The translations under genes and the position numbers were made by a program. Below the pieces are notes generated by a model. That model was not told the origin of the DNA. It searched no databases and worked only from the letters and a program-made list of their open reading frames with translations. Below are positions 1 through 64,000 of a stretch of DNA of 64,000 nt, piece after piece. Source of the stretch: Aeoliella mucimassa (lineage in GTDB: Bacteria > Planctomycetota > Planctomycetia > Pirellulales > Lacipirellulaceae); NCBI RefSeq assembly GCF_007748035.1, contig NZ_CP036278.1:1674001-1738000 (forward strand), in the 5' to 3' direction. Numbering within the stretch: position 1 is the first letter of the stretch; the number at the start of each line of letters is the position of its first letter.

Positions 1-35
1 CCCCGCGGTTACCCCCCACATTCCCAGTATGGCAG

Positions 36-42
36 CGAGGAG
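36..42 (+). promoter_or_regulatory. Shine-Dalgarno of pyk
   Basis: The sequence CGAGGAG ends 8 bases before the GTG at 51. It is the reason to prefer the GTG over the in-frame ATG codons at 60 and 129, which lack a good purine box. Confidence 0.5.
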
Positions 43-50
43 TAAGAATA

Positions 51-1607
51 GTGCCTAGCATGACCTTCGATTTTGCCCCTGCCTCGCGTGCCGACGATAC
101 GGCGCTCCCCCACCCCCAATTGCCCGCCATGTCACATTCCCAGGATTTTCGCCAACGAGCTTACACCAAGATCGTTGCCACCCTCGGCCCTGCGACCGAT
201 AGCTACGAACGGATCGCTGAATTGGTGCAGAGCGGGGTCGACGTGTTCCGCATGAACATGGCCCACGGTGGACCGGAAGAGCAGCAACCGAAGGTCGACA
301 TTATTCGGCAGGTAAGCAAGGACCTGAACCAGCCGGTCGCCATTTTGGTCGACCTGGCGGGCCCGAAGATTCGCTTGGGCGAAGTGGCCAACGGGCTGAT
401 TCAGTGCGAGCGGGGCGACGAGTACTATTTTGTCGACGGCGACGAGCCAGGCAACGAACGCGAACTCACCAGCACCTACGAACCGCTCACTTCCGAGTTG
501 TCGAAGGGTGACTCGGTGATGCTGGCCGATGGGTCGGTGATCATGCAGGTGGTCGAGAAGCAGCCAGGCCGAGTGCGGGCGGTGGTGACCCAGGCGGGCG
601 ATGTTCGCTCGCGACAAGGCATCAACCTGCCAGGCGTGAAGCTCAGCGCCCCAGCGATTAGCGTGACCGACCATATGCACGCCATCTGGGCAGCCAAGGC
701 TCAGGTCGATTTTGTGAGCCTGAGCTTCGTCCGCGCGCCGGACGAGGTCCGCGCCCTGAAGGACATCCTGCGCTCGTCCGGCTCGAAGGCCGACGTGATT
801 GCCAAGATCGAGAAGCGCGAAGCGCTCGATTGCCTGGAAGAAATCGTGCAGGCGAGCGATGCCATTATGGTCGCTCGCGGCGATCTAGGTGTCGAAATCA
901 ACGTGGCCGAGATGCCGATTCAGCAGAAACGCATTATCCGAGTTTGCCACCGCTACGAACGCCCGGTGATTATCGCAACGCAAATGCTCGAAAGCATGCA
1001 CGACTCACAACGCCCCACCCGGGCCGAAGTGACCGACGTGGCCAACGCGGTGCTCGATGGTGCCGACGCCTGCATGCTGTCGGGCGAGACCGCGATCGGC
1101 AAGTTCCCCGCCAAGGCGGTGCAGATGATGAACAGCATCGCCCTGGCGACCGAGAGTGCGATCCCAAGCATGATGCGACGCGACTCGAAACGCGACGACT
1201 ACGCAACGCTGCACAGCGTCACCCGGGCGGTGGTCTGCGGTGCCGGCATCATCGCTCGTCAGCTCAAGGCAAAGACCCTGGTGGTCTCGAGCCATTCCGG
1301 CGGAACCGCACTGGCCCTGTCGCAGCAACGCAATCTGGTGCCGACCATCGGCGTTAGCGCGAAGGAATCGACCCTTCGCAAGATGTGCCTGTACTGGGGC
1401 GTCACTCCGCTGCGTGGTGCCCCCGCGTGCGATATGCAGGAGCTAATTCGCTCGGCCGACGGTTGGGCCCGCTTGCTGTTTGATGCGAAGAAGGGCGACC
1501 CCATCGTCATCGTCGGTGGGTCCCACCTGGCGGCAGGACCCGACGACGACGAAATGGCTGGCGGCGTGCACGACGTGGTCGTGGTGCACGAAGTCGAAGG
1601 AGAGTAG
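51..1607 (+). CDS. pyk: Pyruvate kinase
   Basis: This enzyme converts phosphoenolpyruvate and ADP to pyruvate and ATP in the last step of glycolysis, in the cytoplasm. The family signatures are clear: an N-terminal [10 protein letters not shown] block at about residue 40, the [10 protein letters not shown] segment, the active-site block [11 protein letters not shown] with its upstream lysine (AKIEKRE), and ATQMLESM, followed by the alpha/beta C-terminal domain that ends the protein. At 518 residues it is slightly longer than the usual 470-480, because about 35 residues precede the conserved start. The GTG at 51 is backed by a GAGGAG box; an ATG at 129 would give a more typical length. The next gene is convergent and stops 9 bases away. 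Family assignment is secure; only the start is open. Confidence 0.97.
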
Positions 1608-1616
1608 TCGCTTCGA

Positions 1617-2516
1617 CTATTTGACATCCACAGGCTTGCGGGCGATCGAGCTTTCTTGATCGTCCACCAGGTCTTCGGTCATGAGCATCACATAATGCAT
1701 GCTGCTCGTGGGACCAGCGAAGCCGAGCACCCGTTCGTCGACTTCCATCCGCTGGCTCACGACTTGGCCTTTTTCGATGTCGAACTTCACGGTGCCCTTC
1801 ATCAATCGTTGAACCAGTTGCGATTGAATCGCAGGGTCGACCGACGACAGCACTTGATAGCTGGCTTCGATGGTAGCGATTCCGTTCGAGACCTTCGTCA
1901 GCTCGAAGTGCCGACGAGTTTTTACCTCGCGAGAAGCACCATCGGCGGTTCGCACTGCAACAGTGCGCGGCTCGTTCCAGGTATCGCCCACCGCAACAGG
2001 CTCGGCTGGTAGGAGCAAGGTGACCGGGGCCTCGGTATCGGCGGCCGGTTGGTGATGCTTGACCTCGCGCTCGATGACCTCGCCGCGGGGCGACATGCGA
2101 ATCAAGCTTAGCGGGGTGCCGACCGCACGCGCAGCATCTTCGAATCCGGGAGGAGGCGTCTTGTCCTTCTCGCTGTCGTAAACCATCTCGGCCCGGTCGG
2201 GCAGGCGGTTTGTCATTTTCACACGGTCGACCATATGGATAAACTCAATCTCGCCGTCGCTCATGACGTCTTGAACTTTCCAGACTTTCAGCGATTCGCT
2301 GCGAGTCACCGCCTTTTGGGTGGTGCCTTCGATAGTGCTTTGCACGCTCGCGCGATGGTCGATGGTGTAGCGAAGTATGTCGCCCGCTTTGAATTTGTAA
2401 GCCAGCGTTACCTTCTCGCCAGCAGGAGGGGGAGCCAGGGTCGGTTCCTGGGCTTTCAGCGGGGCGGATACCATCAGAGCGATGGCGAACAGATTGATCC
2501 AAGCGGCGGGTTTCAT
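1617..2516 (-). CDS. Secreted protein resembling DUF6263 family
   Basis: The protein has 299 residues and begins with a signal peptide (MKPAAWINLFAIALMVSAPLKAQ), so it is exported. The rest is a beta-rich single domain with the repeated pattern of families such as DUF6263: a YKFKAGDILRYTI block near residue 40, a DGEIEFIHMVDRVKM block near 90, and a middle section around VAVGDTWNEP. No catalytic motif is visible, and the biochemical role is unknown. An AAAGGA box lies upstream of the ATG. It converges with pyk and lies 45 bases downstream of nadK on the same strand, so it could be the second gene of a nadK transcript. The family name is a resemblance judged by eye. Confidence 0.75.
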   Translation of the reverse strand: MKPAAWINLFAIALMVSAPLKAQEPTLAPPPAGEKVTLAYKFKAGDILRYTIDHRASVQSTIEGTTQKAVTRSESLKVWKVQDVMSDGEIEFIHMVDRVKMTNRLPDRAEMVYDSEKDKTPPPGFEDAARAVGTPLSLIRMSPRGEVIEREVKHHQPAADTEAPVTLLLPAEPVAVGDTWNEPRTVAVRTADGASREVKTRRHFELTKVSNGIATIEASYQVLSSVDPAIQSQLVQRLMKGTVKFDIEKGQVVSQRMEVDERVLGFAGPTSSMHYVMLMTEDLVDDQESSIARKPVDVK

Positions 2517-2561
2517 TGTGGAGTCCTTTCCACGAGTTGAACTAGACGGCGTGATGCCAAT

Positions 2562-3407
2562 TTACTCTCTTAATTGACCTCCCCAGCCGAGTTTCTCACG
2601 CAGGGTGCGGTAGTAACCTTTGCCAGGAATGTCGAGTTGCTTGAACGTGGCACCGCTTCGTGCAATGCGAACACGGTCTTCCGGATGCAGGGTGGTAATC
2701 ACCCGTCCATCCAGCACCAGCGAGGTTGCCTCGTTCGGCGCGGGAACCGCCAGTTCGTACACTCGATCGGCCGAGTCGACTACTGGGCGGTTGGTCAACG
2801 TGTGTGGGCTAATCGGCGAAATCACGAACGCGTCGAGATCTTTCCGCAGGATCGGGCCGCCTGCCGACAGGCTGTGGGCAGTCGAACCAACCGGCGTACT
2901 GACGATCAGCCCGTCGCAACTATAGGTAGTGGCCAATTCGGCGTCAACGTAAAGCTGTACCTGAATCATCGAGAACGGCGAACCTGCTAGCACCGATACC
3001 TCGTTCAGGCCGAGCAGTGTCTGTACGGTCGCCCCGTTGCGGACCAGCGAGCAGTCGAACATCAGGTGCTCAACGACATTGGCCTCGTGATGCGCTACGG
3101 CCGGCAGGGCTTCGGCCAGGTGCTCGGGTCGCACATGCGCCAGGAATCCCAGCTTGCCTAGATTGACGCCCAGCACGGGGAGTTGCCGCTTGCCCATCAA
3201 GTGGGCAGTGCGGAGCATGGTTCCGTCGCCACCGAATACGACGACCATTTCGGCCGATTCGGGAATCGTTCCGTCGGTCAGGTCGAGCACTCGACCAACG
3301 ACTTCCAAATGTTCGGCAACCACCGGTGCCAGGCGTTCGAGTTCCGCAGTGAGATGCGAACGGCTACCGTCGGCGATTAACACAGCGCGGGGGCGGGGGG
3401 TACTCAT
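2562..3407 (-). CDS. nadK: NAD kinase
   Basis: The enzyme phosphorylates NAD to NADP with ATP or polyphosphate in the cytoplasm. The diagnostic GGDGTMLRTAH motif lies near residue 60, followed by LGVNLGKLGFLAHV and, further on, the NE/D segment LNEVSVL and the SCDGLIVSTPVGSTAHSLSAGGPI substrate block. The length of 281 residues is normal. The ATG is preceded by GAGGACGT, a good Shine-Dalgarno box. About 245 bases separate it from the divergent HD-GYP gene and presumably hold both promoters. It reads toward the DUF6263-like gene. Assignment is secure. Confidence 0.96.
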   Translation of the reverse strand: MSTPRPRAVLIADGSRSHLTAELERLAPVVAEHLEVVGRVLDLTDGTIPESAEMVVVFGGDGTMLRTAHLMGKRQLPVLGVNLGKLGFLAHVRPEHLAEALPAVAHHEANVVEHLMFDCSLVRNGATVQTLLGLNEVSVLAGSPFSMIQVQLYVDAELATTYSCDGLIVSTPVGSTAHSLSAGGPILRKDLDAFVISPISPHTLTNRPVVDSADRVYELAVPAPNEATSLVLDGRVITTLHPEDRVRIARSGATFKQLDIPGKGYYRTLREKLGWGGQLRE

Positions 3408-3652
3408 ACGTCCTCGTTTTCATCCAATCAAGCTGGCCTGGCGAATCCTTCAAGTGTCCGGTTCCGGCGGTTCAACGGCAAGAGCACTGGCGGAAAACCC
3501 TGTTCAGTGCGGTGAACCAACTGTCGACTCCTCCAGAGAGGACTGGAGAACCGGAATAATCGGAAATCCTATTTGCTGGATGCATTATCCCGCATTTCGT
3601 GGGCTAGTCTAGCTTGATGCTTTCAATGGATCACCCAGCGACCTAATACCAA

Positions 3653-4642
3653 ATGGCAACCATCCTTCAGCAACGAAAAATCCCCAGCGGATACGTCCAC
3701 CTGGCTCCCAGCATGCTCAGGCGGCTGAGTAGCGCCCGGATCGCCGTGTATTATTGTGGGGAAGATTCGGATCATCCGGTGTTGTATCGCGACGCAGAAG
3801 TGGAGTTGGACGAAGATACCCTGAAGCGATTGATCGCCGAAAAAGGGAACAACCTGTACGTTCGCCTCAGTGACTTTCGCGACGCCTGCAACGACTTGGC
3901 CGCGTCGCTTGGCGACCTAGTGTCCGACGAAACCGTGTCGCCGGCCGATCGTTTTCAAGTGATGCAGATCGCTGTGCGGTTCGAGATTGAACGCACGCTA
4001 AAAGCAGTAGGCCCAGGCAAGTTCATCGAACTTGTGGCCAAAGTTTCGCAGCATCTTAACAGCCTGGTGACAGAGAACGAGCTGTTACCGAACGAACTGT
4101 TCGCCATAGCTCGGCACGACTCGCAAACATTCTCACACGTGACGAACGTTGCCGCCTACGCGGTGATGCTGGCCCAGCAACTCGGAATCACCGATCAGAC
4201 CGAGCAACATGAGATTGCCATGGGGGCGATGCTGCACGACCTCGGTAAGCGATCAGTTCCCAAGCATATTATTACGAAGCCTGGTCGCTTGTCCGATGAG
4301 GAGAAGTCGCTCATTCGCACCCACCCGCTGCGTGGTTACGAAGAGCTGCATCCCCGAACTGACGTGACCCAAGTCCAGCGATTGATGGTGTATCAGCACC
4401 ATGAGCACGTGGACGGCAGCGGCTATCCCGTCCGGATCTTGAAGAAAGAAATACATCCCTGGTCGAGATTGCTGGCCGTGGTCGACGTGTTTGATGCCCT
4501 GACCGGAAGTCGACCTTATCGACAACCGATGGCAATAAGTGAAGCGTGCGAGTTCTTGTCGGAAAGAGCGGGCAAACATTTTGATAAGGAGATGGCCTTG
4601 TTGACTAACTCCACTCGAACTGTGGAAGCCCGAGTTGGGTGA
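3653..4642 (+). CDS. HD-GYP domain protein, C-terminus replaced by IS
   Basis: Predicted cyclic-di-GMP phosphodiesterase of the HD-GYP class. Residues 1-150 are an N-terminal region with no recognised domain. The HD-GYP domain follows with its metal ligands: H162, HD at 195-196 in LHDLGKR, HH at 249-250 and the signature DGSGYP at 254-259, then FDALTGSRPYR at 280-290. There is no receiver domain or membrane segment. The IS903-like element at 4594 cuts the gene after residue 313, so the last 15 residues are read from IS sequence. Joining the two flanks restores a frame that ends 11 residues after M314, at a TAG at 5672-5674. Only the extreme C-terminus is altered, so activity may survive. No Shine-Dalgarno box is evident at the ATG. 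Confidence 0.9.
   Translation: MATILQQRKIPSGYVHLAPSMLRRLSSARIAVYYCGEDSDHPVLYRDAEVELDEDTLKRLIAEKGNNLYVRLSDFRDACNDLAASLGDLVSDETVSPADRFQVMQIAVRFEIERTLKAVGPGKFIELVAKVSQHLNSLVTENELLPNELFAIARHDSQTFSHVTNVAAYAVMLAQQLGITDQTEQHEIAMGAMLHDLGKRSVPKHIITKPGRLSDEEKSLIRTHPLRGYEELHPRTDVTQVQRLMVYQHHEHVDGSGYPVRILKKEIHPWSRLLAVVDVFDALTGSRPYRQPMAISEACEFLSERAGKHFDKEMALLTNSTRTVEARVG
4585..4593 (+). repeat. Target-site duplication, left copy
   Basis: The sequence TAAGGAGAT directly abuts the left IS end and is repeated exactly at 5629-5637. A 9-base duplication is the length typical of the IS903 group of the IS5 family. Confidence 0.9.
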
Positions 4643-5628
4643 ATTGATTGATGATTTTACAGCGCAAGCGGGCTTCCGTTTGTTGGTTTTCGAATACTCG
4701 GTTTTTGAGATGGCTCCCAAAGCTTTGTTTCACTCGGTACATGGTCGTTTCCGCCAAGCTTCTACGATGATAGCCCACTTCCTCTTTCCAACTCCTACGC
4801 CCCTTGCGTCGAATCTGACGAATTGCCTCGTCCCGGGGCAAAGGCTCCTCCGCAGAGTTGCCATGTTGTTTGATCTTGGCGTTGTGCTGCGGCGGAATCA
4901 CCGGCTCAATGCCTTCGGATTCCAGCCCTTCATAAACCTTCCACTTGTCGTAACTACCGTCGCCGTGAAACTTTTTTACGGGCTGCTCCACCTGCTCCAG
5001 CATTTCGGGAACCGCATCGGCATCGTGGCAACTGTTCTCGGTCAAAATCTCCGCCACAATCTCGCGGGTGTCAGGATTCACCGACAAATGCAGCTTCCGC
5101 CATGTCCGCCGCTTCGACTTGCCATGCGTCCGCATCTTCCATTCGCCCTCGCCAAACACTTTCATGCCGGTGCTATCCACCACGATATCGATGTCGCCCC
5201 TCTTGTTAGCGATATCGAGCGAAACATTCAGCTTGCTGGCTCGCTTGGCGAGCGAAGAATAATTGGGAATCGCTGCCTCGACGCCCAACATCGCCACCAG
5301 CGAGCGGCCGAATCCCTCAGTCTGCCGATAGGGAAGTTTCAGCAGTTCGCGAATCGTCAGCAAGCACTCGATCGCCGTATCGCTGAAGACAAAAGGGCGA
5401 CCGACTTTTGTCTGGTCGTTAGGATGTTCCCAGTTCTCCAACGCCTCGTCGCTAAACCAAATAGTGATGTTTCCACGCTCGATGAGCGACTTGTTATACT
5501 CCTTCCAGTTCGTGACTTTGTAGGTTCGTTTTTCTTTCGTAGCCATGTTCGATCTCCGTAAAAAAGGTACGTGGTTCCATTCCACGTTAGTTTTTACGGA
5601 GGTTTGTGACTAATTGTTCAACAAGGCC
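4594..5628 (-). mobile_element. IS5 family, IS903-group insertion sequence
   Basis: The element is 1035 bp long. Its ends share the perfect terminal inverted repeat GGCCTTGTTGA, continuing imperfectly; this resembles the GGCTTTGTTGAA ends known for IS903. It is flanked by the exact 9-base duplication TAAGGAGAT. One transposase gene fills almost the whole element on the minus strand. Intact ends, an open transposase frame and a perfect duplication all point to a recent insertion. It interrupts the overlap between the HD-GYP gene and the PilZ-like gene. Confidence 0.92.
4605..5546 (-). CDS. IS903-group transposase (IS5 family, DDE)
   Basis: This 313-residue DDE transposase catalyses cut-and-paste movement of its element. 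The first catalytic aspartate lies in IVVDSTGMKVFGEGEW, followed by the conserved HGKSKRRTWRKLHL; the second lies in FHGDGSYDKW; the glutamate lies in YHRRSLAETTMYRVKQ. The ATG at 5546 follows an ACGGAGAT box; an upstream in-frame ATG at 5585 lacks one. The frame is complete and shows no sign of decay. The stop codon lies 11 bases inside the left IS end. Confidence 0.93.
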   Translation of the reverse strand: MATKEKRTYKVTNWKEYNKSLIERGNITIWFSDEALENWEHPNDQTKVGRPFVFSDTAIECLLTIRELLKLPYRQTEGFGRSLVAMLGVEAAIPNYSSLAKRASKLNVSLDIANKRGDIDIVVDSTGMKVFGEGEWKMRTHGKSKRRTWRKLHLSVNPDTREIVAEILTENSCHDADAVPEMLEQVEQPVKKFHGDGSYDKWKVYEGLESEGIEPVIPPQHNAKIKQHGNSAEEPLPRDEAIRQIRRKGRRSWKEEVGYHRRSLAETTMYRVKQSFGSHLKNRVFENQQTEARLRCKIINQFTQLGLPQFEWS

Positions 5629-5637
5629 TAAGGAGAT
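5629..5637 (+). repeat. Target-site duplication, right copy
   Basis: This is the exact copy of TAAGGAGAT at 4585-4593. It contains the AAGGAG Shine-Dalgarno box of the following PilZ-like gene, so the duplication restored that box on the far side of the element. Confidence 0.9.
5630..5635 (+). promoter_or_regulatory. Shine-Dalgarno of PilZ-like gene, inside the target duplication
   Basis: AAGGAG lies 8 bases before the GTG at 5644. It belongs to the duplicated target site, so translation initiation of the downstream gene should be unaffected by the insertion even though transcription from the HD-GYP promoter is now interrupted. Confidence 0.7.
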
Positions 5638-5643
5638 GGTGAA

Positions 5644-6024
5644 GTGTTGGAACTCGACGATAAAAAATCAGTAGCCATTCCTGCCTGGACCGCGATCCCG
5701 TTGCGGGCCGCGCTGCCAGAGAAATTGGGCGACTATTTTGGTCGCTCCGGAGTGATGCCAAGCCTGCCCGATAGCCGCCGGGGATACCATCGCAAGTACA
5801 TGCGAGCCAAGGCGGTTGCGCAGTATCAGGACACATTCCTGGCAGTTTACCTGGCCGACATCTCCCGTTCGGGGCTTGGGTTCTACTCGCCGATTCAGAT
5901 TTTCCCTTGCGAAGTCATGAACCTGTGGCTTGGCCGCGAAGGACATATCCAGCTAGTAGCCAAAACCTGCGTTCGGATCGGCCATGCTTGCTATCGCTGC
6001 GGTGCGCAGTTTAAGGTCGACTGA
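5644..6024 (+). CDS. PilZ-like domain protein
   Basis: The protein has 126 residues. It carries the two hallmarks of PilZ cyclic-di-GMP receptors: a basic RRGYHRKYMR stretch (residues 45-54) and DISRSGLGF (about 72-80), followed by strands with LVAKTCVRIG and YRCGAQF at the end. It probably senses cyclic-di-GMP for the neighbouring HD-GYP protein. In the ancestral arrangement its GTG start overlapped the last 31 bases of the HD-GYP gene, a sign of translational coupling. The IS now separates the two. The arginines do not sit exactly at the canonical RxxxR spacing, so ligand binding is an inference. Confidence 0.75.
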   Translation: MLELDDKKSVAIPAWTAIPLRAALPEKLGDYFGRSGVMPSLPDSRRGYHRKYMRAKAVAQYQDTFLAVYLADISRSGLGFYSPIQIFPCEVMNLWLGREGHIQLVAKTCVRIGHACYRCGAQFKVD

Positions 6025-6705
6025 TTACTCAATGACCTTAGCCGCTATATAGATGGCAAGGCTCGACGATTCGCCCGGCGCGTCAATCTGCATGCCTGAG
6101 AGTTGCACGACTTTTCCGGGAGGGCAGCAAGTCGTTGTTTTCAGTACGATAGTGGGCGTTTCCTCGGCGTTCAGTTTGTCGCCATCGGGCGATTCCGAAA
6201 TCACGACGTTCGATTGTTCTAGGTGGGATTCTTCCAGTACCAGCTCGCACTCGATCGATTCTGGTGGAGCCAATCGAGTTTCGACTTCGAGCCGGCAACC
6301 AGTCTCCAAGAAAGAAATCGAGGTTTGCCGGCCACGCGCGGTGGTATTCACATCACGAACCAGTGGAGTTCGTGTCTGAAAAGCGAGCGAGGTGCTTCGC
6401 CCGGTCATCACCGCGGTGCTGAGGTGTCGCAGACGATCTAGCTGCTGATTACTATCAAGCTGTGTGAGGTGCTCCACGAACCTCGCCCGGTCCAGCATGG
6501 CTGGCAAGGGGGCCTGGTCTTCGCTGGTGGTCGATTGAACGATCCAAACCTCTAATTCCACAATCAGGGGAGGGGGCGATGTCGCGCGAGCCGGCTGATC
6601 GACCGGGACTGTGGCCGGTGAATCGTCGGCTGCTGCGAGCTTTACGACGCTGAGGAAAAGAATCAGGGCCACCACGATTCGCCGCCATGGGGTGCGTTGC
6701 ATCAC
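6025..6705 (-). CDS. Secreted protein with secretin-like C-terminal pattern
   Basis: The protein has 226 residues, with an N-terminal signal anchor (RRIVVALILFLSVVKLAAA). The mature part begins with LIVELEVWIVQ and later shows the alternation of the secretin core: a GRQTSISFLETGCRLEVETRLA strand pair, a hydrophobic ECELVLE strand, and a late PPGKVVQLSGMQ turn that recalls the GGL motif of type II/III secretins. It is far too short for a complete secretin and lacks the N domains. Function is unknown; the secretin link is tentative. Its stop directly abuts the stop of the PilZ-like gene on the opposite strand. Confidence 0.65.
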   Translation of the reverse strand: MMQRTPWRRIVVALILFLSVVKLAAADDSPATVPVDQPARATSPPPLIVELEVWIVQSTTSEDQAPLPAMLDRARFVEHLTQLDSNQQLDRLRHLSTAVMTGRSTSLAFQTRTPLVRDVNTTARGRQTSISFLETGCRLEVETRLAPPESIECELVLEESHLEQSNVVISESPDGDKLNAEETPTIVLKTTTCCPPGKVVQLSGMQIDAPGESSSLAIYIAAKVIE

Positions 6706-6806
6706 CTGCTCCTGGGCCTGAGGATGAGTTGCTGGAAACCGCCAGTTAGGAGTTTAACCCCAAGCAGCCAACGATTGCACCAGATTTTTGGCCACGCAGT
6801 GCAAAT

Positions 6807-8723
6807 TTAAACCGTGTGTCGGCTCTCTACCGCTGAGCGGCACGATTGGGCGATGCCCGCCGCGTCGAGCCCGAGTTGAGCCATGAGTTCTTCGCGTTCC
6901 CCATGTTCGACAAACTTGTCGGGAATACCCAGACGATGCAAATGAGCTGTTTCGGCACCAGCAGCGTTAGCCATTTCGAGTACCGCGCTACCGAATCCAC
7001 AGGCCAAAGCTCCTTCTTCCACGGTGAGCACCACCGGGTTTTCGTTGAGCGCCCGCAGCAAGGTCGCCTGGTCGAGCGGCTTGATGAATCTAGCGTTGAC
7101 GACGCCGAAGTCGAGTCCTTCCTCGTCGAGCACTGCTGCGGCTTCCAGGCAGTCGGCAAGTGTCGAGCCGCATGCAACCAAGGTTCCATCGCGTCCCCAC
7201 CGCAGGATCTCGCTCTGGCCGAGTTCGACTGGTGCGCGAGGTTCGCCATCGGTCCGCGCCACGGTGACCGCTTTGTCCTTCGGGTAACGCACGCCACACG
7301 GGCTGGTGTGTTCGAGGGAGAAATCGAGCATCGCAGTCAGGTCGTGTTCGTCGCCGGGGGCCATGAGCACCATGTTCGGGAACAGACGCAGGTAGCCAAT
7401 ATCGAACACTCCATGATGTGTAGGACCATCGGGGCCAGAGAGACCACCACGGTCCATCATGAATGTTACCGGAAGGTCCTGCAGAGCGACTTCCTGGAAC
7501 ACGTGATCGAACGCGCGTTGCAGGAAGGTGCTGTAGATGTCGACAATCGGCCGCAGGCCGACCTTGGCTTGCCCCGCGGCGAACGCGACCGTGTGGGCTT
7601 CGCAAATGCCGGTGTCGAAGAACCGATCGGGGAACTCCTCGCGAACCGGCTCCAGTTTGTTGCCTTGGCACATCGCCGCAGTCATGACGGTCACTCGCTC
7701 GTCGCGGCGCATCGCAGCGGCAATCGCATCGCGGGCGACGTTCGTATAGCTGCGAGTCGACGAGCGGTGCATTTCGAGCACTTCGTTTTCGCGACGCTTA
7801 AACTGCGGCGGAGCGTGGAAAAGCACCGGATCTTCGGCCGCGGGGCGGAAGCCATGGCCTTTTTCAGTGACCACGTGTAGCAGGATAGGGCCATCGAGTT
7901 TCTTTGCCAGTCGCAGGTACTTGCGCAACAGGGCGATGTTATGGCCATCGATCGGGCCGAAGTAACGCATGCCCAGTTCTTCGAAGAACATGCCACCGCT
8001 CAGGCCGGCCTTGGCTGCTTCTTTCACTTGTATTAAGAACCGCTCAACGGGATCACCAAGCAGCGGGACGTTCGACAGCAGTTTGGCGACTTCCTCTTTG
8101 AGACCAACGTAGTTGCGATTCATTCGCACGCGGTCCAAGTAGTCGGCCATGCCGCCGACCGGCGGGCAGATCGACATCTCGTTGTCGTTGAGGATCACCA
8201 TCAACCGCCGGCCATCGCGTTTCGAGTTGTTGATGGCCTCGTAAACCACGCCTGAGGGGAAGGCTCCGTCGCCGATCACTGCGACGCTCCAGCGTTCGTC
8301 GTCGGGACGGGCGATGTGGTCGCCGCTGGCCAGGCCCATGGCGGTCGAGACACTCGACCCCGCGTGCCCGGTGCAGAACAAGTCGTAGTCGCTCTCCGTA
8401 GGATTCGGATAGCCCATCAGCCCACCAAGGGTGCGGATGGTCTCGAACTCCTCGTATCGTCCGGTGAGCAGCTTGTGCGGGTAGATCTGATGACCGGTAT
8501 CCCAAATCAGGCGATGATGAAGGAAGTCGAAGGTTTGATGCAGTGCAATGGCTAGTTCCACAACCCCTAGGTTCGACGCAAAGTGAGCACTCCGCGACGA
8601 AATCAAGTTGCACAGCACGTCGCGAATCTCGTTCGCTAGCCGTTCGAGTTCGGGCAGCGAGAGTTTCTCTAACTCGCGAGGAGAGCTGAGATTAGGCAGA
8701 ATAGGGGCGGGTTGCTTGGTCAT
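6807..8723 (-). CDS. dxs: 1-deoxy-D-xylulose-5-phosphate synthase
   Basis: The enzyme condenses pyruvate and glyceraldehyde 3-phosphate with thiamine diphosphate, the first step of the MEP isoprenoid pathway. The protein has 638 residues, the usual length. Seen in order: WDTGHQIYPHKLLTGR, the thiamine-binding VIGDGAFPSGVVYEAINNS, the histidine-containing HGFRPA, the pyrimidine-domain block FDTGICEAHTVAFAAG (the family usually has EQH where this has EAH; the catalytic glutamate is kept), DRGGLSGPDGPTHHGVFD, and a C-terminal transketolase domain. It lies 62 bases after the prenyl synthase gene on the same strand, so substrate supply and chain elongation are probably co-expressed. Confidence 0.97.
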   Translation of the reverse strand: MTKQPAPILPNLSSPRELEKLSLPELERLANEIRDVLCNLISSRSAHFASNLGVVELAIALHQTFDFLHHRLIWDTGHQIYPHKLLTGRYEEFETIRTLGGLMGYPNPTESDYDLFCTGHAGSSVSTAMGLASGDHIARPDDERWSVAVIGDGAFPSGVVYEAINNSKRDGRRLMVILNDNEMSICPPVGGMADYLDRVRMNRNYVGLKEEVAKLLSNVPLLGDPVERFLIQVKEAAKAGLSGGMFFEELGMRYFGPIDGHNIALLRKYLRLAKKLDGPILLHVVTEKGHGFRPAAEDPVLFHAPPQFKRRENEVLEMHRSSTRSYTNVARDAIAAAMRRDERVTVMTAAMCQGNKLEPVREEFPDRFFDTGICEAHTVAFAAGQAKVGLRPIVDIYSTFLQRAFDHVFQEVALQDLPVTFMMDRGGLSGPDGPTHHGVFDIGYLRLFPNMVLMAPGDEHDLTAMLDFSLEHTSPCGVRYPKDKAVTVARTDGEPRAPVELGQSEILRWGRDGTLVACGSTLADCLEAAAVLDEEGLDFGVVNARFIKPLDQATLLRALNENPVVLTVEEGALACGFGSAVLEMANAAGAETAHLHRLGIPDKFVEHGEREELMAQLGLDAAGIAQSCRSAVESRHTV

Positions 8724-8784
8724 GCTTTGCTGAATAGGGGAAGCGGAGCACCTTCCAGTCAGTCCGCTGCGGCGAGTCGTGTGG

Positions 8785-9684
8785 TTACTTCTTCCGGTCT
8801 ACTAACATACGTGCTAGCAGTTTTAGTGGTTCAGCCTTTTCGCCCAGCGGGGCAAGGGCGGCGATCGCTTCGTCCACCAGTTGGGCGACAAGTCGGCGGC
8901 TTTCGTCGACCCCTACCAGGGTAACATACGTCAGCTTGCCATGCTCGGCGTCTTTACCCAGGCGTTTGCCGACCTGTTGCTCTTGGCCGTGGGCGTCGAG
9001 CAGATCGTCGGTGATTTGGAATACCAAGCCGAATCGCCGGCCATATTCCGCCAGGGCTGTACGGAAGGTATCGGACGCCTCGGCGGTGAGGGCACCCAGT
9101 TCGAGCGACACGAGGATCATGGCGGCCGTTTTGCGATGGTGAATCGCTTCCAGTCGCTCGCGGCTATTGTTCTCGGCAGCACCGGCCAGGTCGTCGGCCT
9201 GGCCACCTACGAGCAGCGTCGCCCCAGCGGCTTGTCCCAACGCAGCACACGCCCGAGCGGCCACGCTGGCCGGGGTAAGCTCGGTGGCCAGCACCTCGAA
9301 GGCCCGCGCCTGTAGCGCGTCGCCCACCAGGATGGCCGTGGCTTCGTCGAACTTGCGATGGCAGGTCGGCATGCCGCGACGTAGGTCGTCGTCGTCCATC
9401 GCAGGAAGATCGTCGTGCACCAGCGAGTAGGCGTGGATCATCTCCACCGCACAGGCGGCGGGCATCGCTCGTTCGATGGTGCCACCGCAAGCCTTGGCCG
9501 CGAGCATGGCTAGCAGCGGGCGTAACCGCTTACCGGGAGCCAGCACCGCATAACGCATGGCCTCGCTTAGACGTTCGGGGCAACCAGCGTCGAACCGCAA
9601 ACGTTGGTCGAGAGCTTGTTCGACCTCCCCACGCATCGAATCCAATTCGGCAAGCAAGTCGGCAGGCGGGGCGGTATCGGACAC
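8785..9684 (-). CDS. ispA: Polyprenyl (farnesyl/geranylgeranyl) diphosphate synthase
   Basis: Short-chain trans-prenyl transferase that condenses isopentenyl diphosphate with allylic diphosphates. The first aspartate-rich motif is seen as DDLPAMDDDDLRRG, with the preceding GKRLRPLLA block, and the second as FQITDDLLD. The length of 299 residues fits farnesyl or geranylgeranyl diphosphate synthases; product length cannot be told from the sequence alone. The start is GTG without a clear Shine-Dalgarno box. It sits between xseB and dxs, the order found in many bacteria (xseB-ispA-dxs). Confidence 0.93.
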   Translation of the reverse strand: MSDTAPPADLLAELDSMRGEVEQALDQRLRFDAGCPERLSEAMRYAVLAPGKRLRPLLAMLAAKACGGTIERAMPAACAVEMIHAYSLVHDDLPAMDDDDLRRGMPTCHRKFDEATAILVGDALQARAFEVLATELTPASVAARACAALGQAAGATLLVGGQADDLAGAAENNSRERLEAIHHRKTAAMILVSLELGALTAEASDTFRTALAEYGRRFGLVFQITDDLLDAHGQEQQVGKRLGKDAEHGKLTYVTLVGVDESRRLVAQLVDEAIAALAPLGEKAEPLKLLARMLVDRKK

Positions 9685-9803
9685 GGCAATTCGAATCGCG
9701 GCTAAGCGGAGGGTGATGATTACAAAGACGGCTAAACGCGTGGGCTTCTCACTCGACGGTGCGGGCAGGATCGCCGCTGCACACTCTCCCCTGGTCCAAG
9801 CCT

Positions 9804-9809
9804 ATTATA
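9804..9809 (-). promoter_or_regulatory. Possible -10 box for ispA-dxs
   Basis: Read on the minus strand the sequence is TATAAT, immediately after the xseB stop and about 120 bases before the ispA start. No convincing -35 box lies at the right distance, so this is only a candidate internal promoter. Confidence 0.25.
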
Positions 9810-10154
9810 CTAGAACAGGGTGCCGTGGTCGTCCCCGCCGCCGCCGCGACGGCGGGTTCTCGCCTGTTTTTTTGCCTCGAGGCTCTCGTGCTGCTCGTCC
9901 TCAAATGGCACGGTCACCGGGTTTCCGGCGGCATCCACTCCCGAAAGCAACTCGATTCTCCGAGTAGCTTGCTCCAATTGGGCATGGCATTGTTTTAGGT
10001 GGGCGATGCCTTGTTCATAACGCTCGAGGGCGTCGCCAAGCCCCAACTCGCCTGTTTCCAGGTCGCCGACGATGGTTTCCAACTCGGCCAGCGACTCTTC
10101 AAACGTCAGAGTCGATTCTTCCGAGGGTTTGCGTTTGACTTTTTTCTTGGCCAT
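9810..10154 (-). CDS. xseB: Exodeoxyribonuclease VII small subunit
   Basis: Small helical subunit of exonuclease VII, which degrades single-stranded DNA processively. The family core is visible as LTFEESLAELETIVGDLETGELGLGDALERYEQGIAHLKQCHAQLEQAT (residues 17-65, given here only as the signature span). The protein has 114 residues, longer than the usual 70-80 because of a lysine-rich N-terminus and an arginine/glycine-rich tail. It starts 20 bases after xseA on the same strand. Confidence 0.94.
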   Translation of the reverse strand: MAKKKVKRKPSEESTLTFEESLAELETIVGDLETGELGLGDALERYEQGIAHLKQCHAQLEQATRRIELLSGVDAAGNPVTVPFEDEQHESLEAKKQARTRRRGGGGDDHGTLF

Positions 10155-10174
10155 GTGTGCTGACTTCCGTTTGC

Positions 10175-11419
10175 TTACTCATCGACCGAGTCGATGGTGC
10201 TGGTTACCTGTCCATGTTCGAGTCGTGTGACCAGTCGATCTCCCACAGCGACGTCGTCAGACGATCGGACGACTCGACCCGACTCGGCGTGCTGCGTCAC
10301 ACTGTATCCGCGACTGAGCACCGCCAGCGGACTGAGCGATTCGAGCTTGCCGCTAAGCGTGGCCAGTTGATGACGGTTGTTAGTGGTGATACTCGTGACC
10401 GCGCGACGTGCGCGAGCGTCGAGTTCGTCCACGCGACGTGCGCGGTCGAGCACCGATGTATGCGGGTTGGCAAACACTCGCCGGGCGGCTAGCGAATCGA
10501 TCCGCTGCTTGCCCAAGGTCACTTGTCGCCGAATGGAGTTATGAAGCCGATCGCCAAAGCGAGTGAGCTGCGCGATCACCTCATCGGACGAAGGAACCAC
10601 CCGCTCGGCCGCTTCGCTCGGAGTTAGTGCCCGCACGTCGGCCGCCAGGTCGCTGAGCGATACATCGATCTCATGCCCAACTGCGCTGACCGTCGGGATG
10701 TTCGATGCCGCGATCGCTCGCACAACAGGCTCTTCGTTAAACGCCCATAAGTCTTCCAGGCTGCCACCCCCGCGGCCGACAACCAGCACGTCGAGCGGGG
10801 GATCGAGCTGGTTTGCCATGCGAATGCCAGCGGCAATCTCTTCGGCGGCTCCGTCGCCTTGCACGCGAGCGGGTATCACCAGCACTTCGATGCCAGCCCA
10901 ACGTCGTCGCAACACTTCCAGGAAGTCGCGAATCGCGGCACCTGTGGGACTCGTCACGAAACCGATGCGGCGGGGGAAGCGGGGGAGCGGGCGTTTGCGC
11001 TGCGGATCGAACAGCCCTTCGGCGGCTAGCTTCTCTTTGAGCTGACGTAGCGCAAGCTCCAGAGCTCCCACGCCTTGCGGATGGGCTTGGTCGATCACCA
11101 GTTGGTAACTGCCACGCGGGGCGTAGAGGTCAAGATGCCCGTGACAAACAAGTTCGACCCCATCGGCCAACTTGAAGGGGAACTTACTGGCGGTGCCGCG
11201 CCAGATGACCGCGCGAATCTGTGCTTTGTCGTCCTTGAGCGTCAGGTAGCAATGGCCCGACTGCGGCCGGGCGAAGTTCGACACTTCGCCGGCGACCCAC
11301 ACGCTGGTAAAGCTTTCCTCGACCACCCCTTTGATCTGAGCGGTGAGCTGACTGACCGACATGGCGGACTGGTCGCTCGTACCCAGCGGTGCGTCTTGGT
11401 GGGAGGAAGCTGCAGGCAT
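10175..11419 (-). CDS. xseA: Exodeoxyribonuclease VII large subunit
   Basis: Catalytic subunit of exonuclease VII. An N-terminal OB-fold is seen (SVSQLTAQIKGVVEESF, then VWVAGEVSNF and SGHCYLTLKD), followed by the nuclease core with IGFVTSPTGAAIRDFLEVL, VLVVGRGGGSLEDLWAFNEE, and VGHEIDVSLSDLAADVRA, and a helical C-terminus ending in LSPLAVLSRGYSVT. Start choice is uncertain: the ATG at 11419 is given, but an ATG at 11362 begins right at the conserved MSVSQL, and a GTG at 11494 is also in frame; none has a good Shine-Dalgarno box. It lies downstream of the acyltransferase gene and upstream of xseB. Confidence 0.94.
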   Translation of the reverse strand: MPAASSHQDAPLGTSDQSAMSVSQLTAQIKGVVEESFTSVWVAGEVSNFARPQSGHCYLTLKDDKAQIRAVIWRGTASKFPFKLADGVELVCHGHLDLYAPRGSYQLVIDQAHPQGVGALELALRQLKEKLAAEGLFDPQRKRPLPRFPRRIGFVTSPTGAAIRDFLEVLRRRWAGIEVLVIPARVQGDGAAEEIAAGIRMANQLDPPLDVLVVGRGGGSLEDLWAFNEEPVVRAIAASNIPTVSAVGHEIDVSLSDLAADVRALTPSEAAERVVPSSDEVIAQLTRFGDRLHNSIRRQVTLGKQRIDSLAARRVFANPHTSVLDRARRVDELDARARRAVTSITTNNRHQLATLSGKLESLSPLAVLSRGYSVTQHAESGRVVRSSDDVAVGDRLVTRLEHGQVTSTIDSVDE

Positions 11420-11506
11420 GCGGTCGACAGGGGGCAGGTTGCTGGGTGGTGGACGGGAATGCGGTATTCTGGCAGGAAATTGCCAGACGCACACCCCCCG
11501 CTGGCA

Positions 11507-12298
11507 TTAGGCGGCGCGACGCTCGACGAGCATAGGAATCGTGGGTTCGTTCACCACAGTCGGTTCCAGCGGCCAGGTGGGCTGGCAGAACGCGGCTTCC
11601 TCGCCCTCGCGGCGAACTCCGCTCTCGGCCCAAAGGGTGGCTTCTTCGGTGAGTTCGGTCATGAACGACTCGACCGCTTCGCGATATTGCTTTGTCTGCT
11701 CGCGGTCGATCCCTGCTGGGATAAGAATCGGAGGACCCACGATCGCCCGAGCGCGGCTGAAGGGTTTGGGGACCGCAAAGCGATCCCAGCTGTTGAAACG
11801 CCAGGGACGATCGTAGCCGAACCCCATGGCAATGAGTGGCAAACCGGTACGCGAGGCAAGGTAAATCGGGCCGTCGGCCATCTTCCGGCGGGGGCCGCGG
11901 GGGCCATCTGGCGTGATGGTCAGGTGCTGCCCGCCGCTCAGTCGCATGAGTTGCTTCAATGCGTCTTGGCCACCTCGGCCAGTGGAACCACGCACGGTGC
12001 CGAATCCACTCAAACGGGCGACAACCGCCAGGATGTCGGCATCACGGTGCCGGCTTAGCAGCATCGACAGGTTGCTATGGCCCCGTAGGTGCAACGGAAA
12101 CAGGATGTTCTCATGCCAGAAAATATAAATGCCTGGCTGCGAAGCACGAATCGGATCGAGCGAGCGATCGTAGTACAGCACGCGATAGTCCAGCGTACCC
12201 ATCCACGCGTGAATCGCACGCGTGGTCAGAAATCCCAGGAGTCCAGTTCCAAACGTTCGCATGGAGGATGAGTCCCTGCAAGCACCAATACCGATCAT
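11507..12298 (-). CDS. DUF374-type lysophospholipid acyltransferase family protein
   Basis: The protein resembles the DUF374 branch of lipid A/glycerolipid acyltransferases, which transfer acyl chains at the inner membrane. The features are an HENILFPLHL box (the acyltransferase histidine), FGTVRGSTGRGGQDAL, and the strongly conserved TPDGPRGPRRKM block, then MGFGYDRPWRFNSWDRF and PFSRARAIVGPPI. A hydrophobic N-terminal segment (GLLGFLTTRAIHAWMG) suggests membrane association. Two starts are possible, ATG at 12298 (an AAAGGA box lies upstream) and ATG at 12262. It follows dapF by 15 bases. The acyl acceptor is not predictable from sequence. Confidence 0.85.
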   Translation of the reverse strand: MIGIGACRDSSSMRTFGTGLLGFLTTRAIHAWMGTLDYRVLYYDRSLDPIRASQPGIYIFWHENILFPLHLRGHSNLSMLLSRHRDADILAVVARLSGFGTVRGSTGRGGQDALKQLMRLSGGQHLTITPDGPRGPRRKMADGPIYLASRTGLPLIAMGFGYDRPWRFNSWDRFAVPKPFSRARAIVGPPILIPAGIDREQTKQYREAVESFMTELTEEATLWAESGVRREGEEAAFCQPTWPLEPTVVNEPTIPMLVERRAA

Positions 12299-12313
12299 TA
12301 GCCGGCGGATCCT

Positions 12314-13159
12314 TTACTCGCCAGCGGGAAACCACTCGCCGCTAAACACTTCAACGGCTGGACCTGTCATATACACATGATTGTCGGTTTCGTTCCACTC
12401 CAATTCGAGCCGACCTCCTAGTAAATCGATTTCCACGCAACGTTCGGTCCGCCCAGTGAGTACGCCGGCCACGCATACCGCACTGGCACCGGTGCCGCAT
12501 GCTAGCGTTTCGCCGCTGCCGCGTTCCCAGGTGCGTTGGCGGAGTTGGGTGCGGCTGATTTGCTCGACAAACTCCACGTTCACCCGATTGGGGAAGGCGG
12601 GATCGTGCTCGATCTGAGGCCCAACGCCGAACACGAGGTCGTCGCTAGCATGGGCGACGAAAATAACACAGTGCGGATTTCCCATCGATACCGCGGTAAC
12701 GCGATACAGGTTGCCATCGCATTCGAGCGGGGCCTCAACTACTTGCTTACCCCCCAATCGCGTGGGGATCTGTGCGGCCTCGAGCACTGGCTCGCCCATA
12801 TCAACGCGCACCCGGTCGACCTTACCGCCGTTGGTGGAGAGCTCGAGCGTCAGCACGTTTCCGCCCGATTCGATGGTGAGCGTCTCTTTCTTGGCCAGTC
12901 CATGGTCGTACATGTACTTGGCGACGCAGCGGATGCCGTTGCCGCACATTTCGCTGTACGAACCATCCGCGTTGTACATCCGCATCTCGGCGTCCGCCCG
13001 CTCGCTGGGGCAGATGAGAATCAGACCGTCGCCGCCGATGCCAAAGTGCCTGTCGGCCGCTGCAATGGCGAGTTGCTCGATGTTGCTCGGTAAGTCTTGG
13101 CGGAAGCAATCGACGTACACATAGTCGTTGCCGGCGCCGTGCATTTTGGTGAATCGCAT
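12314..13159 (-). CDS. dapF: Diaminopimelate epimerase
   Basis: Cofactor-independent racemase that converts LL- to meso-diaminopimelate for lysine and peptidoglycan. The N-terminal [17 protein letters not shown] is typical, and both active-site cysteines are present, in [12 protein letters not shown] and in [10 protein letters not shown]. Further family blocks are GNPHCVIF and WERGSGET. The ATG at 13159 gives 281 residues, the normal size; an ATG 13 codons upstream is less likely. Presence of a meso-DAP enzyme agrees with current evidence that planctomycetes make peptidoglycan. Confidence 0.96.
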
Positions 13160-13309
13160 GGTCGATGTCGCAGTAGAGCAGTGGAAAGGTCGTGGCAACC
13201 GCGCAGGCGGTTGGCACTCCGACGCGCAACAAGTATTAGACCAATTTCGCAGCCTATTTTCTACAACCGGTTAGGTGGTTGGTCGACTGCTGTACTGCGG
13301 CTTCGTGCC

Positions 13310-13696
13310 TTAGCCCATTAGGTCCAACCGTCCCCCCGACTGCCCGGTAGGGTCGATGCTCTTCGGTAGCTCGGCGGCAGGCGTGGGCTCGTGCGTGTCG
13401 ACCTGCTCCGCGTGCTGTTCGGAGGGGAGGTCGTCTTCCCACATGCGGCGGCCATCGGCATCGCGATCGCCCGCTCCTTGGTCCTCTTCCGTGGTACCGA
13501 TGCCCGAGGCTTTCTCCGACCGGTCCGCAGCGTCGGTGCCACGTTCGCTGGCAGCGTTGGCCTGCTGGGCTCTTTCGGTTTCCGAACCACGTGTTTGCGA
13601 CAGCGGTGCACCTGCCGCGCTTCCTTGAACGCCACCGAATGATCCAATGCTCATTGTGGTATCGAAGGGCTGAGGGTTGGAGGAAAGGGCAGCCAT
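13310..13696 (-). CDS. Small conserved acidic protein
   Basis: A 128-residue hydrophilic, probably disordered protein, rich in Glu, Asp, Ala and Gln. A glycine-rich N-terminus (MSIGSFGGVQGSAAG, if the second methionine at 13654 is the start) and a C-terminal SIDPTGQSGGRLDLMG are the two ordered-looking ends; the middle is low complexity with many charged residues. There is no signal peptide or transmembrane segment. It lies between the AsmA-like gene and dapF on the same strand. Function unknown. The C-terminal motif looks constrained, which argues that this is a real gene rather than a chance frame. Confidence 0.6.
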   Translation of the reverse strand: MAALSSNPQPFDTTMSIGSFGGVQGSAAGAPLSQTRGSETERAQQANAASERGTDAADRSEKASGIGTTEEDQGAGDRDADGRRMWEDDLPSEQHAEQVDTHEPTPAAELPKSIDPTGQSGGRLDLMG

Positions 13697-13781
13697 CGGG
13701 TGGCTGAACAGTAAGCATCTCCCTATGCAAACTTAGCTTGCGGTAGGGATACTGACTGTCGGCCTTCGGTGGCTTACGGCT

Positions 13782-16700
13782 TTATCGAGTCCAAAACCCT
13801 CGCTGCGTGGGTGGGGTTGCGACGTTTTCTCCTCCGAGTTGCTCCATCAATTCGTTCACCGCAGGCAACGGGGCACGTTCTACTTGGGCATTTTCAGCGG
13901 GGCCAGTCACTTTTATCAACAACAAATTCGCACTCGCCTGACCAATCATCGAGCGTAACAGGGGAATATTAAAGTCGTTTCGGCCGACCGTGGAGTAGAA
14001 CTTCAGGTCGAGTTGGCGATCGAACGTCGTGGTGCCTTGGCCGTACAGGCTCAAGGCGTCGCCCAACAAGCTAAGCTCACTAAACCGGATGAGCTGGCCA
14101 TCGATCTTGAACTGGGCGTCGATGCCGTTGAAGGCTGTCTTGTCGGGCACGCGGTTCCGCAGCACCTTGAGCATACGAGCCATCACTGGTAGTTCGTAGA
14201 GCTGAGCATCACGCACAGTAACCCGCCCGCCGCCCCGCAGGAGATCAAGACTTCGCCCCATACCTTGCAACGTCGCCTGGCCCGACATCGTGCCCGACAG
14301 CTCTACCGAACCGCCCAGGTAATCGGTCGAGAGTCGCTGTAGGTCGCAATCGTCGAGATCGAAGTTGAACGTGTAGAACTTGCCAGTTTCCATCGGCACG
14401 TGCGAGTCGAAGGCCAGCTTGCCGCCATACAGATTGGCTTCGATGCGCTGCAGTTGACTGGTGCGGCCAGTTAGCTGGTTGATGCGTTCTTCGGCGCCGC
14501 GACCTAGCCAGCACTCGTAGGCGTCGACATACAGTGGCCCTCGCACTTGGGTGAACTGCATGTTGTTCCAGAACACACTATCGAGTTCCAAACGACCCGT
14601 GGTAAATCGCAAACTTCCTTCGTGATGACCTGCCAGGTGCACGATGCCGGTCACGCTTCGCAGTGGCAGGCCTAACTCAAGATTGTTCTGCTGCAGGCCG
14701 AGTGACACTTTCCAGTCGCTCGTAACCTGGGTGGAACCTGCCGATTCGCGAGAGAAGCGAAGGATGCCGTTGTGAATGGAAAAAGTGCCGCTCGGTTTTA
14801 GGTAATCCATGACCTTACCAATGCTCGAAGCGGCCGCTTCCTTGAGTTCGTAGTTGGCCGAGAGCCGGTCGACATTCAGGTTGCGGAACTCAAGCTGCCA
14901 TCCCCCTTTGTCGTTCGGAACCCAAGAACCATCGGTCTCGAACATGGTTTGCCCATGCTGACCACGCAATCCGTTGAAGGTGACCGTGTTGTTGATCACC
15001 ACGAAGCTGCCTTGCAGTTTCTCAAGCCGATAGGGGAACGCTTGTGGCTCGATGAACACCAGGTTGTCGATCGGTTGGATCTCGAGGTAGATGTTCGGAG
15101 CCGAGTCGGTTTGCAGGCGATGCGCAATGCGGGCGACGAAGTTCACCCGCCCGCTCAGGGGATTCACCGCTCGCCAGGCGTCCTGGTGGGCCGGTGGAAG
15201 CGAGTGCAGCAGCGTATCGTCGAGCGGCAACTGCTCCCCTTCGAACCTCAATTGCAATACGTAGAGTCCATCGGGTTGCTTGCTGCAGGTACCGCTAGCT
15301 TGCACAACCATCGGCGTATCGGGTTGCTTGCTCACCAGATTCGTGAACGACCAATCGCCATCCGACTCGTGGGCGGTGCCTTCGATGTGATCGAGTGGGT
15401 AGCGAAACTTCTCGAACCGTACTCGGGCGTCGTGGAATGTGAGATCGGTCGTAGTATGAGGCTCGCCAATCGGTTGATCGCGTTCGTACTTCCAGTCAAT
15501 AGAGATATGACCTTCGACGCCAAGGCTGTCGACGATGCGTCGCACCTTGTGTTCGGCTGGATCGATCGCATCGACCAGGCTGTCGGTAATCGGAATGCGT
15601 TTGGCCGACACTGCCAGCCACCCCAGTGGTTTGGGGGCATCGTCGCTCGGCGCACACTGGCCAGGGCAGGCGAATCCAGTGAAACGCCCGTTGAGCGTGA
15701 CCGGTTTCAGGTCGAGCAGGGCAGTGAGGTTCTGGATTTCCATCGCGGGGCCGCTGCCATCGTTCTTGTCGGTGACGACCAGCTTCCCCTTGCCTTCGGT
15801 AAGGCGGTAATTGAATTTCTCGCGATCGATGAACGATACCTTCTGACAATCGACCGTCACATTGGGTATCCACTGCTTGCCATCGAACTGACCAGCGATC
15901 TCGGCCGAAACCAAACCTCGTGGTTCGAATCGGTGCCAGGCCTCGAGGGCGGAATCGGGAAGCAGCTTTTCGAAGTTGCTGTCGATCGTGAGTTGTTCGG
16001 CTCTCGCCCGAAACGCCATTTGGGCGTTGGGACTCCAGCCGCGTCGATCGACCGCTAGCGACAGGGAGGCTTCACCAAGGTTGGCCGACGCCTGCACAAT
16101 CCGCAACTGCGTGTTCGAGGCGGTGCCCTGGCCGGTAATGTTGGTCACCGGGCGCGGCACGCCAGCCAGTACGACTCGGGCGCCGATCAGCTGATAGTCG
16201 ACATTCCAGGTCGGCGGTTGGTTCGGTTCCACCCGCCCACTGATGTTCAGATTGGCTTTGCCGCTGACCTCGCTCACGCGGGCGAGCTGCGGAACGTGTT
16301 GTCGCAGCGAGTTGGCCGCCGTGGAGCCAAGGTCGAGCCCATCGATCTTGATACTTCCTTCCACGATGCCTGCTCCGGTGTCGGCAGTCGAGTCGAACGT
16401 GAACGACTCAGCCAGTTCGCCACCTACGGAACCGGTAATGCGGAACGTTCGCTGCGTGGGGTCGTCGGGAGAGTACTCCATGCAGCGACAGCCGAGGCTT
16501 ACCTCGCGCAGCGTGACTGGCGAGCACTCTCCGTTGCAGTTGTCGGTTAGGGTGACGATCGCGCCGACTAGTTCGATGTCGGCCGGCTTGCCACCCATCG
16601 ACGGCGGAGGGAACAGTCGCGAGAGGTTCCACTGACCATCGGTTGCGCGAACCGCTTCGATGCGAGCGGAGCGGATGCGGATGCGTTCGACACGCGACTG

Positions 16701-17045
16701 ACCAGCGAGTAGCGATTCGGTATCGAACGGACCGAGTAGCTGCATCTCCGGCACTTCGGCGATGGCGATCGTGTGACCAAAGCGATCGCGATCGCTGATC
16801 ACCAGGTCACGGAGCACCACGCCGCGCCCGGTTTCGAAGTGAGCCGAGCCGAGCTTGACGTCGAGTTCGCTGTAGTGATCGGCCAGCAGATTCTCAGCGT
16901 AACGTCGTACTTCGTCGTCGAGTCGCAAGTAAAGATACCCGCCGACCAGTAGCGCAATGGCCAGCATCGTGAAGATGCTCCACTTGAACACGAACCAGCA
17001 GCTATTAATCAGTCGAGCGAAAATGGCGAGCGATTCCTTGCGCAA
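13782..17045 (-). CDS. AsmA-like / YhdP-like envelope protein
   Basis: A 1087-residue protein anchored by one N-terminal membrane helix (WSIFTMLAIALLVGGYLYL, about residues 23-41), with the rest in the periplasm. It has the long repetitive beta-strand composition of AsmA, TamB and YhdP proteins, now thought to form bridges that carry phospholipid between membranes. Near the N-terminus LGSAHFETGRGVVLRDLVI matches the AsmA start pattern; the C-terminal 200 residues (LLRGGGRVTVRDAQLYELP, SLLGDALSLYGQGTT, LDLKFYSTVGR) match the AsmA-like C-terminal domain. The start is TTG at 17045 with no clear Shine-Dalgarno box. Assignment to the superfamily is good; the cargo is inference. Confidence 0.82.
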   Translation of the reverse strand: MRKESLAIFARLINSCWFVFKWSIFTMLAIALLVGGYLYLRLDDEVRRYAENLLADHYSELDVKLGSAHFETGRGVVLRDLVISDRDRFGHTIAIAEVPEMQLLGPFDTESLLAGQSRVERIRIRSARIEAVRATDGQWNLSRLFPPPSMGGKPADIELVGAIVTLTDNCNGECSPVTLREVSLGCRCMEYSPDDPTQRTFRITGSVGGELAESFTFDSTADTGAGIVEGSIKIDGLDLGSTAANSLRQHVPQLARVSEVSGKANLNISGRVEPNQPPTWNVDYQLIGARVVLAGVPRPVTNITGQGTASNTQLRIVQASANLGEASLSLAVDRRGWSPNAQMAFRARAEQLTIDSNFEKLLPDSALEAWHRFEPRGLVSAEIAGQFDGKQWIPNVTVDCQKVSFIDREKFNYRLTEGKGKLVVTDKNDGSGPAMEIQNLTALLDLKPVTLNGRFTGFACPGQCAPSDDAPKPLGWLAVSAKRIPITDSLVDAIDPAEHKVRRIVDSLGVEGHISIDWKYERDQPIGEPHTTTDLTFHDARVRFEKFRYPLDHIEGTAHESDGDWSFTNLVSKQPDTPMVVQASGTCSKQPDGLYVLQLRFEGEQLPLDDTLLHSLPPAHQDAWRAVNPLSGRVNFVARIAHRLQTDSAPNIYLEIQPIDNLVFIEPQAFPYRLEKLQGSFVVINNTVTFNGLRGQHGQTMFETDGSWVPNDKGGWQLEFRNLNVDRLSANYELKEAAASSIGKVMDYLKPSGTFSIHNGILRFSRESAGSTQVTSDWKVSLGLQQNNLELGLPLRSVTGIVHLAGHHEGSLRFTTGRLELDSVFWNNMQFTQVRGPLYVDAYECWLGRGAEERINQLTGRTSQLQRIEANLYGGKLAFDSHVPMETGKFYTFNFDLDDCDLQRLSTDYLGGSVELSGTMSGQATLQGMGRSLDLLRGGGRVTVRDAQLYELPVMARMLKVLRNRVPDKTAFNGIDAQFKIDGQLIRFSELSLLGDALSLYGQGTTTFDRQLDLKFYSTVGRNDFNIPLLRSMIGQASANLLLIKVTGPAENAQVERAPLPAVNELMEQLGGENVATPPTQRGFWTR

Positions 17046-17154
17046 GGTATCAAGTCCGTCGGCGCAGGCGCTTCTTGCGCCCCACCGTATTTGGGCGCGA
17101 GATAGTAGAAGCTGCCCCCTGATGGGGTCAAGGGAGAAGCCAGGGTGCTAGCAG

Positions 17155-18576
17155 TTATTTGTCGGCGGACCGCAAGCGTCGCATGCGATGCACTCCGATA
17201 ACTGCTAGCATGACCGACGCACAGAGCAGCCCTGTCGAGGGCTCGGGAACGCTGGTAGGTCCCGTGAGATGCATCACGAACGCATCCTCGCTGGGCAGCT
17301 GGTTGCCTTCGAAATCGCCCCAGGTCGTGCCGACCACATAGAGTCCCCCCGCTGGATCGGCTGAGATCTCATTGGCGTACTGATAATTGCTGTCGCCATA
17401 CTGCTGGGCGACGACCAGTTCACCGTCGGGGGTGAATTCCAGCACCACCACATCGCCTGCAGTGGTATGGTCCAACGAAAAATCGCCTTTCGATTGCCCC
17501 GCAATAAGCAGGTTGCCTTCGAGATTCATCGTCATCGCCAGGGCGTAATCCTCATCGTCGAAACCAGAGTAAGGAGGATCGCTTGACGATACACTTCGCG
17601 ACCAGACTTGATTGCCAGCAGCATCGAACTTCAGTAGGAAAAGCCCCTGACGCTCGATCTGAGTGCTGCTCTCAATATAGGCGGAGTAAGTAAGATAGGA
17701 GTTGCCCGAAGCGTCGGTAACCACATCGATGCCAGAGCCAAGTTCGAGGGTCAAGGCGTTGGGGTCGGGCACATACTCCCACACTAACTGGCCGCTGGAG
17801 TCGTACTTATTGAGGAAGGGCAGGGTGCCATCCTCGGTACGACCGGCCAGAAAACTGTTGCCCGCGTGGTCGGTGGTTACCGCCAAACCTGAATCTTCAT
17901 AGATGTTGTCCTTCTCGACTCTCCATTGCAGTTCACCATTTGGGTTGAACTTCGCCAGCATTGCCGCTCTTCCATACTCATCAAGCATTTGTGGCGCCGT
18001 GCTGCCAGCAACAAAGTAGTTGCCATCCAGGTCGGCCGCCCCGTCGGTTACGCCTTCATACTCGCTGCCGCCAAACTGTCGGGTCCAGATAAGATTACCT
18101 GACAAATCGAACTTCGACACGAATCCATCTTGGAAGCCATCAGCATAAGTCCCAGCATTGGCAAAGTCGCCTTCGGTATTGCCTCCCACATAGAGGTAGT
18201 CGGAATACTTGGTGATGTTAGACGCAAAGTCTCCAAATTCGGTCCCATAACTGACCATCCAATCGACGTTGCCCGAACGGTCGAGCTTGCCGACCATGGC
18301 CTCGTACGAACCATCTACGGTCCAGCCAGCAAAGTAGGCACCGTCGGTAGTCGCTTGTACGCCTTGGATGTTCGTCCTGCCTGGTAGATTCGTGAGGTGA
18401 ACCCAGTCCAAGGGATACTGATCGTGGGAAACCAACGGACCTTTGTGGTCGACAGGTACCTCGACCACTGGTGGATCGAAGGCAGCTGCCTCGCTGGCCA
18501 GGGACATGAAAACTGCCAACGCCGAGAACGCAGCTGGCATGAGAGAGGTTAGGGCCTCGAGTTGCCATCGCTTCAT
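17155..18576 (-). CDS. SBBP beta-propeller repeat protein with PEP-CTERM signal
   Basis: A secreted protein of about 473 residues. After a signal peptide (ALAVFMSLASEAAAF) it consists of SBBP-type repeats, each of the form GNxxxAGxTxGDF...D.FVxKFDxxGNLIWTRQFG, which fold as beta-propeller blades. The C-terminus is a PEP-CTERM sorting signal: VPEPSTGLL, a hydrophobic helix, and the basic tail RMRRLRSADK. Such proteins are cleaved and attached or released at the surface by exosortase; no exosortase gene lies in this window. The start at 18576 (MKRWQ) is chosen because it begins the signal peptide; an upstream ATG at 18657 would add 27 residues. The gene upstream is a paralogue. The ligand or role is unknown. 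Confidence 0.85.
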   Translation of the reverse strand: MKRWQLEALTSLMPAAFSALAVFMSLASEAAAFDPPVVEVPVDHKGPLVSHDQYPLDWVHLTNLPGRTNIQGVQATTDGAYFAGWTVDGSYEAMVGKLDRSGNVDWMVSYGTEFGDFASNITKYSDYLYVGGNTEGDFANAGTYADGFQDGFVSKFDLSGNLIWTRQFGGSEYEGVTDGAADLDGNYFVAGSTAPQMLDEYGRAAMLAKFNPNGELQWRVEKDNIYEDSGLAVTTDHAGNSFLAGRTEDGTLPFLNKYDSSGQLVWEYVPDPNALTLELGSGIDVVTDASGNSYLTYSAYIESSTQIERQGLFLLKFDAAGNQVWSRSVSSSDPPYSGFDDEDYALAMTMNLEGNLLIAGQSKGDFSLDHTTAGDVVVLEFTPDGELVVAQQYGDSNYQYANEISADPAGGLYVVGTTWGDFEGNQLPSEDAFVMHLTGPTSVPEPSTGLLCASVMLAVIGVHRMRRLRSADK

Positions 18577-18675
18577 GAGACAGGATCCGATGCTGAGTAT
18601 CTTGATAGTGTTGTCAGTAATTGTCGGAGAGGATGATGCAGCCACCTTGTTCAGCAAGATTGCTGCATCCGTTTA

Positions 18676-20115
18676 TTAGCGGCGGCGACTCCAGCCGAAA
18701 CCAAGTCCAGCAACTACACACACGAAGCAAAGTAGGTTAGTCGATGGCTCCGGCACTTGGCCATTCAGGTGCATCACGAATCCGGAAGCTCCGAAGGCCG
18801 ATTGACCGAGGAACGAGGAATCGGCAAGCCCTGCCAGGTAAACGCCACCTTGGCCATCGGCGGCGACCCTCAAGCCAAGCTGGTAGTCAAAGTCTCCGTA
18901 TTGTTCGGCCACGAGCAAGTCGCCATTGGGGGAGAATCGCAGCAGGTAGACGTCGCCAACCGTATCGACGTCGGAGGCCACGTTGCCGGTGGTTTGCCCG
19001 GTGAGCAGAGTGTTGCCATGCTCATCGAGATCGAGCGACCAGCCTTGGGCTTCGTTCGGAAGTGGGCTAAAGGGATACTCTTCGGTAACAAGCGAACGGG
19101 ACCAAACTGGTTGGCCAAGCTCGTCAAGTTTTATCAGGAATGTCCCCTTCGGATAGTTCACCGGCGATTCAATTCCATCGGAAGTGCCCGTCAGGTAGAC
19201 GTTACCTGCCGAGTCGGCGACTACATCGAGACCCGTGAACGCATTGGCTTCCAGCCGCAGCGGTTCTTGATCCGAAACGTATTGCCAGCCCAACTCGCCT
19301 GCCGAATTGTACTTGTTCACGTAGGCATGGCCGTTGACGAATCCAGCCAGATAGCTGTTGCCGTTGCTGTCGGTGTCGACCGCCCGCCCCCAGTCGGTGT
19401 CACTGAAATCGGTCTGCACTACCCAGTCGAGATCGCCGGTCGGCGAGTACTTGGCAAGGAACGAATCGTCGCCGCTCGGAGTGCCTGCGATATCGCCCGA
19501 AGTGTAACCCGCGACGAAGTAGTTGCCGTCTAGATCCACGGCGCCGTCATAGACGAAGTCGGTATCGGTCGACCCAAATTGTCTGGTCCAAATCGGTGTG
19601 CCCGTGCTATCGAGTTTCATCACAAAGGCGTCTTGATCTCCCGGTACGGATGAAATACTTCCGGCCAGGTCGCCAGTGGTAGTACCCGAGACGTAGACCG
19701 CTTGGCCACCGAACTGTTGGACGTCGAGCGCCGAGTCGACGCGGCTAGTGCCGAACTGGTAGGTCCATAGGGCATTGCCTGCGGAGTCGAGTTGTCCCAC
19801 GAACGCATCCGAGTTGCCATAATGAGTGCTGCCCAGAAGGCCATCGGTGTTCCCCGCGAAGTAGGTACCGTTGTCGGTGGGGGCCAGTCCGTTGATCGAC
19901 GAAGAGTTTGTCGTGGTATTGGTTAGATAGAGCCAGTCGTGTTCGTATTAGTCGTGGGAAACTTCAGGCCCAGTGGGATCAGCCAATTCGTTCACCACAT
20001 CGGCGAAAGTGCTTGTGCTCAGAAACCAGAGAGTAAGTGCTGCGACTACAATCCAACGAAGTGAAGAGATAGTGCTCTGCGCAGAGAGTTGGGAGAAAGT
20101 AAAGGTGCTCTTCAT
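18676..20115 (-). pseudogene. SBBP/PEP-CTERM paralogue broken by an in-frame TAA
   Basis: A full-length relative of the downstream gene can be read from an ATG at 20115 to a stop at 18676 (480 codons) except for one TAA at 19950-19948, codon 56. The first 55 codons give a signal peptide (WIVVAALTLWFLSTSTFA), and the reading after the stop continues without shift. The alignment with the paralogue is exact at this place: SHD-stop-YEHDW against SHDQYPLDW, so a CAA glutamine codon probably became TAA. The remaining frame contains SBBP repeats and a PEP-CTERM tail (VPEPSTNLL...WSRRR). Internal initiation at the GTG at 19800 could give 374 residues without a signal peptide. A sequencing error cannot be excluded. 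Confidence 0.75.
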
Positions 20116-20188
20116 GGCATTAGGCCTGTCCTGGGTGCAAGTTCGATGGGATCGGTGCTTAAGGTCAATTGTTCACACTAGTGCTCTG

Positions 20189-20887
20189 TTACACCTTGAT
20201 TTCAGGGTACACCGATTTCAGTTTGGTTCGTGCGTCGTCGATCTTCATTTGCCATTCGACTCCGCGTTGTATTTGATTGACGTCCTCGTGCCAGGCGGCC
20301 GACTGCTCGCGCAATTGCTCGGCACTACCAATGCGACGCCCCGCAACGCATTGTCCGGTGAGACAGCTCAGTTCGTTCTCGGCGATGTTCAGCCAACTGC
20401 CGTGCTTGGGCGTATGGTGGAATTCGATCCGGCGGACTAGACTGCGGGCACGCTCCGGTTCGAATGCGTCGTAGAAGGCGCCGATGGTGTGCGTGTTGAG
20501 ATTGTCGCACACCACGAGCACTTTCTCGCATTTTGCGTAGCGGCCCTCCAGGAGGTTCGCCATCTCGACGGCCCAATCGACCTTGGTCTTCTTGTCCCGC
20601 ACCGAGACCTGACGCCACAAGGCAAGTGGCTCGGCGAACATGAAGACTTTGGCCACTCCCGATCGCCGGTATTCGTAATCCACTCGCTTTGGGTGATGAC
20701 GCGTTGCCGGAAGGGGAGCTTTGATCTCTTCGACCAGTTGAACCGGTTGCTCGTCCATGCACAGGACGGGAAGACACGGATCGTAGGGCCGGGAATAAAC
20801 GTCCAGCACGTCCTCCATGTGGGCTACGAACTCGGCGTTCGCTTCGGGAGGGATCACCCAGTATTGAACGTTGCGTTTGGTGTTCAT
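20189..20887 (-). CDS. IS630-family transposase, catalytic part (OrfB)
   Basis: This 232-residue frame carries the DDE catalytic domain of IS630 transposases: first aspartate in VLCMDEQPVQL, second in VVCDNLNTHTIGAFYDAF, and glutamate in HTPKHGSWLNIAENELS. Its ATG overlaps the TGA of OrfA as ATGA, so it may be translated by coupling. The alternative is a frameshift on the seven-adenine run just upstream, which would fuse both parts into one protein. The frame is open upstream of the ATG past that run, as needed for fusion. Confidence 0.9.
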   Translation of the reverse strand: MNTKRNVQYWVIPPEANAEFVAHMEDVLDVYSRPYDPCLPVLCMDEQPVQLVEEIKAPLPATRHHPKRVDYEYRRSGVAKVFMFAEPLALWRQVSVRDKKTKVDWAVEMANLLEGRYAKCEKVLVVCDNLNTHTIGAFYDAFEPERARSLVRRIEFHHTPKHGSWLNIAENELSCLTGQCVAGRRIGSAEQLREQSAAWHEDVNQIQRGVEWQMKIDDARTKLKSVYPEIKV

Positions 20888-21330
20888 GCGGTTTTTTTGA
20901 GCGTGCGCCGCACGGTTTGGTAGCTGATCGAGTCGACAATTTCTAGCTCTACCGCCTTTCTTGCCAAGAGACGCAGCGTCCACTTGCCGTAGCCCTTCGG
21001 GGCCTCTCCCAGCCGCATGGCGATGATCTTTGCCTCTTGTTCGCCGTCAAGCAACTTTTCGGTGGGCGGGCTGTCTCGCTGTTTGCCGTTGAGCGTCTCC
21101 TCAAGGCCCCGCTCGACGAACCGCTGCCGCACATTTTCCACTGTCTTCGTGCGACAATCCAACGCCTCGGCGATCTTTGCGTCCGTCCAGCACGCACCCC
21201 CAATATCTGCCTTCAGAAGGATGTTGGCTCGCTTCACCTTCTGGCTGGTCCCCTGGAGCCGTTTCACGACATCTTGCAGAACGGAACGCTCCTCCTCGGT
21301 CAGTTCAACGATATACTTCTTTCTACTCAT
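20884..21330 (-). CDS. IS630-family transposase, DNA-binding part (OrfA)
   Basis: This 148-residue frame encodes the N-terminal helix-turn-helix region of IS630 transposases: LTEEERSVLQDVVKR, then KRANILLKAD, WTDAKIAEALDCRTKTVENVRQRFVERG, and a second DNA-binding part with GYGKWTLRLLARKAVELEIV and SYQTVRRTLKK. The ATG at 21330 is preceded by an ideal AAGGAGGT box. The stop TGA overlaps the OrfB ATG. Confidence 0.88.
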   Translation of the reverse strand: MSRKKYIVELTEEERSVLQDVVKRLQGTSQKVKRANILLKADIGGACWTDAKIAEALDCRTKTVENVRQRFVERGLEETLNGKQRDSPPTEKLLDGEQEAKIIAMRLGEAPKGYGKWTLRLLARKAVELEIVDSISYQTVRRTLKKTA

Positions 21331-21534
21331 GACGACCTCCTTGTCGAAATGCACGGGCAAAACGCAAGGAAGTCTCGCATCAATGGGCGGAAAAGCCAAC
21401 CCTAATTCCTAGCTGTCACGAAGCACTAGTATGGGAGTGCCTCGTCCTGGATGTCAACCATAAACGAGTATCAAGTGTTCTAACTGGAGTAGGCTGTCTT
21501 GTTGGAATGAAGTGAGCACCGGAGCCGCTCGGAT

Positions 21535-22554
21535 CTAGCAGTTTTCAGGGAATCCCCCCCGGAAGAGTTCAAGCGTTTGTGCTTCGCGGGCGACTTGCAC
21601 GTGGCCTGGCAGTTGGAACTTACCCGCCTCAGCACCCGATATCGCTGTCGACAAGCGTTCCCAGTCGGCCATGCCCATCCCCTGTTCAGGCCAGCCTGCG
21701 GCCCGCCAGGCTTGTCGGGCGACTTGTTGCACGACGATCGCCGGTTGGTCGGCGAGTAGCGTCAGGTTGAACTGAAGTCGATGGTTCTCCACACGCACCG
21801 TCTGCTCGACGAGGGGGGCGACGATCGACTCAAGGAGTTCACTCCATTGGTTGGCTTGTTCGGCTAACCTCAAGAGCGACCGATCGGGATCACTAGGTAG
21901 CCGCTCGCGGATGGCTGGAAGCAACTCGTTGCGGAGCCAATTTCGGGTGAAGTGCGATTCGTGATTCGACGCGTCGGTGCGATATGGCTGATCGAGTTGT
22001 TGCAGGTAGCTCTCGATCTCTTCACGCCGCACCGCGAGCAGCGGCCGGACGACCGACACGCTGGCACTCAACGATCGGACCCGGGGAATGCCGGTCAGGC
22101 CGTCGATTCCCGAGCCACGCAGCACTCGCATCAGCACAGTTTCCACCTGGTCGTCGGCCGTGTGGGCGGTGGCGATGTATCGGGCGCCGCAGCGCTCGGC
22201 TGTATTCAGTAGAAAAGCGTAGCGGGCGTCGCGGGCTGATTGCTCGGTATCAAGCTGCTCGCTTTCAGCAGGTTGGCCGAATTCGCCCCGCAGGTTGAGT
22301 GTTTGGGCTAACTGGGCAACCCAGGATTGATCGCCGTCGGAGTGCTCGCCCCGCAGGCCATGGTTAAAGTGGGCGACGATCAGCTCGCCGGAACCGGACG
22401 TTCGGCGGTGCAGCTCTGCCAGCCCTCGCAGCAGCGCAACGCTGTCGGCCCCGCCCGAAACGGCTACCACCACATGGCACGATCTCCAGGTGTTCGTGGG
22501 CCAAACGGCTTGGATGGCGTCTTGTAGCATGATCAGGCGGGCCCGCTGGGGCAT
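21535..22554 (-). CDS. tilS: tRNA(Ile)-lysidine synthase
   Basis: The enzyme ligates lysine onto C34 of tRNA-Ile(CAU) with ATP so that it reads AUA codons. The N-type ATP-pyrophosphatase loop SGGADS is at residues 33-38, followed by FNHGLRGEHSDGDQ and TAHTADDQVETVLMRVLRGSGIDGLTGI. The protein has 339 residues, shorter than the 430-470 of the long form; it appears to keep the catalytic domain and a short C-terminal part ending in LPGHVQVAREAQTLELFRGG. The start at 22554 may be replaced by the ATG 8 codons later. It is an essential gene in most bacteria. Confidence 0.95.
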   Translation of the reverse strand: MPQRARLIMLQDAIQAVWPTNTWRSCHVVVAVSGGADSVALLRGLAELHRRTSGSGELIVAHFNHGLRGEHSDGDQSWVAQLAQTLNLRGEFGQPAESEQLDTEQSARDARYAFLLNTAERCGARYIATAHTADDQVETVLMRVLRGSGIDGLTGIPRVRSLSASVSVVRPLLAVRREEIESYLQQLDQPYRTDASNHESHFTRNWLRNELLPAIRERLPSDPDRSLLRLAEQANQWSELLESIVAPLVEQTVRVENHRLQFNLTLLADQPAIVVQQVARQAWRAAGWPEQGMGMADWERLSTAISGAEAGKFQLPGHVQVAREAQTLELFRGGFPENC

Positions 22555-22818
22555 CGTCGGGCTAGGCGTGGGGAGTAAGCGGTTAACTGCGGGAGTGGTT
22601 CGGGGCGAGCCGGGGCCGACCCGAATCCTGTGTTGCGGATTTCCAAGTATTTGGTAGCATACGATTTAGGACAATCTTAACCCGTTGCGGGGTTCCGCTC
22701 GTTTGGGTTGAGATTGCCCTGTAGGCGATAACGGAATTCCGTTGCCTTGTCTCCCGCTGGTGTCGTTGTGACGCGAGTTTCGGTCGGTAGGGCAATCGCT
22801 TGATAGGTACCTCAGTTG

Positions 22819-23205
22819 ATGATCCTGAGCAAAATTGTAAACAGTATTGCGACCCGTTCGCAGCCGGCGTTTTGGCTGGTGCTGCTCGTCGTGGCTTGGC
22901 TCTGCGGCCGAGTCTCTCTGCAGCGTCCGACGCGTTGGAAGCGGACGACAAAATCGCGGCCCGCCCCGCAGGCGGTCCCTCGGCCCCCGGTGTTTGCCTT
23001 GGCAGGCTACCGGCTTTGGCCCGCGGGCATCGTAAGCGAGGCCTGGCCGCCGGGAACTGTCTGGGCTGCCATCGCCTGGTTAAAGGCATGGCTCTCTCGG
23101 GCAATAGGCGTTCGACGACTCGCGGACGATCCAGCTGGCTACTTGCCCGGCTGGCCTGCCTTTTCCCTGGTGCCGCACCACTTATCCTGTTTGCAAACAG
23201 CTTAG
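22819..23205 (+). CDS. Possible small membrane protein
   Basis: The gap between tilS and rny (22555-23399) holds a 128-codon frame on the plus strand with one clear membrane helix near the start (PAFWLVLLVVAWLCG) and further tryptophan- and proline-rich hydrophobic stretches. Third codon positions are GC-rich, as in the neighbours. There is no good Shine-Dalgarno box at the ATG, and overlapping frames of similar length exist on both strands, so this may be chance. A perfect 14-base palindrome, AACGGAATTCCGTT, lies upstream at 22730-22743. I see no recognisable domain. Confidence 0.3.
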   Translation: MILSKIVNSIATRSQPAFWLVLLVVAWLCGRVSLQRPTRWKRTTKSRPAPQAVPRPPVFALAGYRLWPAGIVSEAWPPGTVWAAIAWLKAWLSRAIGVRRLADDPAGYLPGWPAFSLVPHHLSCLQTA

Positions 23206-23399
23206 CTTCTCGGCCTTGGTTTCGATAACCGCTCCGCAATGGGCGGGCGATCGAACTTCTATCAAGCGCAGCCTCGGCTTGCGCTCGCGCAACCGGCGGA
23301 CGGGTTCCGACCACCTGCTTCCATGAGTTGTTCGCTTGGCGGCAAAACACGCGCGAACAGCCATTTATATAGCCGTTGAAGTTTATGAAAGGGTAAAGC

Positions 23400-24977
23400 A
23401 TGGGTACCAACCTACTGCTGCTTGCCGATGGCGAAATCATGCAGGCGGTGCTGTTCGCCGTGGCAGCGGTCGCCGGTGCTGGAGCGGTGAAGCTGATCGA
23501 CTACCTGCGTCGACGCGATGTCGAGAAGGAAGCCGAACTGATACGCTCCGATGCCAAAAAAGACGCCTCGACCATGTTGAAGGAGGCAGCCGTCGAAGCC
23601 AAAGAGATGGCCCTGCAAGAGAAAGCGAAGATCGAAGACCAAATGTCGATCGTCCGCCGGGAATTGCACGAGCGCGAACGCACCATCGACAAGGCCGAGG
23701 ACAATCTTCAGCAGCGAAACGACCAGCTCTCGAAGCAGGAGAAAATGGTCGAAGGCAACCAGCGGAAGCTGGCCGAGAAGCTCGAGGACGTCACTCGTCG
23801 CCAGAGCGAACTCGACAATCTGCTTGATGTCCAGCGGCAAACCCTGCACCAACTCAGTAGCCTGAGCCCCGACGAGGCCAAGGAACTGCTGCTGCAGAAG
23901 CTCGATACGGAGCTGGCCCACGAACAAGGCGTGCTGATCAAGAAACGCGAACAAGCCATCGCCGAAGCAGTGGAGCCAAAGGCCCGCGAGATGCTGATCA
24001 CCTCGCTGCAGCGTTTTGCCGCTGCCCACACGGCCGACGCGACCACCAGCACGGTCGATATTCCCAACGACGACATGAAGGGTCGCATCATCGGCCGCGA
24101 AGGTCGCAACATTCGGGCGTTCGAAAAAATCACCGGCGTCGACGTCATCATCGACGACACGCCCGGCGTGGTGATCGTCAGCGCGTTCGATCCGGTCCGC
24201 CGCGAGGTGGCTCGCTTGTCGCTGGCCAAGTTGATTGCCGACGGGCGGATTCACCCCAGTCGTATCGAAGAGCTGTTTGCCGAGACCGAAAAGGAAGTCG
24301 ACAAACTCATCGTCAAGTACGGCGAAGAAGCAGCCCAGGAAGCCGACGTGCACGGGCTGCACCCCAAGATCATTCAGCTGCTCGGTCGGTTGCGGTACCG
24401 CACCAGCTATAGCCAGAACGTGCTGCGGCACTCGATTGAAGTCGCCTTTGTCACCGGCATGTTGGCCGAAGAGATGGGCATGGATGGCGACCTCGCCCGC
24501 CGGGCTGGTTTGCTGCACGACATTGGCAAAGCAGCCGATCACGACGCCGAGGGTGGTCACCCGAAGATTGGTGCCGACCTGCTCAAGCGATATGGCGAGA
24601 ACGAAGTAGTAGTGCACGCCGCATTGGGGCATCACGACGACATTCGTCCCGACATGCCATACACGGTGCTCACCGCCGCGGCCGATGCCTGCAGTGCTTC
24701 GCGCCCCGGTGCCCGCCGCGAGACGCTCGACCGCTACATCAAGCGGATGCAGGAACTCGAATCGATTGCTACCGGGTTCGAAGGTGTGCATCAGGCGTTC
24801 GCCATTCAGGCAGGTCGCGAAGTGCGGGTGATTGCCAACACCGAGGCCACCACCGACGAGTCGGCGGCCAAAATCTGTCGCGACATTGCGACCGCGTTCG
24901 AGCAGCAATTGACCTACCCGGGCGAGATTCGCGTGACCATGATTCGCGAGAGCCGATTCAGCGAAACGGCCAAGTAG
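23400..24977 (+). CDS. rny: Ribonuclease Y
   Basis: Membrane-bound endoribonuclease that starts mRNA decay. The protein has 525 residues and the family architecture in order: an N-terminal membrane helix (about 12-33), a long coiled coil rich in Glu, Lys and Arg (about 38-200), a KH RNA-binding domain with [15 protein letters not shown] (about 227-241), and an HD domain with [12 protein letters not shown] (about 371) and LGHHDD. The ATG has a GAAAGGG box 6 bases upstream. The YmdB-type phosphoesterase gene follows, the same neighbour order known from Bacillus. Confidence 0.97.
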
Positions 24978-25011
24978 CCCCCCGAGTATGTTTGAGTGAC
25001 CAGTGGCGGAA

Positions 25012-25056
25012 AGTGTTCGCCCGATGGCTCTGCAGCCATCGCCATCGGCGAGCACT
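25012..25056 (+). other. Two-tier hairpin between rny and the ymdB-like gene
   Basis: An outer stem of 10 pairs (25012-25021 with 25047-25056, one G-T pair) encloses an inner stem GATGGCT/AGCCATC (25023-25029 with 25034-25040) with a 4-base loop. It begins about 35 bases after the rny stop. No T-run follows, so it is either a weak terminator, an mRNA-stabilising element, or a structured leader of the next gene. Confidence 0.5.
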
Positions 25057-25180
25057 CGTTTGGCGGTAAGCGTGTTTTCCATTGTGCTTAAGTCGCTTTG
25101 ACCTTCATCGAACCACATGACCGTATGACGTTAGGCGACAGCCTCCAGACTTTCGACCTCCGACACCCCTGCTCACTATC

Positions 25181-25984
25181 GTGAAACTCCTATTCATCGG
25201 CGACATCGTTGGCAAACCAGGACGCGAGATTGTCTGCCGCGTGGTGCAACCGCTCCGCGAGGCCGAGTCGTTGGACCTGGTGATTGCCAACGCCGAAAAC
25301 GCAGCGGGAGGCTCCGGCCTGACGCCTGCCATTTATCGCGAACTCACCGCCGCCGGCGTGGATGCCATCACGCTTGGCGACCACGTTTATCGTCGGCGCG
25401 AAATCTACAAGACACTCGAAGCCGAGTCGAACATCGTCCGCCCGGCCAACCTGCCCGACGAAGCAGTTGGGCCTCGGTGGGCTGTGGTGCAAACCGCGTC
25501 GGGCGTGCAAGTCGCCTTCGCCTGCATGCTGGGGCGCTTGTTCATGAACCCAATCGACAGCCCCTGGCGGGCGGCCGACGCGGTGCTCGCGGCGATGCCG
25601 AGCGACGCCAAGGTTCGCTTCATCGACTTCCATGCCGAAGCGACTAGCGAGATGCAGCAGATGGGCCGCTACCTCGATGGTCGTGTGTCGGCCGTGCTCG
25701 GCACCCACACCCACGTGGCCACCGCCGACGAGTGCATTCTGCCTGGCGGGACCGCGTTTCAGTGCGATGTCGGCATGACCGGCCCGCACGAGAGCATCAT
25801 CGGCCGCCGGATCGATCGCGTCCTCGAAAGCACCCTGACGTCGCGCCCGGTGCCGTTCGACGTGGCGACCGAAGATGTCCGCCTGAACGGGACCATCGTC
25901 GAAGTCGACGAATCCACCGGTCAGGCGACGGCGATCCGCCGGTTGTGCGTCGACGAGCAGCGGGCGGAGCAGCTCACCAGCTAG
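25181..25984 (+). CDS. YmdB-family metallophosphoesterase
   Basis: Member of the TIGR00282/YmdB family, cyclic-nucleotide phosphodiesterases that in Bacillus influence biofilm and motility. The protein has 267 residues. Seen in order: FIGDIVGKPGRE (first metal-binding Asp), NAENAAGGSGLT, ITLGDHVYRRREI, DFHAEATSE and GTHTHVATADECILPGG. The position normally Asn in GNH (residue 67) is Asp here, a change at a metal ligand. The start is GTG. It follows rny by 203 bases on the same strand, a conserved pairing that suggests a link between RNA decay and this enzyme. Confidence 0.92.
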   Translation: MKLLFIGDIVGKPGREIVCRVVQPLREAESLDLVIANAENAAGGSGLTPAIYRELTAAGVDAITLGDHVYRRREIYKTLEAESNIVRPANLPDEAVGPRWAVVQTASGVQVAFACMLGRLFMNPIDSPWRAADAVLAAMPSDAKVRFIDFHAEATSEMQQMGRYLDGRVSAVLGTHTHVATADECILPGGTAFQCDVGMTGPHESIIGRRIDRVLESTLTSRPVPFDVATEDVRLNGTIVEVDESTGQATAIRRLCVDEQRAEQLTS

Positions 25985-26077
25985 CAAGTTCTCGAAGCTG
26001 CTAGTCCGGCGGGTTGCTTGTGATCCACTTCCCCTCGCTTGGTACTCGTCCCCCCAGCTCGCGCGGCGTACGATACA

Positions 26078-26590
26078 ATGGAACTTCGCCCCGCTAGTGG
26101 TGGCGGTCCGTTGGTCCCTGTCGAATTGCCTGTGTCTACTGCGAATCCTCATCGACGATTCTCCTGGTTGGAACGAACGCTGCTAGTCGCGGCTTCGTTG
26201 GTGCTCACGGTGCTGCTTGTCGCGGCCGCGATGCTGTCGCCCGACTCGCGCGGATTCGGCACCCACCAAAAACTCGGTTTCGGCGAATGCTTTGTCGTCG
26301 CCCAGTGGGGAGTGCGGTGTCCCTCGTGCGGCATGACCACTTCCTGGGCGCGATTGCTCGACGGGCAGCTTACCGCTGCGCTCGGCGCGAACGCCGGGGG
26401 AGTGCTGTTGTGCCTGGCGTCGATCGCAGCGGTCCCCTGGATGCTAGCAAGTGCCATAAAGGGACAATGGTGGTATTTACGTCCCACGGCCAGTTTGGTA
26501 CTACCCGCTTTCGCCGTGCTGGTGCTGGTGCTCCTTGTGCAATGGATGCAGCACACCGGACTGGCGTTGCTACGACATGGATGGTCGTAG
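26078..26590 (+). CDS. DUF2752 membrane protein
   Basis: A 170-residue membrane protein with the DUF2752 signature CPSCGMTTSWARLLDGQLTAAL near residues 80-100 (given as span). Three hydrophobic helices are visible: LLVAASLVLTVLLVAAAML, GGVLLCLASIAAVPWML, and LVLPAFAVLVLVLLVQW. The two cysteines and threonine of the motif are intact. The molecular role of the family is unknown. The ATG at 26078 is chosen over a GTG at 26039 because it places the conserved part at normal distance; the Shine-Dalgarno box is weak. Confidence 0.85.
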   Translation: MELRPASGGGPLVPVELPVSTANPHRRFSWLERTLLVAASLVLTVLLVAAAMLSPDSRGFGTHQKLGFGECFVVAQWGVRCPSCGMTTSWARLLDGQLTAALGANAGGVLLCLASIAAVPWMLASAIKGQWWYLRPTASLVLPAFAVLVLVLLVQWMQHTGLALLRHGWS

Positions 26591-26745
26591 TAAACGGAAG
26601 ATCGCGACTCGCCAGCAAGGCAACGCCAGCTTGGTTTCGCGATGATCCAACCAACCCGGATAAGGACTTTCCCTCTCCACCAAATTGGTCGTAGGCAACG
26701 TGAGTTGTCGCCGGCCCCTGACTCCTCTACCCCCTTAGGATAACG

Positions 26746-27417
26746 ATGGACCGTTCTCCGATCATGCGACATACATGCTCTTGGCTCTCGTTGGTGCTGC
26801 TGGTAGCGACGACGGTTACCTCCTCGGGATGTCATACCATCCTGGCAACCGGCGTTTACCTGCTGCAAGGTGGCAACGTAGTACCTGCCCAGTGCGAAGC
26901 ACTGGAAGAGCAACGCGTGGTCGTCGCCTGTCGCTGCCCCTCGGCGAGCGAGTACAGCATTGCTGGCGCGCCCGACCAGATCGCTCGCAGCGTCACCAAC
27001 TTGTTGCGGGAGAACGTGCCTAAGGTCGATGTGGTCGATTATCGCGAAGTCGATAAATGGCATGACGAAAACGACTGGGGTGATTTCGAAGGCATGGGCC
27101 GCGCGGTGAAAGCCGACCGCCTGGTGGTGATCGACCTTGCTCACTTGGACCTCTACAAAGGCCAAACGCTGTACCAAGGCAACGCCGACGTAACCGTGAC
27201 CGTGTATGATCTGACCGGTACCAAGAGCAAGATTGTCTGGGAGCACGCGCTAGGCGAAGTGCTCTTCCCACGCAACAGCGCCATTCCAGTGCAGGACAAG
27301 TCGCCGAAGCAGTTCCAACGTGAATACACCGAAATCCTGGCTCGCCAGATCGCCGTGTACTTCTACAAGCACGACCCGAACGCCGACTTCGCGCTCGACG
27401 CCATCGCCAACCAATAA
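26746..27417 (+). CDS. Putative lipoprotein
   Basis: The protein has 223 residues. It starts with a lipoprotein-type signal (WLSLVLLVATTVTSSGCH), so the cysteine near residue 29 is the likely lipid attachment site. The mature domain alternates strands and helices: VVACRCPSASEYSIAG, IARSVTNLLRENVPKVDVV, then ADRLVVIDLAHLDLYKGQTLYQGNADVTVTVYDL (span), then IVWEHALGEVLFPRN. The arrangement recalls periplasmic proteins with a DUF4136/LPP20-like fold, but I cannot name a family. An AGGA box precedes the ATG. The following 970 bases contain no gene. Confidence 0.7.
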   Translation: MDRSPIMRHTCSWLSLVLLVATTVTSSGCHTILATGVYLLQGGNVVPAQCEALEEQRVVVACRCPSASEYSIAGAPDQIARSVTNLLRENVPKVDVVDYREVDKWHDENDWGDFEGMGRAVKADRLVVIDLAHLDLYKGQTLYQGNADVTVTVYDLTGTKSKIVWEHALGEVLFPRNSAIPVQDKSPKQFQREYTEILARQIAVYFYKHDPNADFALDAIANQ

Positions 27418-27464
27418 ATCCATCAGCCCGCGCACAAAAACTGCGCAGGAGAGGTGGTCGTGCG

Positions 27465-27970
27465 ATAGATTCCCAATTTACCCATCGATGGGAAAATTGA
27501 ATCAGCGCACACGCTGCAAAACCAGTGGTTTTCACACTCAAATAGATTCCCATGGGTGGGAAACTATTATGGTTTGGGGAGTTGGGGGTTGGATTTTGGG
27601 AGTTCTGATTGCCGAATGTCATGCTGAGGGAAGCTTCCAGCGCCCCGAAGCATCTCAGCTGGCCAATTCGAGCGTGTTACCCACGCGCGCAGCAGCGAAC
27701 CCCCACGCAACCGAACATTCGCCTGCGCGTCGCTAGACTTTCGAGTTCAAAACAAGCATTACACCTCGCTAATCTCCTTTCAATAAAAAAGCCAACAGCT
27801 GATAGCTTAAAGCCGGTAGCCACTGATGCCTGTCCATTAGAACACCTATGGTGGCCAATTCCCAGCGAAAAGTTGAAAGAATCAAAACACCGAATTCACC
27901 CCCCGCTTGCCCAATTCCAGGAAGACGGGTCGGCCTATCAGAGCCGGGGAGGTGGGAAGTGGAGAACTCG
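27465..27970 (+). repeat. Dispersed repeat, copy A (inverted relative of 49891-50508)
   Basis: About 500 bases that share at least five blocks, in the same order, with the reverse complement of 49891-50508. The blocks here are: ATAGATTCCCAATTTACCCA at 27465; AAATAGATTCCCATGGG near 27540; a CG-rich block around CAACCGAACATTCGCCTGCG at 27682-27729; CCTGTCCATTAGAACACC at 27829-27846 followed by GTGGCCAATTCC; and GCCGGGGAGGTGGGAAG near 27944. Between the blocks the copies diverge or carry different inserts. Weak open frames cross it, but they follow the repeat, not a protein, so I call none. The stretch from 27971 to 28385 shows no gene. Confidence 0.8.
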
Positions 27971-28385
27971 CATTATTTCTTCAACTCCGGCACCCAAAAA
28001 CCCCACGAACGCGGCTTTCTTGCAGTCGCCCACATCAATAAGCAGACTATTGAAGACACTCACTCCCTCACAGCACACAGAGCGGGCAAGCGTTTCAAAT
28101 CGCCCCGAAGGGGCTATCACATGCCAGCCCACCGCATCGCTCCGGGAAGCGGAACGGATGCTGGACCTTCACCTACAACTTCCAGCCGACGCCGAGTAAC
28201 CGAAGTCTATCGTCGCAGAGGATACCTATTGCTTTCTCTCCAAGCAGCGTGGAGTTCCAGTCAGGCCTGCCGCAATTCGGTGGGTAGTTTTCCCCTCCAC
28301 TCTCTATCCCCTCCGGCCTCTAGGCTCCTGTTTGGCGAGCTGATATGCTATCGCGGCTTTTGATGGTTCCAGGCGTAGGGATCGG

Positions 28386-29825
28386 TTGCGCATGCTGCTT
28401 ATATTCGTGGTGCTTTACTTGTTGGCCTCGATTGTTGTGGGGCTTTACTTTGCCCGGCGGGTGCGGGGGGCAGCCGACTATGCCGTGGCGGGGCGGGCGT
28501 TGCCGCTTTCGATTGTTATCGGCACCACGTTTGCCACCTGGTTTGGTTCGGAGACAGTCATCGGCATCCCGGCCAAGTTTCTCGAAGGGGGGATGAGCGA
28601 CACGGCCGAGGACCCCTGGGGGGCGGCGTTCTGCCTGATTCTCGTGGGGCTGGTATTTGCCCGGCCGCTCTATCGATTCTCGCTACTCACGATCAACGAC
28701 TACTTTCGCGAGCGATACGGCGTCGCGATCGAACTGTTCTGCTCGGTCGTGAGCGTGCTGTCGTACCTGGGATGGGTGGCCGCCCAGATTTCGGCACTCG
28801 GCATCGTGTTTTCATTGCTCTCGGATAGTGCGATCTCGCCATTCACTGGCATGTTGATCGGCACGGTGGTCGTATTGTTCTACACCCTTTTCGGTGGCAT
28901 GTGGTCGGTGGCGGTTACCGACTTTCTGCAGATGATCGTGATCGTGATCTGCCTGACCGCGATCGCGGTGATTGCCTCGAACCTGGCCGGAGGACCGATG
29001 CGGGTGATGCATGAAGCCCACGCCCGCAACATGTTGCACTTTTTCCCGCCGCTCGAAACGAAACGCATCTTGTTTTTTATTGGGTCCGGCGTGACCTTCT
29101 TGCTGGGGTCGATTCCGCAGCAGGATATCTTCCAACGGGTGATGTCGGCCAAGAGCGAACGGATTGCGGTGATCGGCCCGATCATTGGTGGTTCGGCTTA
29201 CCTGGTGTTTTCGTTCATTCCGATGTTCATCGTCGCCAGCGGCTACGTGCTGATGCCCGACGAGCTGCCCGTCCTGATCGAGCAGGACGCGCAGCATGTG
29301 CTGCCGACGCTGGTGATGGAGCACATGCCGCACGTGACGCGGGTGCTGTTTTTCGGTGCATTGCTCTCGGCGATCATGTCGACCGCAAGTTCCACGATTC
29401 TCGCTCCGTCGACCGTGTTCGTGCAGAACGTTCTGAAGCACTTCTGGCCTGAGATGAGCGACCGGCAAGAACTGCTGTTCATGCGAACGATGGTGCTGCT
29501 CTTTACGCTGCTGGTGCTGGCGTACTCGATTGCGATGGATGGCACCAGCGTGTACGACCTGGTATCGAGCAGTTATCAGCTGCCACTCGTGGGGGCATTT
29601 GTTCCGCTGGCCGCGGGGCTTTATTGGCCGCGGGCGACGAACCGCGGGGCGATTACGTCGATCGTATTCGGCCTGGCGACTTGGATCTTGTTCATGTCGA
29701 CTTCGCTTGGCGAACGCTTTCCCCAGCAGCTGGCTGGGCTTGGCATGGCGATATTCGGCATGTGGTTAGGGACGGTGCTCACTCCGCCGCAAAGCAAGGC
29801 TGAGCGACCCAGCAGCGAACAATAG
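28386..29825 (+). CDS. Sodium:solute symporter family protein
   Basis: Transporter of the SSS (SLC5-like) family, which takes up sugars, amino acids or similar solutes with sodium. The protein has about 479 residues and roughly 13 hydrophobic helices; the family blocks are the N-terminal YFARRVRGAADYAVAGRALP, ATWFGSETVIGIPA, GWVAAQISALGIV, TLFGGMWSVAVTDFLQMIVI, GSIPQQDIFQRVMSAKSERIA and LLSAIMSTASSTILAPS. The substrate cannot be assigned. The TTG at 28386 has a TAGGGA box; the ATG at 28392 is the alternative. Its last 60 bases overlap, tail to tail, the end of the pectate-lyase-like gene; the sharing of a locus with glycan-active proteins makes a sugar or sugar acid plausible. Confidence 0.92.
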   Translation: MRMLLIFVVLYLLASIVVGLYFARRVRGAADYAVAGRALPLSIVIGTTFATWFGSETVIGIPAKFLEGGMSDTAEDPWGAAFCLILVGLVFARPLYRFSLLTINDYFRERYGVAIELFCSVVSVLSYLGWVAAQISALGIVFSLLSDSAISPFTGMLIGTVVVLFYTLFGGMWSVAVTDFLQMIVIVICLTAIAVIASNLAGGPMRVMHEAHARNMLHFFPPLETKRILFFIGSGVTFLLGSIPQQDIFQRVMSAKSERIAVIGPIIGGSAYLVFSFIPMFIVASGYVLMPDELPVLIEQDAQHVLPTLVMEHMPHVTRVLFFGALLSAIMSTASSTILAPSTVFVQNVLKHFWPEMSDRQELLFMRTMVLLFTLLVLAYSIAMDGTSVYDLVSSSYQLPLVGAFVPLAAGLYWPRATNRGAITSIVFGLATWILFMSTSLGERFPQQLAGLGMAIFGMWLGTVLTPPQSKAERPSSEQ

Positions 29826-32800
29826 CACGCTAGTGCCAGGTTCTGGCACCATGGTCGCCGGAGAGGTGCTGGACGTAGCGAGGCTCGTGCCGAAGTTTGC
29901 CTTCCAGGTGACATAGTCGCCAGCGTCGACCAGCCCCGAGCCATCGAGCGTGCTGCCGGGCGAGAGCGCTACGTCGGACTCGCCGAGGTGATCGCGCCAT
30001 ACGGAGTAGTCGCCGAGGTCGACGATGCCGTCGCCGTTAAAGTCGCCTGGGATGCCAGCCAGGTAGTCGGTGAGAGTGACCAGATCGCTGCTGTAGTCGT
30101 AATTCACTTGGAAGGAGCCGATGCCGCTGGCAGTGGCGACTCGCATGCCTGCGGGGGCGTTGCCGAACTGCCCTTCGAGCGTGGTGGCCTGAACGATCTC
30201 GAACACGTCGTCGGCCTGCGGAGCAAAGCCCTCGGCCAGCGAGATCGACAGGTCGCCAGCCAAGGTCGCGGTGCCTTGCACCTGCAGTTTGGTTTGCGAA
30301 CTACCATCGGCGATCTCAATGGCCAGTACCGCGCCGGCCTGATGGGTATAGGTGCCCTGAATGGTGAGTGTGGATGCGGTCTCAAGTCCACCGGTGTTGA
30401 GTACCAGGTCGAGCTGCTCGGCAGTCAGGTTCCGATCGGAGAGCACGAAGCCATCGAGTATGGTGCCAGTCTCCCGCCCGAAGATGGCGAACGTTTGCAG
30501 GCCGGCATTTAGCGAGAAGTCGATACCACCGTCTTCAGGATCGAACACACCAGCAAGGCTCGTGAGCGACGGAGAGACACGATTCCAAGTCGCAGCATCG
30601 ATGGCAGCGGTGCTTGTTGCGTTGGTCTGCACGGTTTCGTAGTTGGAGGTCGTCGCCTGCAGGTCGCTGGGATTGGCCGACATGTAGAAACTGTTGTTGC
30701 CGCGCGGCTGAGTCGAAGGGTCTCCGGAGACTGCGGAGATGCTCGGCTCGGCCGACTTGACGAACAAGTACCAGGTGCCGCTGTGCGAGAGATCGACCGT
30801 GGTCGAAGCGAGTCCGCCGGCCGCGGGGGCAGATGTGTTTTCGCCGGCGACTAAGATAATGCCGCCGCCGCTCAGGTCGGTACCGTCGTACGAGCCACCG
30901 GCTCGGGTGCCGTGGGTTGAGCTGTTATAGATCGCCCAGTCGCTGCCGAGGTTGAGGTCTTCAGCTTGAATCGCGATGGCGTGTTCGTTCGACGCGGCCG
31001 CAGTGCCTTGCGGGCGGACGATTGCTCCGGCCGTGGCAATCACGTTGCCGACGACATTGCCGGTGCCATCGAGCGACTGCCCGTCGTCGAGCGTTAGCCC
31101 AGCGGTTGCTGAACTCACGTCGAGCGTGCTGCCGCTGCCGACAGTGATCGCGGAAGTGGCTCCCAGCCCGTTGCCAGCGACGAGCAGCGTGCCTTGTTCC
31201 ACGCGGGTGGGGCCGGTGTAGGTGTTGTTGCCGGAGAGGGTGAGCGAACCGTTGCCCTGTTTCACGAGAGGACCACTGCCGGAGATCACGCCAGAGACTT
31301 GCCCCGAGTAACCAGCGGTATCGATGGTTCCGCCTGCGGTCGCGAGCACGCTCGGCAGCTGAATGTCAGGAGCCGCGGTGGCGGTGAATTGTCCCCCGTC
31401 GAACACGAGCGTCGACCCTGTGGCAATCGCCGACACTTGGCCGGTCTCGAGCTCTGCTCCCGAGTGGAGCAGTAGTTCGGCCGCCTGACCGTTCGTGCCC
31501 ACCAGCACCCGACCTGCAGCGACTTGGCTATTCGCAAGCGACGTGGGACCACCGATGCTGAGGGTGTCGAACACGCTGAGCGTACCGCCGGAAACGTCGA
31601 ACGAGCCGGTGACATTCAGCCGGCGGGCGAAGCCATGGCCGGTCGCGTGGGTGACCTCGCCTGCCAGCACCACGGTGTCGGCCAAGGTGGGACCAGCGCC
31701 GCTCCGCGTAACAATGTTGCTCCACGGTCCGTCGCCAGAGGTAAACATCTGCGTCGGCCCTGCGAGTTCGTTCACGTAAGCTTCCAGTTGGGTGTAGCCG
31801 GCTGCGGTGGTTTGCTTCCAGTCGTTGGGATCGTTGGGGTCGAGGCCTTGCGACTCTTCCCAGTGATTGGCCATGCCATCGTTGTCGGTATCGATGAATT
31901 GCGCGCGGGGAATCAAATACGCTGGATCGCTGCCGTAGCCTGGGAACAGATCGGTTTCGCGCTGAATGATTCCGCCGAGCTTGCCATAGCTCTCGACTTC
32001 TTCGACCAGGCGGGTGCCGACCGGTTCGCGGATGATCGACAAGCCGGCGTTCTCCAGCACGTAGGGCAGGGCGGTAGCGGCTGGCATCGCAGTGGTCGTT
32101 GGAAACGCATGCGGGCTGGCGACCACGTCGGCCCCGGGATAACTGGTCACTGGCACCCCGTCGAGCACTCCATCGCGGTCGGCGTCCACCCAGTTGTCCT
32201 CGCCATAGATGTGGAAGTGGCTGGTGCCGCTCGTGAACGGGGCGCTACCGTCGACGGGGCTCTCGATAAAGTAGTTGCCAATCGCGTTCGCGTGCGATTC
32301 CATGTTGTTGGTATCGCCCATGATGTAACCCGCGTTGTCCCACCCGTAGACCACGTTGTTGATGAACTCGTTCTCGCCGCGGACTTTGGGGTTCCGCGTG
32401 ACGTTGTCGGCAAACAGGCTGCGAATCACACTGAAGCCGCTTCCCTCAGGTAGCGTCATCAACCCGCCAGCGCTATGGCCCAGGCGATCTTGCCCTTGGG
32501 CGATGATCGAGTCTTGAATGGTAATGTTGTTGAGCCCGCTGCCTTTGCCATCCCAGTTGAGCGAGAAGGTCTCGTCGACACCCCAGGCGACCGAGACATG
32601 GTCGAACATCATGTTCACCCCGTTGGCCGCGCCGCTGGCGTCTTCGCGATAGCCGGCCTCGCCTTTATGGATGCCGAGATAGCGGGTGATGGTGTTGTTC
32701 GCGCCGGAGAAGCTGACCTTGTTGCCATGCACCACGATCCCCCCGGGAGCGGTCTGGCCGGCGATGGTCACGTTGTCCTCGACCACGATGCCGGAGTTGT

Positions 32801-33056
32801 CGGGGGAAATCTGAATGATGCCACCGACGTCGAACACTACGAAACGATTCGGCTGACTCACCGCATCGCGAAACGAACCAGCACCCGAGTCGTTCAGGTT
32901 GGTCACATGGTAGACACTGGCGGACGACAGATTGGTCCGCGCTCCGGATGCATAGCGGCCAAAGCCCTCGGCCTCGGGGAAGGCGAGCACCTGCGCGACC
33001 GCGTGGGTCGAGAGGAGCATCACCAGCATCGTAGCGACAGCAACCTTGCGATTCAT
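29766..33056 (-). CDS. Pectate-lyase-like protein with PATR repeat, dockerin-like segment and PEP-CTERM
   Basis: A secreted protein of 1096 residues. After a signal peptide (VATMLVMLLSTHAVAQ) the N-terminal domain looks like a pectate lyase of the right-handed beta-helix type: AFPEAEGFGRYASGAR (25-40), LNDSGAGSFRDAV, VTIAGQTAPGGIVVHG and a run of NNIT/IQDSII strands. Near residue 375 there is a calcium-binding-like DTDNDGMANHWEE segment. The middle has an autotransporter-type strand repeat (SGNNTYTGPTRVEQGTLLV, about 605-625). Near 1002-1060 is a dockerin-like pair (GDFNGDGIVDLGDYSVW, GSGLVDAGDYVTWK). The C-terminus is PEP-CTERM (VPEPGTSVLLFAAGSLSLALRR). It probably degrades an acidic polysaccharide at the surface; the substrate is inferred from the fold only. 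Confidence 0.87.
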   Translation of the reverse strand: MNRKVAVATMLVMLLSTHAVAQVLAFPEAEGFGRYASGARTNLSSASVYHVTNLNDSGAGSFRDAVSQPNRFVVFDVGGIIQISPDNSGIVVEDNVTIAGQTAPGGIVVHGNKVSFSGANNTITRYLGIHKGEAGYREDASGAANGVNMMFDHVSVAWGVDETFSLNWDGKGSGLNNITIQDSIIAQGQDRLGHSAGGLMTLPEGSGFSVIRSLFADNVTRNPKVRGENEFINNVVYGWDNAGYIMGDTNNMESHANAIGNYFIESPVDGSAPFTSGTSHFHIYGEDNWVDADRDGVLDGVPVTSYPGADVVASPHAFPTTTAMPAATALPYVLENAGLSIIREPVGTRLVEEVESYGKLGGIIQRETDLFPGYGSDPAYLIPRAQFIDTDNDGMANHWEESQGLDPNDPNDWKQTTAAGYTQLEAYVNELAGPTQMFTSGDGPWSNIVTRSGAGPTLADTVVLAGEVTHATGHGFARRLNVTGSFDVSGGTLSVFDTLSIGGPTSLANSQVAAGRVLVGTNGQAAELLLHSGAELETGQVSAIATGSTLVFDGGQFTATAAPDIQLPSVLATAGGTIDTAGYSGQVSGVISGSGPLVKQGNGSLTLSGNNTYTGPTRVEQGTLLVAGNGLGATSAITVGSGSTLDVSSATAGLTLDDGQSLDGTGNVVGNVIATAGAIVRPQGTAAASNEHAIAIQAEDLNLGSDWAIYNSSTHGTRAGGSYDGTDLSGGGIILVAGENTSAPAAGGLASTTVDLSHSGTWYLFVKSAEPSISAVSGDPSTQPRGNNSFYMSANPSDLQATTSNYETVQTNATSTAAIDAATWNRVSPSLTSLAGVFDPEDGGIDFSLNAGLQTFAIFGRETGTILDGFVLSDRNLTAEQLDLVLNTGGLETASTLTIQGTYTHQAGAVLAIEIADGSSQTKLQVQGTATLAGDLSISLAEGFAPQADDVFEIVQATTLEGQFGNAPAGMRVATASGIGSFQVNYDYSSDLVTLTDYLAGIPGDFNGDGIVDLGDYSVWRDHLGESDVALSPGSTLDGSGLVDAGDYVTWKANFGTSLATSSTSPATMVPEPGTSVLLFAAGSLSLALRRSEHRP

Positions 33057-33284
33057 AGGACTCTCGATGGCTCGAAGAGTATTCGCGAACAGCTCGAAAC
33101 GGAGGTGCGATCACCAGGGACGATCAGCGGACCACGCGTGTAGTCGCCTGAAGATCTCGCTCGTTGGGCCTTCGCGCTAGTTCCGGGAAAAGATGCACCA
33201 AGCTAAATATTTATGATATCAGCCGCTTCCGGAGGACGCGAGTCGCTTTTCGCAAATGGCCCCTGTTGAGGGCGGCAACGTGCA

Positions 33285-34385
33285 TTAATTGTCGGTGCCT
33301 AGCCCAGCCAGCTCGCAGAGATTGGCGTTCATCACCGGTTGTGGGCAGCTCCACACCAGGAAGAACAACGCTTCGCGGCACCAGCGGCCCACGCGATGAC
33401 CCGATAGATAGCCGGCACCTTTGGCCGCGGCCAGGGCCGCCTGCGTGCTGCGAAGCACCAGGCTGTTGGCTCGCTGGCGGAGCGATTCCTTGGAGCACAC
33501 CGCGTCGCCCTCGGCGACGGAGAGTAGGTCTTCGAGGATGTCGAAGAACTCACCGGCCAGCGCGGCGTGCGGCTGCGTGAACTCGGGGCGCTTGGGGGCT
33601 TCTTCTTCCAGGTAGTCGATCGCCGCGGCTGCCAAACCCAACGCGAGGGTCGAGGTCTCGTGACCACCAGGCGTGGACGATCGTCCCGCGAGCATGACGT
33701 TCTCTACGGGACCTGCTACCAGCGAGTCGCTCGTCACCAGCACGTTGTCGAAGGCCACCTTGCCAGTGTGACTTGCCGACAGACCGACCAAACTGGCAGG
33801 TTCGCCCGGTTGCACACCCGGCTGGTTGGTGGGAACAAACGCCAGCACCTGTTCGGCGGTCGGCGTGTCGCCATCCATCACTTGGGCGCCGGTCAGGATC
33901 GCATCGGCATGATCACCCCCGGTGACCCACGGAGAGAACCCATCGAGCACAAAACCGTTGTCGACTCGGCGGGCGGTGAGCACTGGTTTGCTGAGGTGGC
34001 GATGGCTCGTTGTAAGGTGCGAAATGCCAACCGTGGCAAACATGTCGCCAGCGGCCAGTTGCGGGAGCACCTGCGACTTGAGCGAGTCGTTCTCGCCCGC
34101 TGCGACGCGTCGGCAGGCGCCTGTTCGCTGGGTGATTACAAACGTGGTGGTCAGGCACGCGGCCGCAAGTTTCAGGTAGCCGCGGACTACGTCGACATCG
34201 CTCCAATGTTGCCCACCATACTCGGTCGGCAGAAACCACTCGAACACGCCGGCTTCGCCACAGAGTCGAAGCTGCTCGGCCGGCCATTGGCCGGTCGCAT
34301 CGGTCTGGTCCGCGAGCGACTTCAGTTGCTCGCAGAGGACGTCGAGTTCGGGATCGTACGGCGAGGTGATTTTTGGAGTAGTCAT
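33285..34385 (-). CDS. Acyl-CoA dehydrogenase-like flavoprotein
   Basis: The 366-residue protein has the layout of the acyl-CoA dehydrogenase superfamily: an N-terminal helical domain (CGEAGVFEWFLPTEYGGQ, then AAACLTTTFVITQR), a middle beta domain (FATVGISHLTT, RRVDNGFVLDGFSPWVTGGDHADAILTGA as span), and a C-terminal helical domain ending in GRWCREALFFLVW. The FAD-contact tryptophan-glycine pattern of the middle domain is present. The substrate is unknown; related proteins also act on nitroalkanes or as monooxygenases. It lies 65 bases after the DUF1552 gene on the same strand and may be its co-transcribed neighbour. Confidence 0.82.
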   Translation of the reverse strand: MTTPKITSPYDPELDVLCEQLKSLADQTDATGQWPAEQLRLCGEAGVFEWFLPTEYGGQHWSDVDVVRGYLKLAAACLTTTFVITQRTGACRRVAAGENDSLKSQVLPQLAAGDMFATVGISHLTTSHRHLSKPVLTARRVDNGFVLDGFSPWVTGGDHADAILTGAQVMDGDTPTAEQVLAFVPTNQPGVQPGEPASLVGLSASHTGKVAFDNVLVTSDSLVAGPVENVMLAGRSSTPGGHETSTLALGLAAAAIDYLEEEAPKRPEFTQPHAALAGEFFDILEDLLSVAEGDAVCSKESLRQRANSLVLRSTQAALAAAKGAGYLSGHRVGRWCREALFFLVWSCPQPVMNANLCELAGLGTDN

Positions 34386-34450
34386 GTTGGCATTCTAGCA
34401 CGGCCGGCAAGCCCCGCTCAGCCCCCAGCCCTGCGCCAAACGGGCCTGTG

Positions 34451-35779
34451 CTACACCAAGGCGATGGTACCGGTGCTGTCGCCGACCGATTCCACTGGGG
34501 CACCGACCGCTTGCAGCATGGTGAGCATCAGGTTCATCAGCGGTGTTTTATCGGGGAAGGTCTGGTGGCTGCCGGTGTCGAAGGTGCCTCCCAGGTTGCC
34601 TGCTAGCAACACAGGAACGTCATGGTGGTCATGACGATTACCGTCGCGGATGGCGCTGCCGTACACGATGCCGGTGTTGGCCAGCAGCGTCGAGTCTCCT
34701 TCGGGAATGTTGGCCATGCGATCGATGATGTAGGCAAACTGCTCCACGTGATAGCGATTGATCTTACTGATCGCGGCCATCTTATCGGCGTCGTGATCGT
34801 GGTGCGACAGTTGGTGATGGCCACCGGTAATCTCGAGCTCGCGGTATCGGCGATTGCTTCCCTCGTTGGCGAACATTAAGGTGCTCACGCGAGTGAGGTC
34901 GGCCTGGAACGCCAGCACCATCAGGTCGCCCATCACGCGGAGGTGGTTGGCGTATTCGTTGGGGATTCCGTCGGGGCGGTGGATGTCGGTCTCCGAAAAG
35001 CGGCTGGCCGGGTTTTCGATGCGTCGTTCGACGCCGCGAATGCTTTCGAGGTACTCTTCGAGCTTCTGGCGATCGGTGGTGCTGACTTTCCGCTGCAGGC
35101 GGCGGGCGTCTTCGGCCACGAAGTCGAGAATGCTCGACTGTCGCGCCCGACGGCGATGCTGCGACTCGGCAATGTCTTTAGAGTTGCCGCCGCCGACCAG
35201 GCGATCGAACACCTGCTGCGGGTTCACTTCCTTGCCGGCCGGCTGAGTGGCCGACTGCCAGGAGATGCTGTTCGAGTAGGCACAGCTGTAGCCGCTGTCG
35301 CAGGTGCCGGCCAGCCGGCCCGCTTCGCAGCCGAGTTCCAGCGTGGGGAACGGAGTGTCGCCGGCGATGTACTTGGCCGCGATGTGATCGACCGATACGC
35401 CGGCGCGAAGGTCGCGTCCCTCGGTCTTCACCGGGTGCATGCCGGTAAGGAAGGCGGCCGCACTACGGGCGTGGTCGCCGGGGCCGTCGCCTTTCGCACG
35501 AGCGTTGTCGACTGCCAGGCCGCTGAGCACCGAGACGTGCTGGCGCACCTTTTCCAATGGCTCGAGAATCTTCGGCAACGCGAAGTTGCGCCCCACGTCT
35601 TGCGGGGTCCAATCGGGCATGTGAGCCCCGTTCGGCACGTACATGAATGCCAACCGTTTCGGCGCTTCGGCCGCGGCGCCGATCGACGCCGAACTGGCCA
35701 TTGCTTCCAAGGCGGGCAGCGCAATCGCGGTGCCCAGGCCGCGTAGGAACGTGCGTCGTGCAATCGGTTGGAAAGCCAT
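34451..35779 (-). CDS. DUF1552 family Tat-exported protein
   Basis: A 442-residue member of DUF1552, a family almost confined to planctomycetes and relatives and nearly always found beside a DUF1592-type cytochrome protein. The N-terminus is a twin-arginine signal (IARRTFLRGLGTAIALPALEAM), so it is exported folded. Conserved blocks are RLAFMYVPNGAHMPDW, FLTGMHPVKTEG, GVSVDHIAAKYI, and the histidine-rich GGHHQLSHHDHDADKMAAI. The fold is related to sulfatase-like DUF1501 proteins by layout, but no activity is known. The ATG at 35779 has a GAGAGGTG box; a GTG two codons earlier overlaps that box. Confidence 0.9.
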   Translation of the reverse strand: MAFQPIARRTFLRGLGTAIALPALEAMASSASIGAAAEAPKRLAFMYVPNGAHMPDWTPQDVGRNFALPKILEPLEKVRQHVSVLSGLAVDNARAKGDGPGDHARSAAAFLTGMHPVKTEGRDLRAGVSVDHIAAKYIAGDTPFPTLELGCEAGRLAGTCDSGYSCAYSNSISWQSATQPAGKEVNPQQVFDRLVGGGNSKDIAESQHRRRARQSSILDFVAEDARRLQRKVSTTDRQKLEEYLESIRGVERRIENPASRFSETDIHRPDGIPNEYANHLRVMGDLMVLAFQADLTRVSTLMFANEGSNRRYRELEITGGHHQLSHHDHDADKMAAISKINRYHVEQFAYIIDRMANIPEGDSTLLANTGIVYGSAIRDGNRHDHHDVPVLLAGNLGGTFDTGSHQTFPDKTPLMNLMLTMLQAVGAPVESVGDSTGTIALV

Positions 35780-35846
35780 ATTCACCTCTCGGGGGGATAG
35801 TTGGGGGGAGCCGCTGCGAAGCTCAACGTTCCGCAGCGGCTATCGT

Positions 35847-36881
35847 TTACGGTAGGGGAGCCGGTTCGGGGCTCTCGTCGCTAGGCACCACCTTGTCGAT
35901 GGTACCGTCGGCATGGAAGGTCACCTTCTGGATTGCGCACTGACGCTGACCTTCGAGCGGGGGCTCGTTTTTGGTCGAGGGCCAGTAGTGATACGCGATG
36001 TACCACTGCCCGGTCTTGGGGTGTTGGAAGAACGAATGATGGCCAGGTCCCTTATGCTTAGGGCCCGACGTCAGGATGGCTCCGTGGTACTCCCAGGGAC
36101 CTACCGGCGACTTCGCCGTGGCGTAGTGCACCGAGTAGTTCGGATTGTTCCACCCGCCATGGCTGTATGACAGGTAGTAGGTGCCATCGATCTCGTGCAT
36201 GAACGCCCCTTCGGTGAAGTTCGGGGGCGTATCGACTTTGATCTCTTCATCGAACTCAATCATGTTGGGCTTCATGCGGAACACACGCAGCTTCGCGCCG
36301 GCGCTACCGCCAGCGTAGAAGTAAGCGGTACCGTCTTTGTCCTGGAACACCATCGGGTCGATCGCTTCGAACCCGTCGCCACCGGTGAGCAGCGGTTGGC
36401 CGATGTCTTCGAACTTTCCATCGGGAGCATCGCTCACCGCGACACCAATGCGGCTCGGCGTGGGATTCTGTGGGCCAACGCTGAAGTACAAGTAGTACTT
36501 GCCATTCTTCTCGGCGATACCGGGCGCCCACAGCCAGTGATCCTTGGCACCATCTTCCTTGATCCAGGAGATGTCTTCGATCTTGAGAATCGGTTCGCTC
36601 TCTTCCCACTTCACCAGATCGGTCGACGAGTAGGCGACGAAGTCGAACGAGTGAAACTGAATATTGGGGTTCGTGGAGTGCGAGGGATAGCCCCAGTACT
36701 TATTACCGAACACGGCCACGTGAGGGTCGGCGCCTGGGAACGCAGGATTCTCGGCAGCGCAGTACGAACCTGCGACGCAGCACGCGCCGAGGCAAAGCAA
36801 GCGGAGGGTGGAAAGGGATAATCGGTTCATCAAAGCTGGCATCATAGGAGTCTCGGAGTCGATCAACAGGTGAAGCATCAA
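35847..36881 (-). CDS. Glycoside hydrolase family 43-like protein
   Basis: A 344-residue secreted five-blade beta-propeller enzyme of the GH43 type (arabinanases, xylosidases and related). A signal peptide (STLRLLCLGACCVAGSYCA) precedes the catalytic domain. The three acidic residues of the family fit: the general base in PGADPHVAVF, the pKa-modulating Asp in EAIDPMVFQDKDG, and the acid Glu in FTEGAFMHEIDGTYYLSYS. The block WAPGIAEKNGKYYLYFS is also typical. The first ATG is at 36881; ATG codons at 36845 and 36842 start closer to the signal peptide. It sits between the DUF1592 gene (10 bases upstream) and the DUF1552 gene, splitting that usual pair. Confidence 0.9.
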   Translation of the reverse strand: MMLHLLIDSETPMMPALMNRLSLSTLRLLCLGACCVAGSYCAAENPAFPGADPHVAVFGNKYWGYPSHSTNPNIQFHSFDFVAYSSTDLVKWEESEPILKIEDISWIKEDGAKDHWLWAPGIAEKNGKYYLYFSVGPQNPTPSRIGVAVSDAPDGKFEDIGQPLLTGGDGFEAIDPMVFQDKDGTAYFYAGGSAGAKLRVFRMKPNMIEFDEEIKVDTPPNFTEGAFMHEIDGTYYLSYSHGGWNNPNYSVHYATAKSPVGPWEYHGAILTSGPKHKGPGHHSFFQHPKTGQWYIAYHYWPSTKNEPPLEGQRQCAIQKVTFHADGTIDKVVPSDESPEPAPLP

Positions 36882-36890
36882 AGGGTCGTG

Positions 36891-39242
36891 TTACTCGGCA
36901 GTCACAAAGCGGCGCTGTTGAAACGCAGGGCTTTCGATCACTGCCAGAATGAGGGTTTGCATTTTGTCGCCGTCGTCGAGTGCTCGGCGACAGATTTCGC
37001 GCAAAGTGCATTCGTCGTAATATTCTAATCCACGGCCAAGGCCATAGGTTAGTAGTTTTTCGGCCAGGCAGCGGCGAAACGCATCAGGCTGGGCCGCCAG
37101 TAGCGACCGCAGATCGGCGACGCCGGCAATTTTGTCGCCCGAAGGCAACTCGCCTGCCGAATTAATCGGGCCAGTGTTATCCTCGGTGCGCCAGCGGCCG
37201 ACCATGTCGTAGTTTTCGAGGGCCAACCCGAGCGGGTCCATTTTCTGGTGGCACACCGCGCACGAAGGCTCTGCGCGATGCAGTTCCATTTGTTCGCGAA
37301 CCGAGAGGGGACGCTTGCTACGCTCGGCGACCACTTCCAGGCTGGTGATGCCTGGCGGCGGGGCCGGCGGCGGTTCGGCCAGCAGTTCGCTGAGCACCCA
37401 CTTGCCCCGTTTAACTGGCGACGTGCGATCGGGATTCGAGGTCGAGGCCAGCACGCCCGCCATGGTAAGCACCCCACCACGCACGCCAGGGTAGGGGGCA
37501 AGCTCGGCCAGCGAGACCCGGCGGAACTGATCGCCTTCGATGCCTGCGATGCCGTAGTGCGTGGCAAGTCGCTGGTTCAAGTAAGTGAAGTTGGCGTCGA
37601 TCAACGTTGTGAGCGGCAAGTTCTGTCGCACCACGTCGGCGAACACCAGGTTGGCTTCGCGGGTCATCGCTTCGCGAAGCTCGGCGTCGAAGCCATCGAA
37701 CTGCGACTCGTCCGGTTCCAGGTCGGCTAGCAATCGCGTGCCGAGCCATTGGCCGGCAAAGTTGGTCGTGAACTGTTCGCTCCGACGATCGCGAAGCAAG
37801 CGGGCGACTTCGGCGGGTAGCTCCGCCCGTAAACGCCCTTCGCTGGCGAGTCGCAGCAGCGTGGCATCGGGAGTCGAACTCCAGAGGAAGTAGCTAAGCC
37901 GCGCGGCCAGTTCGTACTCGTCGACCTCGTAGCCGGCTTCTCCTTGAGCGTCGCTTCGTGGAGCTTCGTCGACGTTGCCAATGTACAAGAATCGCGGCGA
38001 AACCAGCATCACCTGCAGAGCCACTTGCATCGCTTGCTGGTAGCTATCGCCCGCCTGACGGCGACTATCGACGAGCGTGATCAGGCGGTTGAGTTCGTCG
38101 GCCGGCGCCGGACGGCGAAACGCGGCCAGCATGAAGTCAGACAGCGTCTGAGCCACTGGGGTGCGCCAGGCATGCTCGTCGCGCCAGTCTGTTGGTGAAG
38201 GCTCGGCAGCAAACCACCGTTCGTAAGCGGAGGGTAGCTCGCCAAACGCAACCGGCAGTGGGCCGATCACTTCGAAGCGTTCGACATACAAATTGCGATC
38301 GCCCTTGGTGGCTTCGTCGTAGAAGTCGTTGCGGAACGCGACGCCAAGTCGCAAGTTGCCTGCTTCGGTATCGATGGCAAACGCAATCTGCTCCGACTCT
38401 TCCTGTGTGGCGTAAACCTCCACGGTTTGCACTGGCTGGCCATCGACCATCAGCGACATCTTGACTGGTTCGTCTCCCGCCTGACTCGCAGAGACCTTCG
38501 CCCGCAACCAGTAGCGGCCCGGTTGGTTGAAGTGGTACACAAACTCGACTGAGCCGACAGTCGACAGTGTGCGACTCTCTTCGCCGTCGAACTGTCCCCC
38601 TTCCCATTTGTCCTTGGGAATCCGCTCGACCCCTGTTTCGACCGATTCCGGAGTCGGAATCGCCAAGCGTGAGATGTCGCGGGCCGCTTCCAGGTACTTT
38701 TCGAGCAGCACCGGATTCACGGTCAGCACATCGGCGTTGTTATCGAAACCGTAGGCGAGCACGTCGGGGGGGAAGGTCTTGCTCGGTTCGAAATCGACCC
38801 CCAGCAAGTCGCGAATCGTATTGCGATACTGATCGCGATTCAGTCGGCGGAGCGTGATCCAACCAGGATCTTGCGGAGTATTGCAGTTGAGTTGATTGAG
38901 TCGAGTGTTGATCCATTCGGCCAGTTGTGTCCGCTCTTCGGCAGTCGGGGCTTCGTAGTCTTCCGGCGGCATCGAACCATTCGACACCCGCGCGAGTACC
39001 TTCTGCCAGTCGGCGCGATCCTTTTGAAACTGATCGGCCCCTTGGATTTCGTCGAGGGCGATGCCGCCGTCGGCCGACTCGCCGGAGTGGCAATCGTAGC
39101 AATACTGCTCGAGCATCGGCTGGGCCAGGTGACGGAAGTCGGCGACTGGTTGCAGCGACTCGTCGGCAAACGCAAACGAAGAGCTAACACTGGTTGCGAC
39201 CAGCGCAAGCACGAAACGGAATGATGGAATCAGGCGGGGCAT
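36891..39242 (-). CDS. DUF1592/DUF1588/DUF1585 planctomycete cytochrome-type protein
   Basis: A 783-residue exported protein of the PSCyt class. A signal peptide (VLALVATSVSSSFAFA) precedes a c-type heme motif CYDCH at 48-52. Next come the DUF1587-like part (ALDEIQGADQFQKDRADW, TLRRLNRDQYRNTIRDLLGVD), a carbohydrate-binding-like insert (about 210-330), DUF1595/DUF1592 (FMLAAFRRPAPADELNRL, YELAARLSYFLWSSTPD), DUF1588 with a second heme motif CAVCH near 660 (MDPLGLALENYD), and DUF1585 (LLTYGLGRGLEYYDE). These proteins are thought to act in electron transfer linked to polysaccharide breakdown, but no reaction is proven. It heads the run DUF1592, GH43, DUF1552, acyl-CoA dehydrogenase. Confidence 0.93.
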   Translation of the reverse strand: MPRLIPSFRFVLALVATSVSSSFAFADESLQPVADFRHLAQPMLEQYCYDCHSGESADGGIALDEIQGADQFQKDRADWQKVLARVSNGSMPPEDYEAPTAEERTQLAEWINTRLNQLNCNTPQDPGWITLRRLNRDQYRNTIRDLLGVDFEPSKTFPPDVLAYGFDNNADVLTVNPVLLEKYLEAARDISRLAIPTPESVETGVERIPKDKWEGGQFDGEESRTLSTVGSVEFVYHFNQPGRYWLRAKVSASQAGDEPVKMSLMVDGQPVQTVEVYATQEESEQIAFAIDTEAGNLRLGVAFRNDFYDEATKGDRNLYVERFEVIGPLPVAFGELPSAYERWFAAEPSPTDWRDEHAWRTPVAQTLSDFMLAAFRRPAPADELNRLITLVDSRRQAGDSYQQAMQVALQVMLVSPRFLYIGNVDEAPRSDAQGEAGYEVDEYELAARLSYFLWSSTPDATLLRLASEGRLRAELPAEVARLLRDRRSEQFTTNFAGQWLGTRLLADLEPDESQFDGFDAELREAMTREANLVFADVVRQNLPLTTLIDANFTYLNQRLATHYGIAGIEGDQFRRVSLAELAPYPGVRGGVLTMAGVLASTSNPDRTSPVKRGKWVLSELLAEPPPAPPPGITSLEVVAERSKRPLSVREQMELHRAEPSCAVCHQKMDPLGLALENYDMVGRWRTEDNTGPINSAGELPSGDKIAGVADLRSLLAAQPDAFRRCLAEKLLTYGLGRGLEYYDECTLREICRRALDDGDKMQTLILAVIESPAFQQRRFVTAE

Positions 39243-39459
39243 GACGGTCGCTTGGCGGAGGGAGGGAACAATAGCGACTTCGGTGGGATTTGTGCGTATT
39301 ATACCCGTGCTGCAGCGAATTGCACGCTCAACTTGTCATCGCGAAGCGATTAATCTTCTCAGAGGATACGAGGTGTCGTATCTGCGCACATTTCTCGATG
39401 TTTTGCGAGCGCATCGCGGCCCCTGCCGTAAGATAGGTAGTTTGCATCCCACTGCAGAA

Positions 39460-40515
39460 CTACTTCGCAGAATCTGCGGAGCCAAATACGGCGGATCTCA
39501 GGTCGCTGCAAGCGGTTGCCATGGCGGCCGAAGTCGGCAGCGAGTTCAGCGTGTCCTTAGTGGGGGCACTGCTGGCGGCCGACGAATCGAGGCCGTTGCC
39601 TTCAGTCAGAGATTCTTCATCCAGCTCACGACAGATTAGTCCATCGTGCATGTAGGTCCGGTCTCGCCCGCTCCGCTTGGCTAGGTAGAGAGCCTCGTCG
39701 GCGCGGGCGATCAGGTGATCGAGTTCTTCGCCAGGTTGAATGGTTGCCAAACCGCCGCTAACGGTGATGTTGCGCTTCAGGTGGGCGAACAGGTCGGAAA
39801 GTTGGGTGAATCCCTCGCGGGCCTTATTGGCCGCGCACTGCGCTTCGTCGAGCGAGGAGTGGGGCAGGATCACTGCGAACTCTTCGCCGCCGTAGCGGGC
39901 GACGAAGTCGTGCCGGCGGAGCGACGCGCGAAGCACGCCTCCCATGCCGGCCAGTACTTCGTCGCCGGTCTGGTGTCCGAAGTCGTCGTTGATCGCCTTG
40001 AAGTGGTCGACGTCGATCATCAGTAGCGAGAACGGGGTGCCAAGCTTGCGATAATCGCGCAATCGGTTCGCCATTTGGTCGTCGAGTGCACGGCGGTTGG
40101 GGAGCTTGGTCAGGGGATCGGTCAGCGCACTGGTCATGTGCGATTCGATTTCGCGTGCCTGATCGGCGATTTGTTGCTCGGCCTGATGCAACTCGGTTTG
40201 TAGTTGCCGGTTCGCGGCCAGAATCTCGCCGACGACGCCGGCCACCAGATCAGTCGTTGGATTGTGCCGACCGCCGGGGGACTCTTGGAGTCGCGACTCC
40301 ATTTTCTCGAAGCGATCCCGATGATCCGATACGCTGGTGCCAATTTTCTGAGTCAAGCGATGCAGTTCGAGAGCCACTGAGCGAGTCCGCCGAAGATCGG
40401 CGTTGCGACTATCGGTGCTGGAGCTACGAAGCCAGACACCAATGGCGATGCCGATGGCCATCTGCACTAAGCCCAGTAGGCAACCAGCTAATACGAAAAG
40501 CAAAGTGGAGCTCAT
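39460..40515 (-). CDS. Membrane diguanylate cyclase (GGDEF)
   Basis: The protein makes cyclic-di-GMP from two GTP. One N-terminal membrane helix (TLLFVLAGCLLGLVQMAIGIAIGVWL) is followed by a helical linker and a GGDEF domain: LTDPLTKLPNRRALDD, MIDVDHFKAINDDFGHQTGDEVL, and the active loop YGGEEF. The product-inhibition site RxxD is kept as RRHD, five residues before GGEEF. A 55-residue Ser/Ala-rich tail follows the domain. The ATG at 40515 begins right at the helix; the frame stays open to 40698, but no Shine-Dalgarno box marks either start. It is predicted to be active and feedback-inhibited. Confidence 0.93.
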   Translation of the reverse strand: MSSTLLFVLAGCLLGLVQMAIGIAIGVWLRSSSTDSRNADLRRTRSVALELHRLTQKIGTSVSDHRDRFEKMESRLQESPGGRHNPTTDLVAGVVGEILAANRQLQTELHQAEQQIADQAREIESHMTSALTDPLTKLPNRRALDDQMANRLRDYRKLGTPFSLLMIDVDHFKAINDDFGHQTGDEVLAGMGGVLRASLRRHDFVARYGGEEFAVILPHSSLDEAQCAANKAREGFTQLSDLFAHLKRNITVSGGLATIQPGEELDHLIARADEALYLAKRSGRDRTYMHDGLICRELDEESLTEGNGLDSSAASSAPTKDTLNSLPTSAAMATACSDLRSAVFGSADSAK

Positions 40516-40684
40516 GAGAAAGCTAGCGAGGGTAGGAAGCGACACGGGAATAAAAGCATAAATTGCATGAATACTTTCCAAGGTTAGTCCACCCAGCACA
40601 TGGCCGCGGAGATCGTGCGGGGGGAATGTGGTTACCCTCGGCTGGTACCCGTTTTTCATGCGGGTTATGGCGATTCTTCCGGCT

Positions 40685-40706
40685 AGTCCCCCACGCAAAG
40701 GGGACT
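40685..40706. other. Perfect 7-bp inverted repeat in the divergent promoter region
   Basis: AGTCCCC and GGGGACT are separated by 8 bases, between the divergent cyclase and metF genes. It could be an operator or a leader hairpin of metF; no T-run follows. Confidence 0.35.
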
Positions 40707-40787
40707 CACGTGTGGTAAACTACTCGCCGGTGGCCACGATGGCCGACTGACGAACCATCCTCGATCTGGAACCTATTGCCTACTTCT

Positions 40788-41663
40788 ATGTCATTAGCCG
40801 ACATCTACTCTACTGATCAGCCCGGCTTGTCGTTCGAGCTGTTTCCGCCCAAAACCGAAGCTGGCGAAGAAGCCTTGCTGAAGCATGTGCAGCGCCTGCT
40901 CGAATTCTCGCCTGGCTATATCACCTGCACGTATGGGGCGGGGGGATCGACCCAGAACAAGACGCTCGACATCATTGGCCGCGTGCACGAGATGAGTGGT
41001 CTGCCAGTGGCTACCCACCTGACCTGCGTCGGTAGCACCGCCGAGCAGTTAGGCGAGTACCTGACCGAAGCCCGCAAGCGCGGAGTCGACAACGTCGTCG
41101 CCTTGCGAGGCGACCCACCGAAGGGGGAGGACTCGTTCACCGCGGTCGAAGGTGGTTTCAAGTACGCGAACGAACTGGTGGAGTATATCCGCCGAGACTT
41201 CAGCGACATGGGGATCGCGGTAGCTGGCTACCCTGAGAAGCACGTGGAAGCCCCCAGCTTGGATGTCGACCTCGAGAACTTGAAGCGTAAGGTCGACGCG
41301 GGGGCCGACGTGGTGGTGACCCAGTTGTTCTACGTGAACGACGACTTCTTTGCGTTCCGCGACCGCTGCGTCGCGCTCGGCATCAACGTGCCGATCGTGC
41401 CGGGGTTGCTGCCGGTGACGAACTTCGCTCAGATCAAGCGGATTACTTCGCTGTGCGGTGCCAAATTGCCAGGCGAGTTTGTCTCGGCCCTTGAAGCCGC
41501 CGGCGACGAAAGCGACACCCAGTTCCAAGTGGGGGTCGACTTCGCTACGCAGCAAATGGCTCAGTTGCTCGAAGCTGGGGTGCCAGGCGTGCACCTGTAC
41601 GTGCTTAACAAGTCGGAAGCCGCTAGCGGCGTGCTCGAGAACCTGGGCTGGAAGGCCAACTAG
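40788..41663 (+). CDS. metF: Methylenetetrahydrofolate reductase
   Basis: The enzyme reduces 5,10-methylene- to 5,10-methyl-tetrahydrofolate with an FAD cofactor, supplying methyl groups for methionine synthesis. The family blocks are seen in order: LSFELFPPKTEAGEE, YITCTYGAGGSTQ, ATHLTCVGST, VVALRGDPPKGE, VAGYPEKHVEA, GADVVVTQLFYVNDDFFAFRD, and VPGLLPVTNFAQIKR. The length of 292 residues is normal. A TTG at 40776 with a GGAA box upstream is a second possible start. It is a single plus-strand gene between two minus-strand units. Confidence 0.96.
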   Translation: MSLADIYSTDQPGLSFELFPPKTEAGEEALLKHVQRLLEFSPGYITCTYGAGGSTQNKTLDIIGRVHEMSGLPVATHLTCVGSTAEQLGEYLTEARKRGVDNVVALRGDPPKGEDSFTAVEGGFKYANELVEYIRRDFSDMGIAVAGYPEKHVEAPSLDVDLENLKRKVDAGADVVVTQLFYVNDDFFAFRDRCVALGINVPIVPGLLPVTNFAQIKRITSLCGAKLPGEFVSALEAAGDESDTQFQVGVDFATQQMAQLLEAGVPGVHLYVLNKSEAASGVLENLGWKAN

Positions 41664-41674
41664 GGCTCGGCCAT

Positions 41675-42259
41675 TTACTCCTCGGCTGGTTCTTCCACGT
41701 CGGGTTCCTCGTAATCCGCTTCTTCGTCCATGAATGGATCGACCGCTTGGTCGTCGCCGATGGTGCCGCCCTGCGCTTCGACCTGCTTCAATACGTAGTC
41801 GATCGCGGAGTGGTCGAGATCCTCCTCGTTGGAGAATTGCAGCATGAAAAAACTTTCATCCTTGAGCTCAACGATCAGTGAGGAGTCTTCAGCCCAGGTG
41901 TCACTGAAGTAGGGGGTCACGCTTTCGATATCAGCGTAGTCGGCTTCCAGCACATAGAGTTCACCATCCTCTTCGCCCTGATGATACGAGATTACCCGCT
42001 GGTTGGTGACCAAGCTGCCATCTTCGTTCCAACTCCAGAGTCCAGCGCTGTAGAAGAAGAGGATCGACTCATCGGGGCGGATCGTGACCGCCTGGTCGAT
42101 CGCTTTGCGGGCGGGGCTGCTCAGCTTGTTGCCCACGACCACCATGGTATCGGGCATGGCCCCCGATTCGAGCATGGTGCCGAGCCAGACGAAGAAACCC
42201 AGCACGGAGACCATGCATACGGCAGCGACGATACCTACAACAATCAGTACCTTCTTCAT
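41675..42259 (-). CDS. Small membrane-anchored protein with acidic tail
   Basis: A 194-residue protein with one N-terminal membrane helix (VLIVVGIVAAVCMVSVLGFFVWLG). The outer part has about eight short strands with ESILFFYSAGLWSWNEDGSLVTNQRVISYHQ (span), a pattern like a pleckstrin-homology or DUF304-like fold, and ends in an acidic tail (DEEADYEEPDVEEPAEE). No catalytic motif is visible. A GGGGGAA box precedes the ATG. It lies 115 bases downstream of the VWA gene on the same strand and may belong to its transcript. Family not recognised. Confidence 0.65.
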   Translation of the reverse strand: MKKVLIVVGIVAAVCMVSVLGFFVWLGTMLESGAMPDTMVVVGNKLSSPARKAIDQAVTIRPDESILFFYSAGLWSWNEDGSLVTNQRVISYHQGEEDGELYVLEADYADIESVTPYFSDTWAEDSSLIVELKDESFFMLQFSNEEDLDHSAIDYVLKQVEAQGGTIGDDQAVDPFMDEEADYEEPDVEEPAEE

Positions 42260-42374
42260 CGTTCCCCCACCCCTCGGCGATTAGATTGAGACCATTGCTC
42301 CGACCAAATGTCAGTGCTTACAGCATAGCAGAGCAGCTGTGTTGGTGGGATCGACCTTGGGGAACTCCGGCGAA

Positions 42375-44387
42375 CTACAGCTTGGGAACTGGTCGACTGG
42401 GCTTTTTGGGGGGGACGTTCGGCATCCGCTCCGGCTGCGGATTGTTGTTGTTATTGTTTTGATTCTCGCGACGGGCGACGACGTTGGTGAACGTCTCGTT
42501 CCATTGCCAGCCGAAGGGAGTTTCGAGCTCTTTCGACGCTAGATAAGCCCAGGGAGTCTCTTCGTGTTCTGCGACGACCCGCTCGAGATACATGCGGGCG
42601 AGGTCGGCCTCGTTGGATAGCACGCTGCCGGTTGAGACCTCGTCGGATGGCATCAATACCCAGGTGTCGTTGCGAGGGTTTTTGAACTTCATCCCTTGCT
42701 TGGCCATGGCCAGCATCGTGTTGTATCCCTCGGTCCGAACCTTCGCGGCCAGCGTGCGCCCCATCGCCAGATCGAACCCGGCCTTCCAGCGAGGTTCGGA
42801 GATTTTGTCGCGATCCGACTCGCCGCGCTTCATCATGGTGGTCAGCTGTTGCAGTTTGGGCTCTAGCTTGGCGGCCGCTCGTTGGGCGAGCGTCAGGTCG
42901 CGGGCCAGTTCGGCTTCGTCGTATTTCGGGAACCGTAGCCGGATGTCCTCCATCTGTTCGGTCCAACTCAAGGTGGCCGCCTGCACGAGTGAGGCCTTGG
43001 CCGAGTTCTTTGCCAGACGCCGCTTGTATTCATCGACACTCACGTAGTCGGGGCGGTAGCGACGCATGATGAGCGGGTCGAAGAACATCGCAATGTGCGT
43101 GGCCATCGCCTCGGTCTGCCTGCGGCTCACGTGCCCTTCGCGACGGTTCGGGTGCACCGAGAAGTAGATGCCACCGGTTTCGTAGGTGATGCGCGATAGC
43201 CCGAACGGTCCAAAGCCCGATTCCAAGCGTTCGTCTTCGTCGTTCCGCCCAAAGTAGCGGAGCTGAACCCGCTCGGCCATCAGCGATTCGGGGCCTTGAT
43301 CAACCGGCACGTACTGCGGGCTTTGATCGTAGCTGGGATCGGGGTCGACATACTTCACAAACGCTTCCCGGCGACCAAACGGAGCGGGCACGCCGACCAC
43401 GTACACCGGAATCACGCTTTTTTTGCAGAGGTCGACCGCCGCATCGAGGTACTGATAGTCGTTGCCTGCTTCGTCGGTGAACACTACTATCATCACGTTG
43501 CGTTGCGGCGACTTCGTGCGGTAGCGACGGAACTGGTTGGCCACTTTGCCGATGGCCGAGAACACGTTCTCTTGGCCAGTCGCCGCGTTCTGATCGCTGT
43601 AGATCAATGCTGCCTTCTCTTCGATCGCTTGCATGGCTTGCTGCACGTCGCTCAGCGAGGAGGTCGGCTGCTTGGTGTGGATCGTCACGTTTGCTTCGAA
43701 CGAGGCGACGGCCGTCAGCAGCGGCGCTTCATCGTCGTTGCGTTTAAAGGCCTCGTTGCCGGAGTCTTCGATGATGCCGAGTTCTTCGTAGATGCGTTGG
43801 AACCGCTGGGCGATTTCTTCCCGCTGCGGTTGCAAGCTGCCCGACTCGTCGAACAACCAGATCACTAGCGTGGGGCGCTGTTCAAGCGACAGGAGAATCT
43901 CGTTCGTAATCCGATCGACGGCTCCCGAGGCGGCGGTGGTGCCGACGTTGCCAGAGCCTTTCACCAGCATGCGATCATCGATCGTCGGAGCGGTAGTCAG
44001 GGTGAAGTCGGCATCCATCGCCGGCAGCTCGCCGGTGAAAGCTTGCGGCTCGTACTCGGTGAGCACTTCCGAAAAATCGGCCCGCTCTGGAGCGGCAGCG
44101 GCCGCGTCGGCCATGGCATCGTCGCCCAGAGTGCCGATGTCGGCCGGATCGAATTCGGTGAACTCCACCTCGGTGATCGGAGGCAAATCCTCGACTTCCG
44201 GCGGGGCGGTGCTCAGCAGAAAGTCGTCCTGCACCGGAATCAGGTAGGCGAGCGTGGCCAGCAGAATCAGGACCGCCAGGTGCAGCACCAGACTTACCAG
44301 CCACGAAATGGTCTCGCGGTCGATCGGCAGTTCTTCGCCGCCGGTCAAGTCGATCCACCAGGTTTTGAGGCTCTGAACCAGATTCAT
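42375..44387 (-). CDS. Membrane-anchored von Willebrand factor A domain protein
   Basis: A 670-residue protein. One membrane helix (WLVSLVLHLAVLILLATLAYLIP, about 29-51) is followed by an acidic, alanine-rich linker and then a VWA domain from about residue 170. The metal-ion site is seen as WLFDESGSL (DxSGS form) with the later aspartate in VVFTDEAGND. After it there is a long helical region (SWTEQMEDIRLRFPKYDEAELARDLTLAQ, span) and an Asn-rich stretch with a Pro/Lys-rich tail. Such proteins usually bind other proteins at the envelope. It is divergent from the hydrolase gene. The partner is not evident. Confidence 0.83.
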   Translation of the reverse strand: MNLVQSLKTWWIDLTGGEELPIDRETISWLVSLVLHLAVLILLATLAYLIPVQDDFLLSTAPPEVEDLPPITEVEFTEFDPADIGTLGDDAMADAAAAAPERADFSEVLTEYEPQAFTGELPAMDADFTLTTAPTIDDRMLVKGSGNVGTTAASGAVDRITNEILLSLEQRPTLVIWLFDESGSLQPQREEIAQRFQRIYEELGIIEDSGNEAFKRNDDEAPLLTAVASFEANVTIHTKQPTSSLSDVQQAMQAIEEKAALIYSDQNAATGQENVFSAIGKVANQFRRYRTKSPQRNVMIVVFTDEAGNDYQYLDAAVDLCKKSVIPVYVVGVPAPFGRREAFVKYVDPDPSYDQSPQYVPVDQGPESLMAERVQLRYFGRNDEDERLESGFGPFGLSRITYETGGIYFSVHPNRREGHVSRRQTEAMATHIAMFFDPLIMRRYRPDYVSVDEYKRRLAKNSAKASLVQAATLSWTEQMEDIRLRFPKYDEAELARDLTLAQRAAAKLEPKLQQLTTMMKRGESDRDKISEPRWKAGFDLAMGRTLAAKVRTEGYNTMLAMAKQGMKFKNPRNDTWVLMPSDEVSTGSVLSNEADLARMYLERVVAEHEETPWAYLASKELETPFGWQWNETFTNVVARRENQNNNNNNPQPERMPNVPPKKPSRPVPKL

Positions 44388-44557
44388 AGACGAGTATTAC
44401 GTGGCGAGTGTCGGTGGTTGCGGCTGACAACCTGAATCGGACGCCGATGTCTTTAATAATACCAACTTTGTAGAAATTTGCGAAATTGCCAAGCCATTTT
44501 GGCGGATACTTCTCCCCGGCCAGATGGCACAATTCCTGTCCCACTTCCGGGCAGGGC

Positions 44558-44566
44558 TGCTATAAT
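44558..44566 (+). promoter_or_regulatory. Extended -10 promoter candidate
   Basis: TGCTATAAT combines the extended TG motif with a consensus -10 hexamer about 95 bases upstream of the hydrolase ATG at 44661. No good -35 hexamer is visible, as is common for extended -10 promoters. Confidence 0.4.
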
Positions 44567-44660
44567 AAACGGTAGTTCCCGCACATTTTCTTCCCGATCC
44601 GGCTCCAGATGGGCCATGTTCACTAATCTTTTTGTCTCGCAGCTACGGAACGAGAATTCG

Positions 44661-45623
44661 ATGTCTTCAGCCGTCCGATTGTCATTTCTTGCAGTAATTC
44701 TTGGTCTCAGCCAACTGTCGTTTGTCGAATCGGCCATGGCTCAGAAAAAAGACGTGCCTGAGCCCAAGGACGTGACCTTCGAAACGAAAGATGGCGTGCA
44801 GATAGCGGCCACCTACTACAAGAGCACCGCAGGCAAAGATGCCACGCCGGTGATCTTGCTGGCCGATCTCAAGGATTCGCGAGCGGTGTACGACCAACTC
44901 GCTCGCCGGTTGCAAACGCCGCAGACGAGTGAAGATGGTGCCGAAGGCGTGCAGCACGAGTCGTTCGCCGTGTTGGCTGTCGATCTTCGTGGTCACGGCG
45001 ACAGCACCAAGCAGCGCGGCCGCAACGGCGCGGTCCGCGAACTCGATGCCGCCAAGCTTCAGCGTAACGACTTCCTGGCAATGGCCGCCTACGATATGGA
45101 AGCGGTTCGCAAGTTCCTGGTCGATAAGAACGACGCTGGCGAACTGAATATCAATCGTTTGTCGATCGTCGGCGCCGGACTGGGTGCCTCGGTCGGAGTG
45201 ACCTGGACCGCAGTGGACTGGAGCGCCCCGCCGCTTGCGGTCGGTAAGCAAGGCCAGGACGTAAAGGGCTTGGTGCTGATCTCGCCGAAGTGGTCGTACA
45301 ACGGAATCCAGATGACCAAACCACTTCGTCACCCCGGAGTGCGCGAGCAAATTGCCTTCATGGTGATGTACGGGTCAGGGGACCGTTCGTACGTGTCGGA
45401 TGCGAAACGCATCGAGAAGCAGCTAGAACGCTATCATCCCAAGCCCGATTCGCTCCCCGAAGGCGAGCCTCACTCGTTGGCCATGATCGATCCCAGCACC
45501 AAGCTGCAGGGCACGCAGCTCCTCACCCAAGGTGGCGACAAAGCTTCGGATCTGATCGTCAAGTTCCTTACCGTGCATGTGGCGAAGAAGGACTTCGACT
45601 GGACCAAACGTGGCCGCGACTAG
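44661..45623 (+). CDS. Secreted alpha/beta-hydrolase-like protein
   Basis: A 320-residue exported protein with a signal peptide (LSFLAVILGLSQLSFVESAMA). The core resembles an alpha/beta hydrolase: VLAVDLRGHGDST (the strand and turn after the oxyanion region), and a nucleophile-elbow position IVGAGLGASVGV where the usual GxSxG reads GAGLGA. The serine expected at the elbow is therefore missing from the canonical place. A late region MVMYGSGDRSYV fits the aspartate loop, and a histidine in EPHSLAMI could complete a triad. The elbow difference means it may be catalytically inactive or use another residue. The ATG at 44661 is chosen because it starts the signal peptide; the frame is open from 44478. 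Confidence 0.78.
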   Translation: MSSAVRLSFLAVILGLSQLSFVESAMAQKKDVPEPKDVTFETKDGVQIAATYYKSTAGKDATPVILLADLKDSRAVYDQLARRLQTPQTSEDGAEGVQHESFAVLAVDLRGHGDSTKQRGRNGAVRELDAAKLQRNDFLAMAAYDMEAVRKFLVDKNDAGELNINRLSIVGAGLGASVGVTWTAVDWSAPPLAVGKQGQDVKGLVLISPKWSYNGIQMTKPLRHPGVREQIAFMVMYGSGDRSYVSDAKRIEKQLERYHPKPDSLPEGEPHSLAMIDPSTKLQGTQLLTQGGDKASDLIVKFLTVHVAKKDFDWTKRGRD

Positions 45624-45633
45624 TCCAAAGAAA

Positions 45634-45667
45634 AACGACACGCACAGCGATTGCCATGCGTGTCGTT
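45634..45667. terminator. Bidirectional terminator hairpin
   Basis: A perfect 11-bp stem (AACGACACGCA with TGCGTGTCGTT) and a 12-base loop lie between the converging hydrolase and LysM genes. It is preceded by an A-run and followed by a partly T-rich stretch, so it could serve both directions. Confidence 0.75.
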
Positions 45668-45696
45668 GATTTGCACATTTCTGATTATCAATCGGC

Positions 45697-46743
45697 TCAG
45701 CCCCCCGAGAAGGTCGCGCTGATTGGAGCCTGCAACCGCGCCCGCGGAGCGGCCCGCACGTCGCTTGGTAGCTCGGGAAGCGGCACCAGCCGACTTTGCG
45801 GTGCGTAACTAGCAGCCGCGGTGCCGGACGCATCGAACACATTCACTTGCTGCGCGGCGGGGAGTCGCTCGGGGATGCGAAGCTTTGCCCCGATTCGCAA
45901 CAGGTCGGGATGCTCGACCACGTCGCGATTTAGCTCGTAGATGTCCCGAGCGCGGCCCGCATCGCCGAGGTACCGCTCGGCGAGCTTCGCCAGGCTGTCG
46001 CCATCGCTCACGACGTGATAAATCGGCTCGTCATCGTCCCACGATTGATTTGCCACGGGGGCAGTGAGCGAAGGGGCGTTCCACGAGTTACTCGCTTGCG
46101 GCGGCAACGTAATGCCAGTGCTGGGGGGGCTGGGATTGTTCCAGGGATTCGCAACTGGTCCCCCGTTAGCGGCAACCGTGGTTCCTGCATCCGCTGGTGC
46201 AGGGCTCGTGTTGGGCTGCGGCGTCTGCGTTGCTATTGGTTGCTGCGTCGGGAACGAAGTTCGCTTGAGCGGAACGGCAAACATAGTCGACTCTAGCAGC
46301 GGTGGTGGTTCGAGCGATGCCAGCCGATCGTCACTGGGGGCGTTGGTCGGTGCTGCTGCAGGGGGAGTCGGCGCGGGGGTGGCTCTGGCGATGTTGTCCG
46401 GCGCGGCCGCGAGCGGAGGAATCGAAAACGGCAACGAATTGTCGGTCGCGGGGACGTTGGGCCGCGCGACTTCGTGCGTTGTGGGAGCCGAAGCAACGCC
46501 TTGTTCTTCCCAATGCCCAGCGGGAGCGACCGAAGTATCCAGCGCGCTCGGCGAACCTTGATTGGCAAACGTGCCAGACGGCACCGGGGCAGCATCAATC
46601 GGCTGTAAACGTTGCGGGGCCCAATCGCCTTCGCTGGTTGGCGTGGCCGTGCTGGCGGGCGGTCCGAACAACGAAGCGCCAAAGAAACCAGCGGACAGCA
46701 ATCCCGCCGCGGAAAGTAGTTTTGCAATTTCAGACACGGACAA
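45697..46743 (-). CDS. LysM domain protein with low-complexity linker
   Basis: A 348-residue protein. The N-terminus has a hydrophobic segment (IAKLLSAAGLLSAGFFGASL) that may be a signal or anchor. Residues about 35-230 are a Pro/Ala/Thr-rich linker. A single LysM domain follows: YHVVSDGDSLAKLAERYLGDAGRARDIYELNRD (span), with GAKLRIPE at its end. LysM domains bind N-acetylglucosamine polymers such as peptidoglycan, so it is probably a cell-wall-associated protein. The tail after LysM shows no domain. Confidence 0.82.
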   Translation of the reverse strand: MSVSEIAKLLSAAGLLSAGFFGASLFGPPASTATPTSEGDWAPQRLQPIDAAPVPSGTFANQGSPSALDTSVAPAGHWEEQGVASAPTTHEVARPNVPATDNSLPFSIPPLAAAPDNIARATPAPTPPAAAPTNAPSDDRLASLEPPPLLESTMFAVPLKRTSFPTQQPIATQTPQPNTSPAPADAGTTVAANGGPVANPWNNPSPPSTGITLPPQASNSWNAPSLTAPVANQSWDDDEPIYHVVSDGDSLAKLAERYLGDAGRARDIYELNRDVVEHPDLLRIGAKLRIPERLPAAQQVNVFDASGTAAASYAPQSRLVPLPELPSDVRAAPRARLQAPISATFSGG

Positions 46744-47055
46744 ACCTCGCCATCGGCATCGAGCCCGTGCCTAGCAATAAGCACGCGCCTGCCATGATCG
46801 GTTGCGAATCATCGTCCGTGAACAGTGAGTCCCAGGGCAGCTCCCGCCTTGGGTGTTTCCTTCGTAGTTTATTCGGAACCAACGTGCCTTTGGTTCAACG
46901 AATTGCTGCTAGCATTCGCAAGATTCAAGCGCGCAGCGCCTGTTAATCGTCCTAGAAAAGGCTCGCTGGTGGGCGAAGCCCTGCCGACTTTGAGGGTTGG
47001 TGAGTTTGGCGAAGCGATTGCGGCGATCTCGAAGCGATCGACCTACTTGGCAAAC
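46744..47055. other. Gap without a recognisable gene
   Basis: These 312 bases separate two minus-strand genes. I see no convincing reading frame, tRNA or strong hairpin. It presumably holds the LysM gene promoter. Confidence 0.5.
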
Positions 47056-47721
47056 TCAATCGAGCGGGCGGATGGCGATCTCTTTGAAGTACCACACGCT
47101 ATTCGAGTCGTGCGCCTGCAGGGCGATGGCTCCTCCTTCGTCGGAGAAGACGCGCCCTTTGCGATCCGCGGAACGTTTGGGATCCTCGGGCTCGGTGTAG
47201 TCGAGCACCTGTTTCCCGTCGAGGCTCACGGTGATCTGCTTGTCCTTCACGCGGATCAGCATCTCGAACCATTCCGATTCGTCGATGCCGGTTTCTTCCA
47301 CAGGCTCCACCGCGTACAGGCTGCCGGTCTTCTGTTGCTCGGGGCGGTTGTTTAGCTGCACTTCGTATCCCTGGTCGAGCAGTCGCCATTTGGTGCGGAG
47401 CTTGGTGCTCGTGTGCAGGAACACACCGCTGTTGGCGTTTGGCTCCGCCCGGGAGACGAGCTTCAGCTCAAAGTTCTTGAACTTCACCGGCTCTTTGTCG
47501 TTGTCGCCAACATAGAACAGGTGGGCCGCGCGGTCGCTCAAGGCTTGAACACGGATGGCGCCGTCCTCGATGGTAAAGGCCTCCGGGTCGAAGTTGGCGT
47601 GCCAGCCTTCGAGACTCTTGCCATCGAACAGCGACTGCCACTGGGAAGCTTCGGCTGGCTCATCGGCCAACACCGGCGACGCAATCACGCAAGCAAGCAG
47701 AAGGCCAACGAAGCAACGCAT
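47056..47721 (-). CDS. DUF1080 (3-keto-disaccharide hydrolase type) protein
   Basis: A 221-residue exported protein. A signal peptide (FVGLLLACVIASPVLA) precedes one DUF1080 domain with the opening FDGKSLEGWHANFDPEAFTIEDGAI (span), then ELKLVSRAEPNANSGVFLH, YEVQLNNRP, and the closing GGAIALQAHDSNSVWYFKEIAIRPL (span). The fold is a concanavalin-like jelly roll, and some members cleave 3-keto-sugars. These proteins are very numerous in planctomycetes. The ATG at 47721 starts the signal peptide; the frame extends upstream without one. Confidence 0.9.
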   Translation of the reverse strand: MRCFVGLLLACVIASPVLADEPAEASQWQSLFDGKSLEGWHANFDPEAFTIEDGAIRVQALSDRAAHLFYVGDNDKEPVKFKNFELKLVSRAEPNANSGVFLHTSTKLRTKWRLLDQGYEVQLNNRPEQQKTGSLYAVEPVEETGIDESEWFEMLIRVKDKQITVSLDGKQVLDYTEPEDPKRSADRKGRVFSDEGGAIALQAHDSNSVWYFKEIAIRPLD

Positions 47722-48171
47722 GGCAGGGGTTCCAAGCAGGGGGGAGGAGGGGGCCGGTCGAGATGAATATAAACCGGGCACGATCCCAGGTGCCAGTAAA
47801 TAAGTCGTGGGATGGGGGCTTTTTGGACTTCCGGAGGCGGATTGGCGGAATTTAGGAGGCTGCAAACCGGTTCGCCCACTACCGATGCGAAACGAGTTGC
47901 AGTGGTCGATAGGTCCATTGCATGGCTTGGATGCGTTTCGGTGTGCTAAACTGAAGCCACGCATCACTTCGAAGAGGCTTGGATGTCAATTAGCGTGGGA
48001 TCGTGTTTTCACTCGCCCCTTCGCTTTATCTGGTACGCAAAACGAGGGCTAAGATGAATTGCCCGACAGCACTACTGGAGACTATCGGGCTGCTGCTTTC
48101 TGCTCCCACGACCCTCGCACCATCCTCGACCGTTGTTGAGAGTGGAAGCTTAAGATGGACTTATCTGTTTT

Positions 48172-48326
48172 CTGTCCACTACGAATACGCCAATCTTGAG
48201 CCAGTGCGCCTCGGCGTGTTCAAGTACATTGACGTGTTCTACAATCGCCAGCGACTCCATCAGACGCTCGGTTATAAAACCCCCGAAGCATTCGAGGCCG
48301 AATACGCCCCGGCCGTAGCGGCGTAA
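48172..48326 (+). pseudogene. IS3-family transposase remnant (OrfB C-terminus)
   Basis: The last 50 codons of an IS3-type OrfB can be read: a VFKYIDVFYNRQRLHQTLGY stretch and the closing KTPEAFEAEYA. The DDE core upstream is gone. The bases after the stop include CCGCTGTCCGAAA, which looks like the old IS end. It marks the left side of the accessory island. A short frame upstream in 47968-48171 shows no domain. Confidence 0.7.
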
Positions 48327-48435
48327 TAGAAAATAGCCCCCGCCGCTGTCCGAAAGTCTTGGGCTATCGCCATGGTAACATGGCAGGCGATGTGGACGAA
48401 TCCAATTTTAGGTTCAAAAGCTATTAGGAACTATT

Positions 48436-49428
48436 ATGAAAACGATCATTCACCAATCATGCCTCTTGCTCGTCTGTATCCTTTTGGCTTCTCCATGCAC
48501 CCTAGGGTTAGCCGATGAGACGGAGAATTACATTGACTGGGAAAAGTTCTCCTCCATGGAGCCAAGTCGACAAGGCTACTTCCAATACGATGAGAGACTC
48601 ATGTACTGGATGGATCTTACTATGGAATTGAACAAGTTCTTCTGGGACTTGTATTCGGAAGATATTGCAGAAGGAAATGGAGGAAAGCGCGTAAGAGAAC
48701 TCGTCCATGGGTTTGGTGAGCACGGTTTCGAGGTAGACATTCGACTCTATCTGATGGCACCAGATGTGTTTTACCCCACAGATTGGGATGTGGATACGCT
48801 GTTTCCCAACACTCCGAAAGACAACATCGCAAAAGGCTACTACAAAGAGTTACTTCGCATCGTTAGCGAGACGCAAGTACGTGACTTCTTAAAGGAACCA
48901 AAGAAACTTGATCGATATTTTGACTCTCTGGTGCATAGTAGAGCGCTGTTCCATGGTAGGGACCTACTTGTTCTAAACAAGAAAGTTAAAGAATTACAAA
49001 GAGAATTTACTGGGCAATCCAGTAGCTACGCATGCCATGCTCGTGATTTCATCATACTTGTTCATGCAACTGGACAGGATGAGTTGCTTAAAGGTATGCA
49101 GCCAATGGAAGTTCACAAGAAGTTCCCGCAATGGCTCGAATGGTACGAAGAGCACAAGACGAGGTTGGTAGGACACCCGTCTAAACCAATTTGGATATAC
49201 GCTAAAGACATTCCTCCAGATTTTCCTCCAGAACTATTTCCATTTGAAGTATTGCAACTCACTGATCCCAGGTATCCCTTTCCTGATTGGGATTTTAAGC
49301 TAGAGCCAGTAATCTTGGGGCTAGGTCAGGAACTCGATATGAATGCTAACTCTGTTGACCACGCAAAGTTGATTGCTGAAAAGGCTAACAACAAGACCGG
49401 TCTTCCTGTTAGCCCTGAAAGAGACTAG
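48436..49428 (+). CDS. Orphan secreted protein
   Basis: A 330-residue protein with a signal peptide (SCLLLVCILLASPCTLGLA). The mature part is helical and aromatic-rich, with many Tyr, Trp and Phe (YFQYDERLMYWMDLTMELNKFFWDLY, span), and ends in a long proline-aromatic section (IPPDFPPELFPFE). No domain is recognised. Base composition is clearly richer in A and T than in neighbouring genes, which together with the adjacent IS3 remnant suggests acquisition by transfer. TTAGGA precedes the ATG at a normal distance. It may be an expressed accessory gene. Confidence 0.7.
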   Translation: MKTIIHQSCLLLVCILLASPCTLGLADETENYIDWEKFSSMEPSRQGYFQYDERLMYWMDLTMELNKFFWDLYSEDIAEGNGGKRVRELVHGFGEHGFEVDIRLYLMAPDVFYPTDWDVDTLFPNTPKDNIAKGYYKELLRIVSETQVRDFLKEPKKLDRYFDSLVHSRALFHGRDLLVLNKKVKELQREFTGQSSSYACHARDFIILVHATGQDELLKGMQPMEVHKKFPQWLEWYEEHKTRLVGHPSKPIWIYAKDIPPDFPPELFPFEVLQLTDPRYPFPDWDFKLEPVILGLGQELDMNANSVDHAKLIAEKANNKTGLPVSPERD

Positions 49429-49713
49429 TGGCAGGCAAGAAACGGGGATGGGTCCAATTATTGACTCGCAGGGTTCCGCTACTGGCGTGCCACCGACAGC
49501 CTTTCCCGATCGTATGACGGAGGTGATGATCCGCCACGTTACCCAATCACCAGCAGTGGGTTGGATGCTTGGTGTGGGGCGTCGCGACACTCGAAGAACT
49601 GAGCTGCCAACGAGCCCCAACTACAGATCGGCTTTAACGCGTATTCTGGGACGTGGGTAGCGGTTTCGTTCTGGCCACGGATGAACGCGGATCATCATGG
49701 ATGGGGTAGCCTC

Positions 49714-49797
49714 TTGGGTTTCGCCCACCGACAACTGGGCGTGGTGCGTTTTTCGGAGTGGCCATGCGTGGTGCGCCCAGCTGTCGGTGCTACCCAA
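49714..49797. repeat. Imperfect inverted repeat
   Basis: The arms 49714-49748 and 49767-49797 share TTGGGT at the outside and CACCGACA.CTGGGCG inside, around an 18-base centre. The sequence lies in a 1.26-kb stretch (49429-50689) without a gene. It could form a cruciform or a transcript hairpin. Confidence 0.6.
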
Positions 49798-49890
49798 AAA
49801 ATCTCCGCGGGCTCGGCGACTCTGTCATGCTGGCTCGATTGTCGTGCCGTACTCTGGTGCTAATCGAAGTCGGATTTGAAACAGTGAGGG

Positions 49891-50508
49891 GCGTTTTCCG
49901 CTTCCCACCTCCCCGGCCCTGAGAGGCCGACCCTCCGCCAGCGGAGGGTGATTTCGAGTGATTTTCGGATCTCAAAGTTTCCAAGTTTTTGCTAGGAATT
50001 GGCCACCGATGGTGTTCTAATGGACAGGTGTTTTTGGTCCGTTGTTTGTTGTTAGTGGTTCGTTGTAGGAGGGTGGAATGGTTTAGCTGATTTTGAATTC
50101 CAATGAATGTCAGCATCGGCGCGCAGGCGAATGTTCGGTTGCGTGGGGGGCGCTGCTGCGCGTGTGGTAAAGCGGTGGTGGGGCTGCGTCGCTGGAAGCT
50201 CCTGGACCCACCCTACTACCTTCAAGATGACATTTCTACATCCATCTCCCAACATCCAACTCAAAATAGTTTCCCATGGGTGGGAATCTATTTTGGACAC
50301 TTTCCGTGGAGGTGTTGATGCAACTTGTTACCTATCAACGACTTGCGATTGATTCCCACTGCGAAAATAGATTCCCACTCGATGCGTTTTTGGGAATGGG
50401 AATCTATTTGGGCGCGAAAACCTCTGGTTTTGTAGAGTGTGCGCGGATTCAATTTTCCCATCGGTGGGTAAATTGGGAATCTATTCGGGGGCGGTGGGAA
50501 TCTATTTG
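49891..50508 (-). repeat. Dispersed repeat, copy B (inverted relative of 27465-27970)
   Basis: About 620 bases whose reverse complement matches copy A in at least five ordered blocks. Copy B is longer because its end (50281-50508) carries four copies of TGGGAATCTATT (50281, 50397, 50474, 50495) plus inverted ones (AAAATAGATTCCCA at 50364; a variant AAAATAGTTTCCCA near 50263). Short frames on both strands through it share residues with frames through copy A only because the DNA is related; I see no codon constraint, so no CDS is called here. Confidence 0.8.
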
Positions 50509-50689
50509 CTCAGCGAATGGGACCTGCCCCACCCGACCGAGGGGGGGGCGGCGTGTGTGCGGGGATTGGGCTCCCTGAGGGGGTGGCAGGATTGGTTGGA
50601 TGGGAGGGGTGGGGGGGCGCTGGAAGCCCGTGGTAAGCCCATTGTGATTCTTTATTCAAACGGGTAACTTATAGGATTCGATATAGCCC

Positions 50690-50763
50690 GCCGGCGTAGC
50701 TTCAATCGGCAGAGCACCGCATTCGTAATGCGGGGGTTGGGGGTTCGACTCCCCCCGCCGGCT
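50690..50763 (+). tRNA. tRNA-Thr (anticodon CGU)
   Basis: A complete cloverleaf of 74 bases: acceptor GCCGGCG with CGCCGGC, anticodon stem CCGCA/TGCGG with loop TTCGTAA (anticodon CGT at 50724-50726), and T-arm GGGGG/CCCCC with loop TTCGACT. The D-arm GCTT...GAGC is present. The CCA end is not encoded. It reads ACG codons. It lies at the right border of the accessory island, a position where integration is common, but no attachment-site repeat was found. Confidence 0.95.
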
Positions 50764-50855
50764 TTTTGAAGCGTCTGCTCGTAGCACGATAGAGCTGCGC
50801 ACAGGCGTTAGATGACCTACGACTTACAACTATCTACCCCCAAGGTAACCTAAGT

Positions 50856-52187
50856 ATGTCGATGACTCAGGCACCGTCTGCCGGAATCAAGTCGATGGTG
50901 GTTTCGTCCACTGGATTCGGACCCCGTGAGATTGAGGAAATCACCCACGCCATCTCCGAGAACTACGCCAATTATCGCGAGCTCAAGGAAGGCGTTCAGG
51001 ATCTCGAAGCACAGCCAAACCGCTCGCCCGCTGCGTCGGCGCGATTGGGCGTGTGCCAGTATTTGCTGGGTCGCTATTCCGACGCGATTGAAACTCTCAA
51101 GCACAGCGATGGTGGTGCCCTGACGCACTACTATCTGGGTCGCTCGTACCTGGCCCTCGACCGGTACAGCGAAGCGGTCGAATCGTACGACGCCTCGCAA
51201 CGGGCCGGCTACGATCGCGATATCGTCACCCTGGCCAAGGCCGAGGCCCTGCGATACTCGAAGCAGCCGGAAGAGTCGCTGAAGCTGCTCGATACGCTTT
51301 CGGGCGCGGTGGAGCAAACCGCAGAGTACTTGTACCAGCGTTCGGCAACCGTGCAGGTGCTCGGTGCTCCCCGCGTTGAGGTGCTCGCGCTGCTCGAGCG
51401 TGCGGTGCAGGCTGATCCCTCGCACGGCGGGTCGCTGTTCGGCCTGGCGTTGGAGAACGATCGCCATGGCAACGACGACTACGCCCGGGAACTCTACGAG
51501 CGGGCTGCCAAGCAGTTTCCGACTTATGTCGGCACGCTGTTGAACCTCGGTATCCTGTACGAGGATATGCAAGCGTTCGACCGTGCGAAGCAGTGCTACA
51601 ACCGCATTCTCGACATGTTCCCCAACCACAAGCGTGCCCGGCTGTACTTTAAGGACGCCGACGCTTCGCGGGACATGTACTACGACGAAGAAGCCCGCCG
51701 CGAGCAGGATCGCTTGAGCCAGGTGCTCAGCATCCCGGTGACCGACTTCGAATTGTCGGTGCGGAGCCGAAATTGCCTGCAAAAGATGGGCTTGATGACA
51801 CTCGGGGATCTGACCGAGACCACTGAGCTCGAACTGCTTTCGAGTAAGAACTTTGGCGAGACTTCGCTGGTCGAAATCCGCGAAATGCTCACTTCCAAGG
51901 GGCTCGACCTGGGGCAGTTTGCTCACCAACGCCGCGAAGAGGATCCGCCGTACGATCCCGAATCGCTCAGCGACGACGAGCGGGCGCTGCTGGATCGGCC
52001 GATATCCGACCTCAACCTGTCGGTGCGTGCCCGCAAGTGCATGGTTCGTCTGGGTCTCACCACGATTGGCGAGTTGGTTCGTCGCACCGGCGACGACCTG
52101 CTGGAGTGCAAGAACTTCGGCGTGACCAGCTTGAACGAAGTTCGCGAGAAGCTGACGCAGGCCAATCTCAAATTGCGTGGTGACTGA
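50856..52187 (+). CDS. TPR protein with two RNA polymerase alpha-CTD-like domains
   Basis: A 443-residue protein. Residues about 60-280 are tetratricopeptide repeats (LGRSYLALDRYSEAVESYDAS, LNLGILYEDMQAFDRAKQCYN and similar). Two modules at the end match the alpha C-terminal domain of RNA polymerase: VTDFELSVRSRNCLQKMGLMTLGDL with KNFGETSLVEIREML (about 293-352) and ISDLNLSVRARKCMVRLGLTTIGEL with KNFGVTSLNEVREKL (about 381-440). The DNA-contact arginine of the alpha-CTD (VRS) is kept in both, the neighbouring asparagine only in the first. A promoter-binding or transcription-coupled scaffold is plausible, not shown. The gene lies between the tRNA and tgt. Confidence 0.9.
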   Translation: MSMTQAPSAGIKSMVVSSTGFGPREIEEITHAISENYANYRELKEGVQDLEAQPNRSPAASARLGVCQYLLGRYSDAIETLKHSDGGALTHYYLGRSYLALDRYSEAVESYDASQRAGYDRDIVTLAKAEALRYSKQPEESLKLLDTLSGAVEQTAEYLYQRSATVQVLGAPRVEVLALLERAVQADPSHGGSLFGLALENDRHGNDDYARELYERAAKQFPTYVGTLLNLGILYEDMQAFDRAKQCYNRILDMFPNHKRARLYFKDADASRDMYYDEEARREQDRLSQVLSIPVTDFELSVRSRNCLQKMGLMTLGDLTETTELELLSSKNFGETSLVEIREMLTSKGLDLGQFAHQRREEDPPYDPESLSDDERALLDRPISDLNLSVRARKCMVRLGLTTIGELVRRTGDDLLECKNFGVTSLNEVREKLTQANLKLRGD

Positions 52188-52219
52188 TCGACTCGACGTG
52201 GTGAATTGAGGATTTCGGA

Positions 52220-53392
<1,173 letters not shown>

Positions 53393-53580
53393 TAACCCCG
53401 CGAAGCCCTCCATTCGTTGTGGGCAATGCGAGTTTGGGGATTGCTCCAATCCCCCTTCCCCGTTGTGGCGTAAGGACTTATGATGATCCCTTTGGTCTAG
53501 GGACCGGGGCTCGGCATGTGTGAGCAGCCGGGCCGTTTCTGTTATCTTGCTCGCTCGTTGACAACGAATAGGCGGTCGTA

Positions 53581-53958
53581 GTGGACTGGTTTTCCTCCAT
53601 AGTGCTCTTGGCTCAAGAAGCGGCAAATGCCCCTGCTGCCGCCGATGGCAATAAGGATGCCCCCAGCCTATTCAGCAGCCCGATGATCCTCATCACGCTG
53701 CTTTTCGCAGCTTTTTACGTCATCGTGCTATTGCCTCAACGCCGGGAACAAGATAAGCGAACAAGAATGCTCGAAGCGATCAAAGAAACCGATAAGGTGA
53801 TCACTTCGGGTGGCATGTTCGGAACCGTGACCAATATTCAAAAAGATACAGGTCGGGTCACCTTGCGGGTGGACGACAATAACGGCACTAAAATCAAAGT
53901 CAGCCTGGCCTCGATCGCCCAAGTTCTGGGAGACGATAAAGCTGAAGGCGAGAACTAG
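53581..53958 (+). CDS. yajC: Preprotein translocase subunit YajC
   Basis: A 125-residue small membrane protein that joins the SecDF complex. One helix (SSPMILITLLFAAFYVIVLLPQ) is followed by the hallmark RREQDKRTRMLEAIKETDKVITSGGMFGTVTNIQKD (span) and the DNNGTKIKVSLASI end. The start is GTG. It is separated from secDF by 21 bases, so they are probably co-transcribed. Confidence 0.95.
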   Translation: MDWFSSIVLLAQEAANAPAAADGNKDAPSLFSSPMILITLLFAAFYVIVLLPQRREQDKRTRMLEAIKETDKVITSGGMFGTVTNIQKDTGRVTLRVDDNNGTKIKVSLASIAQVLGDDKAEGEN

Positions 53959-53979
53959 TCTAGAGATCTACGAATCGAA

Positions 53980-56900
53980 ATGAACAAGTTGACTTCATCG
54001 CGGCTGCTGTCCGCACTCTTGTTGATGATCATGCTGTTGGCGACCACCAAGGCTGTGGGACCCGTCACCGCATTGGCTCAGGACGAAACTCCCGCTGTCG
54101 CCGAGCAGCCCGCTACCGAGGCGGACGAAGCCCCGGCAGCCGAAGAGCCCGCGGCAGAGCAACCTGCTGACGAGCCCGCGGCCGAAGAGCCGGCGATGAC
54201 CGAAGAGTCGGCCCCGCCGACCGAGGAACCCGCTGCGGAAGAGCCTGCGGCTACCGAAGAGCCTACTGCTGAAGCAGCTACCGAGGAGCCAGCTGCTGAA
54301 GAACCAGCCGCGGAGCCTGCGACGGAAGAAGCTGCTGCCGAGCCAGAAGCTCCGGCCGAACCAGCCGAAACCGCTCCTGCGGCCGAACCGACTACTGAAG
54401 AACGCAGCACCGAACCAGCCGCTGAGACGCCTGCGACTGAAGATTCGACGACGGCTGAATCCCCCGCTGCTGATTCCACCGCGTCGACCGATGCTGCTGC
54501 TACCGAGTCCGGTGAACAAAACACCTTCGTGGCCGCTGGCAAAGTGCTATTGATCCTGGCCCTGGTCTTCATCGTGCCCGCCATTCTGGGTTCGCGCCTA
54601 GCCAAGTCGTTTAACCTGCCCGACCATGGGTGGAAGATCTCGCTGGCGATTGCCACGACGCTGGCCGGTATTCTCGCGATTGCCTCAGCTGCGACTCGCG
54701 AAGGTGGCTTCAAGCTGGGTCCCGACCTGGGTGGTGGTGTGACCCTGGTATACGACCTGAAGGATCCCGATTCGGTGGTCGACGACAAGGACCAGAAGAA
54801 TCAGCCAGAAGCCGAAACGGAGGAAACGACCGAATCGCGGGCGCCGGTAAGCATGTCGAAGATGCTTGCAGCCCTCAAGCAACGTGTCGACCCGAGCGGT
54901 ACCAAAGAAGTCACTATCCGCACCCGCGGCAAGAGCATCGAGTTCATCGTTCCCAAGGCCGGCGATGCGGAGCTGATTGATCTCAAGCGTCGTATTACCG
55001 ACCTGGGACAACTCGAGTTCCGTATCTTGGTCGACAAGAATCGTCCCGAGTTCGAGCGCATCGTAAAGAGCGCATTGCTGCTGCCACCTGGTCAGAAAGT
55101 GGTAACCCAGGGTCCCGATGATGTTGCCCGCTGGGTTCCTTACGATGTCGAAGAGTTTGGCAAAGTCGACGAAGATCCTGCAGGCGATGATGTCCGCGGC
55201 CAGAGTGTCGTGAAGCGGATGGGTGTTGATGAGACTCCTGAAATCCTGGTGTACCTTGATCCCTATGACGTGACTGGTGAATTCCTGTCGTCGGCGAGCA
55301 AGGGTGTCGGACAGGAAGGCTTCGAGGTTCGATTCAGCTTCAATGCCAAGGGGGCCAAGCGTTTCGGCCAGTTAACTGCCACTCACACGCCGAATCCCCG
55401 TCCTTACTTCTTGGGCATCATCCTCGACGAAAGTGTCCGCTCGGCACCGAGTATTCGTAGTAAGATTACCAACAGCGGTACCATTAGTGGCCGCGGGATG
55501 GACGAAGAAGAAGTCGACCACGTCGTTAGTATTCTCGACGCGGGTAGCTTGCCGGCCGAGTTGCAGAAGACTCCTGTGAGCGAAGAGCAGACGGGCCCCG
55601 AGATTGGTGAACTCACCATTCGTCAGGGTACCCGTGCCATGGCTTCTTCGCTGGCAATTGTGCTGCTGTTTATTCTGGTTTACTACCGGTTTGCCGGTAT
55701 CGTGGCCTGCCTGGCACTCGTGGTGAATATTGTGCTGGTGGTAGGAACCATGGTGATGCTGAACGCTGCGTTCACGTTGCCTGGTATTGCTGGTTTGGTG
55801 CTGACCGTCGGTATGTCGGTGGACGCCAACGTGCTGATCTTCGAGCGTATTCGCGAAGAACTCGCTCGTGGTTCGACGCTACGCATGGCGATTCGTAATG
55901 GTTTCGACCGAGCGACAACCACAATTGTCGACGCGAACGTCACGACGCTCATCACTGCGATTGTGCTCTACGTGATTGGTACCGACCAGATTCGTGGTTT
56001 TGCCATCACGTTGTTCCTCGGCATCATCATGAGTATGTATACGGCCATCTTCTGTGCCCGTATCCTGTTCGATATCGCCGAGCGGAATGGCTGGATCAAG
56101 CAACTGTCGATGATGCAGATGCTGACCCGCGCCAACATGGACTTCATGGGCAAATGGCCCGTGGCTGCTGTTCTGTCGCTGATCGTGATCGTGGTCGGTA
56201 TGTTTGGTGTCGCTTCGCGGCAGTCGAACTTGCTGAACATCGACTTCACCGGTGGTACCTCGGTGACCATGGTGCTGACCGAGCCGCTCGACATCTCTGA
56301 TGTCCGCAAGGCACTCGATGAAACCGAACTGGCGGATAAGAACCTGCTGGTCGTGGAACGGAAGCAGGATAACGCCGAATCGAGCTCCGAAGCCGCAGCA
56401 AAGACTCGCACCTACAAAATCGACTGCAGCCTGCAGGACGAGTTGGACGAGGACGGCCAACCGATTACCAGCGCTGTGTCGTTGGTCGAAGATATCCTGG
56501 GCAAGGCCTTCGAGGGCCAACTGAAGACCCATCACGTGAAAGCCGAACCGGTGGATTCGTTCACTGTGGGCGAAGGTGAGAACGTATTTACTGGGTTTAA
56601 GTCGACCATCCATTTCGGTGCCGATCTTGGGGAAAATGCCTCCGACGACTTGGCCGGCGTGACTCACGACTCGATTCAGGCCGACTTGATGCGGGTACTC
56701 AAAGAACGCGACCATGCGGGCATGGCTCCCGTGGTTACCAACGCTGAGTACACCGACGGATCGAGTCGCCGCTTTGCCAACTGGGAAGTCCAACTCAACG
56801 GCATCGAGCAGTCCGAAGCTCAAGCGGTGGTCGACGATCTGGTCAGCGAGTACAACGGCAAGCCGATCTTCCCGCTGGCCAACAAGATTGGTGGACGCGT

Positions 56901-57465
56901 CGCTGGTGACCTGCGACTGCAAGCGATCTACGCCATCGGCGTTAGCCTGCTGGGCATCGTGGGTTACATTTGGTTGCGATTCCAGAAGATTAGCTACGGT
57001 CTTGCTGCCGTGGCTGCCCTGGTGCACGACGTGCTCGTGACCTTGGGTCTGATTGCTCTGAGTGCCTTCGTGGTGAACAACGTTCCGCCGCTGGCAACCG
57101 CGCTGCAGCTGGATGCGTTCCAGATCAGCCTGTCGATCGTGGCCGCGTTCTTGACCATCATCGGTTACTCGCTGAACGATACGATCGTGGTGTTCGACCG
57201 CATTCGCGAAGTGCGAGGCAAGAGCCCGCACCTCACCGCGGATATGATCAACACCAGCGTGAACCAAACGTTGAGCCGTACATTGCTTACCTCGTTGACC
57301 ACATTCATCGTGGTGGCAATTCTTTACTTCTTCGGCGGCGACGGAATCCACGGATTCGCCTTCTCGTTGGTGGTCGGTGTGATCGTCGGTACTTACAGCT
57401 CGATCTTCATTGCCTCGCCAGTGCTGCTGTGGCTCTCGAAGTTCGAAGAAAAGTGGGACGCCTAG
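53980..57465 (+). CDS. secDF: SecDF fusion with Ala/Glu/Pro-rich N-terminal segment
   Basis: The protein uses the proton gradient to pull exported proteins across the membrane. It has 1161 residues. SecD: GFKLGPDLGGGVTLVYDL, then the periplasmic P1 domain, then LTVGMSVDANVLIFERIREEL. SecF: LLNIDFTGGTSVTM and YSLNDTIVVFDRIREVRGK, with the usual six-helix blocks. Unlike typical SecD, an N-terminal helix (1-25) is followed by about 145 residues of repeated EEPAAEEPA-type sequence (28-175) before two membrane helices and the SecD part. Low-complexity DNA (54100-54510) encodes it. The fusion of SecD and SecF is a known variant; the long acidic segment is the odd part. Confidence 0.96.
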   Translation: MNKLTSSRLLSALLLMIMLLATTKAVGPVTALAQDETPAVAEQPATEADEAPAAEEPAAEQPADEPAAEEPAMTEESAPPTEEPAAEEPAATEEPTAEAATEEPAAEEPAAEPATEEAAAEPEAPAEPAETAPAAEPTTEERSTEPAAETPATEDSTTAESPAADSTASTDAAATESGEQNTFVAAGKVLLILALVFIVPAILGSRLAKSFNLPDHGWKISLAIATTLAGILAIASAATREGGFKLGPDLGGGVTLVYDLKDPDSVVDDKDQKNQPEAETEETTESRAPVSMSKMLAALKQRVDPSGTKEVTIRTRGKSIEFIVPKAGDAELIDLKRRITDLGQLEFRILVDKNRPEFERIVKSALLLPPGQKVVTQGPDDVARWVPYDVEEFGKVDEDPAGDDVRGQSVVKRMGVDETPEILVYLDPYDVTGEFLSSASKGVGQEGFEVRFSFNAKGAKRFGQLTATHTPNPRPYFLGIILDESVRSAPSIRSKITNSGTISGRGMDEEEVDHVVSILDAGSLPAELQKTPVSEEQTGPEIGELTIRQGTRAMASSLAIVLLFILVYYRFAGIVACLALVVNIVLVVGTMVMLNAAFTLPGIAGLVLTVGMSVDANVLIFERIREELARGSTLRMAIRNGFDRATTTIVDANVTTLITAIVLYVIGTDQIRGFAITLFLGIIMSMYTAIFCARILFDIAERNGWIKQLSMMQMLTRANMDFMGKWPVAAVLSLIVIVVGMFGVASRQSNLLNIDFTGGTSVTMVLTEPLDISDVRKALDETELADKNLLVVERKQDNAESSSEAAAKTRTYKIDCSLQDELDEDGQPITSAVSLVEDILGKAFEGQLKTHHVKAEPVDSFTVGEGENVFTGFKSTIHFGADLGENASDDLAGVTHDSIQADLMRVLKERDHAGMAPVVTNAEYTDGSSRRFANWEVQLNGIEQSEAQAVVDDLVSEYNGKPIFPLANKIGGRVAGDLRLQAIYAIGVSLLGIVGYIWLRFQKISYGLAAVAALVHDVLVTLGLIALSAFVVNNVPPLATALQLDAFQISLSIVAAFLTIIGYSLNDTIVVFDRIREVRGKSPHLTADMINTSVNQTLSRTLLTSLTTFIVVAILYFFGGDGIHGFAFSLVVGVIVGTYSSIFIASPVLLWLSKFEEKWDA

Positions 57466-57574
57466 GTCCTGTCACCCCGGCTGGTTGGCAATTTGCCGAA
57501 ACTTGTCTGGGGTGCACAAGGTAATGCAACAAGAAGGGCGGAACTGTTGAGTTACTTCAACAGGCGTCCGGCCT

Positions 57575-57619
57575 GCAAACGAGCCTCTCGGTGCTTTAGG
57601 GCAGAGAGGCTCGATTTGC
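57575..57619. terminator. Hairpin between secDF and the MMPL gene
   Basis: The arms GCAAACGAGCCTCTC (57575-57589) and GAGAGGCTCGATTTGC (57604-57619) pair over 15 bp with one bulged base. A T-containing stretch follows (GTGGTTTATTGTTGC). A second small hairpin (CTGTTGA/TCAACAG) lies just upstream. Together they likely end the secDF transcript. Confidence 0.6.
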
Positions 57620-57650
57620 GTGGTTTATTGTTGCTTCTGGGAGTTGGACC

Positions 57651-59840
57651 TTGGACATAGCCGCTCGAATCGCGAATTGGCACCGCCCCATCTTGGTGCT
57701 GGCGGCAGTTGCTGCCGTGGCCAGTGCGGTTTCGCTTTGGCGTCCTGGGCTGTCCGACGAGTATTCCCTAAGCTCTCTGGCCGGCAACAATTCGCAGCAG
57801 TTTCGCGACCTCGAAGCATTTATCGACGAATTCGCTGGCGTCGAGCTGACACTGATCGTCGTCCGATCCGAGAATGCACTTTCTCCAGAGACGCAAGAAT
57901 GCTTGGAAGAGGTCGTTAAGCAATCGAGCGAGTTGCCAGCCGTCGACGGAGCAGCTTCGATCTGCCAGGCCCCGAAGTTGTTGCGGCGGTTTTTGGCCGA
58001 CACCAACATCGCCAAGGGGCTGTTGGTCAGCAGCGACAAGCGAGCCGCAAGCATCATTCTACAAATGCGCGACGATTCGGTGGTCAAGGAGATGACCCGC
58101 GGCGAAACGGTCGCCGCGCTAAAGCAAATAGTCGCCCAGGCGCGGGCCGAGCATCCAGGGCACGAAGTAGTGCTGACCGGCCCTTACGTGCTTAGCTACG
58201 AGATGACCCATCTCGTGTGGGACGACTTGGTGACGTTCGGCATGCTCGGCGCAGCCGCTTCGCTGGTCGTGCTGTTGTTGTCGCTCGGTTCGTTCCGCCT
58301 GGCTGCTTATCCGTTGCTGGTAGGTGTTGCGAGCGTCGCTATTACGCTGGGCTTGTCGGTATGGCTGGGCATCAACACCGCGCTGAACCTGCCGATGCTG
58401 GTGCTGCTGACCGCTGTGTTAACGATTGCTAACTGTGTGCATCTTGCCGTGGGTCACGACGAAACACGAGGTCACGCCGAAATCACGATCCGCCGGCTGA
58501 TTCGTCCTTGCACCGGAGTCGTCGCCACGACCATGGTTGGGTTCGGGGCAGTCGGTGTTTCGGCCCTCGAACCGGTCCGCACCTTCGCCTTGCTCATGCT
58601 GCTAGGCTTGGGAGTTGGGCTGGTGCTGAGTTTAGCCGGCGCGTGCGGCACGCTGACGCAGTATAAGACGCAACCGATGCTATCGCGGCCGATCGATCGC
58701 TTGCTTCGTGGTTCGCTCTTATTAGCGCGAAAGAATCCGTTGCCGATTATGTTGCTGTTCTTGATCGTAGGCATCGGCGGCGCAGCCCTCACCGCGAAGT
58801 TGCAGTTCAGTTTGCGGTTCCTGGAAAACTTTCGTCCCGACGACGAGATTCGTACCAACTACGAATTCGTGCAAGACACGCTGACCCCCATGCAATCGAT
58901 GGAGCTGCTAATCGATCGTCGCGACGGGAGTCAGGTGCTCTCGCCCCACTCTCTGGCCGCGATTGACCAATTGACAGAAGAGTACGGCAGTCGCGAACCA
59001 ATCGTCCGCATGATTTCGGTGGTCGACCTGTTCAAGTTCGGCAACTTTGATTTGCCAACAACCGACTCGGCCTTGAAACGCCGAACCACTTTACTCACGA
59101 CCGCGCTAAAGATGTTTCTCGGCGACGAACCACTCGCTGAGTTTGTACATCCAGAGAAAGGAACCATGCGTGTGGCGTTCTTCGCCAGCGAAGGACCTGA
59201 TGCGGCGAGCAAGATCGAGTTGGGAGACGAAATCTGCGCGCGAGCAGAAGAGCTCCTCGGCGATGAATACCAGGTCCGTATGACTGGGCTTTACTACTTC
59301 TACGCTCACGTTGCTAGAGAGCTGCTCCGCGATCAAGTGGTATCGCTCATCGCCAGCACGATTGGGGTGCTCTTAACCATGGCCTTGGTGCTAAAGTCAT
59401 GGCGGCTAGCGTTCATCGGCATGATGCCACCACTGTTCGCTGGGGCGTCATGCGTCGGCCTGATGGCGATTTTCCATGTGCCATTCAATACGGTGACTTC
59501 CATGATGCTGGCCATCGCGTTGGGAATCGCGGTGGACGATACCATCCACTACCTATGGAGATATCGCTCGAGTCGAGCGAAAGGGCAGAGCGTGAAGCGA
59601 GCGATCGCCACGACTCAATTGTCGGTCGGGAGAGCTTGCACGCTTACCAGCGTGGTGATCGCGGCTGGTTTTGCGGTGATGGGGATGTCGCGATTTCTGC
59701 CGATCGCCTACTTTGGCTGCGTAATCAGCGTTGTGATGGCCGTTGCGCTGGCGGCCAACTTGCTCATGCTGCCCGCGCTCTTGGCCGTTGTGGATCGCTG
59801 GCGAATGCGAACTCAAGCCGCCAGGCTGTCGACATCCTAA
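57651..59840 (+). CDS. MMPL/RND-superfamily transporter
   Basis: A 729-residue membrane protein of the MMPL branch of RND exporters, often lipid or hopanoid transporters. Twelve helices in two halves are visible: one at 13-31, then a periplasmic loop, five helices (from LVWDDLVTFGMLGAAASLVVLLLSL, span), a second loop from about 390, and five helices at the end (VVSLIASTIGVLLTMALVL onward). The helix-4 charged pattern of the family appears in AIALGIAVDDTIHYLWRYR. The start is TTG with a GGGAG box 7 bases upstream. The substrate is unknown. It is in the same direction as secDF but separated by hairpins. Confidence 0.9.
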   Translation: MDIAARIANWHRPILVLAAVAAVASAVSLWRPGLSDEYSLSSLAGNNSQQFRDLEAFIDEFAGVELTLIVVRSENALSPETQECLEEVVKQSSELPAVDGAASICQAPKLLRRFLADTNIAKGLLVSSDKRAASIILQMRDDSVVKEMTRGETVAALKQIVAQARAEHPGHEVVLTGPYVLSYEMTHLVWDDLVTFGMLGAAASLVVLLLSLGSFRLAAYPLLVGVASVAITLGLSVWLGINTALNLPMLVLLTAVLTIANCVHLAVGHDETRGHAEITIRRLIRPCTGVVATTMVGFGAVGVSALEPVRTFALLMLLGLGVGLVLSLAGACGTLTQYKTQPMLSRPIDRLLRGSLLLARKNPLPIMLLFLIVGIGGAALTAKLQFSLRFLENFRPDDEIRTNYEFVQDTLTPMQSMELLIDRRDGSQVLSPHSLAAIDQLTEEYGSREPIVRMISVVDLFKFGNFDLPTTDSALKRRTTLLTTALKMFLGDEPLAEFVHPEKGTMRVAFFASEGPDAASKIELGDEICARAEELLGDEYQVRMTGLYYFYAHVARELLRDQVVSLIASTIGVLLTMALVLKSWRLAFIGMMPPLFAGASCVGLMAIFHVPFNTVTSMMLAIALGIAVDDTIHYLWRYRSSRAKGQSVKRAIATTQLSVGRACTLTSVVIAAGFAVMGMSRFLPIAYFGCVISVVMAVALAANLLMLPALLAVVDRWRMRTQAARLSTS

Positions 59841-59867
59841 TATTGTGAGCTACGCCGCTTAAGCTTG

Positions 59868-61613
59868 TTAGCTGTACGGTTCGGCTGGTAGCAGATCTTC
59901 TTCTGCCGACTTGCTGAGCGTCTCGCAAGGCGTGTCCCACGGCAAGCGAATGGTAAATCGGGTGCCAACGCCGGGAGTGCTATCGAAATCGATCGAACCG
60001 CCGTGTTTGTGAACCACGGTGTTATAGACAACCGACAACCCCTGACCGGTGCCACGTCCGACCTCTTTCGTCGTGAAGAAGGGGTCGTACACTCGCTCGC
60101 GGATATCCAACGGAATGCCGACACCGTCGTCTTCGACCACGATCACCGCATGATCGGGTTCTTGAATCGTGCGGAGCGTCAGGCGTCCCTGTGGTTCGTC
60201 GTGCTCGCCATACTTCTGCTGAATGGCGTCCGAGGCATTCACAATCAGGTTAAGCAGCACTTGGTGGATCTCATGCGGCACGCATACCAACTCTGGTAGC
60301 TTAGGATCGAGGTGCAGATGCACCTTGGCAATCTTCTTGAGGGTGTTTCGGGTAACTGTGGTCGCACTCTCGATCGCCTTGTTAATGTCAAGCGGAGCGC
60401 AGGATTCCTGTCCGGGATTGGTAAAGCGAGACATCGCTTGAACTACCTCGACCACACGACGCACGCCTTCGAGGGTTTCCTCAATCGCTTGAGGCAATTC
60501 GGTGCGGACCATCGAGAACTGTTCGCGATCCTTGATGCTAATCATCTCGCCCCAGCGTTCATCCCAGGTCTTGGAGGGACCGGTCAGATCGAGATTGCGT
60601 TCGAAGGCCTCGAACACGCGTTCGATCTTCTCGGTGCAATGTCGAACAAACTCAATGTTCTGGTGAATGAACTGCATCGGCGTATTGATTTCATGAGCCA
60701 CCCCGGCGGCCAGTTGACCAACCGATTCCAGCTTACGCGCCTGATTCAACTTGTCTTGCAGTTGTTTGTATTCGGTAAGGTCTCGCAAGATAGCCGTCCA
60801 GCGTTTGCCGTCGCTAGCGTCAAATTGGCTAAGGCTCACGAGCATCGGTACTTCCTTGCCCGATTTGTGAACGCCATTCACATCAATGGCAGGTACTGCT
60901 TCCTCGCTCTTTTTGGTAAGAGTCTTGCCCACGCATGCTTGCCAGGTTGCGATGGCCGGCTCGGTAAGGAGCGTGGCAAAGGACTTGCCAACCAACTCAT
61001 CACGCGAGAAACCGAACAAGAAGCTGGCCGCCTGGTTCGACGACTCAATCACGCCCTCGGTGGTCATCGTTAGAATGCCATCCACGGCGGTTTCCACGAT
61101 CGAGTCGATCTTGCTTTCTGCATGACGCTCGAGGTCCCATTTCTGCGTCAGCGCAATGGCCAGCTGACAAACTTCGACATTGTCGAAGGGCTTCTTGAGT
61201 ATGAGTAGCCGATCGCGATAGGGAATGCGCTCGATGATCTCCGACCACGAGTAATCGGAAAACGCAGTGCAAATCACCACCTGCAATCGTGGATCGACCT
61301 GCCATAGGTGCTCGATGGTCTGTAGCCCGTCCCAGCCGGGTGGCATACGCATGTCGACAAACGCCATGGCAAACGGAGTGTTCTCCAGTTGGCTGCGTTT
61401 GACCAATTCGTAGGCTTCTTGCCCCTGATGGGCGGAGATAAGCTCGAACGTCGGAACGTCGGTCGACGAGGCTTCGTCGCCGAATACGAGCGCGCTCAAC
61501 TCGTCGAGGGCTTCGTCCTCGGTGTCGAGTGCGAGTATCTTCCGATAGTCCTCGTGGATGGCAGGATTGTCGTCGACAATCAAGATCCGCGTGTTCGTGG
61601 CGACTTGTGGCAT
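59868..61613 (-). CDS. Receiver-PAS-histidine kinase
   Basis: A 581-residue cytoplasmic protein. Residues 7-150 are a receiver domain with the phosphoacceptor Asp in FVDMRMPPGWDG (about 87) and the conserved LKKPFD lysine. A PAS domain follows (DSIVETAVDGILTMT), then a histidine kinase core: AAGVAHEINTPMQ (phosphorylated His, about 307), the N box LLNLIVNASDAI, DDGVGIP, and GRGTGQGLSVV. No membrane helix is present. The ATG at 61613 has a GAGAG box 8 bases upstream; an ATG at 61637 is also in frame. It is third in an apparent yfiR-kinase-kinase operon, with 45 bases to the upstream gene. Confidence 0.94.
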   Translation of the reverse strand: MPQVATNTRILIVDDNPAIHEDYRKILALDTEDEALDELSALVFGDEASSTDVPTFELISAHQGQEAYELVKRSQLENTPFAMAFVDMRMPPGWDGLQTIEHLWQVDPRLQVVICTAFSDYSWSEIIERIPYRDRLLILKKPFDNVEVCQLAIALTQKWDLERHAESKIDSIVETAVDGILTMTTEGVIESSNQAASFLFGFSRDELVGKSFATLLTEPAIATWQACVGKTLTKKSEEAVPAIDVNGVHKSGKEVPMLVSLSQFDASDGKRWTAILRDLTEYKQLQDKLNQARKLESVGQLAAGVAHEINTPMQFIHQNIEFVRHCTEKIERVFEAFERNLDLTGPSKTWDERWGEMISIKDREQFSMVRTELPQAIEETLEGVRRVVEVVQAMSRFTNPGQESCAPLDINKAIESATTVTRNTLKKIAKVHLHLDPKLPELVCVPHEIHQVLLNLIVNASDAIQQKYGEHDEPQGRLTLRTIQEPDHAVIVVEDDGVGIPLDIRERVYDPFFTTKEVGRGTGQGLSVVYNTVVHKHGGSIDFDSTPGVGTRFTIRLPWDTPCETLSKSAEEDLLPAEPYS

Positions 61614-61658
61614 TGCCAATCTCTCTGTGGTGATCATGAGCGAGTTCTTGCTAGGCGG

Positions 61659-63350
61659 CTAATGGGATGCAACGACAACAGGCTTGCAGGGAAGACTGAG
61701 TGTGAACGTGGCCCCCTTCATGTGGCCTTCGCTCTCGACAGTAAGTTCGCCTTCCATGGTGGCTGCGGCATTGGCACAACTGTGCAGTCCGAAGCCGTGG
61801 CCGCCTGACTTTGTGGAAAAGCCATGCGAGAAAACCTTCGTAAGATTATGTGGCTCGATACCAACACCGGTATCAGAAATCTGAACCAATAGGCGGTCGT
61901 CTTTCGTTAACGTCGTTAATCGCAATACGCGCTCGTTGTCGCTTTGCTCAAGCAACGATTCTTTGGCGTTCTTGACCAGATTGATTACGATTTGCAGTAG
62001 TCGCTGTTTATCGACCAGCAATTCCGATAGTTCACCGAAATCGCGGACGATCTGAATCTGGTGGCGATCGAAGGAGGATGCATTGAGCTTAATGACATCC
62101 TCCAGTAGTTCGTTGATATTCATCGGTTCCACCAGCCCGCTCGTGCCTGCGTAGGACTGCTGGGTGGCGATAATCGCCTTGATATGTTCGATATTACTCG
62201 TCAGTGATGACGACTCGATCATCATCACGTTGTCTTCGGTTTCGAGACTCTCGGCTAGTTTGTCCAGAAACTTCGGGATCTGTTTGCCTCGTTCGTCGTT
62301 CTTAAGGAATTCTCCCAGATCGTCGGAGTGCTCGTTGAACAGGTCGACCAGACGCTTCAGTTGCTTGCGTTTGGAGGTCTTCAGGCGTTGGAAGATCGTA
62401 TTCGCCGAGACATTCACGCTATTGAGCACGTTGCCAACATTATGCAGCACGCCCGAAGCGATTTCCGCCATTCCAGCGTATCGAGCCGCCTCGACAAACT
62501 CACGATGCACCCGCTCGAGTTCCAGTTCGGCCCTTCGGCGTTCGGACACTTCGTTGCTGAGTTCGTAATTGGCGTCAGACAGCTGTCGCGTTCTTTGATC
62601 CACGCGAATTTCCAATTGATCGTTCGCTTCTTGAAGCTCTTGTTTGCTAGTTTCGACTTGATCGAGCATGCGATTGAACTGATCGTAGAGCACCCCGAGT
62701 TCATCCTCGCTGTCTTTCGTCACACGGATCGAGTAATCCTCTTCCGCCGAAATGCGTTTGGCGGTATTGGCCAGATCCAGAATGGGACCCGCAATCGATT
62801 GCTGCAAAGGGGCACACACTAGATAGGTGATGCCCGAGCAAATCAGTACAACCACCAGCACAATGACGGAATAGTCGAATATTTCACGGTTCAGTGCATC
62901 GAGATTGGCCACGATATAGATGGTGCCTATCACTTCATCATCGGATTCAATCGGAGAGGCTACCGAAAGCAGATTCTTGCCGAGAAACGCGTGTCCCATC
63001 TCTGTAGGGGCAGCGGGAGGGTCGATGGACGTTTTCGAATGGGAGTAAGCGGTAAAGATCTCACCATCAGGCAGGTAAATGTACCCCGCTTCGATCGATG
63101 GCTGCAGTCGTAGTGAATCGAGCAGCTGCTGAGCCGCCAAGTTGTCGTCGAATTCAATCGAGGCGGTCGTGTTGGCCCCCAGCAAATCGCACAGCGAATT
63201 GAGCTGACGAACCATGGCAGCGCGTTCGAACTGCCAGTGTTTGAACAGCAACGCCACGGACGATAGCAACAGCGCAGTCAATACCGCAGAAAGCACCAAG
63301 AAGGTGAGCTTTCTCTGGATCGGCAATCGGTTTAACCAGCGTTTTAGCAT
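61659..63350 (-). CDS. CHASE8-HAMP sensor histidine kinase
   Basis: A 563-residue membrane sensor. Helices at about 15-36 and 160-180 flank a periplasmic CHASE8-like domain (FERAAMVRQLNSLCDLLGANTTASIEFDDN, span; then IEAGYIYLPDGEIFTAYS). A HAMP linker (PILDLANTAKRISAEEDYSIRV, span) and a coiled coil follow. The dimerisation part has ASGVLHNVGNVLNSVNVSAN with H303 as phosphoacceptor, and the ATPase core has NLVKNAKESL, DTGVGIEP and GGHGFGLH. The domain order is like YfiN of Pseudomonas, but the GGDEF output is replaced by a kinase. The yfiR-like gene lies 13 bases upstream. Confidence 0.94.
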   Translation of the reverse strand: MLKRWLNRLPIQRKLTFLVLSAVLTALLLSSVALLFKHWQFERAAMVRQLNSLCDLLGANTTASIEFDDNLAAQQLLDSLRLQPSIEAGYIYLPDGEIFTAYSHSKTSIDPPAAPTEMGHAFLGKNLLSVASPIESDDEVIGTIYIVANLDALNREIFDYSVIVLVVVLICSGITYLVCAPLQQSIAGPILDLANTAKRISAEEDYSIRVTKDSEDELGVLYDQFNRMLDQVETSKQELQEANDQLEIRVDQRTRQLSDANYELSNEVSERRRAELELERVHREFVEAARYAGMAEIASGVLHNVGNVLNSVNVSANTIFQRLKTSKRKQLKRLVDLFNEHSDDLGEFLKNDERGKQIPKFLDKLAESLETEDNVMMIESSSLTSNIEHIKAIIATQQSYAGTSGLVEPMNINELLEDVIKLNASSFDRHQIQIVRDFGELSELLVDKQRLLQIVINLVKNAKESLLEQSDNERVLRLTTLTKDDRLLVQISDTGVGIEPHNLTKVFSHGFSTKSGGHGFGLHSCANAAATMEGELTVESEGHMKGATFTLSLPCKPVVVASH

Positions 63351-63363
63351 GGGACGCGATCTG

Positions 63364-64000
63364 TTACGGGGTGGACGATGCAGTTTGGGGATCGATAATT
63401 TTCGCGAGCGATAGCAACTTGGAACTGATCTTTAAGCGGCTTCCAGCGGCCGTCGATCGGCTGCAAGCAAAACGAACCTTGTTGTTTTCCAGATAGAATT
63501 GCATGCTGCCACCTGCTGAAATGAATTCGTCAGATTCGCCAACGGTCAGTACAGCAACGTCAGCAGCGGCTGCAAGCAGTTCTTGGTCTTTGTCAGTAAG
63601 TTCTATTCCTGGGATGAACAAGATATGGCAATGTGCGACTTCGGACGTCTCGGTAACGGTGACGATCTCAATGGTTCGACCCGATACTTTCTTACGCTCA
63701 GCGATTTGATCAAGACTCGAACCAAATGGATTGGAACTGGCGATTCCGATAACAAAGGGTTGATCATCCTTGGAGAACGAATCGGATGGCCATTCGACGT
63801 ACTTGGAGAATTGGTAAAGAAAAGCAGCTTTGATATCGTATTCGCGGTTGACAACTACGGTTTGAGCAAACGCTCCGCTGCAGCAACCTTGGATCAATAA
63901 CAAGAGCAAAGCTAGTCGTCGCGCCCGAAGTAAACAGCGCGTTCGCAGAGTGCTGCTTGCATGGCAAGAGCAATCGTTGTGCGAGGCACCATTTGTTCGT
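63364..64000 (-). CDS. YfiR-family periplasmic protein (5' end beyond window)
   Basis: A DUF4154/YfiR protein, the periplasmic repressor that in Pseudomonas binds the CHASE8 domain of YfiN. Seen: YDIKAAFLYQFSKYVEWP, FVIGIASSNPFG, HCHILFIPG, AVLTVGESDEFISAGGSMQF, and NNKVRFACSRSTA, with two cysteines able to form redox-sensitive disulfides. The signal peptide (LALLLLLIQGCCSGAFA) has its basic region (RTRCLLRARR) upstream of the first in-window start, a TTG at 63909, and the frame is open to the window edge. The true start therefore probably lies outside. It is followed by the CHASE8 kinase 13 bases downstream and is likely its input regulator. Confidence 0.88.
   Translation of the reverse strand, partial: RTNGASHNDCSCHASSTLRTRCLLRARRLALLLLLIQGCCSGAFAQTVVVNREYDIKAAFLYQFSKYVEWPSDSFSKDDQPFVIGIASSNPFGSSLDQIAERKKVSGRTIEIVTVTETSEVAHCHILFIPGIELTDKDQELLAAAADVAVLTVGESDEFISAGGSMQFYLENNKVRFACSRSTAAGSRLKISSKLLSLAKIIDPQTASSTP

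Follow-up and report, generated by a model that had tools for sequence, protein, structure and literature searches.

A YfiR-linked CHASE8 histidine kinase and its candidate receiver partner in Aeoliella mucimassa: a possible split version of YfiN

The three genes of the locus

The window analysed here comprises 64,000 nucleotides of the Aeoliella mucimassa genome (contig NZ_CP036278.1, positions 1,674,001 to 1,738,000), and three genes on its minus strand were examined. These encode a YfiR-like periplasmic protein (63364..64000), a non-hybrid CHASE8-HAMP sensor histidine kinase, HK1 (61659..63350), and a receiver-PAS-histidine kinase, HK2 (59868..61637), with gaps of 13 bases between the YfiR and HK1 genes and 21 bases between those of HK1 and HK2. 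The best reading of this arrangement is a single operon for trans-envelope signalling. The open reading frame coordinates and Pfam matches confirmed the order given in an initial annotation, in which the YfiR gene is followed 13 bases later by a CHASE8-HAMP kinase and then by a receiver-PAS-kinase; two details to be added are that the receiver of HK2 is N-terminal and that the YfiR gene crosses the window edge. The probable YfiR start is an ATG 11 bases past base 64000, which places a basic stretch ahead of the hydrophobic signal peptide; a TTG at 63909 is the alternative. The YfiR-like protein is the single match to PF13689 in the 6.6 Mb genome (E 3.6e-39) and passes the NCBIfam model for YfiR-like TOL_0243 proteins (NF053591; 152.5 bits, cut-off 125).

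The Pfam matches of HK1 are CHASE8 (2.5e-13), HAMP (5.4e-9) and HATPase_c (1.4e-19), and HisKA (PF00512) was not listed at E values up to 1. Its input scores 197.9 bits with NF053592 (‘sensor histidine kinase, YfiR-like protein-associated’), above the cut-off of 194. The periplasmic CHASE8 domain (PF17152; residues 44-147, 62910..63221, minus strand) is covered by a structure model of residues 1-185 with a pLDDT of 92.6. A sequence search found no solved relative of this domain, the matches falling on the HAMP domain and neighbouring helices; its fold is that of extracellular PAS-like sensors such as those of WalK, the LapD orthologue CdgS9 and CitA, and no YfiN entry was among the 50 matches listed. 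The YfiN-like hydrophobic A..F motif is kept in HK1 as A63-S64-I65-E66-F67. In a motif survey its Phe was present in 23 of 27 kinases near YfiR versus 4 of 12 others, the CHASE8 tags on several kinases without a nearby YfiR being weak (24-56 bits) and possibly false.

The dimerization and histidine phosphotransfer (DHp) region of HK1 (62151..62567, minus strand) is unusual: alignments and the structure model place His303 in the sequence LHNVGN and extra helices, residues 328-356, between the two DHp helices. No credible solved relative of the DHp was found by sequence, and the kinase part resembles ordinary HisKA-type kinases by fold (HK853, KinB). The phosphotransfer and ATP-binding motifs are present (H303, N461, D493 and the G box), the N, G1 and G2 boxes lying in the ATP-binding domain (PF02518; 61686..62012, minus strand).

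HK2 is composed of a receiver (61143..61589; Response_reg 1.4e-8), a PAS domain (PF13426, PAS_9; 60771..61082; 4.3e-13), a weak HisKA match (0.0023, below the cut-off) with its DHp histidine H315 at codon 60693-60695, and an ATP-binding domain (PF02518, HATPase_c; 59937..60278; 5.1e-24), all on the minus strand. The key receiver residues are D22 and D23, the phospho-acceptor D95, T124 and K148/K149, and comparison with Spo0F revealed about 26 extra residues following alpha-1. A model of this receiver type, RECw, scored the HK2 receiver at 288.6 bits, the only strong match in the genome, the next being 29 bits. Among relatives, RECw-type receivers are joined most often to a kinase and also to GGDEF-EAL, GGDEF-CBS and HD-GYP outputs.

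Gene order and the pairing of DHp and receiver

The gene order is conserved in relatives. A CHASE8 kinase lies within two genes of YfiR at 44 of 56 planctomycete YfiR loci, 31 of the 44 having a hybrid, and no CHASE8-GGDEF protein was found at the 56. The locus resembles YfiBNR of Pseudomonas aeruginosa (YfiN being DgcN) in combining a YfiR-like protein with a CHASE8-HAMP membrane protein, and the DgcN/YfiN model matches HK1 residues 12-250 (E 4.5e-24), although far below its cut-off; it differs in having a HATPase domain for GGDEF. That the output is a kinase in place of a cyclase, as the initial annotation had it, is right but in print since 2012: the passages of Malone 2012 on divergent Yfi systems (PMC3375315) describe histidine kinase, HPT, GGDEF-EAL or MCP outputs in place of the GGDEF domain of YfiN, and those systems share with the window YfiR and a histidine kinase whose periplasmic input is of the YfiN type. 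Together with the NCBIfam models, this rules out the kinase output as a novelty. The same passages make no mention of the HK1 type of DHp or its receiver, and the main text of PMC3375315 does not contain TonB, Planctomyc- or Rhodopirellula. HK1 also differs from the NCBIfam kinase set in its LHNVGN DHp and in having no internal receiver. Literature searches on the DHp and receiver motifs gave nothing relevant.

The relationship between the HK1-type DHp and the RECw receiver was examined across genomes. In the order, the same 25 of 146 genomes carry both, less than 5 kb apart in 18 and farther apart or on other contigs in seven. In Pseudomonadota (299 genomes), the DHp occurs in 16 genomes, every one of them among the 27 that carry the receiver. 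Eleven of those 27 gave no DHp hit, and nine of the 16 DHp hits were weak (best 30-44 bits), the upper and lower score tiers having been drawn after the scores were seen. In both sets, the searches scored part of the first-look candidates in some genomes (e.g. 23 of 58, or 11 of 84), and the P values ignore phylogeny.

Contig loci were also collected with the patterns [GD]VLHNVGN and NL[VI][KN]NAK[ED], keeping the best 80 of 469 relatives; some of these 80 overlap the whole-genome loci, and the frequency of LHNVGN among them is largely by construction because the scan patterns contain it. In this set, 71 of the 93 kinases with the HK1-type DHp have a receiver no more than three genes away, and the other 22 lack one nearby. 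Among CHASE8-tagged kinases, a receiver is near 37 of the 46 with the HK1-type DHp (nine have none nearby) versus 1 of the 37 whose DHp is of another type; 31 of those 37 contain a receiver of their own. Gene calls and domain tags at these loci, as in the motif survey and at the 56 planctomycete YfiR loci, came from an in-house greedy ORF caller and HMMs built on sequences gathered here. Co-occurrence and co-location thus provide strong circumstantial support for predicted signalling from HK1 to HK2. The initial annotation had proposed a phosphorelay, and these genomic patterns favour its putative first step, from HK1 to the HK2 receiver; a strict phosphorelay would further involve an HPt or a second phospho-histidine handing phosphate to a terminal regulator.

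A TonB-dependent receptor as a probable outer-membrane partner

In relatives, the gene adjoining YfiR often encodes a TonB-dependent receptor. Receptors of the TOL_0244 type are present in 18 of 24 genomes of the order that have YfiR (six lack one at the threshold used) versus 1 of the 122 that do not, and at 18 of 27 loci with YfiR versus none of 53 loci with the same type of kinase and no YfiR. The NCBIfam set NF053591/NF053590/NF053592 describes such systems, and the YfiR and HK1 input in the window both pass their models. The window differs from the TOL_0243/TOL_0244 set in its receptor: the genome has one of this type, a nearly full-length match at genome positions 5906467-5908587 that is unlinked to the YfiR locus and scores 523 bits with NF053590, below the cut-off of 645. 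Across the order, 19 genomes matched at E values up to 1e-80, and one of them passed that cut-off, linked receptors included. A 441-residue gene upstream of the receptor, seen in the window genome and in one relative, was considered as a sign of broken synteny and rejected, one being GCV_T-like and the other MFS, so that their equal length is by chance.

The receptor family that accompanies YfiR includes TOL_0244 of Thalassolituus oleivorans, which rose sevenfold on the n-C28 alkane relative to Tween 80, and OmpS of Alcanivorax dieselolei, an alkane detector according to the passages of PMC6304351 on these proteins; the word YfiR is absent from the main text of that paper. Nothing points to an alkane as the ligand of the planctomycete receptor. 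A riboswitch that might name the ligand was sought in eight loci, and none reached the gathering score, the matches being tRNAs and YrlA RNA. Among the papers searched, none joins YfiN, a TonB-dependent receptor and a histidine kinase, and two that mention both YfiR and a TonB-dependent receptor deal, by their titles, with other topics. The pairing of kinase and receiver, with a distant outer-membrane receptor as the likely partner, may be new.

Alternatives and a proposed mechanism

The locus could be a YfiBNR-like sensor of envelope stress or redox state with a kinase output, in which YfiR or a distant YfiB-like lipoprotein detects damage or reducing conditions. The protein is indeed a member of the YfiR family (PF13689) and the window locus has no receptor gene adjacent to YfiR; in PMC3375315, the passages on Yfi systems propose YfiR as a periplasmic redox sensor in Pseudomonas too and report that yfiB is missing from nearly all divergent systems. 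However, the same passages describe four YfiR cysteines as strictly conserved in complete Yfi systems, and in the alignment just one of the four positions of P. aeruginosa YfiR is kept (C94, equivalent to C110), the other three not being cysteine, while C149, the second cysteine of the mature window protein, is absent in eight aligned relatives. The protein also scores 33.3 bits with the classical YfiR equivalog model (NF053586), well short of the cut-off of 85, and no YfiB, OmpA or Pal-like gene was detected among the six neighbouring genes scanned. As three of the four disulfide cysteines are lost, no YfiB-like gene was seen among those six neighbours and the TonB-dependent receptor follows YfiR across genomes, the ‘same envelope-stress input’ of the initial annotation is not supported, and this alternative is unlikely.

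HK1 and HK2 might also be neighbours that exchange no phosphate, HK1 acting on an unlinked regulator and another kinase serving the HK2 receiver. A candidate for the latter is a second kinase with the HK1-type DHp, which lies beside a FIST protein about 13 kb from HK1, and HK2 carries the genome's only strong receiver of the RECw type. The receiver nevertheless accompanies the HK1-type DHp in two phyla, both linked and unlinked, and a complete lack of transfer appears improbable, somewhat more so than the envelope-stress alternative. Given the FIST-linked kinase, the HK2 receiver may serve two inputs; should the pairing of DHp and receiver hold, HK2 is probably where the two kinases meet. Another alternative concerns the chemistry of HK1. 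HisKA kinases usually have an acid directly after the phospho-histidine, and in HK1 the residue after H303 is Asn, so autokinase activity is not certain. HK1 could mainly be a phosphatase or a weak kinase, with YfiR controlling removal of phosphate from the HK2 receiver, and LHNVGN does retain Asn at +4, a residue associated in other kinases with phosphatase activity. Against this, the ATP-binding boxes of HK1 are intact, and HWE and HisKA_2 kinases also lack the acid at +1, yet autophosphorylate; this is the least probable of the alternatives, and a very doubtful one.

The preferred reading is a YfiN split in two, in which a TonB-dependent receptor, YfiR, a CHASE8 kinase and a dedicated receiver act in series. 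The TOL_0244-type receptor, encoded elsewhere, would probably engage periplasmic YfiR according to its ligand or TonB state, and YfiR would then hold or release the CHASE8 domain of HK1. HK1 would autophosphorylate at H303 and pass the phosphate to D95 of the HK2 receiver, a putative subfamily dedicated to the HK1 DHp subfamily. Judged from sequence, the core chain from YfiR through HK1 to the HK2 receiver is reasonably probable, and the chain that includes the receptor step about evenly balanced. The receiver is predicted to drive c-di-GMP enzymes in relatives, a direct link in that the same receiver bears cyclase and phosphodiesterase domains there; in the window it would switch the PAS-kinase HK2, which would have to act on a further regulator. 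The full proposal, that a YfiR-gated CHASE8 kinase with a distinct DHp signals in trans to a dedicated receiver subfamily, kinase and receiver each having an insertion on or close to the docking surface and the receiver bearing interchangeable outputs (GGDEF-EAL, GGDEF-CBS, HD-GYP or PAS-kinase), with a TonB-dependent receptor possibly megabases away as outer-membrane partner, is tentative, slightly less probable than the chain with the receptor step and clearly less so than the core chain.

If correct, it would provide a rare and strongly co-occurring couple of DHp and receiver, both bearing insertions, with a specificity readable from genomes, useful for studying the insulation of two-component systems. 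The TonB-dependent receptor would be the outer-membrane partner of many non-classical YfiR proteins, which would then sense ligands rather than damage. YfiR itself would be a general adaptor connecting TonB-dependent receptors to inner-membrane sensors, with YfiBNR as one special case.

The YfiR operon and its sensory domains

The final 4.1 kb of the window is filled by three minus-strand genes, which encode YfiR (63364 to about the window edge; Pfam DUF4154/YfiR), a CHASE8-HAMP sensor histidine kinase (HK1; 61659-63350; Pfam CHASE8, HAMP and HATPase_c) and a receiver-PAS-histidine kinase (HK2; 59868-61637; Pfam Response_reg, PAS and HATPase_c). Gene coordinates and Pfam domains thus bore out the order given in the initial annotation. 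The intergenic gaps are short (13 bases for YfiR-HK1, 21 for HK1-HK2), and the genes are therefore predicted to form a three-gene operon. The probable YfiR start is an ATG 11 bases past the window end, from which the N-terminus reads as basic residues followed by a hydrophobic signal peptide. The upstream neighbor of YfiR, about 0.4 kb away, is a 3-keto-disaccharide hydrolase gene; between the two, a strong hairpin followed by T's was seen by eye (L002:8341-8380, in a locus of the window genome) and would make the YfiR operon a separate transcript. A convergent MMPL transporter gene (Pfam) comes after HK2. At 53980-57465, a 1161-aa protein resembles a SecD-SecF fusion with a long, repetitive, Glu/Ala/Pro-rich N-terminal stretch.

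The Pfam domains also upheld the kinase in place of the YfiN cyclase. A kinase at the YfiR input is already known, because the available part of Malone et al. (2012; PMC3375315) describes divergent Yfi systems in which the YfiN GGDEF output is in many cases exchanged for GGDEF-EAL, HPT or sensor histidine kinases, and because NCBIfam models cover the window proteins. Malone et al. also proposed that an older module, YfiR plus a PAS/HAMP core, has been connected to various outputs. NCBIfam release 20 holds three models tied by name (TOL_0243 family YfiR-like protein, YfiR-like protein-associated sensor kinase and TOL_0244 family TonB-dependent receptor); the window YfiR scores above the cut-off of the first and HK1 above that of the second, and the shared naming means that a TonB receptor was already associated with YfiR proteins of this type.

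PF13689 was present in 24 of 199 genomes drawn from the phylum and 24 of 146 drawn from the order. Gene order in relatives, a survey of which had been called for in the initial annotation, was read at 56 YfiR loci from both draws, the window locus included: 44 had a CHASE8 kinase no more than two genes from YfiR (31 hybrids, seven of the window DHp type and six others), and 39 had a TonB receptor at that distance. No CHASE8-GGDEF protein was found at these 56 loci with our own GGDEF model, built on three sequences.

Complete YfiBNR systems are reported to retain the YfiR cysteines strictly (PMC3375315). In the window YfiR, C94 matches C110 of P. aeruginosa YfiR, whereas the other three conserved positions are not cysteine; its C149 is absent from all eight aligned relatives. 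Phe162 of the Pseudomonas protein aligns with F147. The same source reports that an AAVVF motif was predicted to bind YfiR, and the HK1 CHASE8 stretch A63-S64-I65-E66-F67 appears to resemble it, a match drawn from the motif rather than from alignment with YfiN. Among 39 CHASE8-tagged kinases, the last motif position was F in 23 of the 27 that had YfiR no more than three genes away (Y, L, I and N once each, the N in a second kinase of locus L144) and in four of the 12 without YfiR nearby (L114, L125, L127 and L129); L114 starts at a contig end, and a YfiR gene may be out of view there.

Co-occurrence of the HK1 DHp domain and the HK2 receiver

Both the dimerization/phosphotransfer (DHp) domain of HK1 and the receiver of HK2 are unusual. 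The HK1 phospho-histidine, H303, lies within LHNVGN, 158 residues from N461 of the N box. An acid is usual at the position after the histidine, where this motif has Asn. In the predicted HK1 structure (pLDDT 80.7, pTM 0.55), additional helices formed by residues 328-356 lie between the two DHp helices. Relative to Spo0F, about 26 residues are inserted in the HK2 receiver after alpha-1 and before beta-2, adjoining the helix through which receivers contact DHp domains in solved complexes.

Searches of the order's 146 genomes with the receiver model (cut-off E 1e-25) and with the DHp model (cut-off E 1e-20) each matched 25, and these were the identical 25 genomes, spanning 20 of 88 genera; the naive hypergeometric p of 1e-28 is too small owing to the relatedness of the genomes. 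The two were within 5 kb in 18 of the 25 and unlinked, yet both present, in seven (G121, G206, G274, G289, G293, G317 and G322). In contrast, 12 of the 24 YfiR genomes fell within this set. Among 299 genomes of the phylum of Pseudomonas (E cut-offs of 1e-20 for the receiver and 1e-6 for the DHp), the receiver was found in 27 and the DHp in 16, all within the 27; seven of the 16 had strong DHp matches (at least 97 bits), in the other nine the best match was weak (30-44 bits), and the 11 receiver-only genomes all scored below 140 bits for the receiver.

Around 93 kinases in loci from the best 80 of 469 relatives found with DHp-type patterns, the receiver lay within three genes of 71, directly downstream of 55, and nowhere near 22. 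Over all loci, CHASE8-tagged kinases with the LHNVGN DHp had a receiver nearby in 37 of 46 cases and were never hybrids (0/46), while of the 37 with another DHp, one had it nearby and 31 carried a receiver of their own. This is how a hybrid kinase that has been split in two, with each part dedicated to the other, would be distributed.

Receiver matches in the sampled loci scored between 120 bits, for a short fragment, and 348 bits, the next other match being 22. The window genome has HK2 as its sole such receiver (288.6 bits, next 29) and two kinases of the DHp type: HK1 and, about 13 kb away and outside the window, one soluble by its domains (L202:1430-2533; G000:C1:1748929-1750032), 20 bases downstream of a gene for a FIST-domain protein. 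HK2 being the one strong receiver for this DHp type in the genome, it may serve both kinases. A transposase-like gene (L002:16158-17273; DDE_3 and HTH domains) lies between the operon and the FIST-kinase pair.

A TonB-dependent receptor accompanying YfiR

In the loci of those best 80 relatives, a TonB receptor lay within three genes of the kinase in 18 of 27 with YfiR versus 0 of 53 that have the same kinase type without it (Fisher p 1.3e-11, phylogeny ignored). With a threshold fixed beforehand (E at most 1e-80), 19 of the order's 146 genomes carried a TOL_0244-type receptor, and 18 of these belonged to the 24 YfiR-positive genomes (Fisher p 5e-17); G298 alone had the receptor without YfiR, and G264, G121, G293, G268, G294 and G214 had YfiR without the receptor. 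Genes of about 805 aa that our TonB model did not match lie upstream of YfiR in G268 and G294 (L092:8830-11250 and L093:5223-7634) and could encode another partner.

Of three TonB receptors in the window genome, one (C1:5906467-5908587) is of TOL_0244 type at 523 bits, and four tested receptors adjoining YfiR score 519 to 637; the other two are not of this type (100 bits and no listed match). The NCBI TOL_0244 cut-off of 645 lies above the window receptor and above those in all but one of the 19 genomes. Along the contig, about 4.2 Mb separates the window receptor from YfiR; on a circular chromosome the opposite route would measure 2.4 Mb. Both remaining sampled members of the window's family with this kinase type beside YfiR also have the receptor elsewhere: in G235 on another contig and again, with a stop codon within the frame, 98 kb from YfiR, and in G311 at 92 kb. 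TOL_0244 itself rose sevenfold on n-C28 alkane, according to the part of PMC6304351 available.

Receiver outputs and a proposed signaling chain

Near the same 93 kinases, 78 kinase-receiver pairs were counted, in which the receiver was fused to a histidine kinase (54), GGDEF+EAL (11), no tagged output (9), GGDEF+CBS (2), GGDEF (1) or HD-GYP (1). Pfam confirmed GGDEF-CBS (L086, L089), HD-GYP (L037, L089), GGDEF-EAL (L096) and PAS-kinase (L086) outputs. Since receivers near these kinases carry GGDEF, EAL and HD-GYP domains, the c-di-GMP output of YfiN appears to recur in trans in relatives, the window holding the kinase version. Locus L086, probably on the same contig as L113, reads receptor, YfiR, HK1, receiver-GGDEF-CBS protein and HK2 homologue. 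The receiver-GGDEF-CBS proteins beside a YfiR kinase (L086:4547-6259 and L089:10047-11858) join c-di-GMP synthesis and CBS in an unfamiliar combination; the CBS domain often binds nucleotides.

In the proposed chain, the TonB receptor would signal to YfiR, as their co-occurrence suggests, and YfiR would act on the HK1 CHASE8 domain, by analogy with YfiBNR and given the retained motif. HK1, with intact motifs, would autophosphorylate, and co-occurrence, co-location and paired insertions point to phosphotransfer to the HK2 receiver. The core of YfiR, HK1 and the HK2 receiver is probably correct; with the receptor step included, the chain has roughly an even chance, and the general reading of a split YfiN and adaptors is offered tentatively.

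In the literature searched, which covered few subscription journals, no report was found of this dedicated DHp-receiver couple, nor of a TonB receptor accompanying YfiR genome-wide even when unlinked. The window system is real, conserved and mostly of a known kind, and its variant form points to these two apparently unreported associations.
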